From Chloroflexota bacterium (lineage in GTDB: Bacteria; Chloroflexota; Anaerolineae; J102): DNA of 49,887 bases. This document shows positions 1 through 49,887 of this stretch, in pieces. The position numbers were made by a program, and so were the translations under genes. The stretch is from assembly GCA_013151415.1 (NCBI GenBank), contig JAADII010000125.1:1-49887 (forward strand), read 5' to 3'. Under the pieces are notes generated by a model. The model did no database searches and had not been told where the DNA came from. It was given only the letters and a program-made list of their open reading frames with translations. Position 1 is the first letter of the stretch, and each line of letters begins with the position of its first letter.

Positions 1-1668
1 GAAGGCCCCATCGTCCAGATCGGTTCGGCTTTGGGTTCGACCGTGGGCCAGGTGTTGAAGCTCTCGGACGATCGGGTGAGCAATTTGGTGGCGTGCGGCG
101 CGGCCGGCGGCATCGCGGCCACTTTCAACGCGCCCATCGCCGGGGTCATGTTCGCGCTGGAGGTGATCCTGGGCGGACGGTTTGGCGTGCGCTACATCAG
201 TTCGGTGGTGGTGGCCGCGGTCACAGCCAGCGTCATCGGTCGGGTGGCCTTTGGCGATGCGCCCGCGTTCGCTATCCCCTTTGAATATGGCATTCGCAGC
301 CTGTGGGAATTCGTCCTTTATCCCATATTGGGCGTGCTGGCCGCGCTGGTTGGCGTGCTGTTCACCAAGATGTTGTACGGCATGGAAGATATTTTCGAGG
401 GCTGGCGCAAACCGCCGGAATGGGTGAAGCCGGCCGTGGGCGGCGCGCTCCTTGGCGGCCTGGCGTTGCTCTATCCGCTCGTCACGCCGCTCGCGTGGGA
501 GCGACTACCGCACATTTACAACGTGGGCTACGATGTGATCGAGGCCGTGCTGGCCAATCGATTCACCCTGGGCATGGCCGCTTTGCTGTTGGTGTTGAAA
601 TTGCTGGCCACGACTCTGACGCTGGGATCGGGCGGATCGGGCGGCGTGTTCGCGCCCTCGTTATTCATGGGGGCCATGTTGGGCGCGGCCTTCGCACTGG
701 GAGCCAGGGCTATCCTGCCGGATGATCTCATCGCGCCGGGCGGGGCGTACGCGCTGGTGGGGATGGCGGCCGTGTTCGCGGCCGCGGCCCGCGCGCCCGT
801 GACAGCCATCCTCATCCTCTTCGAGCTGACCGGCGATTATCGCATCATTCTCCCGCTTATGCTCACTGTGGTGATCTCGGTGACGGTTGCGCACTGGCTA
901 CTACGCGGGGAGTCGATTTACACGCTGAAACTCACGCGGCGAGGCATTCGTTTGCAACGAGGACGAGATGTGGATGTGATGGACGGCGTCTTCGTGCGAG
1001 AAGTCATGGACGAAAGCCCGCCTCTGGTTCCCCACACATTATCGGTGGCCGAACTGCGCGAATTTCTCTTCCATAGCCATCATCACGGGGTTCTGGTGAT
1101 CGATGATGAGGGGTTGCTGGTGGGGGTGGCGACTTTGCAAGATGTGGAGCGCGTGGCGGGAATGGAGGGATGGGAGAGCCTGCCCGTGAGCGCGATCATG
1201 ACCGAAGCGCCCCTGGTCGCGTATCCCGATGAGAGCATTGGCGCGGCGCTTCAACGTTTGGCCACGCGTGATGTGGGCCGATTGCCCGTGGTCTCGCGAG
1301 AGAACCCGCGCCGCGTGCTGGGTCTCATCCGCCGCACCGACATCGCCCGCGCCTATCAATTGGGCCTGTTGCGGCGGCAGGATCTACGCGATCGCGCCAG
1401 CCAGCTTCGACTCACAGAGCGAGCCGGCGGCACCGAGTTCATCGAATTGATGGTTGAGCCAGGCTCTGCGGCCGACGGACGACTGGTGCGCGAGATCCCC
1501 CTACCCACCGAATGCCTGTTGACCACGCGACGCCACAACAACAAGATGCACCTGTTGCATGGCGACGACCGGCTGGAAGCGGGCGACATCGTTCTGGCGT
1601 TGTGCGAACCGAGCAAGGTGGCGGAAGTGAGGGCGCTTTTCCAGAAACAGTCGGACAAGACCCATTAG
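1..1668 (+). CDS. ClC-family chloride channel/antiporter with CBS pair and RCK-C tail (5' truncated by window edge)
   Basis: The reading frame is open from base 1, so the N-terminus lies outside the window. The first residues, EGPIVQIG, are the end of the ClC selectivity motif GREGP, whose Glu is the gating glutamate. GSGGSGGVFAP follows near residue 210, matching the third chloride-binding loop. After the last membrane helix come two CBS domains (about residues 325-455) and a C-terminal RCK-C/TrkA-C-like segment starting at GTEFIEL. The protein is closely similar to the next gene along its whole length, so the pair looks like a tandem duplication. ClC proteins with this tail are membrane chloride transporters thought to be gated by nucleotides or ligands. 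Whether this one is a channel or a proton antiporter is not settled by sequence. Confidence 0.93.
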   Translation, partial: EGPIVQIGSALGSTVGQVLKLSDDRVSNLVACGAAGGIAATFNAPIAGVMFALEVILGGRFGVRYISSVVVAAVTASVIGRVAFGDAPAFAIPFEYGIRSLWEFVLYPILGVLAALVGVLFTKMLYGMEDIFEGWRKPPEWVKPAVGGALLGGLALLYPLVTPLAWERLPHIYNVGYDVIEAVLANRFTLGMAALLLVLKLLATTLTLGSGGSGGVFAPSLFMGAMLGAAFALGARAILPDDLIAPGGAYALVGMAAVFAAAARAPVTAILILFELTGDYRIILPLMLTVVISVTVAHWLLRGESIYTLKLTRRGIRLQRGRDVDVMDGVFVREVMDESPPLVPHTLSVAELREFLFHSHHHGVLVIDDEGLLVGVATLQDVERVAGMEGWESLPVSAIMTEAPLVAYPDESIGAALQRLATRDVGRLPVVSRENPRRVLGLIRRTDIARAYQLGLLRRQDLRDRASQLRLTERAGGTEFIELMVEPGSAADGRLVREIPLPTECLLTTRRHNNKMHLLHGDDRLEAGDIVLALCEPSKVAEVRALFQKQSDKTH

Positions 1669-1755
1669 AAGCCGTCGGTGTTTGATTGCACGCGGGGAGC
1701 GGGTTTACAATGAGATGCATTTTTCTGATATATCCATATCGAGAGGTCATCATCC

Positions 1756-3858
1756 ATGCAACAATCATCTTACTTGACCGCGCTTTCGGCAAAATGGGGT
1801 TATTTCCTCGACCGCTGGCAACCGCCGGTGGAGGCCATCTTTTGGGGAACGGCCCTAATTGTTGGTCTGGCCACCGGTTTGGGAGCGGTGTTGGTCACCT
1901 ATCTGATTCGTAGCATCAATTGGGTGGGGTATCAATGGATTCCCGCTGCGCTGGACGGAGGGAAATGGTATGTGGTGCTGGTTCCGGCCTTTGGCGGCCT
2001 GGTGGCGGGCGCGCTCATCTATAAGTGGGCGGCCGAGGCCAAGGGACATGGCGTGCCCGAGGTGATGGAGGCCATGGCCCTGCGCGGGGGCCGCATTCGA
2101 CCCATCGTGGCCGTCATCAAGATATTGGCATCGTCGTTCACTATTGGCAGCGGCGGTTCGGCCGGTCGCGAAGGCCCCATCGTGCAGATTGGCGCGGGGC
2201 TGGGTTCGACGTTGGGCCAAGTCCTTAATCTTTCGGATGATCGCGTCAAAAACCTGGTGGCGTGCGGCGCGGCAGCGGGCATCGCGGCCACCTTCAATGC
2301 GCCCATCGCCGGCGTCATCTTTGCCCTGGAAGTGATCATCGGTCGTTTCACCACGCGTTACTTCGCGTCGGTGGTGGTGTCGGCCGTGGCCGCGGCCGTG
2401 GTGGGCCGCATCGCCTTTGGCGATCACCCAGCGTTCGCGGTGCCCACCGAATATGGCGTGGCCAGCTTGTGGGATTTTGTGTTTTACTCCATGTTAGGCG
2501 TATTGGCGGCCGTGGTGGGCGTGGCGTTTACGCGGTCGCTTTACGCGACCGAAGACCTGTTCGACAATTGGAAACGCGCGCCCGAATGGCTCAAACCCGC
2601 AATTGGCGGCATGTTGCTGGGCGTTTTGGCATTGGTTTATCCTCTGGTAACGCATCTCAACTGGGATGATCATACTCCTGAGATATTCGGCGTGGGTTAC
2701 GCCATCATCGAAGCGGCCTTGGCCGGACGAACGTTATTGACCGCAGCCATCTTCTTATTGCTTCTCAAACTCGTTGCCACCAGTTTGACGCTGGGATCGG
2801 GCGGATCGGGCGGCGTGTTTGCGCCGGGACTGTTCATGGGCGCGATGTTGGGCGTGGCCTTTCAGCAAAGCATGGCTCACTTCTTCCCCAATGCCATCGG
2901 GCCCACGGGCGCGTTCGCGTTGGTGGGCATGGCCGCGGTGTTTTCGGCCGCGGCCCACGCGCCCATCACCGCGGTGCTCATGCTCTTCGAGCTGACGGGC
3001 GATTACCGCATCATCCTGCCCCTTATGTTAACCGTTGTCATCGCCACGCTCCTTTCGCAGCGCATGATGAACGGCGAATCCATCTACACGCTCAAGCTCA
3101 CCCGCCGCGGCATCCGCATTCGCGAGGGCCGAGATGTGGACATCATGCAAAGCGTCACCGTGGGAGAAGTGATGACCACCGACGTGGCCACCGTTCCCAC
3201 CAACATGACCCTTCCCGAGCTGGCCGACGTCTTTGCGCGCACGCGGCATCACGGCCTCATGGTGCTGGATCGCGAAGGCAATCTCTGGGGCATCGTCACC
3301 GTCACCGATCTGGATCGAGCCATTCGTGAAGACCGGCCTCGTAGCACAACCGTGGCCGAGATCGCCACGCCCTATGAACGGCTGCGCTTCGCTTATCCCG
3401 ACGAACCCATGGGCGACGCGCTTGCTCGTATGGCCAACCGCGGCCTGGGACGCATGCCCGTGGTCGCGCGAGAGGATCCGCGACGACTGCTGGGCGTGAT
3501 CCGGCGTTCGGACATCGTGGAGGCGTATCGGCTGGCGCGCACGCGGCGCGCCGAGTTGCAATATCGCGCCCAACGCGTGCAACGCAAATCGCCGGATGGC
3601 ACCGAGTTCATCGAATTGCCCCTGCGCGAGGGCGACGCCGCGGTGGGCAAGACCCTGGCCGAAGTTGCGAAAGACCTGCCCAAGGATTGCGTGTGCGTTT
3701 CCATCCGTCGCGATGGCCGGGTGATCATCCCGCATGGCGACACGGTGTTTCAGCCGGGCGATTCGGTGACCGCGTTCGTCAGCGCCAGGGATGTGGAGAA
3801 GCTGTTTCACGCCATGTACGGCGACCGCGCGGTTGGCGCGATCCGCGAGGCGGCATGA
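1756..3858 (+). CDS. ClC-family chloride channel/antiporter with CBS pair and RCK-C tail
   Basis: This 700-residue integral membrane protein has all ClC signatures: GHGVPE near 97-102, GSGGSAGREGP at 131-141 (gating Glu139) and GSGGSGGVFAP near 350. By hand alignment to E. coli ClcA, the proton-pathway Glu203 position falls on Val193 (ALEVII), as in ClC channels. Two CBS domains (about 455-590) and an RCK-C domain (about 600-690) make up the cytoplasmic half. A weak GAGAGG lies 9 bases before the ATG. The gene is the full-length paralogue of the preceding one and overlaps the following MFS gene by 4 bases (ATGA), so those two are probably translated together. Substrate and gating ligand are unknown. 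Confidence 0.94.
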   Translation: MQQSSYLTALSAKWGYFLDRWQPPVEAIFWGTALIVGLATGLGAVLVTYLIRSINWVGYQWIPAALDGGKWYVVLVPAFGGLVAGALIYKWAAEAKGHGVPEVMEAMALRGGRIRPIVAVIKILASSFTIGSGGSAGREGPIVQIGAGLGSTLGQVLNLSDDRVKNLVACGAAAGIAATFNAPIAGVIFALEVIIGRFTTRYFASVVVSAVAAAVVGRIAFGDHPAFAVPTEYGVASLWDFVFYSMLGVLAAVVGVAFTRSLYATEDLFDNWKRAPEWLKPAIGGMLLGVLALVYPLVTHLNWDDHTPEIFGVGYAIIEAALAGRTLLTAAIFLLLLKLVATSLTLGSGGSGGVFAPGLFMGAMLGVAFQQSMAHFFPNAIGPTGAFALVGMAAVFSAAAHAPITAVLMLFELTGDYRIILPLMLTVVIATLLSQRMMNGESIYTLKLTRRGIRIREGRDVDIMQSVTVGEVMTTDVATVPTNMTLPELADVFARTRHHGLMVLDREGNLWGIVTVTDLDRAIREDRPRSTTVAEIATPYERLRFAYPDEPMGDALARMANRGLGRMPVVAREDPRRLLGVIRRSDIVEAYRLARTRRAELQYRAQRVQRKSPDGTEFIELPLREGDAAVGKTLAEVAKDLPKDCVCVSIRRDGRVIIPHGDTVFQPGDSVTAFVSARDVEKLFHAMYGDRAVGAIREAA

Positions 3859-5078
3859 GCCATTTCGCCCTTTATCTCAATTCTCTAAAATCGTTGCCGC
3901 GCAACGTGTGGGCGTTGTCGCTCACCAGTTTTCTGCGCGACATCGCCAGCGAGATGCTCATTCATTTGCTGCCGCTGTTTTTGGCCAATGTGCTGGGGGT
4001 GCGCCTCAGCATTGTGGGGCTTATCGAGGGCGTGGCCGAGACCACATCCAGCCTGGTGAAGGTCTATTCGGGCTGGCTTTCGGATCGGCTGGGCCGACGC
4101 AAAGGACTGACCGCGGCCGGTTATGGCGTGGCCGCGCTGGCCATGCCCCTGTTGCTGATCGCGCGCAGTTGGCCGGCCGTGCTGGTCTATCGTTTCATCG
4201 ACCGCGTGGGCAAGGGCATACGCACCGCGCCCCGCGACGCGCTCATCGCGGACGCGGTCTCCACCGAACAACGGGGCGCGAGCTTTGGCTTGCACCGAGC
4301 AGCCGACACGGGCGGCGCGTTCGTGGGTTTGCTCATGGCCATGTTCATCGTGTGGCGCGTGCAGTTGGGCGAGATTCATCTTCAGCTCGAGACCTTTCGC
4401 GTGGTGGTGGCCTGGGCCATGATCCCGGCTTTTCTGGCCGCGCTGGTGGTCGTGGTGGGGGTGAAAGAGATGGGCAAACCCCGCCCCGCGCAAGCGCCTC
4501 GTTTCACGCTGCGCGGGTTCGAGCGGCCCTTTCAGCGTTTTTTGGTGGTGATGGCGCTCTTCACCCTGGGCAACAGCACGGACGCGTTTCTGATCCTGCG
4601 CGCGCAGACGACCGCCGCGTCGGTGCTCATGATCCTGGCCATGCTGGCCGCGTTCAATCTGGTCTATTCGCTGTTGGCCGGACCGGCCGGAGCGCTGTCC
4701 GACCGCGTGGAGCGTCGCAAAGTGATCGTTGGCGGCTGGCTGCTCTATGCGCTGGTCTATGTAGGCTTCGCGTTCGCGCAACAGACATGGCAATTCTGGC
4801 TGCTCTACATGGCGTATGGGGTCTATTACGCGCTGACCGAGGGCGTGGGCAAGGCCCTGGTGGCCGATTTCGTCCCCCAAACCGAGCGCCGCGGCGCGGC
4901 TTATGGCGTCTATAATGCGGTCATCGGTCTCACGCTGCTCCCGGCCAGCGTGATTGCTGGCGCGCTGTGGCAAGGCGTGGGCGCATGGATGGGCTTTGGC
5001 CCGGCCGCGCCATTCCTCTTCGGCGGCGCTTTGGCGCTGATCGCGAGCGCGTTGTTGTGGTGGTGGGTGGGGGAGTGA
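3855..5078 (+). CDS. Major facilitator superfamily transporter
   Basis: The ATG at 3855 overlaps the stop of the upstream ClC gene as ATGA. The frame is open further upstream, but that part would lie inside the ClC gene and looks like shadow coding. The 407-residue product has about 12 hydrophobic segments and a typical MFS loop 2-3 motif, GWLSDRLGRRKG (about 73-84), with a similar GALSDRVERRK after helix 8. It belongs to the drug/metabolite-efflux-like MFS proteins, and no substrate can be assigned. Its coupling to a chloride transporter is suggestive but unexplained. Confidence 0.9.
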   Translation: MSHFALYLNSLKSLPRNVWALSLTSFLRDIASEMLIHLLPLFLANVLGVRLSIVGLIEGVAETTSSLVKVYSGWLSDRLGRRKGLTAAGYGVAALAMPLLLIARSWPAVLVYRFIDRVGKGIRTAPRDALIADAVSTEQRGASFGLHRAADTGGAFVGLLMAMFIVWRVQLGEIHLQLETFRVVVAWAMIPAFLAALVVVVGVKEMGKPRPAQAPRFTLRGFERPFQRFLVVMALFTLGNSTDAFLILRAQTTAASVLMILAMLAAFNLVYSLLAGPAGALSDRVERRKVIVGGWLLYALVYVGFAFAQQTWQFWLLYMAYGVYYALTEGVGKALVADFVPQTERRGAAYGVYNAVIGLTLLPASVIAGALWQGVGAWMGFGPAAPFLFGGALALIASALLWWWVGE

Positions 5079-5233
5079 GGATGGGGGAGGAGGCAACCTC
5101 CGGCTCCCCGAAACCCGGCCCGCGACCGCGGCGTATAGAGGTTGCAACGATCGATTGGTTGAACAAGGAATCAAGCCATTTTTTCAAAACCCCGAACACA
5201 AGTTAAACGCAATGCAAACAAGGAGGCATGACC

Positions 5234-5461
5234 ATGAAACGCTTGTATCGCTCCCGCAAAGATCGCATGATCGCCGGCGTGTGCGGCGGCGTTGGTGAAT
5301 ATCTCGGCATTGACCCCACCCTTATTCGCCTGGTGTTGCTGTTGCTGGCCATTTGGGGCGGCGGCGGCGTGCTGGCCTATCTCATCGCCTGGATCGTGAT
5401 CCCCGAAGAGCCGTTGGAAGAAGAGGAGACCGGAGCGGATAGACCCTGGCTTGAAGAGTAG
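5234..5461 (+). CDS. PspC-domain small membrane protein
   Basis: The protein starts MKRLYRSRKDRMIAGVCGG and is about 75 residues. An AAGGAGG at 5220-5226 sits only 1 base before an upstream ATG (5228) but 7 bases before this ATG (5234), so 5234 is the better start. The RMIAGVCGGVGEYLGIDPTLIR block and the hydrophobic helix with YLIAWIVIP are the PspC core. The C-terminus is acidic. PspC proteins sit in the inner membrane and in proteobacteria take part in the phage-shock envelope stress response. No pspA or pspF is nearby, so its role here is open. Confidence 0.92.
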   Translation: MKRLYRSRKDRMIAGVCGGVGEYLGIDPTLIRLVLLLLAIWGGGGVLAYLIAWIVIPEEPLEEEETGADRPWLEE

Positions 5462-5521
5462 ACAAAATGAGGGCGGAAACGAATTAGGAACGCGCGGAGG
5501 GGTGGCGATTGGCAATGAAAG

Positions 5522-5558
5522 AGAGGTGAGTCGCACTTGGCAAGTGCGACTCACCTCT
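5522..5558. repeat. Perfect 18-bp inverted repeat
   Basis: AGAGGTGAGTCGCACTTG (5522-5539) is followed after one base by its exact reverse complement (5541-5558). It lies between the PspC gene (+) and the convergent Rpn-family gene (-). It could act as a bidirectional terminator, but neither side has a long T-run. It may instead be a dispersed palindromic repeat unit. Confidence 0.85.
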
Positions 5559-5599
5559 GAACCCAGCCACGGTGCGCCTTGTCGGTAGCGACCGCTCCT

Positions 5600-5629
5600 G
5601 AGGTTGAGGTTAAGATTGAGGATGAGGGT
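5600..5629 (+). repeat. Degenerate GAGGTT-type hexamer array
   Basis: Five consecutive hexamers read GAGGTT, GAGGTT, AAGATT, GAGGAT and GAGGGT. A very similar array occurs in reverse orientation at 42445-42471, directly before tsaB. It is intergenic with no known function. Confidence 0.55.
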
Positions 5630-5688
5630 CAAGCAAGTCCGCTCATCCGACGCAGACTTGGGTCAGGGAACCCGGCCGCGCGCACAGT

Positions 5689-6585
5689 TCAGCCTTGATA
5701 CAAATCGCGAAACTCGTCCAGCGTCTTCACCGAAAGCAATGCGTCGCGCAAGATGCGCAGCACCTGGATGTCCTCGATCTCGCGTATCTCGCGCATCAGT
5801 TTCAGGCCTTCAGCATTGAAGCGCAGATTCAGGCCCAAAGCAATCGCATCCAACAGGCCCTGGCGCAAGCCTTTTTCCAGCCCCTCCTCCATCCCCTCCT
5901 CGCGGCCTTCTGCGCGACCTTTCTCGAACCCCTCTTCCCATCCTTCTTTTTTGATGAGCTCGTAGCCAATGGATTCCATCATGATATCCCTCCTGCGATT
6001 CAGCATCTCTTGCGCCAACCGGCCCGACACCAGACCGGCCAGCAATGTCATGGTGGTCAAAATGTCGCCTTTCACTTCGCGCGACAGTTCACTTTCCACT
6101 ATCAGCCGCTCTGCCTCCTTCGCCATGTCCACGCCATGTCGCATCAACGGCGTCATAGGCAGCAAACATAACAACCGCTCGCCAATAATCTCGGCCGCAT
6201 CCATTTCGTAGATGCGAATCAGCCGAAAACGATAACGCACTTCGACATCTTCATACACATCCGTGGCAATGGCCGATGGCCGCAGCAAGATCACGAAAGT
6301 GTAGACCTCGTCGATCTTCTCCCTCAGCTTGTGACGCATCCGATATTCCAGTAACCGCGCCGGCACATCGGGATGCCAATGCGTCTGGAATTCGAGGATG
6401 ACCAAAATCTGCTTGCCATCTTCGCGGGTGACAAGAAACACGAAGTCGCTGCGGCGCAGACTGGTGGTCTCTTGCGGTCGTTCTTCCAACAAGATGCTTT
6501 CGGCTACGGGAATGTCCAGCAAATGGCGCAGGATGGCCTCGCTGCAATGCCGAAAGAGTTCCTTGAGCGCGATGTCGTATTTCAT
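5689..6585 (-). CDS. Rpn-family (PD-(D/E)XK-like) recombination-promoting nuclease / putative transposase
   Basis: The 298-residue soluble protein starts MKYDIALKELFRHCSEAIL, as Rpn/YhgA-like proteins do. A nuclease core is suggested by RSDFVFLV followed by ILVILEFQTHWHPDVPARL, where Asp and the ExQ motif fit the PD-(D/E)XK pattern. The C-terminal region (about 215-245) is a highly charged stretch of EG-rich repeats (EEG, EKG, REEG) and probably forms a coiled or extended linker. Rpn proteins are DNA endonucleases linked to RecA-independent recombination, and related proteins spread through mobile contexts. No transposon ends were found. No clear Shine-Dalgarno sequence precedes the ATG. Confidence 0.8.
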   Translation of the reverse strand: MKYDIALKELFRHCSEAILRHLLDIPVAESILLEERPQETTSLRRSDFVFLVTREDGKQILVILEFQTHWHPDVPARLLEYRMRHKLREKIDEVYTFVILLRPSAIATDVYEDVEVRYRFRLIRIYEMDAAEIIGERLLCLLPMTPLMRHGVDMAKEAERLIVESELSREVKGDILTTMTLLAGLVSGRLAQEMLNRRRDIMMESIGYELIKKEGWEEGFEKGRAEGREEGMEEGLEKGLRQGLLDAIALGLNLRFNAEGLKLMREIREIEDIQVLRILRDALLSVKTLDEFRDLYQG

Positions 6586-6708
6586 GGCGAAGAGCGACCC
6601 AGTAAAACGTTGGCTGACGACATAAATATTGTAGCAAAGGTGGAAAACGTTGTCTATGTGGGGAAACGACGTCGGCTCTGTGATGAAATGGTTGGCGCCA
6701 GACAGTAA

Positions 6709-7761
6709 TCACCCATCAACAGGTGCGGCTCGTTCGAACAACCGCTCCGGTCGATGACGCCAAGCCGCGGGGTCGTCGCGGCCTTCGACCAGATCGAGCA
6801 ACACGGTGGTGAGGACGCGATTGACCGGCGTGGCGACGCCCAGCCTCGCGCCCGCGTCCGCCACCGCGCCATTGAGCCAAAGCACTTCCGAGCGGCCGCG
6901 CGACCGGGGGCGGACATCGTAATAAAGGGAGGGGGGCTTGTCGCCGCGGCCGCCGGCGATGAAACGGGCGAAGACGCGCCGCGACAAACCGAGGGGCGCG
7001 TGGCGGGCCAAGCGCGCGGCCAGAGGAAGCGGGTATCCGGCCAAAGAGAGGGGTCGAATGCGCATGGCCTCCATTACATCAAGGGCTTCGCGCCAGGCTC
7101 GAATCTCCAGTTCGCCCGTATCGCGACGAGCAAAGATCTGCGCGGGCGTGTAATCCAGGATCGCGGCCTGCGCGTTGGCCAGCATGTTCATGAGCAGCTT
7201 CGACCATTTCAAGGCCCGATAGTCGGCGAACGCGTGGGCGGAAAACCCAGCCATCGCAAACATCCGCGAGACCCAGGCCACATCGCGAGCGCGCGGCCCC
7301 GGCGCCACCGCGAAATAATAGGCCGGCCGAGCCACGCGCACCCAGGCCGGCTCCACGGTCTCGACCGGCGTGGTCAGGACCCCGGCCAGAATAGGGGAGG
7401 CCGATGCGAGCGCGGCCAACGTTTCTTCATTGCCCACACCGTTTTGCAAGGTCAGCGTCGGCGTGCCCGCGGCCAGGCGCGTGGCCAGCATTTGAGCCAC
7501 ACCTTCGGTGTCGTAGGATTTGACGGCAACGACCGCGAGATCATAGTCCGTATCTGGGGTGAACGCGTCATCGACCGATTCGTAAACCCGAACCGATTCG
7601 GCCACAAGTCGGCGGCCGGGTTCATCCACGCGCACGCCCCGCTCCCGGATCGCGGCCGCGGTGCGGGGACGAGCAAGCAGCGCCACCTGCTGCCCGATCG
7701 CGGCCAACCGCGCCGACACAAAACACCCGATCGCCCCACCGCCAATGACGAGAATATGCAT
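6709..7761 (-). CDS. 2-dehydropantoate 2-reductase-like (ketopantoate reductase family) oxidoreductase
   Basis: The chosen start gives MHILVIGGGAIGCF, with the GxGxxG Rossmann motif directly at the N-terminus. An ATG 16 codons upstream would add an unconserved leader. The product is 350 residues. The N-terminal NADPH-binding domain is followed by an all-helical domain with the conserved lysine region ALKWSKLLMNMLAN (about 180-193). Ketopantoate reductase makes pantoate for coenzyme A biosynthesis, but many relatives reduce other 2-keto acids, so panE identity is not assured. It lies downstream of plsY on the same strand with a hairpin between them. Confidence 0.85.
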   Translation of the reverse strand: MHILVIGGGAIGCFVSARLAAIGQQVALLARPRTAAAIRERGVRVDEPGRRLVAESVRVYESVDDAFTPDTDYDLAVVAVKSYDTEGVAQMLATRLAAGTPTLTLQNGVGNEETLAALASASPILAGVLTTPVETVEPAWVRVARPAYYFAVAPGPRARDVAWVSRMFAMAGFSAHAFADYRALKWSKLLMNMLANAQAAILDYTPAQIFARRDTGELEIRAWREALDVMEAMRIRPLSLAGYPLPLAARLARHAPLGLSRRVFARFIAGGRGDKPPSLYYDVRPRSRGRSEVLWLNGAVADAGARLGVATPVNRVLTTVLLDLVEGRDDPAAWRHRPERLFERAAPVDG

Positions 7762-7782
7762 CGAACAAAGAGAAATGCCAAA

Positions 7783-7810
7783 AAGGGGTGGATGGGACGC
7801 TCGTCCCATC
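7783..7810 (-). terminator. Probable terminator after plsY
   Basis: GATGGGAC at 7791-7798 pairs with GTCCCATC at 7803-7810. Read on the minus strand the stem is followed by CACCCC and five T residues. It sits between the plsY stop and the reductase start, so it may only reduce read-through. Confidence 0.5.
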
Positions 7811-7820
7811 GCCCTTCAGC

Positions 7821-8438
7821 TTATGAACGATTGAACTGAATGCGGCGTTCGTTGCCATGCCATAGGCGCACGAAGTTGGGCCGCAAAGAATAGCCGATCA
7901 TAATGAGCACGGCCACGCCAAACACAATATGCCATAGGGGCGTCTTCGCCGGATCGAGAAAGTAAAAGAGCGTTAGCAAAACTGTGGCGCCCACCGCCAC
8001 GCTGAATGTGGCCACCGATGCATACCGCACAACAAGAAGTATGGCGATGAAAATGGGAAGAAGGATGAAACCAACCACAGGATTGAGCGTAAGCAATGCG
8101 CCCGCGGCCGTGCTTCCGCCCGCGCCACCGCGAAAAGCGAGAAAAACAGACCAATTGTGCCCAAAGACGGCGAACGCGCCGGCCAAGGCCGCGGCCGCTT
8201 CGTGCCCAAATATCGCTCGCGCCAACCACACGGCCAACGCGCCCTTGAGCAGATCGCCCAAGCCGGTGAGGACGCCGTATCGAATACCCAAGGCGCGGAA
8301 CACATTGGTGCCGCCCGTGCGGCCGCTGCCATGTTCGAGCACATTAACGCCTTTGGTGCGACCAATGAGATATCCGATGGGGATGCTGCCAATGAGATAA
8401 CCGAGCAACATGGCAAGAGGATAAGCGTACCAGGGCAT
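7821..8438 (-). CDS. plsY: Glycerol-3-phosphate acyltransferase PlsY
   Basis: The start at 8438 (MPWYAYPLAMLLGYLIGSIP) has AAGGAG about 6 bases upstream, so it is preferred over an in-frame codon 14 residues earlier. The 205-residue polytopic protein shows the PlsY motifs: GSIPxGYLIGR near 17-27, the glycine-rich GSGRTGGTNVFRALG (about 38-52), KGALAVWLA, and AVFGHNWSVFLAFRGGAGGSTAAG (about 87-110). PlsY transfers the acyl group from acyl-phosphate to glycerol-3-phosphate, the first step of phospholipid synthesis in most bacteria. The plsX partner is not in the window. Confidence 0.95.
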   Translation of the reverse strand: MPWYAYPLAMLLGYLIGSIPIGYLIGRTKGVNVLEHGSGRTGGTNVFRALGIRYGVLTGLGDLLKGALAVWLARAIFGHEAAAALAGAFAVFGHNWSVFLAFRGGAGGSTAAGALLTLNPVVGFILLPIFIAILLVVRYASVATFSVAVGATVLLTLFYFLDPAKTPLWHIVFGVAVLIMIGYSLRPNFVRLWHGNERRIQFNRS

Positions 8439-8877
8439 AGAAAACTCCTTTTCCAAGTGGAAGTGATTTTTGAAGCCCACCGCGCCGCCTCATCAATGAC
8501 GTCCGGGGCCTTATGTCGAAAAACCGAACGAGAAGGCGAAGGCGCGATGGGCGCTCGACCGCGAAAAAGCATTCACGAATGCACAACGCCAAAACCTGGG
8601 CCAGGGATGCCAGGTGCAAAAGGAGGTGGATTGCAAGCGTGCATGAAACATGCAACCAACTGATTATAACCCATGAACCCGCGAAAAGATGCGATCTGAG
8701 ATCAGGAAAATCGAGCTGCGCGTCCATCTTTTGCCAAAGAGGGCTTTTATGGTAAGATCAGGTGCGAAAATATGTTCTAAACCATGTCCGTCCACCTCGT
8801 AACACACGCCCCCAACTTGCTTTGCCGCCAACTCATTGCCGCGCTTGCGCGGCGTCCGGCGTCTTTTGCATTGAACC
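8439..8877. other. Divergent intergenic region between plsY and nurA
   Basis: No gene is supported in these 439 bases. On the minus strand a TATAAT lies at 8663-8668 without a convincing -35 and could serve plsY. On the plus strand there is a better promoter at 8731-8758. GCCGCG-CTTG-CGCGGC, a perfect 6-bp hairpin, is at 8838-8853, 24 bases before the nurA start. TGCATGAAACATGCA near 8640-8654 is another short inverted repeat. Confidence 0.5.
8731..8758 (+). promoter_or_regulatory. Predicted sigma70 promoter of nurA
   Basis: TTGCCA (8731-8736), a 16-base spacer, then TAAGAT (8753-8758) preceded by TGG, an extended -10. This would give a leader of about 110 bases containing the 8838-8853 hairpin. 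Confidence 0.45.
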
Positions 8878-10074
8878 ATGCTCGAATTACGTAAACTGCT
8901 GGCCCATGTCGAGGCCATGAGCCGCGAGATGGCCGCGCGGCAACGAGATTTCGCGTCCAGAATAACCGAGGCGAGAGAGAAACTGGCCGCGCTGGCGCAG
9001 GTGGATGAAGTCATGCAGGCGAAGATCGAGCAGGCGCTAAGCGTAGACCCCACCTGGCGCGGCGCACAACCGGTGAGCGCCCGCCTGGATGAACGCCATC
9101 AGCCCGATGGTGATGCAACGCCGGCGACGCTCATCGCCGTGGACGGTTCGCAAATCTACCCGGATCGTCACGGTCTGGCGCTTTACTATCTCATCAACAT
9201 CGGCTCCATCATCTTGCGCCAGGGCACGGGCGAAGCGCCGCAAACCGACACCCAACCCACCCTCTACTTCCTGGAAGAAGACATCTACAACGATGGGGGC
9301 GATCTGGTGACCGCGGGTGATGTCAACGCGCGTCGCGAACAGGCCGAACTAAAGATGCTGGCCGAACTGGCTCGCGAAGAACGCGGTTATTGGGGCGGAG
9401 ACCTGGACCGGCTGATCGTGGCCATGACCGACGGGCCTTTGCTCATCTGGATGGGCGAGACCGATATGAAGGACCCCGCGGCCAAAGCCCACATTCAAAC
9501 CTATATCGCTCAACTGCAAGCCATCCAGCAAAGCGCCGCGATCCCGATTGGGTATGTCGATCGTCCGCGTTCGGCCAATGTGCTGCGCTTGCTCCATGTG
9601 ATTCAGCTGGACCCAACCGAAATCAGCAAAGAACGCGTGCGTCAGACCTGCTATCAGGGCATGACCGACCGTCTACTCTTTCAAGACCTGAAGCCCAACC
9701 AACGTTCGGCCATCTTCGCCGCGACCACGCGTATCAATCGTGAGTTTTTTCGCGCCGCGGGTCAGGAGATCCACTTTTTCTATCTCAACGTCGCGCAAAA
9801 GAAGGGCGAAGAGCATGCTCGCATCGTGCGCGTGGACGCGCCGGCCTGGGTCACGGGCCAGCCTTCGTTACTGGATCGAGTGCAACAGGCCATCTATGAA
9901 GATTGCCGAGGAACCGAGCACCCCTATGTGTTGGCCCGCGCCCATGAGCTGGCCGTGGTCACTTACGCCGAGCGTCGCGATTTCGAACAAACTTTGGCCG
10001 CGGCGCTCATACGGCAAGACCTAACGCCTGAACCCTCGCGTAAAGCCTGGCTCAAATGGTTGATGAGCGGATAA
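8878..10074 (+). CDS. nurA: NurA-domain 5'-3' nuclease
   Basis: The 398-residue protein has the NurA fold markers: LIAVDGSQIYPD (about 85-96) with catalytic Asp89, and IVAMTDGPLLIWMG (about 180-193) with Asp185, both lying on predicted metal-binding strands. The N-terminal 60 residues are helical, probably a coiled coil. NurA is a manganese-dependent single- and double-strand nuclease that in archaea works with the HerA hexameric helicase in DNA-end resection, and some bacterial HerA/NurA pairs act in phage defence. Here the next gene is a HAS-barrel-like protein and no HerA ATPase is present. No Shine-Dalgarno sequence precedes the ATG. Confidence 0.9.
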   Translation: MLELRKLLAHVEAMSREMAARQRDFASRITEAREKLAALAQVDEVMQAKIEQALSVDPTWRGAQPVSARLDERHQPDGDATPATLIAVDGSQIYPDRHGLALYYLINIGSIILRQGTGEAPQTDTQPTLYFLEEDIYNDGGDLVTAGDVNARREQAELKMLAELAREERGYWGGDLDRLIVAMTDGPLLIWMGETDMKDPAAKAHIQTYIAQLQAIQQSAAIPIGYVDRPRSANVLRLLHVIQLDPTEISKERVRQTCYQGMTDRLLFQDLKPNQRSAIFAATTRINREFFRAAGQEIHFFYLNVAQKKGEEHARIVRVDAPAWVTGQPSLLDRVQQAIYEDCRGTEHPYVLARAHELAVVTYAERRDFEQTLAAALIRQDLTPEPSRKAWLKWLMSG

Positions 10075-10159
10075 GACGAGGGCCAGTTTCCTAGATTTCG
10101 GCAAAAAACTTCTGGAAAAGTTGCACATTGGATACGACTCTTTTCTTTGGAGGCGCTGT

Positions 10160-10792
10160 ATGACCGACGCCCAACTCCTTGGCCGCGTATTGCGCAGCGC
10201 GACCGGAGTATTCACCTTTGGTTGCACCCAAAACGAAGAAAACATCCCCCAGTTCGGCCAGCCGGTGCGCGCGGCCGGGGCAGACGGCGATGTATATGGC
10301 CTGGTGTATGAAATAATCATCCAGGATGACCCCTTTGTGCGGCAAATCGTGGCCGCGTCCGACAGCCTGACGCCCGAACGCATCGAGGACATGCGTCAAC
10401 GCCGTCAGGTTCCGGTGGAGGTGAGCGCGCTGGCCGTGGCCTATCGGCGCGGGGAGCTAGTGCGACAGGGCGTTCCTCCGCGTCCGCCGGCTGCGTTGCG
10501 TCGGGTCTTTGCCTGCAATCGAGGCGAGGTGGATGAGGTTCTGGGCAGGGGTGGGTTTCAATTCATGCGCATCGCGCTCAACCATGCCCAATGTCCGGCC
10601 GAAGACTTGCTGGTGGCAAGCCTGGGTTGGGTGGCGCAGTGCCGGCCGCCCGGCCAGGAGCAACCCTATCTTGTCGAGGCTGGTCGCGAGCTCACGCGGC
10701 TGCTGGCCCATGATCCCCTCCGTTTGGACGCGATTTTGCGCGGATTGGCCGATCTAACCGCGGAGGCTCAAGCCGCAAGCCGCGGTTGGTGA
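10160..10792 (+). CDS. Stand-alone HAS-barrel-like protein next to nurA
   Basis: The start at 10160 (MTDAQLLGRVLRS) follows GGAGG with a 6-base gap. The 210-residue product begins with a probable small beta-barrel: LLGRVLRSATGVFTFGC, then DVYGLVYEIIIQDDPFVRQ (about 45-65). This resembles HAS-barrel (HerA/ATP synthase barrel) proteins known from cyanobacteria. A middle segment, RQVPVEVSALAVAYRRG, is followed by a helical C-terminal half. There is no P-loop, so this is not a full HerA. It lies 85 bases after nurA on the same strand and probably shares its transcript. The family call is from memory of similar proteins; the NurA partnership is inferred from position. Confidence 0.6.
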   Translation: MTDAQLLGRVLRSATGVFTFGCTQNEENIPQFGQPVRAAGADGDVYGLVYEIIIQDDPFVRQIVAASDSLTPERIEDMRQRRQVPVEVSALAVAYRRGELVRQGVPPRPPAALRRVFACNRGEVDEVLGRGGFQFMRIALNHAQCPAEDLLVASLGWVAQCRPPGQEQPYLVEAGRELTRLLAHDPLRLDAILRGLADLTAEAQAASRGW

Positions 10793-10917
10793 GCGGTCGC
10801 CAGAGATTAAACCCATCCTCGAGCGCGCATCTGGGGGAGAAAAGCATTCTTCGTATAGTAATTTTCGGAGAACGACCCCCAAAATGGACCAGGATGGCTC
10901 AATCGACCATCGTCTTG

Positions 10918-11835
10918 TTACGCCAGTCGAATCCGAAAGAAGAGCCAGGGCGCGACGCCGCTAATAACCAGACCCACCAGCATATAGCGAATCAGGCGCA
11001 GCCCCTGTTCGAGCCAATACGCGCCGCCCAAAGAAGCGAAGGCGAATGAGAGACCAAAGTAGACCAGCGCCACCAGGACCATGCCCACCACATAACGCGC
11101 AATGCGTCTCGGCCAGGAGCCGCTTACCTGAAAATGAAGACGCCGATGATCCCATATCAGGCCCAGAAACAGCCCCATGAGCACGCCCACATTGCTCACG
11201 GCCGAGGACGCAGGACGATTTCCCTCCCAATCGCCGGGGAAAATGAGCAAAACCAACGCGGCCGCGACAAAAACCGCGACAATCTGTCGCGCGGGCGACC
11301 AGGAGAGAACGGTCGGCTCCAGACGGGGGAGAAGGCGCATAATCACCCACACGGTGAACAACCCTACCAGCCATCCGCCCACCACATCGGCGGGAAAATG
11401 CACGCCCAGATACATGCGCGAAAAGCCAATGGAAAGAATAAGAACAATGGCCGCGATGGTGAACCAGGTCTGGCGCGCGAGGCGGGCCAGCGTCCCAAAT
11501 ACGGCCATGGATGAGGACGCATGCGTGCTAACGAAACCGGGGCTGGTCTCCTCCCACAGGCGCTGCACCGGCGGCGAAGCCGGTCGCGGCAGACGAAATG
11601 TCCATTTGATGAAATCGCCTATGAGCACCGAGAATAACAGCGCCAGGCCCGCGAGCGCGCCCCAACGCTTGTTCACGGCCCAATAGAGAAAGGGAAAGAA
11701 GAAAAGATAGCCAAATTCCGACCCCAACCAACTCATCAACATCATATAGCCATCCAGAGCCGGGTTGCGAAAGCTCTGAAGCCAGAGAAGAAAGGGGATG
11801 CTCGCGTCGTTGAGAGTTTGAATCCAATCGCCCAT
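10918..11835 (-). CDS. PAP2-family membrane phosphatase
   Basis: A 305-residue integral membrane protein with the three acid-phosphatase motifs: KWTFRLPRP (about 94-102), FVSTHASSS (about 120-128, in place of the usual PSGH) and SRMYLGVHFPADV (about 154-166). About eight hydrophobic helices are present, with a C-terminal membrane extension beyond the core. PAP2 enzymes dephosphorylate lipid phosphates such as phosphatidate or undecaprenyl pyrophosphate at the outer face of the membrane. The exact substrate cannot be told. It is transcribed alone, after a spacer that contains a dispersed repeat. Confidence 0.9.
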   Translation of the reverse strand: MGDWIQTLNDASIPFLLWLQSFRNPALDGYMMLMSWLGSEFGYLFFFPFLYWAVNKRWGALAGLALLFSVLIGDFIKWTFRLPRPASPPVQRLWEETSPGFVSTHASSSMAVFGTLARLARQTWFTIAAIVLILSIGFSRMYLGVHFPADVVGGWLVGLFTVWVIMRLLPRLEPTVLSWSPARQIVAVFVAAALVLLIFPGDWEGNRPASSAVSNVGVLMGLFLGLIWDHRRLHFQVSGSWPRRIARYVVGMVLVALVYFGLSFAFASLGGAYWLEQGLRLIRYMLVGLVISGVAPWLFFRIRLA

Positions 11836-11870
11836 GATTCACTCCTGGAAGAAAAGAGAAGGCCACCAAA

Positions 11871-11926
11871 ACGATGGACGATGAGACGATAAAATCGGCG
11901 CGCCCATCGCCCCGTCCTCCTATCAC
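11871..11926. repeat. Dispersed intergenic repeat, copy A
   Basis: Contains ACGATGAGACGATAAAA (11878-11894). The same 17 bases occur inverted at 25632-25648, and a weaker relative is found at 46142-46202. It sits between the PAP2 gene and the M20 peptidase. Confidence 0.5.
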
Positions 11927-11944
11927 CCCCTTATGGATGAGCCA

Positions 11945-13048
11945 TTACGAAGCTGCATCGGTTACCAGGGCGAGAAGGACGCGGGCCGCATCCACCATGT
12001 CTTGAATGGCGATATGCTCATCCGGCGTATGCACATCGGCCATGCCGGTGGAAAGAACCACGCAAGGGATGCCGGCCTCGTTGAAAATATTGCCATCGGT
12101 GCCGCCGCCGCTCATTTTGGGCTGCACCTCGATGCCCAGGGATTGAAATGCACGCGCGGCCGCAATATAAGGCGGTTGGTCAGGCGCTATGCGATAAGCG
12201 CGATAGGAGGATTCTACGTCAAATTCCACGCGAGCGCCATGCCGGGCCGCGGCGTCGTGACAGGCGCGAAACATGGCGTCCACCTGGTTTTGCAACTTGG
12301 CCTCGTCGCGGCTGCGCGCCTCGGCGATCATGTCCACGCGATCGGGAACGATGTTGCGCGCTTCGCCGCCCTGAATAACGCCAATATTGGCCGTAGTTTC
12401 TTCATCGATGCGGCCCAAAGGCATGGCCGCGATGGCCTCGGCCGCGACGCGAATCGCGTTTACGCCTTTTTCCGGTTCGGAGCCGGCGTGCGCCTTCTTA
12501 CCTAAAATAGCAATTTTCATAGAATCCTGTGACGGCGCCGCGTAGACCAAGACGCCGATGGGCCCGCCTGCATCGAGCACCACGCCCCATTTGGCCTGCA
12601 GGCGGCTTTTGTCCAGCTTTTTTGCACCCACCAGGCCCAGTTCTTCGCTCACCGAAATGACAATCTCCAAAGGCGGATGCGACCACTCGGGATGCTCTTG
12701 CAAACAGGCCAGGGTCTCTAGAATAATGGCCACGCCCGATTTGTCATCTCCGCCGAGAATGGTGTCGCCTTCCGAATAAATCACGCCCTCGCGAATGACG
12801 GGCTTGATGCCCGTATCCTTGCCCACCGTGTCCATATGGGCGCTGAGAAGAATGGGGTCATCGCCATCACCGGGCAAACGAGCAATAAGGTTGCCAGCTT
12901 CGTCTTGTTCGACCGAGCACCCCAGATCGCGCAAGCGAGCTTTCAAGTGTTCACCGATGACCTCCTCGTGGCCGGAAGGGCTATCGATCTGCACGAGTTC
13001 GAGAAAAGTGTGGACAAGGCGATGGGATTGAATCGCGTCGGTGTTCAT
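11945..13048 (-). CDS. M20-family metallopeptidase (peptidase T-like)
   Basis: About 367 residues. Zinc-binding motifs are visible: LLSAHMDTVG (about 68-77), GGDDKSG (about 98-104), SVSEELGLVGAK (about 128-139) and a C-terminal HTPDEH. The central dimerization domain starts near AHAGSEPEKGVNA. Two adjacent ATGs exist (13051, 13048), and GGGAGG ends 1 or 4 bases before them, so the second is slightly better spaced. M20 enzymes of this branch are cytoplasmic di-/tripeptidases or related amidohydrolases. It lies downstream of an MFS exporter on the same strand. The precise substrate is unknown. Confidence 0.88.
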   Translation of the reverse strand: MNTDAIQSHRLVHTFLELVQIDSPSGHEEVIGEHLKARLRDLGCSVEQDEAGNLIARLPGDGDDPILLSAHMDTVGKDTGIKPVIREGVIYSEGDTILGGDDKSGVAIILETLACLQEHPEWSHPPLEIVISVSEELGLVGAKKLDKSRLQAKWGVVLDAGGPIGVLVYAAPSQDSMKIAILGKKAHAGSEPEKGVNAIRVAAEAIAAMPLGRIDEETTANIGVIQGGEARNIVPDRVDMIAEARSRDEAKLQNQVDAMFRACHDAAARHGARVEFDVESSYRAYRIAPDQPPYIAAARAFQSLGIEVQPKMSGGGTDGNIFNEAGIPCVVLSTGMADVHTPDEHIAIQDMVDAARVLLALVTDAAS

Positions 13049-13118
13049 CATACCTCCCGTTGGTCGATGTTCGTCTGAGTTGGTCTACGTTGGGCGGCGC
13101 AAGCCATTTTTTAGCGGC

Positions 13119-14447
13119 TCATCCCTCTTTTGGCCTACCGACTTCGGGCGCGGTTCGCAATGCATAAACAAGGGTGAGCACAGCCACGCCAATGGCCGCG
13201 ATCGCGATCCAACGTATGAGGATGGGAATGCCGAGCAGGTCGGCCAACGTGGCCGCGCCCAACAAAGGGATAAGGCCCACCAGGTTGGCGAGCATGAATT
13301 GCACAGTAAAGACGCGCCCGCGCAATCCTGCGGGCGTGAATCGCTGCACGGTGGTCTGAGCAATAGTGTTGACCGAATACAAACCAAAACCAATGAACAA
13401 GGCGGTTAGGGCCACCATGCCCGTGAGAGGAAGCAGGCGCTGGGGGTAAACGTCGAAGATGGGAATGCGCAACGAACTGTAGTCGCGACTCACAAAGGCA
13501 AGCACGCCAAATCCTGCGCCGGTCAACATCAACATGACGAATTGAAGCCAGGTTTGCGGGATTCGAGACCCATACCGTCCCAAAAAAATGATGGCCAACA
13601 ACATGCCCACGCCGGCCGGCGCGAACACAATCACCGCATCTTCGGGCGCAAGCCCCAACACGCGGGCGCTGAATCCAGGCGCGATCATGGCCAGGATCAT
13701 GATCAGGGTGGCCACCAACGTCAGTTGCAGAATGGCCAACCGCACCAGCCGATGGGTGGCCACATAATGCCACCCTTCGCGGAATTCCTGCCGCATTTGC
13801 TCGAAACCGCTGGCTGCGGTCACGCCCTTGACGCGACGCCCCGCATCGCGCGGCAGCCGCAGCGCCACCACAAAAGCGCCCAGATAGAGCGCGCTCATCA
13901 GGCTAAACGCGCCCGAAAGCCCCACCAGTTTCACTGCGGCCGGCGCCAACAATATCAGCCCCAAAAACTGAGCGCCGGCGATGGTCACATTGAACAACGA
14001 GTTGGCCACCATCAAGCGTTGGTCGCCCACCACCAATGGGATTTTGGCCAACACCGCCGGATTGAAAAACGCGCCCAACGACGAACCCAAAAACGTGATC
14101 AAAAAAACCATGATCAATAGAGCGTCGCCGCTTAAGGCGCGCAAGAAAAAAACATAACTCAAGGCCAACCCGCCTCGTAGCACATTGGCGATGAGTATGA
14201 TCCATTTTTTGGGCACCCTGTCCACCACCATCCCTGCCAAAGGGGAAAACAATACAGGCGGCAGACTAAAAGCCATGATCATCAACCCTATGTGCACGCT
14301 GCGGCCGGTCAGGCGCTCGATGAGAACGAGCTGGACAAAATGAATGCCGTTCTGCGCGGAAAGAGCGAACAGTTCAGAAAGCCATAGTTGGCGAAAGGCG
14401 GGCAGGCGTAGGACAGAACGGAATCCGCCAGAATCGGCAGTAGCCAT
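13119..14447 (-). CDS. MFS transporter (EntS/MefA-like efflux group)
   Basis: 442 residues with about 12 transmembrane segments. The N-terminus SVLRLPAFRQLWLSELFALSAQ and the loop motif GMVVDRVPKKW (about 71-81) are typical of the enterobactin-exporter/macrolide-efflux type MFS proteins. QRFTPAGLRGRVFTVQFMLAN in the second half is also characteristic. Substrate unknown. It is upstream of the M20 peptidase with a 70-base gap and downstream of the DUF951 gene. Confidence 0.9.
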   Translation of the reverse strand: MATADSGGFRSVLRLPAFRQLWLSELFALSAQNGIHFVQLVLIERLTGRSVHIGLMIMAFSLPPVLFSPLAGMVVDRVPKKWIILIANVLRGGLALSYVFFLRALSGDALLIMVFLITFLGSSLGAFFNPAVLAKIPLVVGDQRLMVANSLFNVTIAGAQFLGLILLAPAAVKLVGLSGAFSLMSALYLGAFVVALRLPRDAGRRVKGVTAASGFEQMRQEFREGWHYVATHRLVRLAILQLTLVATLIMILAMIAPGFSARVLGLAPEDAVIVFAPAGVGMLLAIIFLGRYGSRIPQTWLQFVMLMLTGAGFGVLAFVSRDYSSLRIPIFDVYPQRLLPLTGMVALTALFIGFGLYSVNTIAQTTVQRFTPAGLRGRVFTVQFMLANLVGLIPLLGAATLADLLGIPILIRWIAIAAIGVAVLTLVYALRTAPEVGRPKEG

Positions 14448-14493
14448 GAGGGAATGCAGCTAAAGTGGCAAAAAAGAAAAGTCCAGGGCGAGG

Positions 14494-14709
14494 TCAATCC
14501 TTGACCGGGGTCGTTTCAGATGGTCGGGTGATTGTCTTGACCGCTCGACGAAATTTATCGCGCGGCATCATCAACCGACGCTTGCACGTCAGGCACAGCA
14601 GGCCGATATCCGCGCCAATGCGAACGACGCGCCATTCCCAGCCGCCGCACGGATGCCGTTTGCGCATTCGCACAATATCGTCAACGCGAACATCGAGATG
14701 GGTGTGCAT
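14494..14709 (-). CDS. DUF951 family small protein
   Basis: The start at 14709 gives MHTHLDVRVDDIVRMRKRHPCG, 71 residues. The frame continues upstream, but the conserved family starts here. The DUF951 signature is clear: DIVRMRKRHPCGGWEWRVVRIGADIGLLCLTC, then RRLMMPRDKFRR. Three cysteines (one in HPCGG, two in CLTC) could bind a metal. Function is unknown; in Firmicutes it is often found near ssb/rpsF-type genes, and here ssb is the divergent neighbour. Confidence 0.88.
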   Translation of the reverse strand: MHTHLDVRVDDIVRMRKRHPCGGWEWRVVRIGADIGLLCLTCKRRLMMPRDKFRRAVKTITRPSETTPVKD

Positions 14710-15041
14710 GGATGATAAAGAGAGCAAAGAACGAGAAGCAAGAGTCGAGATGGGAATGGGGGAGGTCGCGCCGAGCGCCCCAAGGACCAACCGATTTTTG
14801 CAACACAGTTTTTGATTATACCAGGAAACCCAAGCGCAGACGAAAGGCGAGAAAGCGAGATGACAGGCTCACAAAGATGAGGCGACGCCTCCCCTTCCTC
14901 AGGAACATTTGTTCTTGACACCTCTGCAACACATCCGTTATACTCCCCCCACTATTGTTCCCCTCCTCGTCCCGCGTCTTCCCACTCGCCCGGGGCTGGC
15001 GAAGACCCAACGACGAGCCTCCAAATAAGGAAGGTGCGTTT
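14710..15041. other. Divergent promoter region DUF951 / ssb
   Basis: No gene in these 332 bases. On the minus strand TATAAT (14815-14820) is preceded by TGG, an extended -10 for the DUF951 gene, giving a leader of about 100 bases. The plus-strand ssb promoter is listed separately. Confidence 0.5.
14915..14944 (+). promoter_or_regulatory. Predicted sigma70 promoter of ssb
   Basis: A perfect TTGACA (14915-14920), an 18-base spacer, then TATACT (14939-14944). Transcription would start near 14951, leaving a leader of about 90 bases before the ssb ATG. Confidence 0.7.
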
Positions 15042-15440
15042 ATGTATCAGAAAACCTTTGTCATTGGTCATTTGGGCCGCGATCCCGAGATGCGTTATAC
15101 GGCCAGCGGACAGGCCGTCACCAGTTTCTCGGTGGCTACAACCCGCAAGTGGACGGGGCCAGATGGTGAACCACGCGAAAAAACGACCTGGTTTCGGGTG
15201 ACCGCGTGGGGTAAATTGGCCGAATTGTGCAATCAATATCTCAGCAAAGGGCGATTGGTGCTCGTCGAGGGCGACATCGACGCCAGCGCATGGATGGCCC
15301 AGGATGGGCAGCCGCGCGCGTCACTGGAGCTCACCGCGCGCAATGTGCGATTCTTGGGCGGTCCGGCGCGCGAAGATGAATTTGGGCCAGCCGCAACCCC
15401 TGAAAAACCCGCTGTCGAGGAGGACGAAATCCCCTTTTAG
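15042..15440 (+). CDS. ssb: Single-stranded DNA-binding protein
   Basis: 132 residues starting MYQKTFVIGHLGRDPEMRYT, with AAGGAAGG 7 bases upstream. The OB-fold (about 1-105) includes the conserved TSFSVATTRKW and KTTWFRVTAWGKLAE blocks. The C-terminus ends in the acidic tip DEIPF, the docking motif for SSB partner proteins. It is shorter than E. coli SSB because the linker is short. It acts in replication, repair and recombination by coating single-stranded DNA. No rpsF or rpsR flank it here. Confidence 0.96.
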   Translation: MYQKTFVIGHLGRDPEMRYTASGQAVTSFSVATTRKWTGPDGEPREKTTWFRVTAWGKLAELCNQYLSKGRLVLVEGDIDASAWMAQDGQPRASLELTARNVRFLGGPAREDEFGPAATPEKPAVEEDEIPF

Positions 15441-15479
15441 TCGGTCGAACGCCCCTGCTTCTTGCCCGCCACCGTCCAT

Positions 15480-15852
15480 TCACCTGCTCGACGAATGAAA
15501 TAAGGCGCGGAAAGATTCAAACCGTATCCGCTTCAGAAGCCATGGTTCGGGCATAATCTCGGCCACCAATTCGCCATCGTCGAAAATACGAACCACCCAA
15601 ACTTTCCAACACCACCACGGCGATGGCGTTGGTTTCACGCGTGATGGATGCGGCCGCTATATGACCGCTTCCCAAACCCAGAGGGAGGTGGATGCCGTGG
15701 GTGGACGCATTGATGTAACGACAGGCCGACAGCACCACCCCCTCATTGGAAACAATGAACGCGCCGTCCAACTGAGCCAACTCCTTCACGGTTTCGCGCA
15801 TATCGGGGCGTTCGATGCGCTTGAGATGATGACGCGAGATGTAGCGTCCCAT
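15480..15852 (-). pseudogene. Decayed diadenylate cyclase (DisA_N/DAC) domain fragment
   Basis: A run of DAC-like sequence is visible: RPDMRETVKELAQLDGAFIV, then EGVVLSACRYI and ITRETNAIAVVVLES. DAC domains make cyclic di-AMP and need DGA plus an RH motif. DGA is present, but the RH position reads GSGHIAAA, so the catalytic Arg is lost. At about 15596-15598 the frame changes. A one-base shift restores VVRIFDDGELVAEIMPEPW down to a stop at 15480, while the uncorrected frame ends at 15517. The usual N-terminal third is missing and the region abuts the permease stop. A sequencing error could explain the frameshift, but not the lost motif. Confidence 0.7.
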
Positions 15853-15877
15853 GTGAACGACGACTTTGCAATGCGGC

Positions 15878-17200
15878 TTATGAGGAGATCGGGCCTCTTG
15901 CCAACAAAGCTCGCTTGCTGAAAACCAATTCGGCAACGACGACGACCGCGTAGAAAAGCCCGATTTGATACAAGCTTTGTGGGCTGTGCCGCCATAAATA
16001 ACCCATGAGCACCACCCAAGAGGCCGCGGCCAGAGTCAAACCCAGGCCCGGAGCCAGCGTGCGCGCGCGGATGGTCTTGCTGAGACGAATGGCCGAAAAA
16101 TTGATGGCGATGAAGAGGAGAAGAAAAGTGGAGCTGGCGAAAGAGGATATAATGGTCAGGTTGGCTATATTTACAAACACCAGCGTGACCAGCGCAATGA
16201 CCGCCAAACTGACCCAGGGTATCGGCTTGGTGCGCTCGGTGTAACTGAAGACCTTGGGCAATTCTTCGTCCTGAGCCATAGCCATGCCCAACCGGGCCGT
16301 GCCAAACATGGTGGCGTTGATGGCCGAGGATGTGGAAAGAAGCGCGCCCAATCCAATGAGCAGAAAGCCGAACTCGCCCAGCGCCGGCTTCGCGGCCACA
16401 GCCAACGCATATTCCTTGTATTGGTTGATCTCTTCAGGCGTGAGATTGCCTACAGCCACCAAAGCCACGCCGATATAGATGATGATGGTGACGCCAATAG
16501 AGACAAAGATGGCCTTGCCCAAATTCCGTTCGGGGTCTTTCATCTCGTTTACAGCATTGGGGATGAGCTCGAAACCCTCGTAAGCGACAAAAATAAGGGC
16601 CGCCCCCATAATCAATCCGCCTGCGCCTTTGTCGAGCAAGGGCGTCAATCGATTCGACTGGATGGTCATCAATCCGGCCGCGGCGAAAAGGGCTAAAATA
16701 GCCACCTTTACGGCCACAAGGATCAATTCCGTTCCTCCCGAAGCTTTGACCCCATATAAATTGACGCCCAGAAAGACGAGCAACACCAGGCTTGAGAGAA
16801 GATGGGACGTCAGGGGAGCGTTCAATCTTCCTCCCAACATGGCCGCGCCATAGACGCCGAATGTGTAGGCGTATAGACCCATGGCGCCGATATAACCCAC
16901 CAGCAAAAGCCAGCCGCCCATGCCGGCGATATTTCGTTGCGCGAACGCATGCTCTAGATAGGTGAAACTGCCTCCGTCCGAACGAAAGTGCAAGCCAAGC
17001 TTCACATAGGAATAGCCCGTCAACAGAGCGATTACACCGCCGAACGCAAAGGCCAAAGGCGCGGCATGCCCTGAAACCTGAGCCGAAAGCCCCAACACCG
17101 AAAAGATGCCGCCCCCCACCATGCCGCCAACGCCCAAAGCGATGAGCTCGCTCAATGAGAGTTTCTCGGCCGATGCGGTGGATGAAGTGATGGTTGGCAT
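15878..17200 (-). CDS. APC-superfamily amino acid permease
   Basis: 440 residues with about 12 transmembrane helices. The N-terminal helix 1 carries GVGGMVGGGIFSVLG (about 23-37), matching the substrate-binding G-rich break of APC transporters. Helix 6 has IFVAYEGFELIPNAVNEMKDPERNLGK (split here for reading: IFVAYEGFEL, then VNEMKDPERN), also typical. It exchanges or imports amino acids or polyamines across the cytoplasmic membrane; the substrate is not predictable. It follows the VOC gene by 23 bases and is probably in one transcript with it. Confidence 0.92.
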   Translation of the reverse strand: MPTITSSTASAEKLSLSELIALGVGGMVGGGIFSVLGLSAQVSGHAAPLAFAFGGVIALLTGYSYVKLGLHFRSDGGSFTYLEHAFAQRNIAGMGGWLLLVGYIGAMGLYAYTFGVYGAAMLGGRLNAPLTSHLLSSLVLLVFLGVNLYGVKASGGTELILVAVKVAILALFAAAGLMTIQSNRLTPLLDKGAGGLIMGAALIFVAYEGFELIPNAVNEMKDPERNLGKAIFVSIGVTIIIYIGVALVAVGNLTPEEINQYKEYALAVAAKPALGEFGFLLIGLGALLSTSSAINATMFGTARLGMAMAQDEELPKVFSYTERTKPIPWVSLAVIALVTLVFVNIANLTIISSFASSTFLLLFIAINFSAIRLSKTIRARTLAPGLGLTLAAASWVVLMGYLWRHSPQSLYQIGLFYAVVVVAELVFSKRALLARGPISS

Positions 17201-17223
17201 GATGGATGCTGAAAACCTCCACT

Positions 17224-17637
17224 TTACTCATAGCCCCATAGTCGGGGCGTGGCCAGCTCGATGCTGTTTCCGGCCGGATCGCGAAAGTAGATGGATCGTC
17301 CGCCATTGGGCCAGTGTAGCTCGACCTCGATCTCAACGCCCGCGCGCAGCAGCCGCTCGCGCCAAACCGAAAGGTCGGCCTCGGCGATCGCGAAGGCGAG
17401 ATGGCCGGGACCGTGCGCGCCATGGGTGGGAACATCGCCCAAGGGCTTGGCCGTCCGCTTGGGATTGAATAGCAAAAACACGCCCGGCCCGCAACGAAAG
17501 AACACATGGCGGCCCGCCTCTTCGGCGATGCGCTCCAGGCCCAATGTCTTTTCGTAAAAGGCCGCTGTCTCCTCGAGATTCTCGGCATAAAGACAGCTTT
17601 CCAACACGCGACGAATGAGAGGAGGGGTTGAATTCAT
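17224..17637 (-). CDS. VOC (glyoxalase/bleomycin resistance) superfamily protein
   Basis: 137 residues with two beta-alpha-beta-beta-beta modules. The first is RRVLESCLYAENLEETAAFY ... GLERIAEE and the second starts at GHLAFAI (His near 78). FRDPAGNSIELATP near the end supplies the usual C-terminal Glu metal ligand. The position of the first metal ligand is Glu/Ser rather than His. VOC enzymes include glyoxalases, dioxygenases and antibiotic-binding proteins, so no reaction can be assigned. It is just upstream of the permease and downstream of livF. Confidence 0.85.
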   Translation of the reverse strand: MNSTPPLIRRVLESCLYAENLEETAAFYEKTLGLERIAEEAGRHVFFRCGPGVFLLFNPKRTAKPLGDVPTHGAHGPGHLAFAIAEADLSVWRERLLRAGVEIEVELHWPNGGRSIYFRDPAGNSIELATPRLWGYE

Positions 17638-17709
17638 CGCTCAAGGTCGAAAGATGGGAAGGGGTGAACCGTGTTTCAAAGCGGTCAGGTGTTGGTTGTC
17701 GATTGTTTT

Positions 17710-18453
17710 CTATCGCCCGCCCAGAAATGCGCGACGCACTTCAGGGTTGGCGAGCAGTTCTTGCGACGGGCCTTCATAGGTGTTTTGACCCAATTCCAGC
17801 ACATATCCCCGATGGCTAAATTCCAGCCCTTGCCGGGCGTTTTGCTCGATCATGAGCACCGTCAGACCGATCTCCTCGTTCAAACGCCGGATATTCTGAA
17901 AAATCATGCGGGTGATCAGGGGAGCGAGACCCGCGCTGGGTTCATCCATGAGCACCATCTTTGGCTCCAATAGCAAAGCGCGCCCGATCTCCAACATGCG
18001 TTGTTCACCGCCCGACATTGTTCCCGCCATCTGGTCTTTGCGTTCGGCCAACCGCGGAAACAGATCGAACACATATTCGATGCGCTCCTTGATGCGCTGT
18101 TTGTCTCGTTCTAGATACAACCCCATTTCCAGATTTTCCATCACCGTCATCTGCGGAAACACACTGCGCAATTGGGGCACAATAGCAATGCCAGACTTGA
18201 GTATGGCCTGGGGTCGCCAATTGGTGATCTCTTGATGATCGAATTGAATGCGCCCTTTGCGCACCTTGAGCAAGCCATAAATGGTTTTGAACACGGTGGA
18301 CTTGCCCGCGCCGTTAGGCCCGATGACGCACACGATCTCACCGGGATTCACATGCAGGCTCACGCCTTTCAAAATATCGAAATCCTGATAGCCCGCATAG
18401 ACCTTTTCCACGCGCAGTAGCGCGTCGCCGTTGATTTGCATTGGATCGGACAT
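17710..18453 (-). CDS. livF: Branched-chain amino acid ABC transporter ATP-binding protein LivF
   Basis: 247 residues. Walker A GPNGAGKST (about 43-51), the ABC signature MSGGEQRMLEIGRAL (about 145-159) and Walker B MVLMDEPSAGLAP (about 165-177) are intact. The start MSDPMQINGDALLRVEKVYAGY fits the family. LivF forms the cytoplasmic ATPase dimer with LivG that powers uptake of leucine, isoleucine and valine or similar substrates. It is the last gene of the liv run, about 105 bases after livG. Confidence 0.93.
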   Translation of the reverse strand: MSDPMQINGDALLRVEKVYAGYQDFDILKGVSLHVNPGEIVCVIGPNGAGKSTVFKTIYGLLKVRKGRIQFDHQEITNWRPQAILKSGIAIVPQLRSVFPQMTVMENLEMGLYLERDKQRIKERIEYVFDLFPRLAERKDQMAGTMSGGEQRMLEIGRALLLEPKMVLMDEPSAGLAPLITRMIFQNIRRLNEEIGLTVLMIEQNARQGLEFSHRGYVLELGQNTYEGPSQELLANPEVRRAFLGGR

Positions 18454-18558
18454 GGAGTCGAAATTCGAGATGGAAGGGGTTGAATCGAGTTGGTTTTGAT
18501 ATGGGAAAAAGCAAAGGGGGATGAAGATGTCGGGCTAAGCGCTTCTTCGACCGCGGCG

Positions 18559-19311
18559 CTACGCGCCGAAATATGCTTCGATGACCGCTTCATTATTCAT
18601 AATGGACTGCGGATCACCTTCGGCCAGCAACTCGCCAAAATTAAGGACATAAACGCGCTCGCACATATCGGCGATGAATTCAATGTTATGCTCCACCAAC
18701 AAGAACGCCTTGCCTTGCTCGCGATTGAGCGCGCGAATGCGGTCTTTGATGGTTTCGATCAGGGTGGGGTTGACCCCTGAAGTCGCTTCATCGAGCAGGA
18801 GCAAATCCGGGTCGGGCATCAATGCCATGCCAATCTCCAGCAATCGTCGCTGGCCGCCCGAAAGGCGCCCGGCCAATTCATGTTTGAGATGGCCCAACAT
18901 GAGAAAATCCAACAATTCGTGGGCGCGGCGTTCGGTGTCAGGATGGCTGGGGCGCAGCATTTGCAACAAGCCTTCGCCGCGCCATTGACGACTAATGAGC
19001 ATGTTTTCCAACACGGTCATCTTCCGATACACGCGAATGACCTGAAATGTGCGCGACATGCCCATGCGAGCAACCTGAAAAGGCTTGCGCCGAGTGATAT
19101 CCTTGCCCTTGAAAATCACTTTGCCTTCGTCGATGGGCAACAGTCGGCTCAAGCAATTGAACAATGTGGTCTTGCCGCTGCCGTTTGGGCCAATAAGCCC
19201 CACGATTTCACCGGGCCGGATGGCGAGATCGACCTGATGCACCGCAGTGAGGCCGCCGAAACGCTTGGTGATCTTATGACCTTCGAGCAAATAGGGAGAA
19301 GCTGTGTTCAT
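18559..19311 (-). CDS. livG: Branched-chain amino acid ABC transporter ATP-binding protein LivG
   Basis: 250 residues. Walker A GPNGSGKTT (about 40-48), signature LSGGQRRLLEIGMAL and Walker B LLLLDEATSGVNP are present. The D-loop region TSGVNP is LivG-like. The ATG overlaps the livM stop by 4 bases (ATGA), and GGAGGAGAG lies directly upstream, so translation is probably coupled. It pairs with LivF in the HAAT-type importer. Confidence 0.93.
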   Translation of the reverse strand: MNTASPYLLEGHKITKRFGGLTAVHQVDLAIRPGEIVGLIGPNGSGKTTLFNCLSRLLPIDEGKVIFKGKDITRRKPFQVARMGMSRTFQVIRVYRKMTVLENMLISRQWRGEGLLQMLRPSHPDTERRAHELLDFLMLGHLKHELAGRLSGGQRRLLEIGMALMPDPDLLLLDEATSGVNPTLIETIKDRIRALNREQGKAFLLVEHNIEFIADMCERVYVLNFGELLAEGDPQSIMNNEAVIEAYFGA

Positions 19312-20339
19312 GCTCTCTCCTCCATGGTGCGTTCGCCGCGATTGAATCCCCGAGACAATAACCGCCCCAATGATGTGCTGGACCGGTCGCCCAAGGTGCC
19401 AATAATGCCTTCGGGCACAAAGAGAACAATGAAGATGAGCAGCACGCCTAAGATGAACAGGTGGAGGTTATAGAAATTAGCCCACACCAAATCCTGAAGC
19501 ATATACAAAATGAAAGCGCCTAAAGGCGGCCCCCACACCGTGCCCAAACCGCCTAACATGCTCGACATGACCATTTCCACGGTGCGTTGTTCGATGAAAA
19601 CCACATCGGGATCGATGTAAGTGTTTTGAAAAGCCCAAAATGCCCCGGCCACGCCCGTGAAAAAGGCGGCGATCATAAAGGCGATGATTTTGTGTCGGGT
19701 TGTGTCGATGCCGCGCATTTCCGCGCCCACCTCATCTTCGCGAATGGCCAGCAGGCTGTGACCAAACTCGCTGCGACGAATCCACCACATGAGCGCCACC
19801 ACCACGCCCATAAAAATGAGCATGAAATAATAGTCGCGCGTGCGGTTCAATACAGGCGGCAGATCAAGGCCCTCGCCCCCGCCCGTAAACGGCTTGAGCA
19901 GACGAATGATCTCTCGCATGGCCACAAAAGTGCCCAACATGGCGATGGAAAAATAAGGCCCTTTCAAGCGCAATGTGGGCACGCCGATAAGAAGCGCGAA
20001 AACCATCGCACCCAAACCGGCCAGGGGCAGAGCCTGCCAAAAACCGAGCTGAGGCGAAAATAAAATGTAATCGGGCACAACCGTGACCAAAATGCCCATT
20101 AGATAGGCGCCAATGCCGAAAAACACCGCGTGTCCAAAGTCGACATACCCCGTCATGCCGCCGATGAGGTTCCAGTTGGATGATACGGTGATCAGCATGA
20201 ACAATTGAGTGGCGGTGAGCAAGGCCGCGCCGGACGGGGTGAGCAACGGGTATAACGCCAAAATGGCGATAAGCGTCAGCCAGCTATAGATGCCGCCATT
20301 TGCACTGATAAGTCGCCAAACTCTTCTCAGAAAACCCAT
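19308..20339 (-). CDS. livM: Branched-chain amino acid ABC transporter permease LivM
   Basis: The start at 20339 (MGFLRRVWRLISANGG) follows GGAGGTGG with the livH stop one base upstream, so the longer open frame that would run into livH is not used. 343 residues, about 10 hydrophobic helices. The motif GYVDFGHAVFFGIGAYLMG and the EAA-type loop REDEVGAEMRGIDTTRHKI are LivM hallmarks. It forms the membrane channel with LivH. Confidence 0.93.
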   Translation of the reverse strand: MGFLRRVWRLISANGGIYSWLTLIAILALYPLLTPSGAALLTATQLFMLITVSSNWNLIGGMTGYVDFGHAVFFGIGAYLMGILVTVVPDYILFSPQLGFWQALPLAGLGAMVFALLIGVPTLRLKGPYFSIAMLGTFVAMREIIRLLKPFTGGGEGLDLPPVLNRTRDYYFMLIFMGVVVALMWWIRRSEFGHSLLAIREDEVGAEMRGIDTTRHKIIAFMIAAFFTGVAGAFWAFQNTYIDPDVVFIEQRTVEMVMSSMLGGLGTVWGPPLGAFILYMLQDLVWANFYNLHLFILGVLLIFIVLFVPEGIIGTLGDRSSTSLGRLLSRGFNRGERTMEERA

Positions 20340-20340
20340 C

Positions 20341-21225
20341 TCATTCCACCTCCATCGGACGCAAACCCTGCAACAAACCCTGGGGCCGCAAAATGAGCAC
20401 CAGAACCAGCAAAACGAAGCTGGCGGCAATGCCCACATTCGTGCCTACGCCAGGAACGAATGTGGCCAAAAGGGTCTCTACAAGACCCAACACCATGCCG
20501 CCCAACAACGCGCCCGGTATGCGTCCCAGACCGCCCAAAGCCGTAATGGTGAAGGCCTTGAGGGTGAAAGGCGGGCCCATGAAGGGAAAAATTGGCGCCA
20601 CCGGGCTGATCATGGCTCCGGCCGCGGCCGTCAGCGCGATAGCGATGCCAAAGGTGATGGCGTACACCCGCCCCACCTCGACGCCCACAATGCGGGCTGC
20701 ATTTTTGTTTTGCGCCGCGGCGCGAATAGAGCGCCCTAAACGCGTGCGCTGCAAAAACACATGCAAGGCGAACATGATCAATAACGCCAGCCCCAAAATC
20801 ATGGTCTTGACAATGGGCACGGTCATGCCAAGGATGTTGAAAGAACCATTATACGAGACGGGCACCGTACGCGGATCGGCTGTGAAAATCACATTGAAAA
20901 GATTGGCCAAAGCAATGGAAAGGCCAAACGTCACCAACAAAGAGATGAGATGAGGACGCTCAACCACGCGGTTGATCAAAACGCGTTGCAGCACATAACC
21001 CACCCCAAACATCACTGGCATGATAATGGCCAACGACAGAAAGGGATCAATGCCGAAGACCCGAAACAACACCCACGCCCCATAAGCGCCGATCATGAGA
21101 AACTCACCATGGGCCAGATTAATAACGCCCATAACGCCCCAAATAATGGAGAAACCCAACACCATGACGGCGTAATAACCTCCGAGCAAGATGCCGTTGA
21201 ACAGAGCTTGTAATAGAAGTTCCAT
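20341..21225 (-). CDS. livH: Branched-chain amino acid ABC transporter permease LivH
   Basis: The start at 21225 (MELLLQALFNGILLGGYYA) is the normal LivH N-terminus. An in-frame extension upstream runs through the stem-loop and the livJ stop and is unlikely. 294 residues. GVINLAHGEFLMIGAY (about 39-54) and GLGRIPGALLGG are family motifs. It is the second permease of the importer. The gene follows livJ after a 71-base gap containing a stem-loop. Confidence 0.93.
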   Translation of the reverse strand: MELLLQALFNGILLGGYYAVMVLGFSIIWGVMGVINLAHGEFLMIGAYGAWVLFRVFGIDPFLSLAIIMPVMFGVGYVLQRVLINRVVERPHLISLLVTFGLSIALANLFNVIFTADPRTVPVSYNGSFNILGMTVPIVKTMILGLALLIMFALHVFLQRTRLGRSIRAAAQNKNAARIVGVEVGRVYAITFGIAIALTAAAGAMISPVAPIFPFMGPPFTLKAFTITALGGLGRIPGALLGGMVLGLVETLLATFVPGVGTNVGIAASFVLLVLVLILRPQGLLQGLRPMEVE

Positions 21226-21248
21226 GCGTCTTTCGAGAGGGAGGAAGG

Positions 21249-21285
21249 AAGCGCGTCGGGGCGAGGCCTTCATCCCGACGCGCTT
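21249..21285 (-). other. Stem-loop between livJ and livH
   Basis: AAGCGCGTCGGG (21249-21260) pairs perfectly with CCCGACGCGCTT (21274-21285) across a 13-base loop. It begins 12 bases after the livJ stop. There is no T-run on the minus strand, so it is more likely an mRNA 3'-end stabilizer or partial attenuator that keeps binding protein in excess over permease. Confidence 0.65.
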
Positions 21286-21296
21286 CAGAATAAGAC

Positions 21297-22535
21297 TTAG
21301 CGCTGATCCCAAGGCGGCATGGGATAAATCAGGTCCGCCTGTTTGGCCGATTCTGGCGCAATGACGACGATGTCGCCATCCTGGATCTGAATGGCGCCCA
21401 TAGGCTTGCCCGCGTTCTTGCCGGTCTCATCAAATTTGATGGGCCCGTAGAAGGTGACCACATCCATCGCGTTCAGGGCTTCGCGCACCTTGTCGGTGTC
21501 CAAAGAGCCCGCGTTTTCGATGGCGATCTGCAAAGCCAGGGCCGCGGCCGTGGATTCAGCGGCCTGATAGGTGGGCTCTTCACCCCATTTCTTTTCGAAC
21601 CGCTGTGCATATTCTTCGGCCGTGCCGAAATATTCGTCCTTGTAACTCATGGTGCGGTCCCATTGGGTGGGGCCAATCACATAATCCGCGTCCGCGCCCA
21701 ACTCTTTCACCAGCTTGGGGTTGCTAGGCCCAACCGTGATGATCATGGCCTTGGGCGTGAAGTTAAGTTCTTTGGCCGAACGAATGAAGAGCAATGCGTC
21801 GTTAAAATGGCCTCCGCCCACGAACACATCGGGATTCAAATCCTTGAATTTGCTCATGATGCCGCTCACATCGGCCACATCCTTAGGATAGGTCTCGACG
21901 GCCAACACCTCCAGGCCATATTCTTTGGCCCATTTTTGCGCGCCTTCGGCCACGCTGGTGGGGAACGCCGTGTCCTCATAGGCGATAACCACGCTCTTGG
22001 CGCCGGCATCGGCCACGGCCTTCAAACCCGATTCGGTGTAATTGCCAGCCGGGGTGAGCACAGCAAACAGGTTCTTGAACCCGCGTACGAACAACGATTC
22101 GGAAGCGCCGTTCCCCTCCACCATGATCATATTATACTTCTCGGAAATGGCGCTGGCGCTCTTGGTGAGACCGGAGCTATAAGGGCCGAGCAAAAAGTGC
22201 ACTTTATCTTCGGTGATGAGCTTTTCGGTCAACTTCGCGGCCGTGTCAGGATCGCCTTCGTCGTCGTACATAATAAGCTTCACTTTATAGCGCTCATCGC
22301 CGACCTTGATGCCGCCATATTCATTGTTGACCCACTCTTCCCAAAGCAGATAGCCCTTGCGGGTGTCGCCACCCTCACGCGCGTATTTGCCTGTTTCACT
22401 TACGGCCGCGCCAATGAGGATGACCTTCTCCTCTTCACCGCCCGCCGGCGCCTCACCACCGCCGGGCACAGCACATGCGGCCAACACCCCGCCCAAAATG
22501 GCGAGAATCGCGATCAATGTTAAAATCTTGTTCAT
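21297..22535 (-). CDS. livJ: Branched-chain amino acid ABC transporter substrate-binding lipoprotein
   Basis: 412 residues. A lipoprotein signal peptide ends in the lipobox VLAAC with Cys21, followed by a G/A/E-rich linker. The mature part is a type-I periplasmic binding fold starting VILIGAAVSETGKYAREG, the normal Leu/Ile/Val-binding pattern. AAGGAGG lies 7 bases before the ATG. As a lipoprotein it would be anchored outside the cytoplasmic membrane and deliver ligand to LivHM. The ligand may be branched-chain amino acids, but amides or urea are also possible for this family. Confidence 0.92.
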   Translation of the reverse strand: MNKILTLIAILAILGGVLAACAVPGGGEAPAGGEEEKVILIGAAVSETGKYAREGGDTRKGYLLWEEWVNNEYGGIKVGDERYKVKLIMYDDEGDPDTAAKLTEKLITEDKVHFLLGPYSSGLTKSASAISEKYNMIMVEGNGASESLFVRGFKNLFAVLTPAGNYTESGLKAVADAGAKSVVIAYEDTAFPTSVAEGAQKWAKEYGLEVLAVETYPKDVADVSGIMSKFKDLNPDVFVGGGHFNDALLFIRSAKELNFTPKAMIITVGPSNPKLVKELGADADYVIGPTQWDRTMSYKDEYFGTAEEYAQRFEKKWGEEPTYQAAESTAAALALQIAIENAGSLDTDKVREALNAMDVVTFYGPIKFDETGKNAGKPMGAIQIQDGDIVVIAPESAKQADLIYPMPPWDQR

Positions 22536-22602
22536 GAATCAACCTCCTTGGACGAAAAGAGTGAATAAACCAGGATCTCAACAGATGCGAGAGCGAGAAT
22601 CG

Positions 22603-22641
22603 AAAAACCGCCGGTGTCCGAAAAGGCGTTCGCGGCGGCTA
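22603..22641 (-). promoter_or_regulatory. Terminator-like hairpin in the livJ leader (possible attenuator)
   Basis: On the minus strand CCGCCG (plus 22633-22638) pairs with CGGCGG (plus 22608-22613) across a 19-base loop, and flanking bases extend the stem. It is followed at once by five T residues (plus 22603-22607). It lies about 70 bases before the livJ ATG and inside the predicted transcript, where a terminator makes sense only if conditional. A second hairpin, GGCTC-TTGT-GAGCC (plus 22683-22696), is upstream. Confidence 0.55.
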
Positions 22642-22770
22642 TGGCAACCCGTTTTTTGAACTCTTCATTATTTTGTTCGCTCAGGCTCACAAGAGCCCGA
22701 CCATGCTGGCAACGCCATTAAGTATGTTTTTTCGAGAACAACATCCAAGGAGGCGGCGAAGTCAGTCGAT

Positions 22771-22799
22771 AGTTTAAGGTCTTGGCGCGAAATTGTCAA
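22771..22799 (-). promoter_or_regulatory. Predicted sigma70 promoter of the liv operon
   Basis: On the minus strand a perfect TTGACA (plus 22794-22799), a 17-base spacer and TAAACT (plus 22771-22776). Start would be near 22764, giving a leader of roughly 230 bases. Confidence 0.6.
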
Positions 22800-23057
22800 T
22801 TCGAGAAAGAAGCGTTTGGGGCGAATCTGATCTTCGGTTATGAAAGCGCGAAAAGCCCGGTGTGGCGCGCGTTGTCGCCGCTTCGCGTAGTCAGCGACGG
22901 GATCACATCCACCACCCCAAAACGCCCCTCCGCGCCCACAAAAAATTCGAGCCGCGCTCCACGCTATTCAGGCCGACATCAACCTGACATCGCGACGACG
23001 ACCAATCACTATGCGAAGCAAGCCGGCAACCCATGCAAACCCATAGAGCCGCAGCCC

Positions 23058-24215
23058 TTAAGCGCGCATTTGCTGGCGCCGACGCCAAAGCGCGTCGAAC
23101 TGACCCTTGGGATCCAAACGATACTCGTCGACATCCACATCGAGTTTGGGAAAACTTTTGCGCCTCGCACTATGCAAACCCTTGACCAGCTCCTTCTCTC
23201 GCCCGTCTCCGCGCACCAACCCCGTAAACCGACGCCACAATGAACGATCATATGGCGGCTCATGCCAACGATTTTCAGGAATGTCGGCCCAACGCCAAAG
23301 CCACAGTTCAGGACACTCGCGCTCGCGCGCCAGAGCCAACACATCGGCCAAAAACGCCGCCCCCTCCTCTTCCGAAGCATAATAGATGCCATCGCGCGCC
23401 ACCGAATGCTCACCCGGGGCGGTCGTCGGCAATCCTGCAAGATAGATGGATGGCGGCTCTTCGGCCAACGCCGCAAAAAGATCAATGGCGAACGCGATCC
23501 AATAAGCGCTTAGAGGCAAACGCCGCCGATCACTGGCGAACGCCGCCACGCTCAAGCAGGGCCGCCCTCCCCTGGCTTTCACCTCATCCGGCCAAATCGC
23601 GGCCGCGCTCTCCAGTGAATCCAGCGCCAGCAAAAACGCCACCGACTGCGCAGGGGCCTTCTGGCGCAATAAAGCCATGCTCTCGGCCAGCCACGCCAAA
23701 CCCTTTTCAGGGGAAAGCGCGGCGGCCAGACGACCAAAACCAGGCAGCGGCTCCCAACTGTGCAGCGCCGGATGCTTGCCAAATTGGGCCGCCAATTCGT
23801 TTAACAGCGCCTCGCGCGCGGCCAACATGCGCTCATCGATAAATGGATGCCGCAATCGCCCCCAGCGCACGCGCCGTTGGTTGACAATCAGCGGCCACAC
23901 AGGCGGCAACGGCGCTGGATTGAGGCCCCAATCAGGCCACCAAAGCGCGCCATCCCACATGCCCGTCCAAAGCCCGGCCTGCACGCACAAGCCCTGCTCA
24001 TGAGCAATATCGAGAAAATGCGCCAATGCATCGAGCGCCCTTGTCTCGATGCGTTCGATCTCCGGTTGGAAATCGGCCCAAAAGAGAGGCGCGCGCACAG
24101 CCTGGAAACCCAAGGCGGCAATATGAGCCAGCTCATCCTTGATTTCCGCCGGATCAAACGAGCGCCAAAGCGATGCTCCGGTGAGACGTGGAAGATAACC
24201 AATGCCAAGAAGCAT
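23058..24215 (-). CDS. Divergent TIM-barrel glycoside-hydrolase-like protein
   Basis: 385 residues, no signal peptide. The N-terminus MLLGIGYLPRLTGASLWRSFDPAEIKD... (first part only) with AALGFQAVRAPLFWADFQP (about 33-51) resembles clan GH-A enzymes, in which a barrel strand ends in a phase like VRxxxxWxxFQP. LDIAHEQGLCVQAGLWTGMWDG also fits. The catalytic Asn-Glu expected after strand 4 reads SWEPLPGFGR, and no clear nucleophile Glu is evident later, so activity is doubtful. It is alone, upstream of the liv promoter region. The family call is by fold pattern only. Confidence 0.5.
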   Translation of the reverse strand: MLLGIGYLPRLTGASLWRSFDPAEIKDELAHIAALGFQAVRAPLFWADFQPEIERIETRALDALAHFLDIAHEQGLCVQAGLWTGMWDGALWWPDWGLNPAPLPPVWPLIVNQRRVRWGRLRHPFIDERMLAAREALLNELAAQFGKHPALHSWEPLPGFGRLAAALSPEKGLAWLAESMALLRQKAPAQSVAFLLALDSLESAAAIWPDEVKARGGRPCLSVAAFASDRRRLPLSAYWIAFAIDLFAALAEEPPSIYLAGLPTTAPGEHSVARDGIYYASEEEGAAFLADVLALARERECPELWLWRWADIPENRWHEPPYDRSLWRRFTGLVRGDGREKELVKGLHSARRKSFPKLDVDVDEYRLDPKGQFDALWRRRQQMRA

Positions 24216-24551
24216 GAAACAGGAGAAAGCAAAAATGCAAAGGGGCTTGGATGAAGCGATGAAATGGCGTCTTGGTCGAACCGGCGCGCGGCATCCCGTC
24301 CGCGAACGTCATCGACCACTAATGATGGCCGTTATCATACCGTTGGTCGCCTTTATAGCCAAGCTCAAGGATGAGCGCATGGACCCTGAGCGCAAGCGCA
24401 ACAGAGCGCAGCTTGCCTCATGCGCTCTTTAGGGCGCGGGGCCAACGCGACCATATGGGCATTGGCGCTCTCCAGACGCGGAAACGCCCCGATAAATCGA
24501 TCTTTATCGGGACGATCCACAAAAGGAGGCAGTGTGTAAGTCTCTCGTCCG
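24216..24551. other. Intergenic region between phasin and hydrolase genes
   Basis: No gene in these 336 bases. CCCGATAAA (24488-24496) pairs with TTTATCGGG (24503-24511) across a 6-base loop, 41 bases after the phasin stop, and may be its terminator although no T-run follows. GAGCGCATG (24373-24381) pairs with CATGCGCTC (24418-24426) as a second, longer-range inverted repeat. Confidence 0.5.
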
Positions 24552-24971
24552 TTACGATGTCTTCTGAGAACCCAATTTCTTGTCCAGCGCGCTCACTTTC
24601 TGAGACAGCTTTGCGACCTGCTTATTCAATTCTTCGATGTCGCTGCGGCTGGGAATGTTCATCTTCTGCAACACGGCTTCGATGCGCTGGTCCAAAACGC
24701 CCTCGAAGCGGCTTTCAACTTTCTCGGTGCCTTCTTTGCCGCGATTCAACAGTTCATCCAACTTCTTGCGGCTTTCCTTCTCAGCGGCTTCTCCTTTTTC
24801 GATCAGAAGATCAACAATGTGCTCGACTTCCTCTTTCCCCAACGAAATCGCGCCCAACCCGGCCAAAACCGCGGTGTGCGCCACTTTGACGACGGGGTTC
24901 TTGCCATTGCCATTACCGTTGCTGGCGACGACCTGTTCGACTTGCATTTCTTTTTTGGTGGCGGTAGCCAT
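24552..24971 (-). CDS. Phasin-family / PHA granule-associated protein
   Basis: 139 residues: a polar Asn/Gly stretch near 17-25, a short hydrophobic helix VAHTAVLAGLGAISLGKEEV (about 30-49), then a long charged amphipathic helix (about 50-105) and a coiled coil SDIEELNKQVAKLSQKVSAL (about 110-129). This layout is that of PhaI/PhaF-type phasins, which coat polyhydroxyalkanoate granules. A poly-acyl-ester role would suit the nearby MaoC-type hydratases. No PHA synthase is in the window. The promoter carries a palindromic operator. Confidence 0.75.
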   Translation of the reverse strand: MATATKKEMQVEQVVASNGNGNGKNPVVKVAHTAVLAGLGAISLGKEEVEHIVDLLIEKGEAAEKESRKKLDELLNRGKEGTEKVESRFEGVLDQRIEAVLQKMNIPSRSDIEELNKQVAKLSQKVSALDKKLGSQKTS

Positions 24972-25022
24972 AATTATGTCCTCCTATCCCTGTGGGATAT
25001 GTATTTTGGAATTTTGAAGTCA

Positions 25023-25037
25023 TGACGCGGTGCGTTA
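25023..25037. promoter_or_regulatory. Second, imperfect operator copy at the phasin promoter
   Basis: TGACGCGGTGCGTTA is an imperfect copy of the perfect site at 25051-25065, with centres 28 bases apart on the DNA. It would lie just downstream of the predicted transcription start. Confidence 0.55.
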
Positions 25038-25046
25038 TACGCCACC

Positions 25047-25075
25047 ATTATGACGCAGTGCGTCAGAAATGTCAA
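25047..25075 (-). promoter_or_regulatory. Phasin promoter with embedded palindromic operator
   Basis: On the minus strand TTGACA (plus 25070-25075), a 17-base spacer and CATAAT (plus 25047-25052). The perfect palindrome TGACGCAGTGCGTCA (plus 25051-25065) fills most of the spacer and touches the -10. This is the usual placement for a repressor site, and its size and symmetry suit a TetR-type protein. No regulator gene is adjacent. Confidence 0.7.
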
Positions 25076-25104
25076 GTCCTAAACATCGATTTTGCATTAG
25101 AGTT

Positions 25105-25527
25105 TCATAAGAGCGCAGCTACAAAATACCCTTTCAATTTGCGATGATTGGATTGATCAACCGCTTCGATCTCGCAGCGCACCAGACGCTGACCATCTTC
25201 CTCCCACTTTTCGGCGACCCAACCCCGAACCGTGATGGCGTCGCCGGGCCGGCTGATGCCAGTGAAACGCACGCCAAATCGCTTTACCTGCTCGGGACGC
25301 ACCCAGTTTGTGATCATCTGTGCGGCGAAGCCCATGATCAACATGCCATGGGCAATGACGCCGCCATGACCTGCATCCACGCCGGCCTGATGCACGGTGT
25401 GAATGGGGTTGAAATCGCCGGAAGCGCCCGAATAGCGCACCAACTGGGTTTCTGTAATGGGCGGTTTGCTCAAAGGGGGCAATGCATCGCCCACCTGAAT
25501 TGCATCGAATTTAGGGGAAACGCTCAT
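25105..25527 (-). CDS. MaoC-like enoyl-CoA hydratase subunit with catalytic motif
   Basis: 140 residues, one hotdog domain. The hydratase motif GDFNPIH (37-43) supplies the catalytic Asp38 and His43 of (R)-specific enoyl-CoA hydratases, and GGVIAHGML (about 55-63) completes the substrate site. AGGAG lies upstream of the ATG. It is one of two adjacent hotdog genes: the preceding one resembles the N-terminal non-catalytic partner. It could hydrate trans-2-enoyl-CoA to (R)-3-hydroxyacyl-CoA, which would feed PHA synthesis or a fatty acid cycle. Confidence 0.88.
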   Translation of the reverse strand: MSVSPKFDAIQVGDALPPLSKPPITETQLVRYSGASGDFNPIHTVHQAGVDAGHGGVIAHGMLIMGFAAQMITNWVRPEQVKRFGVRFTGISRPGDAITVRGWVAEKWEEDGQRLVRCEIEAVDQSNHRKLKGYFVAALL

Positions 25528-25593
25528 GAATATATCTCCTGCCTTGAAGATTGACCGCGGGTTACACGGATTGGCTTTTGTTTGCCTATAGAC

Positions 25594-25660
25594 TATGGGC
25601 GACAGGACGATAGAACGATGGGATTGGCGGCTTTTATCGTCTCATCGTTTCTGTCATCGG
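25594..25660. repeat. Dispersed intergenic repeat, copy B
   Basis: Holds the reverse complement of ACGATGAGACGATAAAA at 25632-25648, plus a loosely matching left arm (ACGATAGAACGATGG at 25607-25621), so this copy can fold on itself. It lies between the two MaoC genes. Confidence 0.5.
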
Positions 25661-25705
25661 TGATGGCGGGCTCGCCCGCCGTTGGACCATGCGGAGCCCT
25701 GCCCT

Positions 25706-26167
25706 TCAGTGACGCACAACCATGGTGGCGCGAGCAATGACCACCACTTCATTGCGTTGGTTGCGGTAGGTGGCGCGCGTTTTCACCATGTCCATTTTGC
25801 CAGAACGGCCCTCTTTGGTCACGATATCCAAAATTTCCAGTTCGCCTGTGATATCGTCACCAGGATGGATGAGGCCGAAGTACTCGTACTCCTCTTCGCC
25901 GTGTAAGATGCGCAGCTCATCTGCACCCATTTTTGTAAGCAACGCGCGCGTCTCAACGCCCGCGGCGGCGCCACCCCAAAAGCGGAAGAGCGTGGGAAAA
26001 GTGAGGGGTGCGACGATATCGGGGTAGCCGGCCGCGCGCGCAGCTTCCGCATCGCGAAAGATGGGATTGTCGTCGCCCAGCGCGTCCGCCAGCTCGCGAA
26101 TCTTGCTGGCGTCTACATGATAATGAAGAAGGGGCAACTTTTTGCCAATATAGCTTCGATCAAGCAT
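25706..26167 (-). CDS. MaoC N-terminal-type dehydratase subunit (FAS1-like domain)
   Basis: The start at 26167 (MLDRSYIGKKLPLLHYHV) follows AAAAGGAG with good spacing; an in-frame extension upstream would run towards the mutase gene. 153 residues, hotdog fold. At the place of the hydratase motif it reads GDDNPIFRD (31-39), with Phe in place of the catalytic His. That matches the structural partner in HadA/HadB-type heterodimers. The separate catalytic subunit at 25105-25527 is the likely partner. Confidence 0.82.
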   Translation of the reverse strand: MLDRSYIGKKLPLLHYHVDASKIRELADALGDDNPIFRDAEAARAAGYPDIVAPLTFPTLFRFWGGAAAGVETRALLTKMGADELRILHGEEEYEYFGLIHPGDDITGELEILDIVTKEGRSGKMDMVKTRATYRNQRNEVVVIARATMVVRH

Positions 26168-26229
26168 GATTGAAAGCTCCTTTTGGTGAATGTCGATACG
26201 AGTCGAAAATATGTCACACGCGATAGGCT

Positions 26230-27927
26230 TCATATCACGGTTGGCGGCTGATATTCGCCCCAGACCTCGCGCAGTGCGCCGCAGATCTCGCCCAGAGTGG
26301 CATAGACGCGCACCGCGTCGAGAATGGGAGGCATGAGATTGTTGTCTGGAGTCGGGCGCGCTTGGGCCGCGGCGCGCAATGCGCTCAACGCCGACGCCAC
26401 AGCGTTGTCATTACGCTCCGCGCGCAAACGCGCCAGGCGCGCTTGCTGACGACGATAAGTTTCGGGATCAGGACGGAAGATGCCCACAGGCCGCTCTTCG
26501 TCGGGAGTCTGATATTTGTTCACGCCCACGATGATCTCTTCGCCCGACTCGATGGCTCTCTGCTTTTGCCAGGCGCTGTCCGCTATTTGCTGCTGCATCC
26601 ACCCGCTTTCTATGGCTGACGCCGAACCGCCCATCTCCAGCACTTTATCGATCAATGCCTGGGCTTGAGCCTCCATGCGGTCGGTCAACGCCTCCACATA
26701 ATAGGACCCAGCCAGGGGATCCACCGTCTCGGTGACGCCGATTTCATGGGCGATGATTTGCTGAGTGCGCAATGCGGTGGCCTGGGCCTCTTCGGTGGGC
26801 AGAGCCAGGGCTTCGTCGTAACAACTCAGAGCCATGCTCTGAACGCCACCCAACACACTGGCGAGGGCCTGAAATGCGGCGCGAGCAATATTATTTAGCG
26901 GTTGTTGCGCAGTGAGGGTGGCGCCGCCCGTCTGAACATGGGTGCGGAGCATCATGCTACGCGGGTTTTGTGCATGATATCGCTCTTTTATGAGCCGCGC
27001 CCACAACCGGCGCAACGCCCGATATTTGGCCACCTCTTCGAAGAAATGGTTCTGCGTGTTAAAAATCCAGGAGATTCGGGGCGCGAACGCGTCGATCTCC
27101 ACCCCTCGCGCCAACACCGCGTCGATATAAGTGAGCGCGTTGGCCACCGCAAAAGCCATCTCTTGCACAGCCGTGCTGCCCGCATCGCGAATGTGATATC
27201 CACTCACCGAGATGGGGTTCCATTTGGGGATGCGCTGCGCGCAGTAAGCGATGGCGTCGGCCGCCAGACGCACGCTCGGTTCGGGGGGGAAGATATACGT
27301 TCCGCGGGCGACGTATTCCTTGAGAACGTCGTTCTGAATGGTGCCGCGCAAGGCTCGAGCGGGAACGCCCCGCTTCTCGGCCACCACAATCACCATGGCC
27401 AGCAGCACGGCCGCGGGCGCGTTGATGGTCATGCTAATGCTCACCTGGTCCAAAGGAATGCCTTCCAATAGGCGCTCCATATCGGCCAATGAATCAATGG
27501 CCACGCCCGCCTGTCCCACCTCGCCTTGGGCGCGCGGATCATCGCTATCGTAACCGATCTGGGTGGCCAGATCGAAGGCGATGCTAAGACCGGTCTGTCC
27601 TTGACTCAGGAGATACTTGAAGCGTTCGTTGGCCTCCTCAGCCGTTCCATAGCCCGCATATTGCCGCATGGTCCAAAAACGGCTGCGATACATGGTGGGC
27701 TGCACCCCGCGCGTAAAAGGAAACCGGCCAGGAAAATTGAGATGCTCGAGATACCATTCCTGGTCCGGTTCAGGAGGCGGTTGGGGTCCGGCGTCCAGGG
27801 GCGTGTAAAGCCGCTGCACCTCTTGCGCAGCGGCTCGTTCGGGAAAACGAGCCGTTGCTCGGGCCACGGTCGTCTTTTCCCATTCGCGAAGAGCTTGCTC
27901 AAGAGGAAGAGCGGTGGATTCAGTCAT
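26230..27927 (-). CDS. Methylmalonyl-CoA mutase large subunit (no B12 domain)
   Basis: 565 residues: the substrate-binding TIM barrel only. The cobalamin-binding domain, with its DxHxxG motif, is absent, so a separate small subunit must exist elsewhere. Specificity residues can be read: Tyr90 in RQYAG and Arg208 in VARGTYIFPP correspond to Tyr89 and Arg207 of the Propionibacterium enzyme. Isobutyryl-CoA mutase has Phe and Gln there, so methylmalonyl-CoA/succinyl-CoA interconversion is favoured. The substrate loop SGYHIRDAG contains the active-site His. It is upstream of the two MaoC genes on the same strand. Confidence 0.9.
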   Translation of the reverse strand: MTESTALPLEQALREWEKTTVARATARFPERAAAQEVQRLYTPLDAGPQPPPEPDQEWYLEHLNFPGRFPFTRGVQPTMYRSRFWTMRQYAGYGTAEEANERFKYLLSQGQTGLSIAFDLATQIGYDSDDPRAQGEVGQAGVAIDSLADMERLLEGIPLDQVSISMTINAPAAVLLAMVIVVAEKRGVPARALRGTIQNDVLKEYVARGTYIFPPEPSVRLAADAIAYCAQRIPKWNPISVSGYHIRDAGSTAVQEMAFAVANALTYIDAVLARGVEIDAFAPRISWIFNTQNHFFEEVAKYRALRRLWARLIKERYHAQNPRSMMLRTHVQTGGATLTAQQPLNNIARAAFQALASVLGGVQSMALSCYDEALALPTEEAQATALRTQQIIAHEIGVTETVDPLAGSYYVEALTDRMEAQAQALIDKVLEMGGSASAIESGWMQQQIADSAWQKQRAIESGEEIIVGVNKYQTPDEERPVGIFRPDPETYRRQQARLARLRAERNDNAVASALSALRAAAQARPTPDNNLMPPILDAVRVYATLGEICGALREVWGEYQPPTVI

Positions 27928-28025
27928 GGTCGAACCTCACAAAGTGCAAAGGAGATAAGCGCCGCGCCTGGTGCATTGTATCCTCATATGCGCTGCACAA
28001 GCCAGACGCGCAACCAAACGAAACG

Positions 28026-28631
28026 CTAGTCGCGCAACCGCGCTTTTGTTCGCGACGCCAGCGCGACCATGCGTCGTCGCAACCAACGCCGCCAGGCCGC
28101 AGAGGCTTTGTTGGCGTGAGGAATCGGTCCGGAAGGCGTTTCCACGCCCAAAAACCGGCCCAATTCCGGCCAGCCCGATCCGGTTTCCCAGCACACCACC
28201 AATAATTTATCAGGCCGGTCTTGAAAATGCCGCTGCACCTCGGCGTTGTGCGTTTCGTAGATGCGTATGTGCTCGATTTCATGGCCTTGAGGCATGGCAT
28301 AACCGTAAACCAACTTTCGCGCTTCGGTGGGGCCGGTGCGTTTGGCGTGGCTAAGCAGGCTGCGCAGCCACGTCTCACTATCTTTTCGCACGGTGAGGAT
28401 GAACTTGGCTTGGGGATAACGTTCATCCAATTCGCGAAACGCCAGGGGCCAGGGCCAATCTTCAAAACTATCGTAGGCGTCGGCCACTTGAAACAATCGC
28501 TCCACATCGCCCTGGCAATACGCTCGCAAGAGATCGAGATCAAAGCTGGTGTGACGAAAACCCAACTGCTGCAAACACAAACCCAGGCTTGTCGTGCCTG
28601 TCTTGTTCATGCCAACGCCGAAGACCTTCAT
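28026..28631 (-). CDS. Sulfotransferase-family protein
   Basis: 201 residues. The N-terminal VFGVGMNKTGTTSLGLCLQQLG (first 20 residues or so) holds the 5'-phosphosulfate-binding loop NKTGTTSL, and FILTVRKDSETWLRSLL (about 77-93) is the 3'-phosphate motif. These proteins transfer sulfate from PAPS, or are relatives with unknown acceptor. The ATG overlaps the stop of the upstream lipoprotein gene by 4 bases, so the two are translationally coupled. The basic C-terminal tail RRWLRRRMVALASRTKARLRD is unusual. Confidence 0.85.
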   Translation of the reverse strand: MKVFGVGMNKTGTTSLGLCLQQLGFRHTSFDLDLLRAYCQGDVERLFQVADAYDSFEDWPWPLAFRELDERYPQAKFILTVRKDSETWLRSLLSHAKRTGPTEARKLVYGYAMPQGHEIEHIRIYETHNAEVQRHFQDRPDKLLVVCWETGSGWPELGRFLGVETPSGPIPHANKASAAWRRWLRRRMVALASRTKARLRD

Positions 28632-30190
28632 TTCACCAAGACGATCGTGGTCGATGCCAAAAGAGTGCGTTCACCCGCGACCTCATCCACCTCGTAGACG
28701 GCAATGCGTCCGGGTCGAACGCTGGGCGGGCTTTGCAACGAGATTGTCACTTCCCACTCGCCGGGGCCATCGCCCTGGCTTGGGTTCACTTGCGCTCGCG
28801 CCTTGCCCCAAACCTTGCCCTTTTCCCCTTCGACGCGCACCAAGACTTCGTTATGACGAACGCCTCGAGCCGTTCCGCGCACCTTCACCTCTTTTTTCAC
28901 GCGCGCGCCCGGCGCCGGGGCCAAAATGGTCGCGCTTTTTCCGGCGGGCGTCGCGGCCAACCGCACATTCACCCAGGCGAGAAGCGTCAGCGCGCCATCG
29001 ATCGGGCTCTGCGCGTAAAGAGCGACGCGACCCGGCTGCGCGGTTTTGGGGTCTTCATAGACCACCTCGGTCTGAAAAGGCCCTCCGGCCCCTATTTCGG
29101 ACGCGTCGATCCGGGCTAAAGCCTGACCCAACACGCGGCCCTCCTCATCCTCGATGCGCACCAACACCTGGTTTTCGAACACGCCTTCAACCCGCCCCAC
29201 CACCAATGTGGGGCTAGAAAGGAGACCGCCCTGGCCCGGAATGGTGATGGCGCCGATGGGGCCGAAATAAGGCGTGGGCGAGGGCGTCGTCTCAGAAGCG
29301 GCGGGGGTGGTGGCGGAAAGAGGCGGCTCTATGGGGGGCGGGGTGGCGTCTAAAAGCCGAATGCGACGCACCAACAATTGCCTGCCATTATAATCCTGAG
29401 CCGCGTATCGCAGCTCGCCCCACACCTTAACGCGACCTTTGTAGTCGCCCAAACCCGCGAGCAATGCGCTCACCTCGGCGCGATTGCTGGTAATGCCATG
29501 GCGCGCGCCGCGGCCGCCTTCGAAATAGTCGTCATAAGGCGCGCTGGAGGGGAGCTTCACCACCTTGCCCACCCAACCGTTCACCCGCTTCGAACGGGGG
29601 CGCGGCATGTGCGCCGTCACCACCGTGACCACCAGTCCATCGTCATACACTTCGCCCCACCAACGCGCTTCGTTTTTAACATGCACCACCAGCACCGGGG
29701 TCAGCATGCGCGCGCCTTCCCGACGAGATTCGCCAATGAACACCTGAACCGCACCGCTACGATAAGCCGCCACCGGCTCGAAAGAAAGCACATCCAGAGC
29801 AAGATCGGCCATCTCAAAGGTTTCGTTGGCCGGATATTTAACCTGATACGCGCCGCGCAGAAAATCGAGCGCCAAATCACGCGCGACTTCGGGCGAGAGA
29901 CCGCGAGGCTCGGGCGCGGGAGTGGCGGACGAAGCGATGAGCGACGATGGCTCGGGCGTCGATCCTGTGGGAATCGTGGCGGTGATGGTTGAAATCGACG
30001 ATGATTCGGGCGCAGGAGAGGGGGAAGGGGGCGGCAAAGGCGTGGAAGACCCTTCGAGGCCGATGCTAAGCGTCGGCGCGAGCGATTTGGACGCCGAACT
30101 TTCAAATTCCATGGGCAGCGACGCGACGCATGCGCTCAACCCAACGCCCAGGGTCAGCAACAGCGCCACTAATGGCCATCTAGATATCAT
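28628..30190 (-). CDS. Gmad2-type Ig-like domain lipoprotein
   Basis: 520 residues. The signal peptide ends in a lipobox (GLSAC, Cys21), followed by a long Ser/Pro/Thr-rich linker (about 25-95). A globular region (about 96-285) has no family I recognise. The C-terminal part has two Ig-like repeats, each beginning with a G-I/S-P motif: one near ITIPGQGGLLSSPTLVVGRV (about 310-330) and one near ILAPAPGARVKKEVKVRG (about 415-432). These resemble Gmad2 domains of spore-germination-like and envelope proteins. It would be tethered outside the membrane. Function unknown. Confidence 0.75.
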   Translation of the reverse strand: MISRWPLVALLLTLGVGLSACVASLPMEFESSASKSLAPTLSIGLEGSSTPLPPPSPSPAPESSSISTITATIPTGSTPEPSSLIASSATPAPEPRGLSPEVARDLALDFLRGAYQVKYPANETFEMADLALDVLSFEPVAAYRSGAVQVFIGESRREGARMLTPVLVVHVKNEARWWGEVYDDGLVVTVVTAHMPRPRSKRVNGWVGKVVKLPSSAPYDDYFEGGRGARHGITSNRAEVSALLAGLGDYKGRVKVWGELRYAAQDYNGRQLLVRRIRLLDATPPPIEPPLSATTPAASETTPSPTPYFGPIGAITIPGQGGLLSSPTLVVGRVEGVFENQVLVRIEDEEGRVLGQALARIDASEIGAGGPFQTEVVYEDPKTAQPGRVALYAQSPIDGALTLLAWVNVRLAATPAGKSATILAPAPGARVKKEVKVRGTARGVRHNEVLVRVEGEKGKVWGKARAQVNPSQGDGPGEWEVTISLQSPPSVRPGRIAVYEVDEVAGERTLLASTTIVLVK

Positions 30191-30192
30191 GC

Positions 30193-30501
30193 TTACACTT
30201 GGAACGTTTCAGCAGGAACTATGAAGCGCACCGAAATATGCGTGGCGTACGCGCTCAAACCCTCCAGCGTTTGCCGCCATTCATCGCTCAGCAACAAGTT
30301 GCGGACGCTTTCGGGGCTATCGAACAGGCCCGACCCCATGATCTGCGGGCCTTTGCCCCATGCCGTATACCACGCATTGAGGAATTGAAAACCGTATTCA
30401 TCGAGTGTGGGACCCATTTCATGAACCACATATCGATGACAGGCCTCCTCCCAGCCAGGCTTCATATCGTATTCAATGATCATTTTGATCGGTTCATCCA
30501 T
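30193..30501 (-). CDS. Small protein of unknown function, dimeric alpha/beta-barrel-like
   Basis: 102 residues. The ATG at 30501 has AAGGA 8 bases upstream; a GTG two codons earlier is less well placed. The sequence MDEPIKMIIEYDMKPGWEEACHR and GSGLFDSPESVRNLLLSDEWRQ is reminiscent of the ferredoxin-like NIPSNAP/DUF-type dimeric barrels, but I do not recognise the family firmly. It lies 2 bases before the lipoprotein gene, so it opens a three-gene run with it and the sulfotransferase, downstream of the cytochrome operon terminator. Confidence 0.65.
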   Translation of the reverse strand: MDEPIKMIIEYDMKPGWEEACHRYVVHEMGPTLDEYGFQFLNAWYTAWGKGPQIMGSGLFDSPESVRNLLLSDEWRQTLEGLSAYATHISVRFIVPAETFQV

Positions 30502-30615
30502 GTTCACCGTCCTTGAGAAAGATGGAAATCCTCATGGCCGTATGAGATGCCATCAGGCTACCCGAAAGGCCCGCTTCCGTCAAACTGACCATCGCAGGAA
30601 ATAATGCAAGACATC

Positions 30616-30645
30616 AAAAAAGCCCCTTCCGATTGGAAGGGGCTT
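30616..30645 (-). terminator. Intrinsic terminator of the cytochrome bc operon
   Basis: AAGCCCCTTCC (30620-30630), GATT loop, GGAAGGGGCTT (30635-30645). On the minus strand the stem is followed by a run of T (plus A-run 30616-30620), a textbook intrinsic terminator, 26 bases after the cytochrome c stop. Confidence 0.9.
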
Positions 30646-30670
30646 GGAAAAACGTTGGCGATGGCGAGGA

Positions 30671-31804
30671 TCACTTGAGGGTTTCGATGTAATCGATGAT
30701 GGCCTGGATCTCATCCTCGCTCAGGCGATCGCCGTAATCCTGGGGCATGATGCCAGGATTGAAACCATCCACCACCTCGACGTTGGGATCGACGATGGCG
30801 CGGTAGAGATAATCGCGATCGGCGATGGCCTGACTGCCGTCCGTTAATTTCCGGGTGCTTCCGAAGAGGCCCAACCAGGTTGGACCAACAAGGGAGGAGC
30901 CATCGACCGTGTGACAACCAAGACACCCTTGCGCCTGGGCGATCTGTTGGCCGGCCTCGGGGCCGCTGGGTTTTTCGGGCGCGGCCTCCTCTGCGGGCTT
31001 GGCCGCTTCTGGATTTTCGAGATAGTCGATGATGGATTGTATTTCGATCTCAGAGAGCGAGAAGGAGAGGCTTTCTGGCATGACGGTCTTGTCATGACCG
31101 GCCGCGGTGGGATCTACAATGGAATTGTAAACATAATCGCGGCCTTTGTTCTCGACGACGCCCGTCAGATCGGGGCCGATGACCCCGGTCGCGCCATCAA
31201 AGGCGTGGCATTCGGCGCAACCGGCCGGACCCTGGAACAAATAGCGGCCAAGCTCTGCGCTGCGCACATCGCTAGGAGGCGGCGAGGGCATGGCTTCGGC
31301 CACAGGGGCGGAAATAGGCTCGACCCCGCCGATGGCGACGCGTTCTGTTGCGCCGCCCCATTTCTTACCCGGCTCGCTCGCCCAGTTCATGATGAAGGTG
31401 GCGATATTGTCGATCTGCTGTTCGGAATAAGGTCCGCCCGCTTTTTGCCCCCAGGCCGGCATCACTGTGCCCACGCGACCGCTAGAAATCGAGGTCGCCA
31501 GAAAGCTATGCAGATCGCCTTTCCAACCGCGAGCAATCACGCGCGGGGGCAAAGATTCACCGGGTTCGGGCACGAGGAGATCGGCCGCATTCAGCGCCGG
31601 GCCCACCAGGCCCTCGCCATTGGCGCCATGGCATGTGGCGCAGGCTTCGCTGTAAAGCGCGGCGCCATCTTCGATAGCGCGCCCTCTGAAACCGGCGTCA
31701 AAAGCTTCCATACGATCGTTTTCGTTCGCGGCGTAGACGAGCACCACGACGAGGATGCCCACGATGGCCGCTGTTGCTATGATGAGTCGAGAAATTCCTT
31801 GCAT
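30671..31804 (-). CDS. Membrane-anchored triheme cytochrome c
   Basis: 377 residues. One N-terminal transmembrane helix (about 6-25) anchors it. Three CxxCH heme sites are seen: CATCH (55-59), CAECH (196-200) and CLGCH (294-298), each within a cytochrome-c fold with its own MP(A/E/Q) axial Met region (VMPAWG near 114, VMPES near 241, IMPQD near 353). Two Pro/Glu/Ala-rich linkers separate the domains. It is the third gene of the bc operon and would take the place of cytochrome c1/f, passing electrons from Rieske onwards. Confidence 0.92.
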   Translation of the reverse strand: MQGISRLIIATAAIVGILVVVLVYAANENDRMEAFDAGFRGRAIEDGAALYSEACATCHGANGEGLVGPALNAADLLVPEPGESLPPRVIARGWKGDLHSFLATSISSGRVGTVMPAWGQKAGGPYSEQQIDNIATFIMNWASEPGKKWGGATERVAIGGVEPISAPVAEAMPSPPPSDVRSAELGRYLFQGPAGCAECHAFDGATGVIGPDLTGVVENKGRDYVYNSIVDPTAAGHDKTVMPESLSFSLSEIEIQSIIDYLENPEAAKPAEEAAPEKPSGPEAGQQIAQAQGCLGCHTVDGSSLVGPTWLGLFGSTRKLTDGSQAIADRDYLYRAIVDPNVEVVDGFNPGIMPQDYGDRLSEDEIQAIIDYIETLK

Positions 31805-31825
31805 AACGCTATCCTCCGGCCCTTG

Positions 31826-33442
31826 CTAGAAGTTGAACTCTTCCCAATAAATGGATTCTTCGTGCCAGTAGAACCGCTTCTGGAAGTGGGCCGGCGCGCC
31901 GTCAATATCTGTCCACTTGATGTCGAAAACAATCGACTTCAATTGCGGCTGTGCAGCCTCGACGGTGATGCAACCCACGCCATCAGGCAAGCCGGGTTCG
32001 GTCTCGATACGCTTTTTGAAATCCAAGATCACATGCTCGAATTCCGATAGCGGCGCGCTGCCTACGAAGGTGTCGGTGCAATAAATGCCGATCTCCACTT
32101 CGGCCCAATCCAACTCGCGAATGGGCCCCACGCCCTCTTCGGGCATAAACTCCTGCACCACTTCCTCGGCCGGAGGCGATTGCACAGCATAGAGGGGCAA
32201 CCCCATGTAGGAGAGGACAATCAACGCCGAGGCCACCAAAAAGCCCGCCACCAATGCAAGGCGCCGGTCGCGCGCGCGCCGACTGGGGTTGTAGTCAATA
32301 TAGGGCACGATGGTGATGAGGATCACAAAAAGCGTGGGCACCACAAGCCCCCAGAACACCTTGTCACCGATCTTGAGCAAACCCTGAAGCCAATAGAAAT
32401 ACCAGGGCGCGGTCGTGTGCAGCGGCGTCTTGAGCGGATTGGCCAAATGCTCCAGTTTGGCGTCATAGAAAAAGGCCACCGCCACCACCATGATGAACGT
32501 GACAAAGGACAACAACGCGATCTCATCGATGGCGACATCCATCAAGTAATAGCGGCGCTTGGATGCAGGCACGCGATTGGCCGTATCCTGCCCCACTTCC
32601 TCTTCATTGGCCGGCAGAGAAATGCCAAAATGCACCACCTTGTAATAATGCATGAAGAAGAAGAAAATCACGATCAGCGGCAGGAAGAAAATGTGCAAGA
32701 GGTAGAAACGAAGCAAACCGTTGGCCCCGATGTCAGGCGAGCCGCGTAAAATCATGTTCACAAACTGCCCGAACCAGTCAGCCTGACCAAACAACGCCTC
32801 GCCAATAAAGCCCGTGCCCGGAGGCGTTGGCGAAGCCTCGGCCATGCTGGTGCCAATGGTCACCGCCCAAAAAGCGAGCTGATCCCAAGGCAGCAAATAA
32901 CCCGAAAAGCTCAGGAACAGGGTTGCAGCCAAGAGCACGACGCCGGTGAGCCAGGTGAATTGACGCGGTTTTTTGTATGAACCGGTCAGATAGGTGCGAA
33001 ACATGTGAAGCACGACGATGATGACCATGGCCTCGGCCGCCAAACGATGGAAGTCTCGAATGAATTGCCCCATGGGCACATTCGAAAGCAGCCGAATCAT
33101 GTCGAGATAGGCCCGTTCGGGCGTCGGCGCATACCACACCATGAGCAACAGGCCTGTAACCACCTCAATGAAGAAGAGATAGGTGCTCAACAGCCCGAGC
33201 CGAAAGGTGTGAGCGAATTTGGTCACCGATTCATGGTAGTAAGTGGGTTTGATATGAAACCAGAACGACTCAGAATGGGGCTTCAAGCGCGGATTTGGGC
33301 GTGTGGGAGGGTCACCGCGCAGCATTTTACGAAATTCGCGCCAGGGAATGCCCGCTGTGAGGCGCGTAAACGTCTCATCCGCCTTTTGGCCGATGATTTC
33401 ACGAAAGCCCCGATGCTTCTTCACACCAGGAGATACGCTCAT
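31826..33442 (-). CDS. Fused cytochrome b of a b6/bc-type complex with a C-terminal extension
   Basis: 538 residues. Heme-binding histidines are His132/His146 (13 residues between) and His250/His265 (14 between), the latter spacing being that of cytochrome b6. The subunit-IV-like half (about 300-415) is fused to it. The quinol-oxidation motif PEWY reads APWY (345-348). There is no Cys in the first 120 residues, so the heme cn Cys of b6f is absent. After the last helix (about 398-420) comes an extra soluble domain of about 110 residues with two Cys (455 and 491) that I do not recognise. Confidence 0.9.
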
Positions 33443-33445
33443 AAA

Positions 33446-34267
33446 CTAGGCCTCCACGCGTAGATTGGGATCGGACGGTCGCCCGAGAATTTTCTTGCCG
33501 GTATCCACTTTATACACCGCGCCATCTTGAACCAACACATATCGATGCTCTTCGGTGGTTTGATCCAGCACATTGCCCGACTGGTCTTCCACCGTCACGA
33601 CAAACTGATCCAGGTCGCGCGTGGCCGGTCCCTGAATGTTGCGACCATCCTGTCGGAACTTGGATCCATGACATGGGCATTCAAAACGATGCGTTTGGTC
33701 TTTCCATTCGTACAAACAGCCAAGGTGCGTGCACACCTTATACAACGCGGCCACGCCATCAGGCGTGTTGGACCACCAAAACTTACCCTTGAGGTTTTCG
33801 GTCGGCTTTTCACCCACGGGCGGCACTGAAGTGAGGGTGAACACGCCGCCAAATTCGCCCGCCTTGAAACGCGGATATGCGAACCAAAGGGTGGCGACCC
33901 CGCCTTGTAGCAAGGTGAGCGCCATGGCTCCACCCCAGGCGTAGGTGAGAAACTCGCGACGATTGATGGGAAGAGGCTCGGCTTTGGCCGGGGCGGCCTG
34001 CGGAAGCTTCTCGACGCCCGCGCGCGGCCCTACGCCCACCGCGCGCTGAAGCAAAGCCGCTTCGCGCTCCTTTCGACTCTGCCGGGTCTTGTGCAATTCT
34101 TTTTGCTTCCGAAAACGTTCAGCCGCCTCCTCTGTGGAAACCTCTTCTGTCGTTTTTTCTTCGATCTGACCGGCGGCCTGCGCTCGCTTGGCCTCTGCAC
34201 GCGCTTTGGCCGCGGCGATCCGCTCCTCCCTGGTCATCTCGGCAGTAGGTTTGCTTACATCGGCCAT
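33446..34267 (-). CDS. Rieske iron-sulfur protein of the bc complex
   Basis: 273 residues. The 2Fe-2S site is CTHLGC (179-184) and CPCHGS (197-202). A long, highly charged Lys/Glu/Ala-rich N-terminal region (1-100) precedes NRREFLTYAWGGAMALTLLQ, a Tat-like twin-Arg (102-104 RRE) and hydrophobic anchor at about 107-131. The N-terminal extension is longer than in typical Rieske proteins and stays in the cytoplasm. It is the first gene of the operon, 3 bases before cytochrome b, with AGGAGGG upstream of its ATG. Confidence 0.93.
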   Translation of the reverse strand: MADVSKPTAEMTREERIAAAKARAEAKRAQAAGQIEEKTTEEVSTEEAAERFRKQKELHKTRQSRKEREAALLQRAVGVGPRAGVEKLPQAAPAKAEPLPINRREFLTYAWGGAMALTLLQGGVATLWFAYPRFKAGEFGGVFTLTSVPPVGEKPTENLKGKFWWSNTPDGVAALYKVCTHLGCLYEWKDQTHRFECPCHGSKFRQDGRNIQGPATRDLDQFVVTVEDQSGNVLDQTTEEHRYVLVQDGAVYKVDTGKKILGRPSDPNLRVEA

Positions 34268-34596
34268 TGGTGCAACATCCCTCCTGGGACTACAGAAGAA
34301 TTTTATAGGAGATGACTACTCACCCATGATGAGAGCAGCCCATAATGAAAAGATGGCGGATTATAGCACGCTCAAACCTGCACGTCAAAAACGTGAAGGA
34401 TGGTGCGAACATGTTGTTCGAGCCGGCGCTTTATGGCCTCCAATATCGCGCTCGCCTTCCTTGAATCGAACAAACGAACCGATCGGCGCAGTGGTGGTTT
34501 AGACGCAAAACATGCTACAATGCCCAAAACATACTTCGGATGTCACTCAATCCGTCCTGCAGCTTCGACTTTGGTCGCCGTACAAGGAGCTCGCAT
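34268..34596. other. Divergent region between Rieske and thioesterase genes
   Basis: No gene in these 329 bases. It carries the Rieske promoter (listed separately). On the plus strand TACAAT (34516-34521) preceded by TGC is an extended -10 for the thioesterase gene, giving a leader of about 70 bases. Confidence 0.55.
34360..34388 (-). promoter_or_regulatory. Predicted sigma70 promoter of the bc operon
   Basis: On the minus strand TTGACG (plus 34383-34388), a 17-base spacer and a perfect TATAAT (plus 34360-34365). Start near 34353, leader about 85 bases. Confidence 0.75.
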
Positions 34597-35085
34597 ATGG
34601 AAAAACCAGCGAAAGCCTTTCAAGATTATTACCCCGATCATTTGGCCCAATGTTATGGTTGTGGGCGGCTGAATGAACATGGCTATCAATTGAAAAGTTA
34701 TTGGGACGGCGACGAAACCGTGGCCTATTTCACACCCAAGCCATATCACATCGCGATTCCCGGCTATGTGTATGGCGGTCTCATCGCCTCGATTGTCGAT
34801 TGCCATGGCACGGGATCGGCCGCGGCCGCGGCCTATCGCGCCGAAGGCCGCGAGATGAACAGCGATCCACCCCTTCGTTTTCTCACCGCCTCGCTGCATG
34901 TCGATTATCTCAAACCGACGCCGCTCGGCCCTACGCTCATGCTGCGCGGCCGCATCGAGGAGGTGAAAGGCCGTAAAGTGGTTGTGGCCGTCGATGTTAT
35001 GGCAGAGGGCGAGCTCACGGCCCGGGGCAAAGTGGTCGCGGTGCAAGTTCCGGACCGATATGTGCGCGATTTGATGAAGGAGTGA
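34597..35085 (+). CDS. PaaI-type hotdog thioesterase
   Basis: 162 residues. The ATG at 34597 has AAGGAG upstream. The sequence CYGCGRLNEHGYQLKSYWDG (about 19-38), GYVYGGLIASIVDCHGTGSA (about 57-76) and LHVDYLKPTP (about 106-115) matches the 4HBT/PaaI-like family, in which the YGG..IASIVDCHG segment bears the active site. These hydrolyse acyl-CoA thioesters. The next gene, an acyl-CoA-binding protein, starts 5 bases after its stop, so both are likely in one operon. Acyl specificity unknown. Confidence 0.88.
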   Translation: MEKPAKAFQDYYPDHLAQCYGCGRLNEHGYQLKSYWDGDETVAYFTPKPYHIAIPGYVYGGLIASIVDCHGTGSAAAAAYRAEGREMNSDPPLRFLTASLHVDYLKPTPLGPTLMLRGRIEEVKGRKVVVAVDVMAEGELTARGKVVAVQVPDRYVRDLMKE

Positions 35086-35090
35086 ACCAC

Positions 35091-35351
35091 ATGCCCGACT
35101 TACAAACCCAATTCGAACAAGCGGCGAAAACCGCCCAGCGGTTGTCCAAACGGCCCGACAACAATACGCTGCTCCAACTTTACGCTCTTTACAAACAGGC
35201 CACCGCGGGCGATGTGAGCGGCAAACGCCCCGGTTTCACCGACTTCGTAGGACGAGCCAAGTATGACGCCTGGGCCAAAATGAAAGGCGTGAGCAAAGAA
35301 ACGGCCATGCAACAATACATCGAGCTGGTGAACAAGTTGCAAAACGCCTGA
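35091..35351 (+). CDS. Acyl-CoA-binding protein
   Basis: 86 residues, four-helix ACBP fold. AAGGAG (35077-35082) is 8 bases before the ATG. Family signs: LQLYALYKQATAGDVSGKRPG (split for reading: LQLYALYKQAT, then GDVSGKRPG), FVGRAKYDAWAKMKGVSKE, and QQYIELVNKL. Residues that hold the CoA (Tyr, Lys and the KRPG turn) are visible. ACBPs bind long-chain acyl-CoA and are common in eukaryotes and scattered in bacteria. Here it follows a thioesterase, suggesting control of acyl-CoA pools. Confidence 0.93.
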   Translation: MPDLQTQFEQAAKTAQRLSKRPDNNTLLQLYALYKQATAGDVSGKRPGFTDFVGRAKYDAWAKMKGVSKETAMQQYIELVNKLQNA

Positions 35352-35358
35352 CAAAAGC

Positions 35359-35394
35359 AAAACGCCGACCCCCTCTTTAACATTAGGTCGGCGC
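35359..35394 (-). terminator. Probable rpmB terminator (ACBP side too)
   Basis: CGCCGACC (35363-35370) pairs with GGTCGGCG (35386-35393). On the minus strand the stem is followed by TTTTGCTTTTG, a T-rich tract. It lies between the convergent ACBP and rpmB genes. Confidence 0.65.
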
Positions 35395-35399
35395 TCAAC

Positions 35400-35585
35400 T
35401 CAACCAGCCGTTTTCGACATCGTCTTCAAACATGTGGCGCAAACTTTCACCTTGCGCACCCGACCGCCGATCACCATCTTCCGCTTCTGGATGTTGGGAT
35501 TCCAGCGGCGCTTGACATGACGTTGCGAAAAACTCACATGGTTGCCAAACTGCGGGCCTTTGCCGCAAATCTCGCATTTAGCCAT
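35400..35585 (-). CDS. rpmB: Ribosomal protein bL28
   Basis: 61 residues: MAKCEICGKGPQFGNHVSFS, then RRWNPNIQKRKMVIGG and CATCLKTMSK. The four Cys (CxxC twice) are the zinc ribbon of the bL28 C+ type. Standing opposite asp23 as a divergent pair repeats the arrangement known in Firmicutes. It is transcribed from the TATAAT at 35606-35611. Confidence 0.97.
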   Translation of the reverse strand: MAKCEICGKGPQFGNHVSFSQRHVKRRWNPNIQKRKMVIGGRVRKVKVCATCLKTMSKTAG

Positions 35586-35605
35586 GGTTCGCTTCTCCGG
35601 TGCAA

Positions 35606-35635
35606 TTATAAATCAAGATTGAGCGCCGCTGTAAG
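35606..35635 (-). promoter_or_regulatory. Predicted rpmB promoter
   Basis: On the minus strand TTACAG (plus 35630-35635), 18-base spacer, TATAAT (plus 35606-35611). TGAGCG (35621-35626) and CGCTCA (35642-35647) form an inverted repeat spanning the -35. Confidence 0.5.
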
Positions 35636-35744
35636 ATCGACGCTCAGGTCATAGCCAAAGAAAAGCCCCCGCGGACGGGAGCGCTCCATACTTTACCACA
35701 AACAACCTTGCCCGCGCAAGGCGGCATCACCTCAAAAAGGACGC

Positions 35745-36134
35745 ATGATCAAACCTGAAAAACAGAACGCCGAAACCGCACAATCGCAGACGACCGGCGG
35801 AAAAGGAAAAATCGAAATTTCACCCAACGCCATTGCAACCCTCGTCGCCAACACAGTGCTCGAATGCTATGGCGTGGTGGGCATGGCCGGCAAAACAAAA
35901 TTCGACGATTGGCGCGCGGGTTTGCTAAATCTCGACGACATCCATCGCGGGGTATCGGTGCGGATCACCAAGGATGGAGTGACCGTGAACATTTATGTGA
36001 TTGTGGAATATGGCACCCGCATCTCAGAGGTGGCGCATGGCGTCATGCGTCGCGTGCATTATACACTGAGCCGGCAAGTCGGCCTGCCGGTCGCCGCCGT
36101 CAATGTGCATGTCCAAGGCTTGCGCGTCAGTTGA
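35745..36134 (+). CDS. Asp23/Gls24 family protein
   Basis: 129 residues. After a polar N-terminus comes the Asp23 core: GKIEISPNAIATLVANTVLECYGVVGMAG (split here: IEISPNAIATLVAN, then LECYGVVGMAG), and GVTVNIYVIVEYGTRISEVA. AAAAAGGA lies before the ATG. In Firmicutes such proteins are membrane-associated envelope-stress proteins and occur, as here, next to rpmB and fakA (B. subtilis yloU/yloV). The role here is probably similar but untested. Confidence 0.92.
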   Translation: MIKPEKQNAETAQSQTTGGKGKIEISPNAIATLVANTVLECYGVVGMAGKTKFDDWRAGLLNLDDIHRGVSVRITKDGVTVNIYVIVEYGTRISEVAHGVMRRVHYTLSRQVGLPVAAVNVHVQGLRVS

Positions 36135-36191
36135 AGTGTTGCAAAATATAACCCGGTCCCTTTCCATAACTTTTGATTTCATGCCAACAAT

Positions 36192-37901
36192 ATGACCTCT
36201 CGCTCAGACCCAAACGTCGCTCCCCTGCTCTCGCTCAACGGAACCGATCTGTATCATATGATCGGTTCCGGCTTTTCTCGGCTCAAAGAACACAGTCACA
36301 TCGTCAACGCGCTCAATGTTTTTCCTGTGCCCGATGGCGACACAGGCGCCAATATGGTGCTGACCATGCAAGCGGCCTGGAACGCGGCCGCCGCCATAGT
36401 CTCGGCTCATGCTGGCCAAGTGATGCAGGCCCTGGCTCATGGTGCGGTGCGCGGCGCGCGCGGCAACAGCGGCGTGATTCTATCTCAGATATTCCGGGGC
36501 ATGGCCGAATGTCTGCGCGACAACGAAACCATCGACGCCTCGCTTTTGGCCAAGGCCATGGAAAAAGGAAAAGATACGGCCTACAAAGGCGTGCTCAAAC
36601 CGGTGGAAGGCACTATTCTCACGGTCATACGCGAGGCGGCTGAGGCCGGCAGCCACGCCGCGGCCATCAGCCCCGACCTACGCTTCGTGTTTGAAACCAT
36701 GGTCCACCGCGCCCAACAGGCCCTGGCCGCCACGCCAGATCTGTTACCGGTGCTCAAACAGGCCGGCGTGGTGGATGCCGGCGGCCAGGGCCTGTGCTAT
36801 TTGCTGGAAGGCATGTTGGATTATTTGCACGGCAAGCCGTATATTGCGCCCGAAAAGGTCTCTATTGTCGAAGAAAAGGCGACCACCCCACATCCCAACC
36901 TCGATTTCGCGGAAGAGGAGGAGTGGGGATACGACATCCAGTACCTCATCTACGGTCAAGAACTCGATGAAAAGAGCATCCGGGAACAACTGTTGGCCAT
37001 GGGCGGCGAAAGCGTGGTGGTGGGACGGGCCGGTAATGTGATCAAAGTGCATGTGCATAGCACAGACCCAGGCCCCTTCCTCTCATATGGCGCCTCATTG
37101 GGCCAGCTAGACGACATCGTGCTGGAAAACATGACCTTGCAAACCCTGCGACGTCGTGGAGAATGGCGCGAGTCCGAGGCTGTGACCAGACCCATCCCAC
37201 CCCACACGCCCCCTCACCAACCACCCACTGAATCCGAACGCGAATGTCATGGCATCGTGGCTGTGGTCTCGGGCGAAGGCATGAAGCAAGTGTTCGAAAG
37301 CCTGGGCGCGTGCGCCATTGTCACTGGGGGCCAAACCATGAACCCCTCCGCTGAAGAGCTTTTGCAAGCGGCCGAATCCTTGCCCCACGAAAACGTGATT
37401 CTCCTTCCCAACAACAAAAACATCATCATGGCGGCGAAGCAGGCCGCCGCGCTCTCGGAAAAACGCATTTACGTGCTCGAAACGCGCTCCATGCCTCAAG
37501 GCGTCGCGGCCATGTTGGGCTTTCATCCTCACGCTAACATTGAAGAGAACCTCGCCTCCATGCAAGCAGCCGCTGAAGAAATTCATACAGCCGAGGTGAC
37601 GACCGCGGTGCGCGAAGCGCGCTTCGACCATGTGCATGTGAAGCCCGGCGACATCATCGGCTTGATCGACGGTCGTTTGTGTTGCGCGGGGCAAGACCTT
37701 TTTTCGGTGTTGAAAGAGGTGTTATCCCGAATCGATCCCGACGAAATGACCGAACTGTTCACCTTGTATTATGGTCAGCCTCTGAGCGAAACCGAAGCGC
37801 AAGCGCTGGTGGCTCAACTGGAGCCGCATTTTCCGGAACATGAATTCGAACTGATGTATGGCGGGCAGCCGCATTATCACTTTCTCATTTCGGCCGAATG
37901 A
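36192..37901 (+). CDS. fakA: Fatty acid kinase FakA-like (DAK2 domain) protein
   Basis: 569 residues. The N-terminal DAK2 (DhaL) domain carries VFPVPDGDTGANM (43-55), the Mg-ATP-binding aspartate motif. The C-terminal half is a DegV-like/Fak middle and end domain (SEKRIYVLETRSMPQGVAAM, and LYYGQPLSETEAQALV near the end). FakA phosphorylates fatty acids bound to a DegV/FakB protein. The very next gene is a DegV, a natural FakB partner. It also lies after asp23 as in Firmicutes (yloV). Confidence 0.92.
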   Translation: MTSRSDPNVAPLLSLNGTDLYHMIGSGFSRLKEHSHIVNALNVFPVPDGDTGANMVLTMQAAWNAAAAIVSAHAGQVMQALAHGAVRGARGNSGVILSQIFRGMAECLRDNETIDASLLAKAMEKGKDTAYKGVLKPVEGTILTVIREAAEAGSHAAAISPDLRFVFETMVHRAQQALAATPDLLPVLKQAGVVDAGGQGLCYLLEGMLDYLHGKPYIAPEKVSIVEEKATTPHPNLDFAEEEEWGYDIQYLIYGQELDEKSIREQLLAMGGESVVVGRAGNVIKVHVHSTDPGPFLSYGASLGQLDDIVLENMTLQTLRRRGEWRESEAVTRPIPPHTPPHQPPTESERECHGIVAVVSGEGMKQVFESLGACAIVTGGQTMNPSAEELLQAAESLPHENVILLPNNKNIIMAAKQAAALSEKRIYVLETRSMPQGVAAMLGFHPHANIEENLASMQAAAEEIHTAEVTTAVREARFDHVHVKPGDIIGLIDGRLCCAGQDLFSVLKEVLSRIDPDEMTELFTLYYGQPLSETEAQALVAQLEPHFPEHEFELMYGGQPHYHFLISAE

Positions 37902-37926
37902 GAAAGCGGGCGCAAAGATCTTATGC

Positions 37927-37932
37927 TATAAT
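37927..37932 (+). promoter_or_regulatory. Extended -10 promoter of degV
   Basis: TATAAT at 37927-37932 is preceded by TGC (extended -10); no good -35. Its start would fall near 37939, too close to use the ATG at 37944 with a ribosome site, which favours the TTG start at 38007. Confidence 0.5.
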
Positions 37933-38006
37933 GAACGCGCTTGATGACTGAGAAGCTCCTGTTGGTCCAACCCACATCCATTCATCATCCAAACGAGGTT
38001 AAGAGA

Positions 38007-38849
38007 TTGAGCATCATTCGCATTGTCACCGACAGCAGCGCACACCTGACGCAAGAGGAGATCGCGCAACTGGGCGTTACGGTGATCCCCTTGCAAATTC
38101 GCCTCAATCGACGCATATATAAGGAAGGCGTGGATATAAACATCCAAAAATATATGCGTTTGCTCAAAAACGCCAAAACGCCGCCGCGTTCTTTGCCGCC
38201 CGCGATGCAAGATTTTGTGGATGTCTATTATGAATTGAGCAAAGAGGCGGACTACATTCTTTCAATTCATGTGTCGAGCAAATTGAACGAGGCCGCGAAC
38301 ATTGCTCGCGCCGCGGCCGCGACCCTGCGCGGGCACACCCAGATCACCGTGGTGGATTCCGAAACCATCAGTCGCGGCCTGGGCATGATCGTGCGAGAGG
38401 CCGCCTTGTTGGCCGAAAGCGGGGCTGAATTTCGTGAGGTGACCCGGCTCGTGCGCGGGCTGATCCCCAGCATTTTCTTCAGTTTTTTCGTAGACGACCT
38501 GCATTATCTCAAGCGCGACGACCGAATTCGTCCTTCTCAGGAGATTTTGGGCGAAATGTTGGGCATCAAACCCTTGCTCGAAATCCGCGAGGGCGACCTC
38601 ATTGTAATGGAAAAGGTGCGCAATGATTTCGATGTAGTGGAAAAACTGTACACCTTCGTTCATGAATTCGCATATCTCGAAGAACTAGCGCTGCTCCAGT
38701 ATGACAACAACCGCAATGCAACCCAGTTGCTGGAGCGACTGGAAATGAACTATCCTGATCTGCCCATCTTCACAGACGCATATGGCCCCACCTTGGCCAC
38801 GTTTATTGGCCCTTCGGCCGTAGGCGTTATCGTGCGCGAGGCCATTTGA
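38007..38849 (+). CDS. DegV/FakB fatty-acid-binding protein
   Basis: The TTG at 38007 has GAGG 8 bases upstream and gives a protein of 280 residues that begins LSIIRIVTDSSAHL, the usual DegV start. An ATG at 37944 would add 21 residues with no ribosome site and lies within the promoter. The DegV motif TDSSAHL is at the N-terminus, and the fatty acid-binding fold continues with SSKLNEAANIARAAA. DegV/FakB proteins carry the fatty acid to FakA. It follows fakA by 105 bases. Confidence 0.88.
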   Translation: MSIIRIVTDSSAHLTQEEIAQLGVTVIPLQIRLNRRIYKEGVDINIQKYMRLLKNAKTPPRSLPPAMQDFVDVYYELSKEADYILSIHVSSKLNEAANIARAAAATLRGHTQITVVDSETISRGLGMIVREAALLAESGAEFREVTRLVRGLIPSIFFSFFVDDLHYLKRDDRIRPSQEILGEMLGIKPLLEIREGDLIVMEKVRNDFDVVEKLYTFVHEFAYLEELALLQYDNNRNATQLLERLEMNYPDLPIFTDAYGPTLATFIGPSAVGVIVREAI

Positions 38850-38920
38850 GCGCGTATCTTCAGAGCCGAACGCAGGCGAGCAAGGTTTCAAGCGCAGATT
38901 ATTGCAGATTAACTCGAATT

Positions 38921-41419
38921 ATGGCATCACCCAACCCATTGGAGCAATTGAGCCGCGTGTTGGACCTAGAAGCGCAGCGCGGGTGGAAAAATGATGCGGT
39001 CATCGGCGGGTTGGAGGAATACGCCGCGCGGTGGCGTCAGCAGATGACGCCCTACGCGCAAGACAAAGATTCCACCCAATTGCTGGCGCAAATTGTGCAA
39101 ATGTTAACGGATTATCCGCTGCTTCCACTGGATGCGCGCCCTTCCACCATCCGTCATTTACAAGCCAGCGTGGCCGAGCTGCAAAAACGCACGCGAAGCT
39201 TGGGCAAGAAAAAGGCCGCAAGAACAGGAAAAAAGCGCGGAACGCCAAAATCAGAACGGGAAGGCCAGACCTCAGGCGTCGGCCATCGACGATCGGCGCG
39301 AATGCTTCAACAAGAGTCGGGCCTGCAAGCGCCGCTAACCACACTACCCGGCGTGGGGCCGAGCATGGCCAAAACACTGGCCCGACTCAACCTCCATCAA
39401 GTGGGCGATTTGCTCTGGCACCTGCCTTTCCGCTATCAAGATTACAGCAATTTGCGCCCGATTGCGCAGCTACGCGTGGGCGACGAGGTGACAATAAGGG
39501 CCACGGTGCGAAAAATGCATTCGCGGCGCACCAAGGGCCGTCGTAAACTGACTACGGCGATCTTGAGCGACTCGACCGGCTCGATTCGAGCGACGTTTTG
39601 GAACCCCTACATCGACCGCGCTTTGCACATCGGACAAGACTACTACTTCAGCGGCAAAGTGGGCAGCTACATGAACCAGCGCGTGCTGGAATCGCCCGAG
39701 TTCGAACCGGCGAGCACTGACCCCACCCACACCGCGCGCATCGTGCCCATCTATCCGCTGACCGAAGGGCTTGCCGCGCGCACCCTGCGAAAACTGATCC
39801 GTCGCGTGGTGGAGGCTTGGGCTGGCCGGTTGCCCGATCCCCTCCCGGCCGAACTGCGCCAACGCCTGAACTTTCCCTCATTGGGCGCATCGTTGCAACA
39901 AGTGCACTTTCCGGATGATCGGGATGCGCTAGAGCGAGCGCGCAAGAGATTGGCGTTCGATGAATTGTTGATCATCCAATTAGGCGTGCTGAGACAGCAT
40001 CGCGCCTGGCAAAGCAAGCCCGCTCAACCGCTGACATTGCGCGATGAGGATTTGCAGGCGTTTCTCGATTCGTTGCCCTTTACGTTGACGCGAGCGCAAC
40101 AACGGGTGCTGGCCGATATTCGCCGCGACATAGCTCGCGATTATCCCATGACGCGACTCTTGCAAGGCGATGTGGGCAGCGGCAAGACCGTAGTCGCGGC
40201 CGCGGCCATGTGGGCGGCCGTATGCAATGGCGCCCAAGCCGCGTTGATGGCCCCCACCGAGATCCTGGCCGAACAGCATTATCGCAAGCTCAAGGCGCAA
40301 TTCGCCCAGCTGCTGCATCCGCGCACAGGTTGGCCGCTACGGGTGGATTTACTCACCGGCAGCGTAACCGGAAAACGTCGCGAGGCGATCCTGGCCGCGC
40401 TCTTATCCGGAGATGTCGATATTCTCATCGGCACACACGCCCTGATTCAAGAATCGGTGCAGTTTCGCGATCTGGCATTGATCGTGGTGGACGAGCAGCA
40501 TCGTTTTGGCGTGGCGCAACGCGCGGCCTTACGCGAAAAAGGCGCAACCCTCAACGCTCCCGAACGAATGGGGGCGAATAAAACTCCGCACACGTTGGTG
40601 ATGTCGGCCACCCCCATCCCCCGCACTCTGGCTCTAACCATCTATGGCGACATGGATGTAAGCGCCATCGACGAACTCCCCCCTGGTCGTCGCCCCATCA
40701 AAACCTATTGGGTGAAACCAGAGATGCGAAATCGAGTGTATAAATTCATCGCCGAGCAGGTGGCCGAGGGACGCCAGGCGTTCATCATTTACCCGCTTGT
40801 AGAGGAAAGTGAGGCGTTGGAAGATGTGGGCGCGGCCGTGGCCGAGCATAAGCGCTTGTCGGAAAAGGTGTTCCCGCAATTGCGGGTGGCGTTGTTGCAT
40901 GGCCGCTTGACCGGCAAAGAAAAAGATGCGATCATGCGGGCTTTTGCGGCCGGTGAATATGATATACTGGTGAGCACCGCGGTGGTGGAGGTGGGCATCG
41001 ACGTGCCCAACGCCAGCGTGATGCTCATCGAAAATGCCGAGCGTTTTGGCCTGGCCCAATTGCACCAATTCCGGGGCCGCGTGGGCCGCGGCCCACACCA
41101 GTCTTATTGCATTCTGATCAGCGAACCGAAAAGCGATCAGGGCATGATGCGCATGCGAGCCATGGAGAAGAGCCAGGATGGCTTCGAACTGGCCGAGATC
41201 GATCTGCGCATGCGCGGCCCTGGCGAATTCTTCGGCACGCGCCAGAGCGGCCTGCCCGACCTGAAATTGGCCCGTCTGAGCGACGCTCGGCTCTTGGAGC
41301 TGGCCCGCCGCGAAGCCGAAACCATCCTCGCCGCCGACCCCGAACTCGCCCATCCCGAGCATCAATTACTCGCTCAACAAACCGCCGCCTTTTGGTCTCA
41401 GGAGATCGATCTATCATGA
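38921..41419 (+). CDS. recG: ATP-dependent DNA helicase RecG
   Basis: About 832 residues from the ATG at 38921 (MASPNPLEQLSRVLDLEAQ). A TTG at 38846 overlaps the degV stop and would add 25 residues; GAGG precedes it but the added part is unconserved. A Chloroflexota-like N-terminal extension of about 150 residues, with a basic linker, precedes the wedge domain, and then come the OB-fold and SF2 motor (LLQGDVGSGKTVVA; VVDEQHRFGV; MSATPIPRTLAL; QFRGRVGRG). The C-terminal TRG-like segment GEFFGTRQSGLPDL is intact. RecG remodels stalled replication forks. Its stop overlaps the coaD start. Confidence 0.94.
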   Translation: MASPNPLEQLSRVLDLEAQRGWKNDAVIGGLEEYAARWRQQMTPYAQDKDSTQLLAQIVQMLTDYPLLPLDARPSTIRHLQASVAELQKRTRSLGKKKAARTGKKRGTPKSEREGQTSGVGHRRSARMLQQESGLQAPLTTLPGVGPSMAKTLARLNLHQVGDLLWHLPFRYQDYSNLRPIAQLRVGDEVTIRATVRKMHSRRTKGRRKLTTAILSDSTGSIRATFWNPYIDRALHIGQDYYFSGKVGSYMNQRVLESPEFEPASTDPTHTARIVPIYPLTEGLAARTLRKLIRRVVEAWAGRLPDPLPAELRQRLNFPSLGASLQQVHFPDDRDALERARKRLAFDELLIIQLGVLRQHRAWQSKPAQPLTLRDEDLQAFLDSLPFTLTRAQQRVLADIRRDIARDYPMTRLLQGDVGSGKTVVAAAAMWAAVCNGAQAALMAPTEILAEQHYRKLKAQFAQLLHPRTGWPLRVDLLTGSVTGKRREAILAALLSGDVDILIGTHALIQESVQFRDLALIVVDEQHRFGVAQRAALREKGATLNAPERMGANKTPHTLVMSATPIPRTLALTIYGDMDVSAIDELPPGRRPIKTYWVKPEMRNRVYKFIAEQVAEGRQAFIIYPLVEESEALEDVGAAVAEHKRLSEKVFPQLRVALLHGRLTGKEKDAIMRAFAAGEYDILVSTAVVEVGIDVPNASVMLIENAERFGLAQLHQFRGRVGRGPHQSYCILISEPKSDQGMMRMRAMEKSQDGFELAEIDLRMRGPGEFFGTRQSGLPDLKLARLSDARLLELARREAETILAADPELAHPEHQLLAQQTAAFWSQEIDLS

Positions 41420-41934
41420 AGGACATCATCGCGCTTTATCCTGGAACCTTCGATCCTGTGCACAACGGACATCTGGATATCGCCTTTCGAGCCGCGAAAC
41501 TATGGTCGCGCGTTATTGTGGCGGTGTACGACACCCCCAGCAAGAGCCTCATGTTCGACACAGCCACGCGCGTGGCGCTCTTTACCCAAGCCGTCAAAGA
41601 TTGGTCCAACATCGAAGTGCGCGCGTATCGGGGTTTGACGGTGGAGTTCGCTCGCGAAGTGGGCGCGCAGGTGATGGTGCGCGGGTTGCGCGCGATTTCA
41701 GATTTCGAGTACGAATATCAGATCGCACTAACCAACAAGCAACTGGCGCCCGAGATCGAATTTTGCGCTTTGATGACAAGTCAAGCTTATTCGTTCCTCT
41801 CTTCGAGCATTCTCAAGGAGGTGGCGCTACTTCACGGCGACGTCAACGATATGTGTCCACCGCATGTGGTGGACGCATTGCGCGCGCAGGCGCTTAGTCG
41901 CCAGGTGGTCGAAGCGACGGCGAAACGGATATAA
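41416..41934 (+). CDS. coaD: Phosphopantetheine adenylyltransferase
   Basis: 172 residues. The ATG overlaps the recG stop (ATGA). Motifs: ALYPGTFDPVHNGHLDI (HxGH nucleotidyltransferase site, about 6-22), VRGLRAISDFEYEYQIALTN (about 92-111) and SSSILKEVA. It is the fourth enzyme of coenzyme A biosynthesis, joining ATP to 4'-phosphopantetheine. Confidence 0.96.
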   Translation: MKDIIALYPGTFDPVHNGHLDIAFRAAKLWSRVIVAVYDTPSKSLMFDTATRVALFTQAVKDWSNIEVRAYRGLTVEFAREVGAQVMVRGLRAISDFEYEYQIALTNKQLAPEIEFCALMTSQAYSFLSSSILKEVALLHGDVNDMCPPHVVDALRAQALSRQVVEATAKRI

Positions 41935-41989
41935 CCCGTTCGAACAGAGGCGCTCAACCGCGACCGCGCACTCGGGCGGCAATAAAGCC

Positions 41990-42418
41990 ATGACCGAAAT
42001 ACTCATCAGCGAAAATCCCGAAGCAACGCGAGCATGGGCGAAGCGCCTGGCCCAAAAGCTAAAGTCGCCCCAGGTCGTCGCCCTCTACGGCGATTTGGGC
42101 GCGGGCAAAACCGTGGTGGCTCAGGGCATTGCGGCCGGGCTGGGCGTGACTGCGCCGATCACCAGTCCCACCTTCACCTTGATCAATGAATATGACCTTC
42201 CCGACGGCGGCAAGCTTTTTCATGTAGACTGTTATCGCCTAAACAACGCCGTCGAAGAAGCGAAAATGTTGGGCCTGGAGGAGTTGTTCGACGAAGGCGT
42301 TGTGCTCATCGAGTGGGCCGACCGCATCGCGCCCCTTTTGCCCAAACGTCGTCTGGACATCAAACTGGAGGACGCGGGGCCGGGCCACCGCCGAATTCAG
42401 TTGCTCACTCGCGAATAG
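41990..42418 (+). CDS. tsaE: tRNA t6A biosynthesis ATPase TsaE
   Basis: 142 residues. Start MTEILISENPEATRAWAKRL. The P-loop GDLGAGKTV (34-42) and FTLINEYDL, HVDCYRL and EWADR motifs are those of TsaE. With TsaB and TsaD it makes N6-threonylcarbamoyl-adenosine at tRNA A37; tsaD is not here. It begins 55 bases after coaD without an evident Shine-Dalgarno. Confidence 0.94.
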   Translation: MTEILISENPEATRAWAKRLAQKLKSPQVVALYGDLGAGKTVVAQGIAAGLGVTAPITSPTFTLINEYDLPDGGKLFHVDCYRLNNAVEEAKMLGLEELFDEGVVLIEWADRIAPLLPKRRLDIKLEDAGPGHRRIQLLTRE

Positions 42419-42444
42419 AGCAAGGCTCACGTGAAGACGCTCTC

Positions 42445-42471
42445 ACCTCAACCTTAACCTCACCCTCACCC
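42445..42471 (-). repeat. Degenerate GAGGTT-type hexamer array before tsaB
   Basis: Read on the minus strand: GAGGGT, GAGGTT, AAGGTT, GAGGTG, following GGGT. It closely resembles the array at 5600-5629, in opposite orientation, and occupies the place of the tsaB ribosome-binding site. Confidence 0.5.
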
Positions 42472-43119
42472 ATGCTTCTCGCCATCGACACCGCCACCGA
42501 CTTTGCATCCATCGCCCTATATGACGGCGCGCAAGCGCTGAGTGAATATCATTGGCGTTCACATCGGCGTCATACGGTCGAGCTGGCACCGCGCGTGGAT
42601 CGACTTTTGCGCGAGCAGGGATTGAAGCCCAACGACCTGACCGCATTGGCCGTGGCCATTGGTCCCGGCTCCTACACCGGCGTGCGCGTGGGCCTGAGCC
42701 TGGCCAAAGGCGTGGTTTTGGCCCTCAACCTGCCCATCATCGGCGTTCCCACATTGGATGTGGCGGCCTATCCGCACCTGGACGGCGGGTTGCCGGTGTG
42801 CGCGCTCGCGGCCGCGGGTCGCCGACGCTATGGTTGGGCCATCTACGCCGCGGGGGAAAGGCCGCCGCAACGGGTGGGGGACTGGAGACTGGGTGATCTA
42901 GAGCAAGTTCTGGCGCAAGTGAAGCCGCCATTGCGCTTTACGGGCGAGCTGTCGCCCACAGACCGAGCGCGTTTGCGCGAGATGTGGGGTGACGAGGCCA
43001 TCATCACGCCGCCGGCCCTTAGCCTGCGTCGAGCCGGCGTCTTGGCCGAGCTGGCCTGGATGCGCTTACAGACGGGGGAGGTCGATGATCCCGTGATGTT
43101 GAGTCCGATTTATCTGTGA
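42472..43119 (+). CDS. tsaB: tRNA t6A biosynthesis protein TsaB
   Basis: 215 residues, starting MLLAIDTATDFASIALYDG. The frame is open upstream but the family starts here. ASKHA-fold motifs: DTATD near 6, AVAIGPGSYTGVRVGLSLAKG (about 57-76), and LAVGxxL-type segments. It is the scaffold of the TsaD/TsaE complex. No Shine-Dalgarno is seen because a repeat of GAGGTT type precedes the ATG. tsaE-tsaB-rimI is a common bacterial order. Confidence 0.94.
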   Translation: MLLAIDTATDFASIALYDGAQALSEYHWRSHRRHTVELAPRVDRLLREQGLKPNDLTALAVAIGPGSYTGVRVGLSLAKGVVLALNLPIIGVPTLDVAAYPHLDGGLPVCALAAAGRRRYGWAIYAAGERPPQRVGDWRLGDLEQVLAQVKPPLRFTGELSPTDRARLREMWGDEAIITPPALSLRRAGVLAELAWMRLQTGEVDDPVMLSPIYL

Positions 43120-43120
43120 G

Positions 43121-43747
43121 ATGGACGCCGAACTCCCCTTTACTCTCGATGAAATGCAATTGGCCGACATTCCTCATGTCATGGCCATCGAACGCCGCGT
43201 CTTTCCCATGACCTGGTCCAGCGGCATCTATCAGCGCGAGCTCACGAGCAATCCCTGGTCGCATTATCGCGTGTTGCGCTCAACGCAAGAGGGGTTGCCC
43301 CCCATCCTGGCTGTGGGCGGCATTTGGCTGGTGGATAAGTCAGCGCATATCGCCACCATCGCCACCCATCCCGACTACATGGGCCGTCAACTAGGGGGTT
43401 ATTTGTTGCTTCATTTGCTTGTTCTGGCGCATAATCTGGGATGCACCGAGGCTTCGCTCGAAGTGCGCGCATCCAACACCCGCGCACAGGCCCTTTACCG
43501 CAAATACGGATTTGTCGAAGTGGGTCGCCGTCGCCGCTACTACAGCGACAACCGCGAGGACGCGTTGATAATGACCCGCCCCAGCCTCGATCTCGATTCG
43601 TTGCGCGAGGAGCTGGCGATTGTGGAAAAGGCGCTGCTCGCGCTTTGGCGGCCCGAAGAACAACGGGGCCAGAGATCAGAAGAGCGCAAAAATAAGCGGC
43701 GAAAGCGAGCCGACAAACACCCGACCATGCCACCGCCTAAGCCATGA
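43121..43747 (+). CDS. rimI: Ribosomal-protein-alanine N-acetyltransferase RimI-like (GNAT) with basic tail
   Basis: 208 residues. The GNAT core (about 1-155) has the acetyl-CoA loop YMGRQLGGYLLLHLL (about 87-101) and SLEVRASNTRAQALYRKYGF (about 110-129), the RimI signature. The remaining 50 residues form a Lys/Arg-rich tail (RKNKRRKRADKH) that is not part of the fold. RimI acetylates ribosomal protein bS18. It follows tsaB by 1 base and its stop overlaps the glycosylase start by 4. Confidence 0.88.
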   Translation: MDAELPFTLDEMQLADIPHVMAIERRVFPMTWSSGIYQRELTSNPWSHYRVLRSTQEGLPPILAVGGIWLVDKSAHIATIATHPDYMGRQLGGYLLLHLLVLAHNLGCTEASLEVRASNTRAQALYRKYGFVEVGRRRRYYSDNREDALIMTRPSLDLDSLREELAIVEKALLALWRPEEQRGQRSEERKNKRRKRADKHPTMPPPKP

Positions 43748-44364
43748 ACAAAGAACCCGCGCTTGCGCAACTGGCCGAAGAAATCCGCGCCTGCCGCCGC
43801 TGCCCTCTTGGCTCGGTGCGCACCCACGCGGTGCCCGGCGAGGGCGATCCCAACGCCGAGATCATGTTCGTGGGCGAGGGGCCGGGTTATCACGAAGATC
43901 GGCAGGGCCGGCCCTTTGTGGGCAATTCCGGCGCTTATCTGGAAAGCCTGCTGGCCGATATTCACCTCACGCGCGAGCAGGTGTATATTTGCAATGTGAT
44001 CAAATGCCGTCCGCCCCACAATCGCGATCCCCTGCCGCAGGAGATCGCGGCCTGCAAGCCCTATCTGGAGCGCCAGATCGAGATCGTCGATCCCCTGCTC
44101 ATCGTCACCCTGGGTCGGTTTTCCATGGCTTATTTCCTGCCCAATAGCCCCGGCATCAGTCGCATCCATGGCAAACCGACCGAAGTGGACGGGCGCATTA
44201 TCTTGCCTCTGTTCCATCCGGCCGCGGCGCTGCGCAATCCCAAATGGGACCGGGCCACCCGCCAAGATTTCGCCCAGATACCCTCGCTTCTGGCCAAAGC
44301 CCGCGCGACGCGCGCCCAAAACGCGCCTGCGCCCGATGATTTCGAGCAACTGAGCTTGTTCTGA
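43744..44364 (+). CDS. Family-4 uracil-DNA glycosylase (4Fe-4S)
   Basis: 206 residues. Motif GEGPGYHEDRQGRPFVGNSG (about 40-59) is the uracil-binding and water-activating site; the C-terminal HPAAALRNP (about 158-166) supplies the DNA-binding loop. Cysteines fit the iron-sulfur cluster: C17 and C20 (CRRC), C86 (NVIKC) and C102. Type-4 UDG excises uracil from DNA and is common in thermophiles and many bacteria. Its ATG overlaps the rimI stop. Confidence 0.94.
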   Translation: MNKEPALAQLAEEIRACRRCPLGSVRTHAVPGEGDPNAEIMFVGEGPGYHEDRQGRPFVGNSGAYLESLLADIHLTREQVYICNVIKCRPPHNRDPLPQEIAACKPYLERQIEIVDPLLIVTLGRFSMAYFLPNSPGISRIHGKPTEVDGRIILPLFHPAAALRNPKWDRATRQDFAQIPSLLAKARATRAQNAPAPDDFEQLSLF

Positions 44365-44391
44365 AAGCAGACGATAGACAAGGAGTCTTCA

Positions 44392-46071
44392 TTGAATTCA
44401 TCATTCACTTTCCCTTTCGACATCTCTTCATCCGATACTGTGCGCGTCATTCCTCTGGGCGGGCTGGGGGAATTTGGCAAGAATATGATGGCTTTCGAAT
44501 GCGATGACGCCATCATAGTCATCGACGCCGGGGTCATGTTTCCCGAAGAAGACATGTTGGGCGTTGATCTCGTCATTCCCAATGTCGCTTACCTGCGCGA
44601 TCGCGCCTATAAAGTCAAGGCCATCATTCTCACTCACGGACACGAAGACCATATCGGCGCGTTGCCCTACATCTTGCCGCAACTCAACGCGCCGGTGTAT
44701 GGCACGCGACTCACTCTGGGCCTGTTGCAAAACAAGTTGCGCGAGCACCGGCTGTTGGATGAGGCCGATCTTCGTCTTATCGACGCGGACTCCAGGCTGG
44801 ACCTGGGGCCGTTTCAGGTGGAATTCGTCCACCTTTGCCATTCCATACCCGACGCGGTGGGCGTGGTCATGCGCACGCCGGCGGGCCTCATCCTGCACAT
44901 GACCGATTACAAATTCGACGCGCATCCGGCCGATGGTCGCCTGACCGACGAGGCGCGGCTCAAAGCGCTGGGCGATGAGGGCGTGCGTTTGTTGTTATCC
45001 GACTCCACCAATTCGGAGACGCCCGGCTACACGCCCTCGGAGCAGGAATTGGAGCGCGTGCTCGACAATCTCATCGGTCGCGCGCCGGGCCGGGTGCTGC
45101 TGGCCACCTTCGCCTCGAACATCTCCCGCATTCAGCAGGTCATCGATGTGGCCGAGCGACATGGCCGCAAGGTGGGCGTCACAGGGCGCAGCATGATCAA
45201 CAACACGCGCATGGCCGTGGAGTTGGGCTATCTCCGGGCTCCGTCCGATGGTTTTCTCACCGTCGAGCAGATGAACTACCTACCGCCGGAGCGGGTGGTC
45301 ATCATTTGCACAGGCAGCCAGGGCGAGCCCACCAGCGCGCTGGTGCGCATGAGCCAGGGTCGGTTTCGCCAGGTGCGCCTGGGCAAGGGCGATACGGTCA
45401 TCATCAGCGCCGCGCCCATTCCCGGCAACGAGAAGATGATCCATCGCACGCTGGATAATCTCTTTCGCCTGGGCGCCGACATTTATTACGACGAGCTGTT
45501 CGATGTCCATGTCAGCGGGCATGGCAGTCAAGAAGACCAGAAACGCATGTTGGAGCTGACGCGACCCCAACATCTGATCCCCATTCACGGCGAATATCGC
45601 CAGTTGGTGCTGCACGCGCGCCTGGCGCGCGAAATGGGCATTCCCGAACAAAATATTTCCGTGATCGAAAACGGTCAGGTCATCGAGGTGGGCCCGGATT
45701 GGATTATGCCGGCCGAGGTGGTGGAAAACGGTCGGGTCTTCGTGGATGGTTTGGGCGTGGGCGATGTGGGCGCGGTGGTGCTGCGCGATCGCCGTCACCT
45801 GGCCAACGACGGCTTTTTGTTGGTGATGATCGGTCTGGATGAGGAGACGGGCGATGTGATTGTAGGACCGGAGATCATCTCGCGCGGGTTTGTGTATATG
45901 GCCGAGGCCGAAATGCTCATCGAGGAGGCCAAGGAGGTGGTGTGGGATGTGCTCGACCGTTATGAGAGCGTGGACGAGGTGATCAATCATTTGCATCGTT
46001 CGCTGGCCGATTATTGCTTTCGCTCCACTGGCCGACGCCCCATGATTTTGCCTTTCGTGGTGGAACTATAA
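44392..46071 (+). CDS. rnj: Ribonuclease J
   Basis: 559 residues, with a TTG start preceded by AGGAG (44381-44385) at 6 bases. The metallo-beta-lactamase/beta-CASP fold shows THGHEDHIGALPY (82-87 the HxHxDH metal site), SDSTNSETPG, SHGSQED near residue 375 (HVSGHGSQED) and HGEYRQL. RNase J is an exo-/endo-ribonuclease of mRNA decay and rRNA processing in bacteria lacking RNase E. The C-terminal domain is short. Confidence 0.95.
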   Translation: MNSSFTFPFDISSSDTVRVIPLGGLGEFGKNMMAFECDDAIIVIDAGVMFPEEDMLGVDLVIPNVAYLRDRAYKVKAIILTHGHEDHIGALPYILPQLNAPVYGTRLTLGLLQNKLREHRLLDEADLRLIDADSRLDLGPFQVEFVHLCHSIPDAVGVVMRTPAGLILHMTDYKFDAHPADGRLTDEARLKALGDEGVRLLLSDSTNSETPGYTPSEQELERVLDNLIGRAPGRVLLATFASNISRIQQVIDVAERHGRKVGVTGRSMINNTRMAVELGYLRAPSDGFLTVEQMNYLPPERVVIICTGSQGEPTSALVRMSQGRFRQVRLGKGDTVIISAAPIPGNEKMIHRTLDNLFRLGADIYYDELFDVHVSGHGSQEDQKRMLELTRPQHLIPIHGEYRQLVLHARLAREMGIPEQNISVIENGQVIEVGPDWIMPAEVVENGRVFVDGLGVGDVGAVVLRDRRHLANDGFLLVMIGLDEETGDVIVGPEIISRGFVYMAEAEMLIEEAKEVVWDVLDRYESVDEVINHLHRSLADYCFRSTGRRPMILPFVVEL

Positions 46072-46141
46072 AATTGGCCCCATCCAATTGTGGTCGTTTG
46101 GCCGTAGACAGGGACCAATCTCGGCGCGAGAATGCCTTGAA

Positions 46142-46202
46142 TAGGACGATGGACGACGAGATGATAGGATGATGATACGCTTTCGTCCCATCGTCTTATC
46201 CT
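46142..46202. repeat. Dispersed intergenic repeat, copy C
   Basis: AGGACGATGG (46144-46153) pairs with CCATCGTCTT (46188-46197), enclosing a GACGAGATGATAGGATG-like core. It resembles copies A and B. It lies in the rnj-pdxS spacer, which holds no gene. Confidence 0.45.
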
Positions 46203-46274
46203 CTGGCCTATGGGAAGGCTCCCTTGGCTTCAAAGCGATTTCGATTTCAATCATTTGATTCAGGAGCACAGCTT

Positions 46275-47162
46275 ATGGAACGCACAACCGGCACATTCAC
46301 CGTCAAATCGGGTCTGGCCGACATGCTCAAGGGCGGCGTGATCATGGACGTGACCAACGCGGAGCAAGCTCGCATCGCCGAAGAGGCGGGCGCGTGCGCG
46401 GTCATGGCCCTGGAGCGCGTGCCCGCAGACATTCGCTCGCAGGGCGGGGTGGCCCGCATGAGCGATCCGGAGAAGATCCTGGAGATCATGGACGCGGTCA
46501 CCATTCCGGTCATGGCCAAGGTTCGCATCGGGCACTTCGTGGAGGCGCAAATCCTCGAGGCTTTGGGCGTGGATTTCATCGACGAGAGCGAGGTGCTCAC
46601 CCCGGCCGACGAGGAGCATCACATCAACAAATGGGATTTCAAGGTCCCGTTCGTGTGCGGATGTCGCAATTTGGGCGAAGCCTTGCGCCGCATCGCCGAG
46701 GGCGCGGCCATGATCCGCACCAAGGGCGAGGCCGGCACGGGCGACGTGGTCGAGGCCGTGCGTCACGCCCGTTCGGTGTTGGGCGACATCCGACGCCTGC
46801 AAACCATGGCCCCCGAAGAGATGTTCGCGTTCGCCAAGGAAATCGGTGCGCCCTACGAATTGGTGAAGATGACAGCCGAGATGGGGCGCTTGCCCGTGGT
46901 GAATTTCGCGGCCGGCGGCGTCGCCACCCCCGCGGACGCGGCCCTGATGATGCAGTTGGGCGTGGACGGCGTATTCGTGGGTTCGGGCATTTTCAAGAGC
47001 GGCAACCCCGCGCGACGGGCCGAGGCCATTGTCAAGGCCGTGACGCATTACAAAGACCCCCACATCCTGGCCGAAGTGAGCCGCAATCTGGGCGAACCCA
47101 TGGTGGGGCGCACGGTCGAATCCATGCCCGAAGCCGAACGCATCGCGGGTCGAGGTTGGTGA
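46275..47162 (+). CDS. pdxS: Pyridoxal 5'-phosphate synthase subunit PdxS
   Basis: 295 residues. The ATG at 46275 follows CAGGAG. The (beta/alpha)8 synthase has Lys82 in [13 protein letters not shown] (catalytic Schiff base) and the N-terminal [17 protein letters not shown]. The motif [10 protein letters not shown] is conserved. PdxS makes pyridoxal phosphate from ribose 5-phosphate, glyceraldehyde 3-phosphate and ammonia supplied by PdxT, the next gene, 8 bases on. Confidence 0.97.
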
Positions 47163-47169
47163 TCTCAGG

Positions 47170-47823
47170 ATGAAAATCGGCGTGCTCGCCCTGCAAGGGG
47201 CCTTTCGCGAACACATCAAGAAATTACGACAACTGGGCGTGGACGCGGTGGAAGTGCGTCTGCCTCAAGACCTGGACGGGCTGGATGGTCTGATCATTCC
47301 CGGTGGCGAATCCACCACCATGGGCCATCTGGCCGCGTCTTTCGGCCTGGTGGAGCCGCTGCGCCGTTTTCGCGAGGAGCGGCCGGTTTGGGGAACCTGC
47401 GCGGGCTTGATCCTGCTGGCCAACCGCGCCCGCCGACAGAAGGAGGGCGGCCAGCCGTTGTTGGGCGGTCTGGACATTGTGGTGGATCGGAACTATTTTG
47501 GCCGCCAGGTGGATAGCTTCGAGATCGACTTGCCCACGCCCGCGCTGGACGCGGTGGCCGCGCCCGGCGATCCGGACGGCCCATTTCATGCCATTTTCAT
47601 CCGCGCGCCCGCGGTCACCGAGGTGGGGCCGGATGTGGAGGTGTTGGCCGCGTTGCCCGATGGGGCCATCGTCGCGGTGCGCCAGGGGCATATTTTGGGC
47701 ACGGCGTTCCATCCCGAGCTCAGCGATGATCTCCGCTTTCACCGCTATTTCACCGCGCTGGTGAGCGGCGCGTTGCAAGATTCGCACAACGGCCAGCGCC
47801 GGACTGCTCGGCTTCCGACGTAA
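47170..47823 (+). CDS. pdxT: Pyridoxal 5'-phosphate synthase glutaminase PdxT
   Basis: 217 residues. Class-I glutaminase: GGESTTMG (45-52), nucleophile Cys77 in [11 protein letters not shown] and the C-terminal HPELSDD with its His/Glu. It supplies ammonia to PdxS. The C-terminus has an extra polar tail ([15 protein letters not shown]). Same operon as pdxS. Confidence 0.96.
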
Positions 47824-47863
47824 TAGTGCAGTTGGACCAACAAACTCATTTCAGCTCGTTTTC

Positions 47864-47894
47864 CAGTAAGCTCAGCAGATCTGATCTGTCAGCT
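47864..47894. other. Imperfect inverted repeat between pdxT and the antitoxin-like gene
   Basis: GCAGATC-T-GATCTG with flanking TAAGCT ... CAGCTTA forms an imperfect stem of about 12 bp that overlaps the stop of the convergent gene. It could terminate pdxST transcription. Confidence 0.4.
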
Positions 47895-48186
47895 TAGCCT
47901 CAGCATTGTGAGCCATGTCTCGAAAGATGCTCCATTCCACAAAATCCATGTCATCGCCTAACTCGCCCGAACGAAATCGATCATAGAACTCTTCCGTGCT
48001 CATGCCGTATTGGCTCTCATAATATATCAACTTTTCTTTAAACTTTTCCAGATCCTTTTGTAACCGCGCGCGCTCCAGCGCCATGAGTTTTTCCACGGTT
48101 TTATCCACCGCGACGCTTTGATAACCGGACTGATAGAGTCGAAGCAAGGCTTGTAATCGGTTAATGGTTTGAGTGTCAGCCGTCAT
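47872..48186 (-). CDS. Antitoxin-like small helical protein of unknown function
   Basis: 104 residues, mostly charged helix: KTVEKLMALERARLQKDLEK (about 29-48) and ending with MSTEEFYDRFRSGELGDDMD (about 61-80). Similar proteins occur in cyanobacteria and Chloroflexota as the first gene of a two-gene cassette with a nuclease-like toxin. That recollection is from general knowledge and could not be tested. No toxin gene follows here: the downstream side is pdxT in the opposite direction. Confidence 0.55.
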   Translation of the reverse strand: MTADTQTINRLQALLRLYQSGYQSVAVDKTVEKLMALERARLQKDLEKFKEKLIYYESQYGMSTEEFYDRFRSGELGDDMDFVEWSIFRDMAHNAEAKLTDQIC

Positions 48187-48287
48187 AACAAGTTGGACAT
48201 CTCCTTAACGAACAAGAGCGTCATAAGACGTTAAACATTCTATCGGAACGGGTGCGCTCTGTCAATGAGCGCGCCAAGGTGAAGAAT

Positions 48288-48794
48288 ATGACCTCCTATA
48301 CGCAAGTGCGTCGCCGCGACCGGGCGGTGAACGACGAGACCTGGATAGAGAATTTGCTCACGCGCGCGGCCGTGGGCGTGCTGGCCACCGCGCTGGACGA
48401 TCAGCCTTTTCTCAATACGAATCTGTTCGTCTACCATCCCCAACGCCGCGCGATCTATTTTCACACCGCCAAGCGCGGGCGCACCCGCACCAACATCGAG
48501 CAGAACCCTCGCGTTTGCTTCACCGTATTCGAGATGGGCCGTCTGTTGCCCGCGGATGTGGCTCTGGATTTTAGCGTCGAATACGCCAGCGTGGTCGCGT
48601 TTGGTCGCGTGCGCGTCATCGAAGAGGAGAGCGAGGCCATTGAGGCGCTGCAGATGCTTCTGGATAAATACTTTCCCCATTTGCAGCCCGGCGTCGATTA
48701 TCGGCCGCCCATACCCGAAGAGCTCGAACGCACGGCCGTCTATCGAATGGACATCGAGGAGTGGAGCGGAAAGCGGAAAGGGGATATGGACTGA
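48288..48794 (+). CDS. Pyridoxamine 5'-phosphate oxidase-fold flavin protein
   Basis: 168 residues. The ATG at 48288 has AAGGTG about 6 bases upstream. The split-barrel is visible from VGVLATALDDQPFLNTNLFVY (split: VGVLATALDDQPF, NTNLFVY, about 26-46), AIYFHTAKRGRTRTNIEQNP (about 51-70) and SVVAFGRVRVIEEE (about 101-114). These proteins bind FMN (or F420) and include heme-degrading and nitroreductase-like branches. No evidence it makes vitamin B6, despite the pdxST genes nearby. Confidence 0.85.
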   Translation: MTSYTQVRRRDRAVNDETWIENLLTRAAVGVLATALDDQPFLNTNLFVYHPQRRAIYFHTAKRGRTRTNIEQNPRVCFTVFEMGRLLPADVALDFSVEYASVVAFGRVRVIEEESEAIEALQMLLDKYFPHLQPGVDYRPPIPEELERTAVYRMDIEEWSGKRKGDMD

Positions 48795-49112
48795 CGAGGT
48801 TGCGCCAATGATGCATATCTGGCACAATGTTTGTAGCCATTGAATGCTCGTCTGAAAACTATTTCCCGTCACCGTCATGGTGACGAGAGCATCTACTGTC
48901 ATTGCGAGTAACGCCACAGCACCGATTGGCGCTGCTCAAACAGGAAAAACGGTAAGCTTCTTAGTAGGCGATAGCCGAAGCAATCTCTAACTTCCATAAG
49001 GAGAACCTCGTTTGCGCCGCCAAAATTGTATGGGATTTGGAGATTGCTTCAGCCCTTGCAGGGCTTCGCAATGACGCATGAGAAATTTATTCTTGTGATA
49101 GGAGCGTGCATA
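48795..49112. other. Intergenic region holding the nested inverted-repeat element
   Basis: No gene. The main content is the repeat at 48898-49075. CGTCACC-GTCAT-GGTGACG (48867-48885) is a separate hairpin just before it. Confidence 0.5.
48898..49075. repeat. Nested inverted-repeat element (about 178 bp)
   Basis: Outer ends GTCATTGCGA (48898-48907) and TCGCAATGAC (49066-49075) are exact reverse complements. Inside, GAAGCAATCTC (48977-48987) matches GAGATTGCTTC (49040-49050) as an inner inverted pair. The ends resemble a type of repeat common in uncultured bacterial genomes that reads GTCATTGCGAG...GAAGCAATCTC. It ends 37 bases before the antitoxin start. Confidence 0.65.
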
Positions 49113-49376
49113 ATGGAAACGGTGACTCCTCGTCAAATCCAAACAATGATTAAACGTCTTCCCAAAAGCAAGTTGCGTCTTGTATATGACTTCGTGAGCG
49201 AGCTAACACAAGAAGATGAGGAAATGCATTCGTCTCAGGTTGAATTTTTGCGTTTGCCTTTGGAGGAACGGCGGCGCCTTATGGCAGAACAGGCTGAGCA
49301 TATGATTATGCATTACGAGCAAACCGCGAATCAGCGGCAAGACTGGCAGGCGGGGGACTTTTTGGATGAATATTAA
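49113..49376 (+). CDS. Antitoxin-like protein of a MazEF-type pair
   Basis: 87 residues. The ATG at 49113 has AGGAG about 10 bases upstream; an in-frame codon at 49026 would begin inside the repeat element. The sequence METVTPRQIQTMIKRLPKSK and a helical, charged C-terminus are typical of small DNA-binding antitoxins paired with MazF toxins. It overlaps the toxin start by 11 bases. Antitoxin subfamily uncertain. Confidence 0.65.
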   Translation: METVTPRQIQTMIKRLPKSKLRLVYDFVSELTQEDEEMHSSQVEFLRLPLEERRRLMAEQAEHMIMHYEQTANQRQDWQAGDFLDEY

Positions 49377-49718
49377 GCGCGGTGATGTCTGGGTAGTGAA
49401 TCTTGATCCCACTATCGGCGCCGAAATCCGAAAAACGCGTCCGGTCGTCGTCATCAGTTCGGATGCCATCGGAGCATTGCCAATTCGGTTGGTTGCGCCT
49501 CTGACCGAATGGAAAGATTATTTTGAGCCTAATATTTGGCATGTCCGGGTGGAGCCGGACAATGAGAATGGTCTGTAAAAACATCTGCGATCGATGCCTT
49601 ACAACTACGCGGAGTAGACACCCGGCGATTCGTTCGTAAGATAGGTCGGGTTTCAGCTATCATTATGGAATCGATAGTTGCTGCAGTAGTTGCTGTGATC
49701 GAATACGAGCCTTTCTAA
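49366..49718 (+). pseudogene. Frameshifted MazF/PemK-type toxin
   Basis: The first 70 residues (MNIKRGDVWVVNLDPTIGAE, KTRPVVVISSD, RLVAPLTEWKDYF, VEPDNENGL) are clear MazF, with the RGDVW and RPVVV motifs of the RNase. At 49576-49578 the frame hits TAA. One base off, the next frame reads KTSAIDALQLRGVDTRRF and goes on to a stop at 49716, giving the missing C-terminal part (normal NGL-x-KTSA). A one-base loss or two-base gain near the A-run is enough. If real, the 70-residue product would lack part of the fold and be inactive. Confidence 0.8.
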
Positions 49719-49754
49719 GAAAGCGATTCAGCCTTGCGACGCATGAGCAAGTGA

Positions 49755-49887
49755 ATGCTTCTCCCTTATATTACTTCAGACCTGCCCGGAACCGGCGGCC
49801 AGATCAAGGTCGAACCGGAGCATTTCGTGGTGGAGGAGGTCCCTCTCTATGAGCCAGGCGGCGAGGGGGATCATCTTTTCGTGCGCC
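49755..49887 (+). CDS. truD: tRNA pseudouridine synthase TruD, N-terminal part (cut by window end)
   Basis: 44 codons before the window ends. The sequence MLLPYITSDLPGTGG, IKVEPEHFVVEEVPLYEP and GEGDHLFVR matches the TruD N-terminus, where P-E-x-F-x-V-E-E is a hallmark. TruD makes pseudouridine 13 in tRNA-Glu. The gene lies 36 bases after the mazF remnant. Confidence 0.85.
   Translation, partial: MLLPYITSDLPGTGGQIKVEPEHFVVEEVPLYEPGGEGDHLFVR

Follow-up and report, generated by a model that had tools for sequence, protein, structure and literature searches.

Here we report a locus from a Chloroflexota bacterium (Anaerolineae) in which the gene of a NurA nuclease is followed by that of a small protein that, judged by profile comparison, carries a HAS barrel on its own. 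The window, i.e. the whole stretch of DNA analysed, comprises 49,887 nucleotides (contig JAADII010000125.1 of assembly GCA_013151415.1), and the nearest named relatives found for its source are Caldilineales/Caldilineae MAGs. In HerA, the HAS barrel is normally the N-terminal domain of the ATPase. The locus contains the following features:

8878..10074, + strand: nurA, encoding a 398-aa NurA nuclease (PF09376, 1.8e-22 over residues 84-361)
10149..10153, + strand: ribosome-binding site GGAGG, 6 bases 5' of the ATG at 10160, by sequence reading
10160..10792, + strand: gene of the stand-alone HAS-barrel protein (family A1; 210 aa, no Walker A), present once in the genome
10160..10534, + strand: HAS-barrel domain by profile comparison, approximately residues 1-125, with the homology to HerA strongest in profile columns 25-124
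10325..10402, + strand: putative loop and alpha1 element of the barrel (QDDPFVR...LTPERIEDMRQ), approximately residues 56-81
10520..10783, + strand: C-terminal domain of predicted helices, approximately residues 121-208, where HerA has its RecA-like ATPase

The NurA domain of the 8878-10074 product scored 80.5 bits in a Pfam profile search (cut-off 21), and this single-copy gene is the sole NurA match in the source genome (G000). The barrel gene starts 85 bases after nurA. The two genes look like a two-gene transcription unit because the flanking genes, a plsY-like gene (7821-8480) and a PAP2 phosphatase gene (10918-11835), are both on the opposite strand; the phosphatase gene is the downstream neighbour, and no herA adjoins the pair. 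The ORF coordinates and a motif scan confirmed the original prediction of a nurA gene followed, 85 bases on, by a gene for a P-loop-free protein of 210 residues.

Elsewhere in the window, two tandem chloride-channel genes (31-1668 and 1756-3858) each encode CBS and TrkA_C domains. The end of the second is overlapped by a 374-aa ORF (3791-4915, + strand) that had no Pfam match and may not be a real gene. A 298-aa protein encoded at 5689-6585 on the - strand has a series of EGxEKGxxEGxEEG repeats near the C-terminal end and only a weak match to Yae1_N; we take it to resemble the Rpn/PD-(D/E)XK type.

Profile and structure comparisons

Searches with the window's barrel protein alone returned nothing from Pfam or NCBIfam and no meaningful match in the PDB, as would be expected if it were not a HAS barrel at all and its neighbourhood incidental. 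At the level of the family, represented by 74 near-complete members from relatives (13-63% identical to the window protein), the search was positive. The HAS-barrel model PF09378 was matched by 10 of the 74 members at E<=0.01 (best 3e-5) and was by far the commonest Pfam match, the next family being matched by two members; an NCBIfam search with the barrel family returned no named model. PF09378 is insensitive in this clade, because, of 22 unquestioned Chloroflexota HerAs used as a yardstick, just 12 matched it at the same threshold, and the HerA of the window's own genome did so at 8.8e-5.

When the HerA HAS region was aligned by hhalign to the barrel columns of the family profile, the score was 37.9 (probability 83%, 98 columns), a value reached by none of 300 column shuffles (mean 12.1, SD 2.2, maximum 21.2); the reversed profile scored 14.5. 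The full-length profiles of the barrel family and HerA aligned with an E value of 1e-5 and a probability of only 62%. The best PDB match of the family profile was the N-terminal domain (6-140) of the HerA-like protein TdpA (E 0.13), and a Foldseek search with a weak structure model (pLDDT 55) ranked HerA 8wld first (E 0.15), with F1-ATPase chains lower down; each of the two matches is insignificant alone, yet they agree. The structure models were of low confidence (pLDDT 55 at full length, 46 for the barrel alone) because the alignments held just four close sequences, and the fold assignment therefore rests on the profiles. Further structural alignment of the model covered mainly the helical part and gave nothing above noise level.

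By this profile evidence, the N-terminal 125 or so residues are homologous to the HAS barrel of HerA, which upholds the assignment originally proposed. That the protein has another fold and stands beside nurA by chance is hardly credible: the shuffle control strongly disfavours it, and the PF09378 matches, the agreement with TdpA and the linkage across many families are also contrary to it.

Outside the barrel, the family departs from HerA. A Walker A motif was found in none of 97 barrel family ORFs, compared with all 60 HerA ORFs, and a Pfam search detected no DUF87 (RecA-like) match in the window protein or its family. The C-terminal helical part (approximately 80 residues) did not resemble HerA when profiles were compared; its predicted helices (residues 121-200) reached a block pLDDT of about 55-84 within the low-confidence model. 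No fusions of the barrel to NurA or HerA were seen among the family ORFs.

In Deinococcus and Thermococcus, NurA docks on the HAS domain of HerA, two NurA to six HerA (PMC9960219, PMC12977600), and Thermococcus HerA contacts NurA by alpha1 and the preceding loop (W76, L77, D91, Y95; PMC12977600). In the barrel family, conservation is 86% at D57, 84% at R61, 73% at E73 and 78% at R82. When the two alignments are compared by eye, the loop and alpha1 of the barrel (D57, R61, E73) look like the counterpart of the NurA-binding element of HerA.

Gene order and co-occurrence

The neighbourhoods of the barrel gene were surveyed at 97 loci of Chloroflexota. The commonest arrangement was nurA-barrel-herA (42 loci); the barrel gene adjoined only nurA at 23 loci (the window included), only herA at seven and neither at six, and contig ends truncated the remainder. 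On both sides, to nurA as well as to herA, the median gap was 6 bases, and the nurA-only loci were scattered over many families of relatives. The predicted conservation of the nurA-barrel pair is borne out by this survey, and herA in relatives usually lies directly after the barrel gene. Co-expression of the barrel gene with its partners is not obligatory, because six loci have neither of them adjoining.

The original prediction also described the pair as having no HerA ATPase, which holds for the locus and fails for the genome. G000 (97.7% complete) encodes one complete HerA with DUF87, HerA_C-like and HAS-barrel matches (C161:56818-58635); its gene lies well inside a 79-kb contig and is followed by a gene for an Mre11/SbcD-like metallophosphoesterase (L076:6681-7931). 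In the window's genome, herA has relocated and the barrel gene is still with nurA.

An mre11 gene also adjoins the set in several relatives, in the order nurA-barrel-herA-mre11 or with mre11 upstream of nurA (L149-L151). This linkage, together with that to herA in the window's genome, would suit a barrel protein that binds DNA or directs NurA-HerA to breaks through its helical domain, with Mre11 as one possible intermediary, and lies away from the NurA interface; small beta-barrels of the HAS type have indeed been proposed as DNA-binding modules in BrxHI (PMC12839542). Since linkage to mre11 was limited to some twelve collected loci and was much rarer than linkage to nurA or herA, we regard such a role as improbable.

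Two further kinds of loci were observed in the collection. A divergent HerA subfamily (L148-L153), approximately 20-23% identical to the HerA of G000, follows a divergent barrel protein, together with nurA where the contig allows. Second NurA-like genes (G032:C23:18781-20813, G029:C1:2686723-2688419 and G044:C88:5450-7031) each have a different DUF87 ATPase as neighbour and no reported barrel gene; they possibly represent a separate transfer or defence pair.

Among 400 Chloroflexota genomes, 219 carried the barrel gene, 236 NurA and 216 both; the genomes are related and not phylogenetically independent, so that a Fisher value overstates the association, while the spread over many families is independent of that value. 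HerA was encoded in 215 of the 219 barrel-bearing genomes: a strict search detected it in 148, and a broader profile recovered it in 67 of the 71 others. No relatives were found among plasmid and viral contigs, and a scan of the genome collection returned close relatives only. The survey covered Chloroflexota, and the family may extend beyond this phylum.

These counts bear on another option of the original prediction, namely a separate nuclease complex of NurA and the barrel protein. Such a HerA-independent complex would agree with the 23 loci, the window among them, at which herA is not near the pair; against this stand the 215 barrel-bearing genomes that encode HerA, that of the window included, and the commonest layout, in which herA completes the set. 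NurA is moreover a single-copy protein in the window's genome and would have to serve both complexes. A HerA-free complex is accordingly unsupported and, in our judgement, very improbable.

Tree distances were compared across 44 loci with all three genes, the split set of G000 being counted as one. The partial rank correlation between barrel and NurA given HerA was 0.71 (0.59-0.79 in subsamples), and that between barrel and HerA given NurA was 0.30; this ranking survived dereplication and removal of the divergent clade, although the loci are not phylogenetically independent.

The closer tie to NurA is what one would expect of the main rival to a subunit at the NurA/HerA interface: a regulator specific to NurA (an inhibitor, a chaperone or a storage partner) that grips NurA in the manner of HerA before HerA is loaded and leaves once the active complex forms. 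Its divergence would then track that of NurA more than that of HerA, and a split operon would keep the barrel gene with nurA, as is seen at 23 loci, roughly three times the number at which it remains with herA (7). The frequent three-gene layout and the near-universal presence of HerA in barrel-bearing genomes are also compatible with a permanent subunit, and we consider a transient regulator a serious but rather unlikely alternative.

Proposed role

On balance, and with modest confidence, we favour the view that the barrel protein is a HerA-derived HAS subunit that lacks the ATPase and is a regular third component of NurA-HerA in Chloroflexota, adapting or gating NurA where it meets HerA. Of the options originally considered, an adaptor that lets NurA dock on a remote HerA fits best, given the consistent presence of HerA and the prevalence of the nurA-barrel-herA order. 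We infer the physical binding, the position in the complex and the adaptor or gating function from the homology and the genomic associations.

According to this proposal, the barrel protein would keep the domain that HerA uses for holding NurA, with the helical domain replacing the motor. It would bind NurA most likely via the loop and alpha1, and would load the NurA dimer onto the six-fold HAS ring of HerA, or space or restrain it there. In the window's genome, HerA would be supplied from the second locus, beside the mre11-like gene. A more specific version can be offered only tentatively: the NurA-HerA complex of Chloroflexota might have three kinds of subunits, with an ATPase-less HerA paralogue at the interface between nuclease and pump, or replacing some positions of the HAS ring, that resolves the 2:6 symmetry mismatch or switches NurA on and off.

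Relation to known systems

The free barrel resembles the HAS-barrel domain of HerA (PF09378) in having a homologous barrel by profile and the same partner gene, nurA, but differs in being a separate 210-aa protein with a different, helical C-terminal domain and neither P-loop nor RecA-like ATPase. The window's genome encodes both a free barrel and a complete HerA with a barrel of its own. The defence pairs SIR2-HerA and DUF4297-HerA, as well as TdpA, are similar in that an ATPase with a HAS barrel is combined with a partner enzyme; to our knowledge, none of them has a free barrel subunit. PADLOC models gave no match for the window's NurA or barrel protein.

Archaea, Deinococcus and Thermus have NurA-HerA complexes for DNA end processing (PMC9960219, PMC12977600, PMC5448004), whose genes share with the loci described here the neighbouring nurA and herA and the sometimes adjoining mre11. 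The described complexes consist of two kinds of subunits (two NurA and six HerA), whereas the commonest Chloroflexota layout has a third gene between nurA and herA. The function of NurA-HerA itself is disputed in recent work (PMC12977600). No description of a free HAS barrel with NurA was found in the literature searched; the 2004 survey of the FtsK-HerA superfamily may mention such genes, and we do not claim priority.

This study gives a name to a protein family that is nameless in Pfam and NCBIfam, and indicates that the NurA-HerA machine of Chloroflexota probably has a third, undescribed part. The family bears on the question of how a NurA dimer with two-fold symmetry is seated and controlled on a HerA pump with six-fold symmetry. 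A widespread, separately encoded docking barrel suggests that evolution has split docking from pumping in one phylum, and the free barrel would provide a simple handle for testing the two apart.
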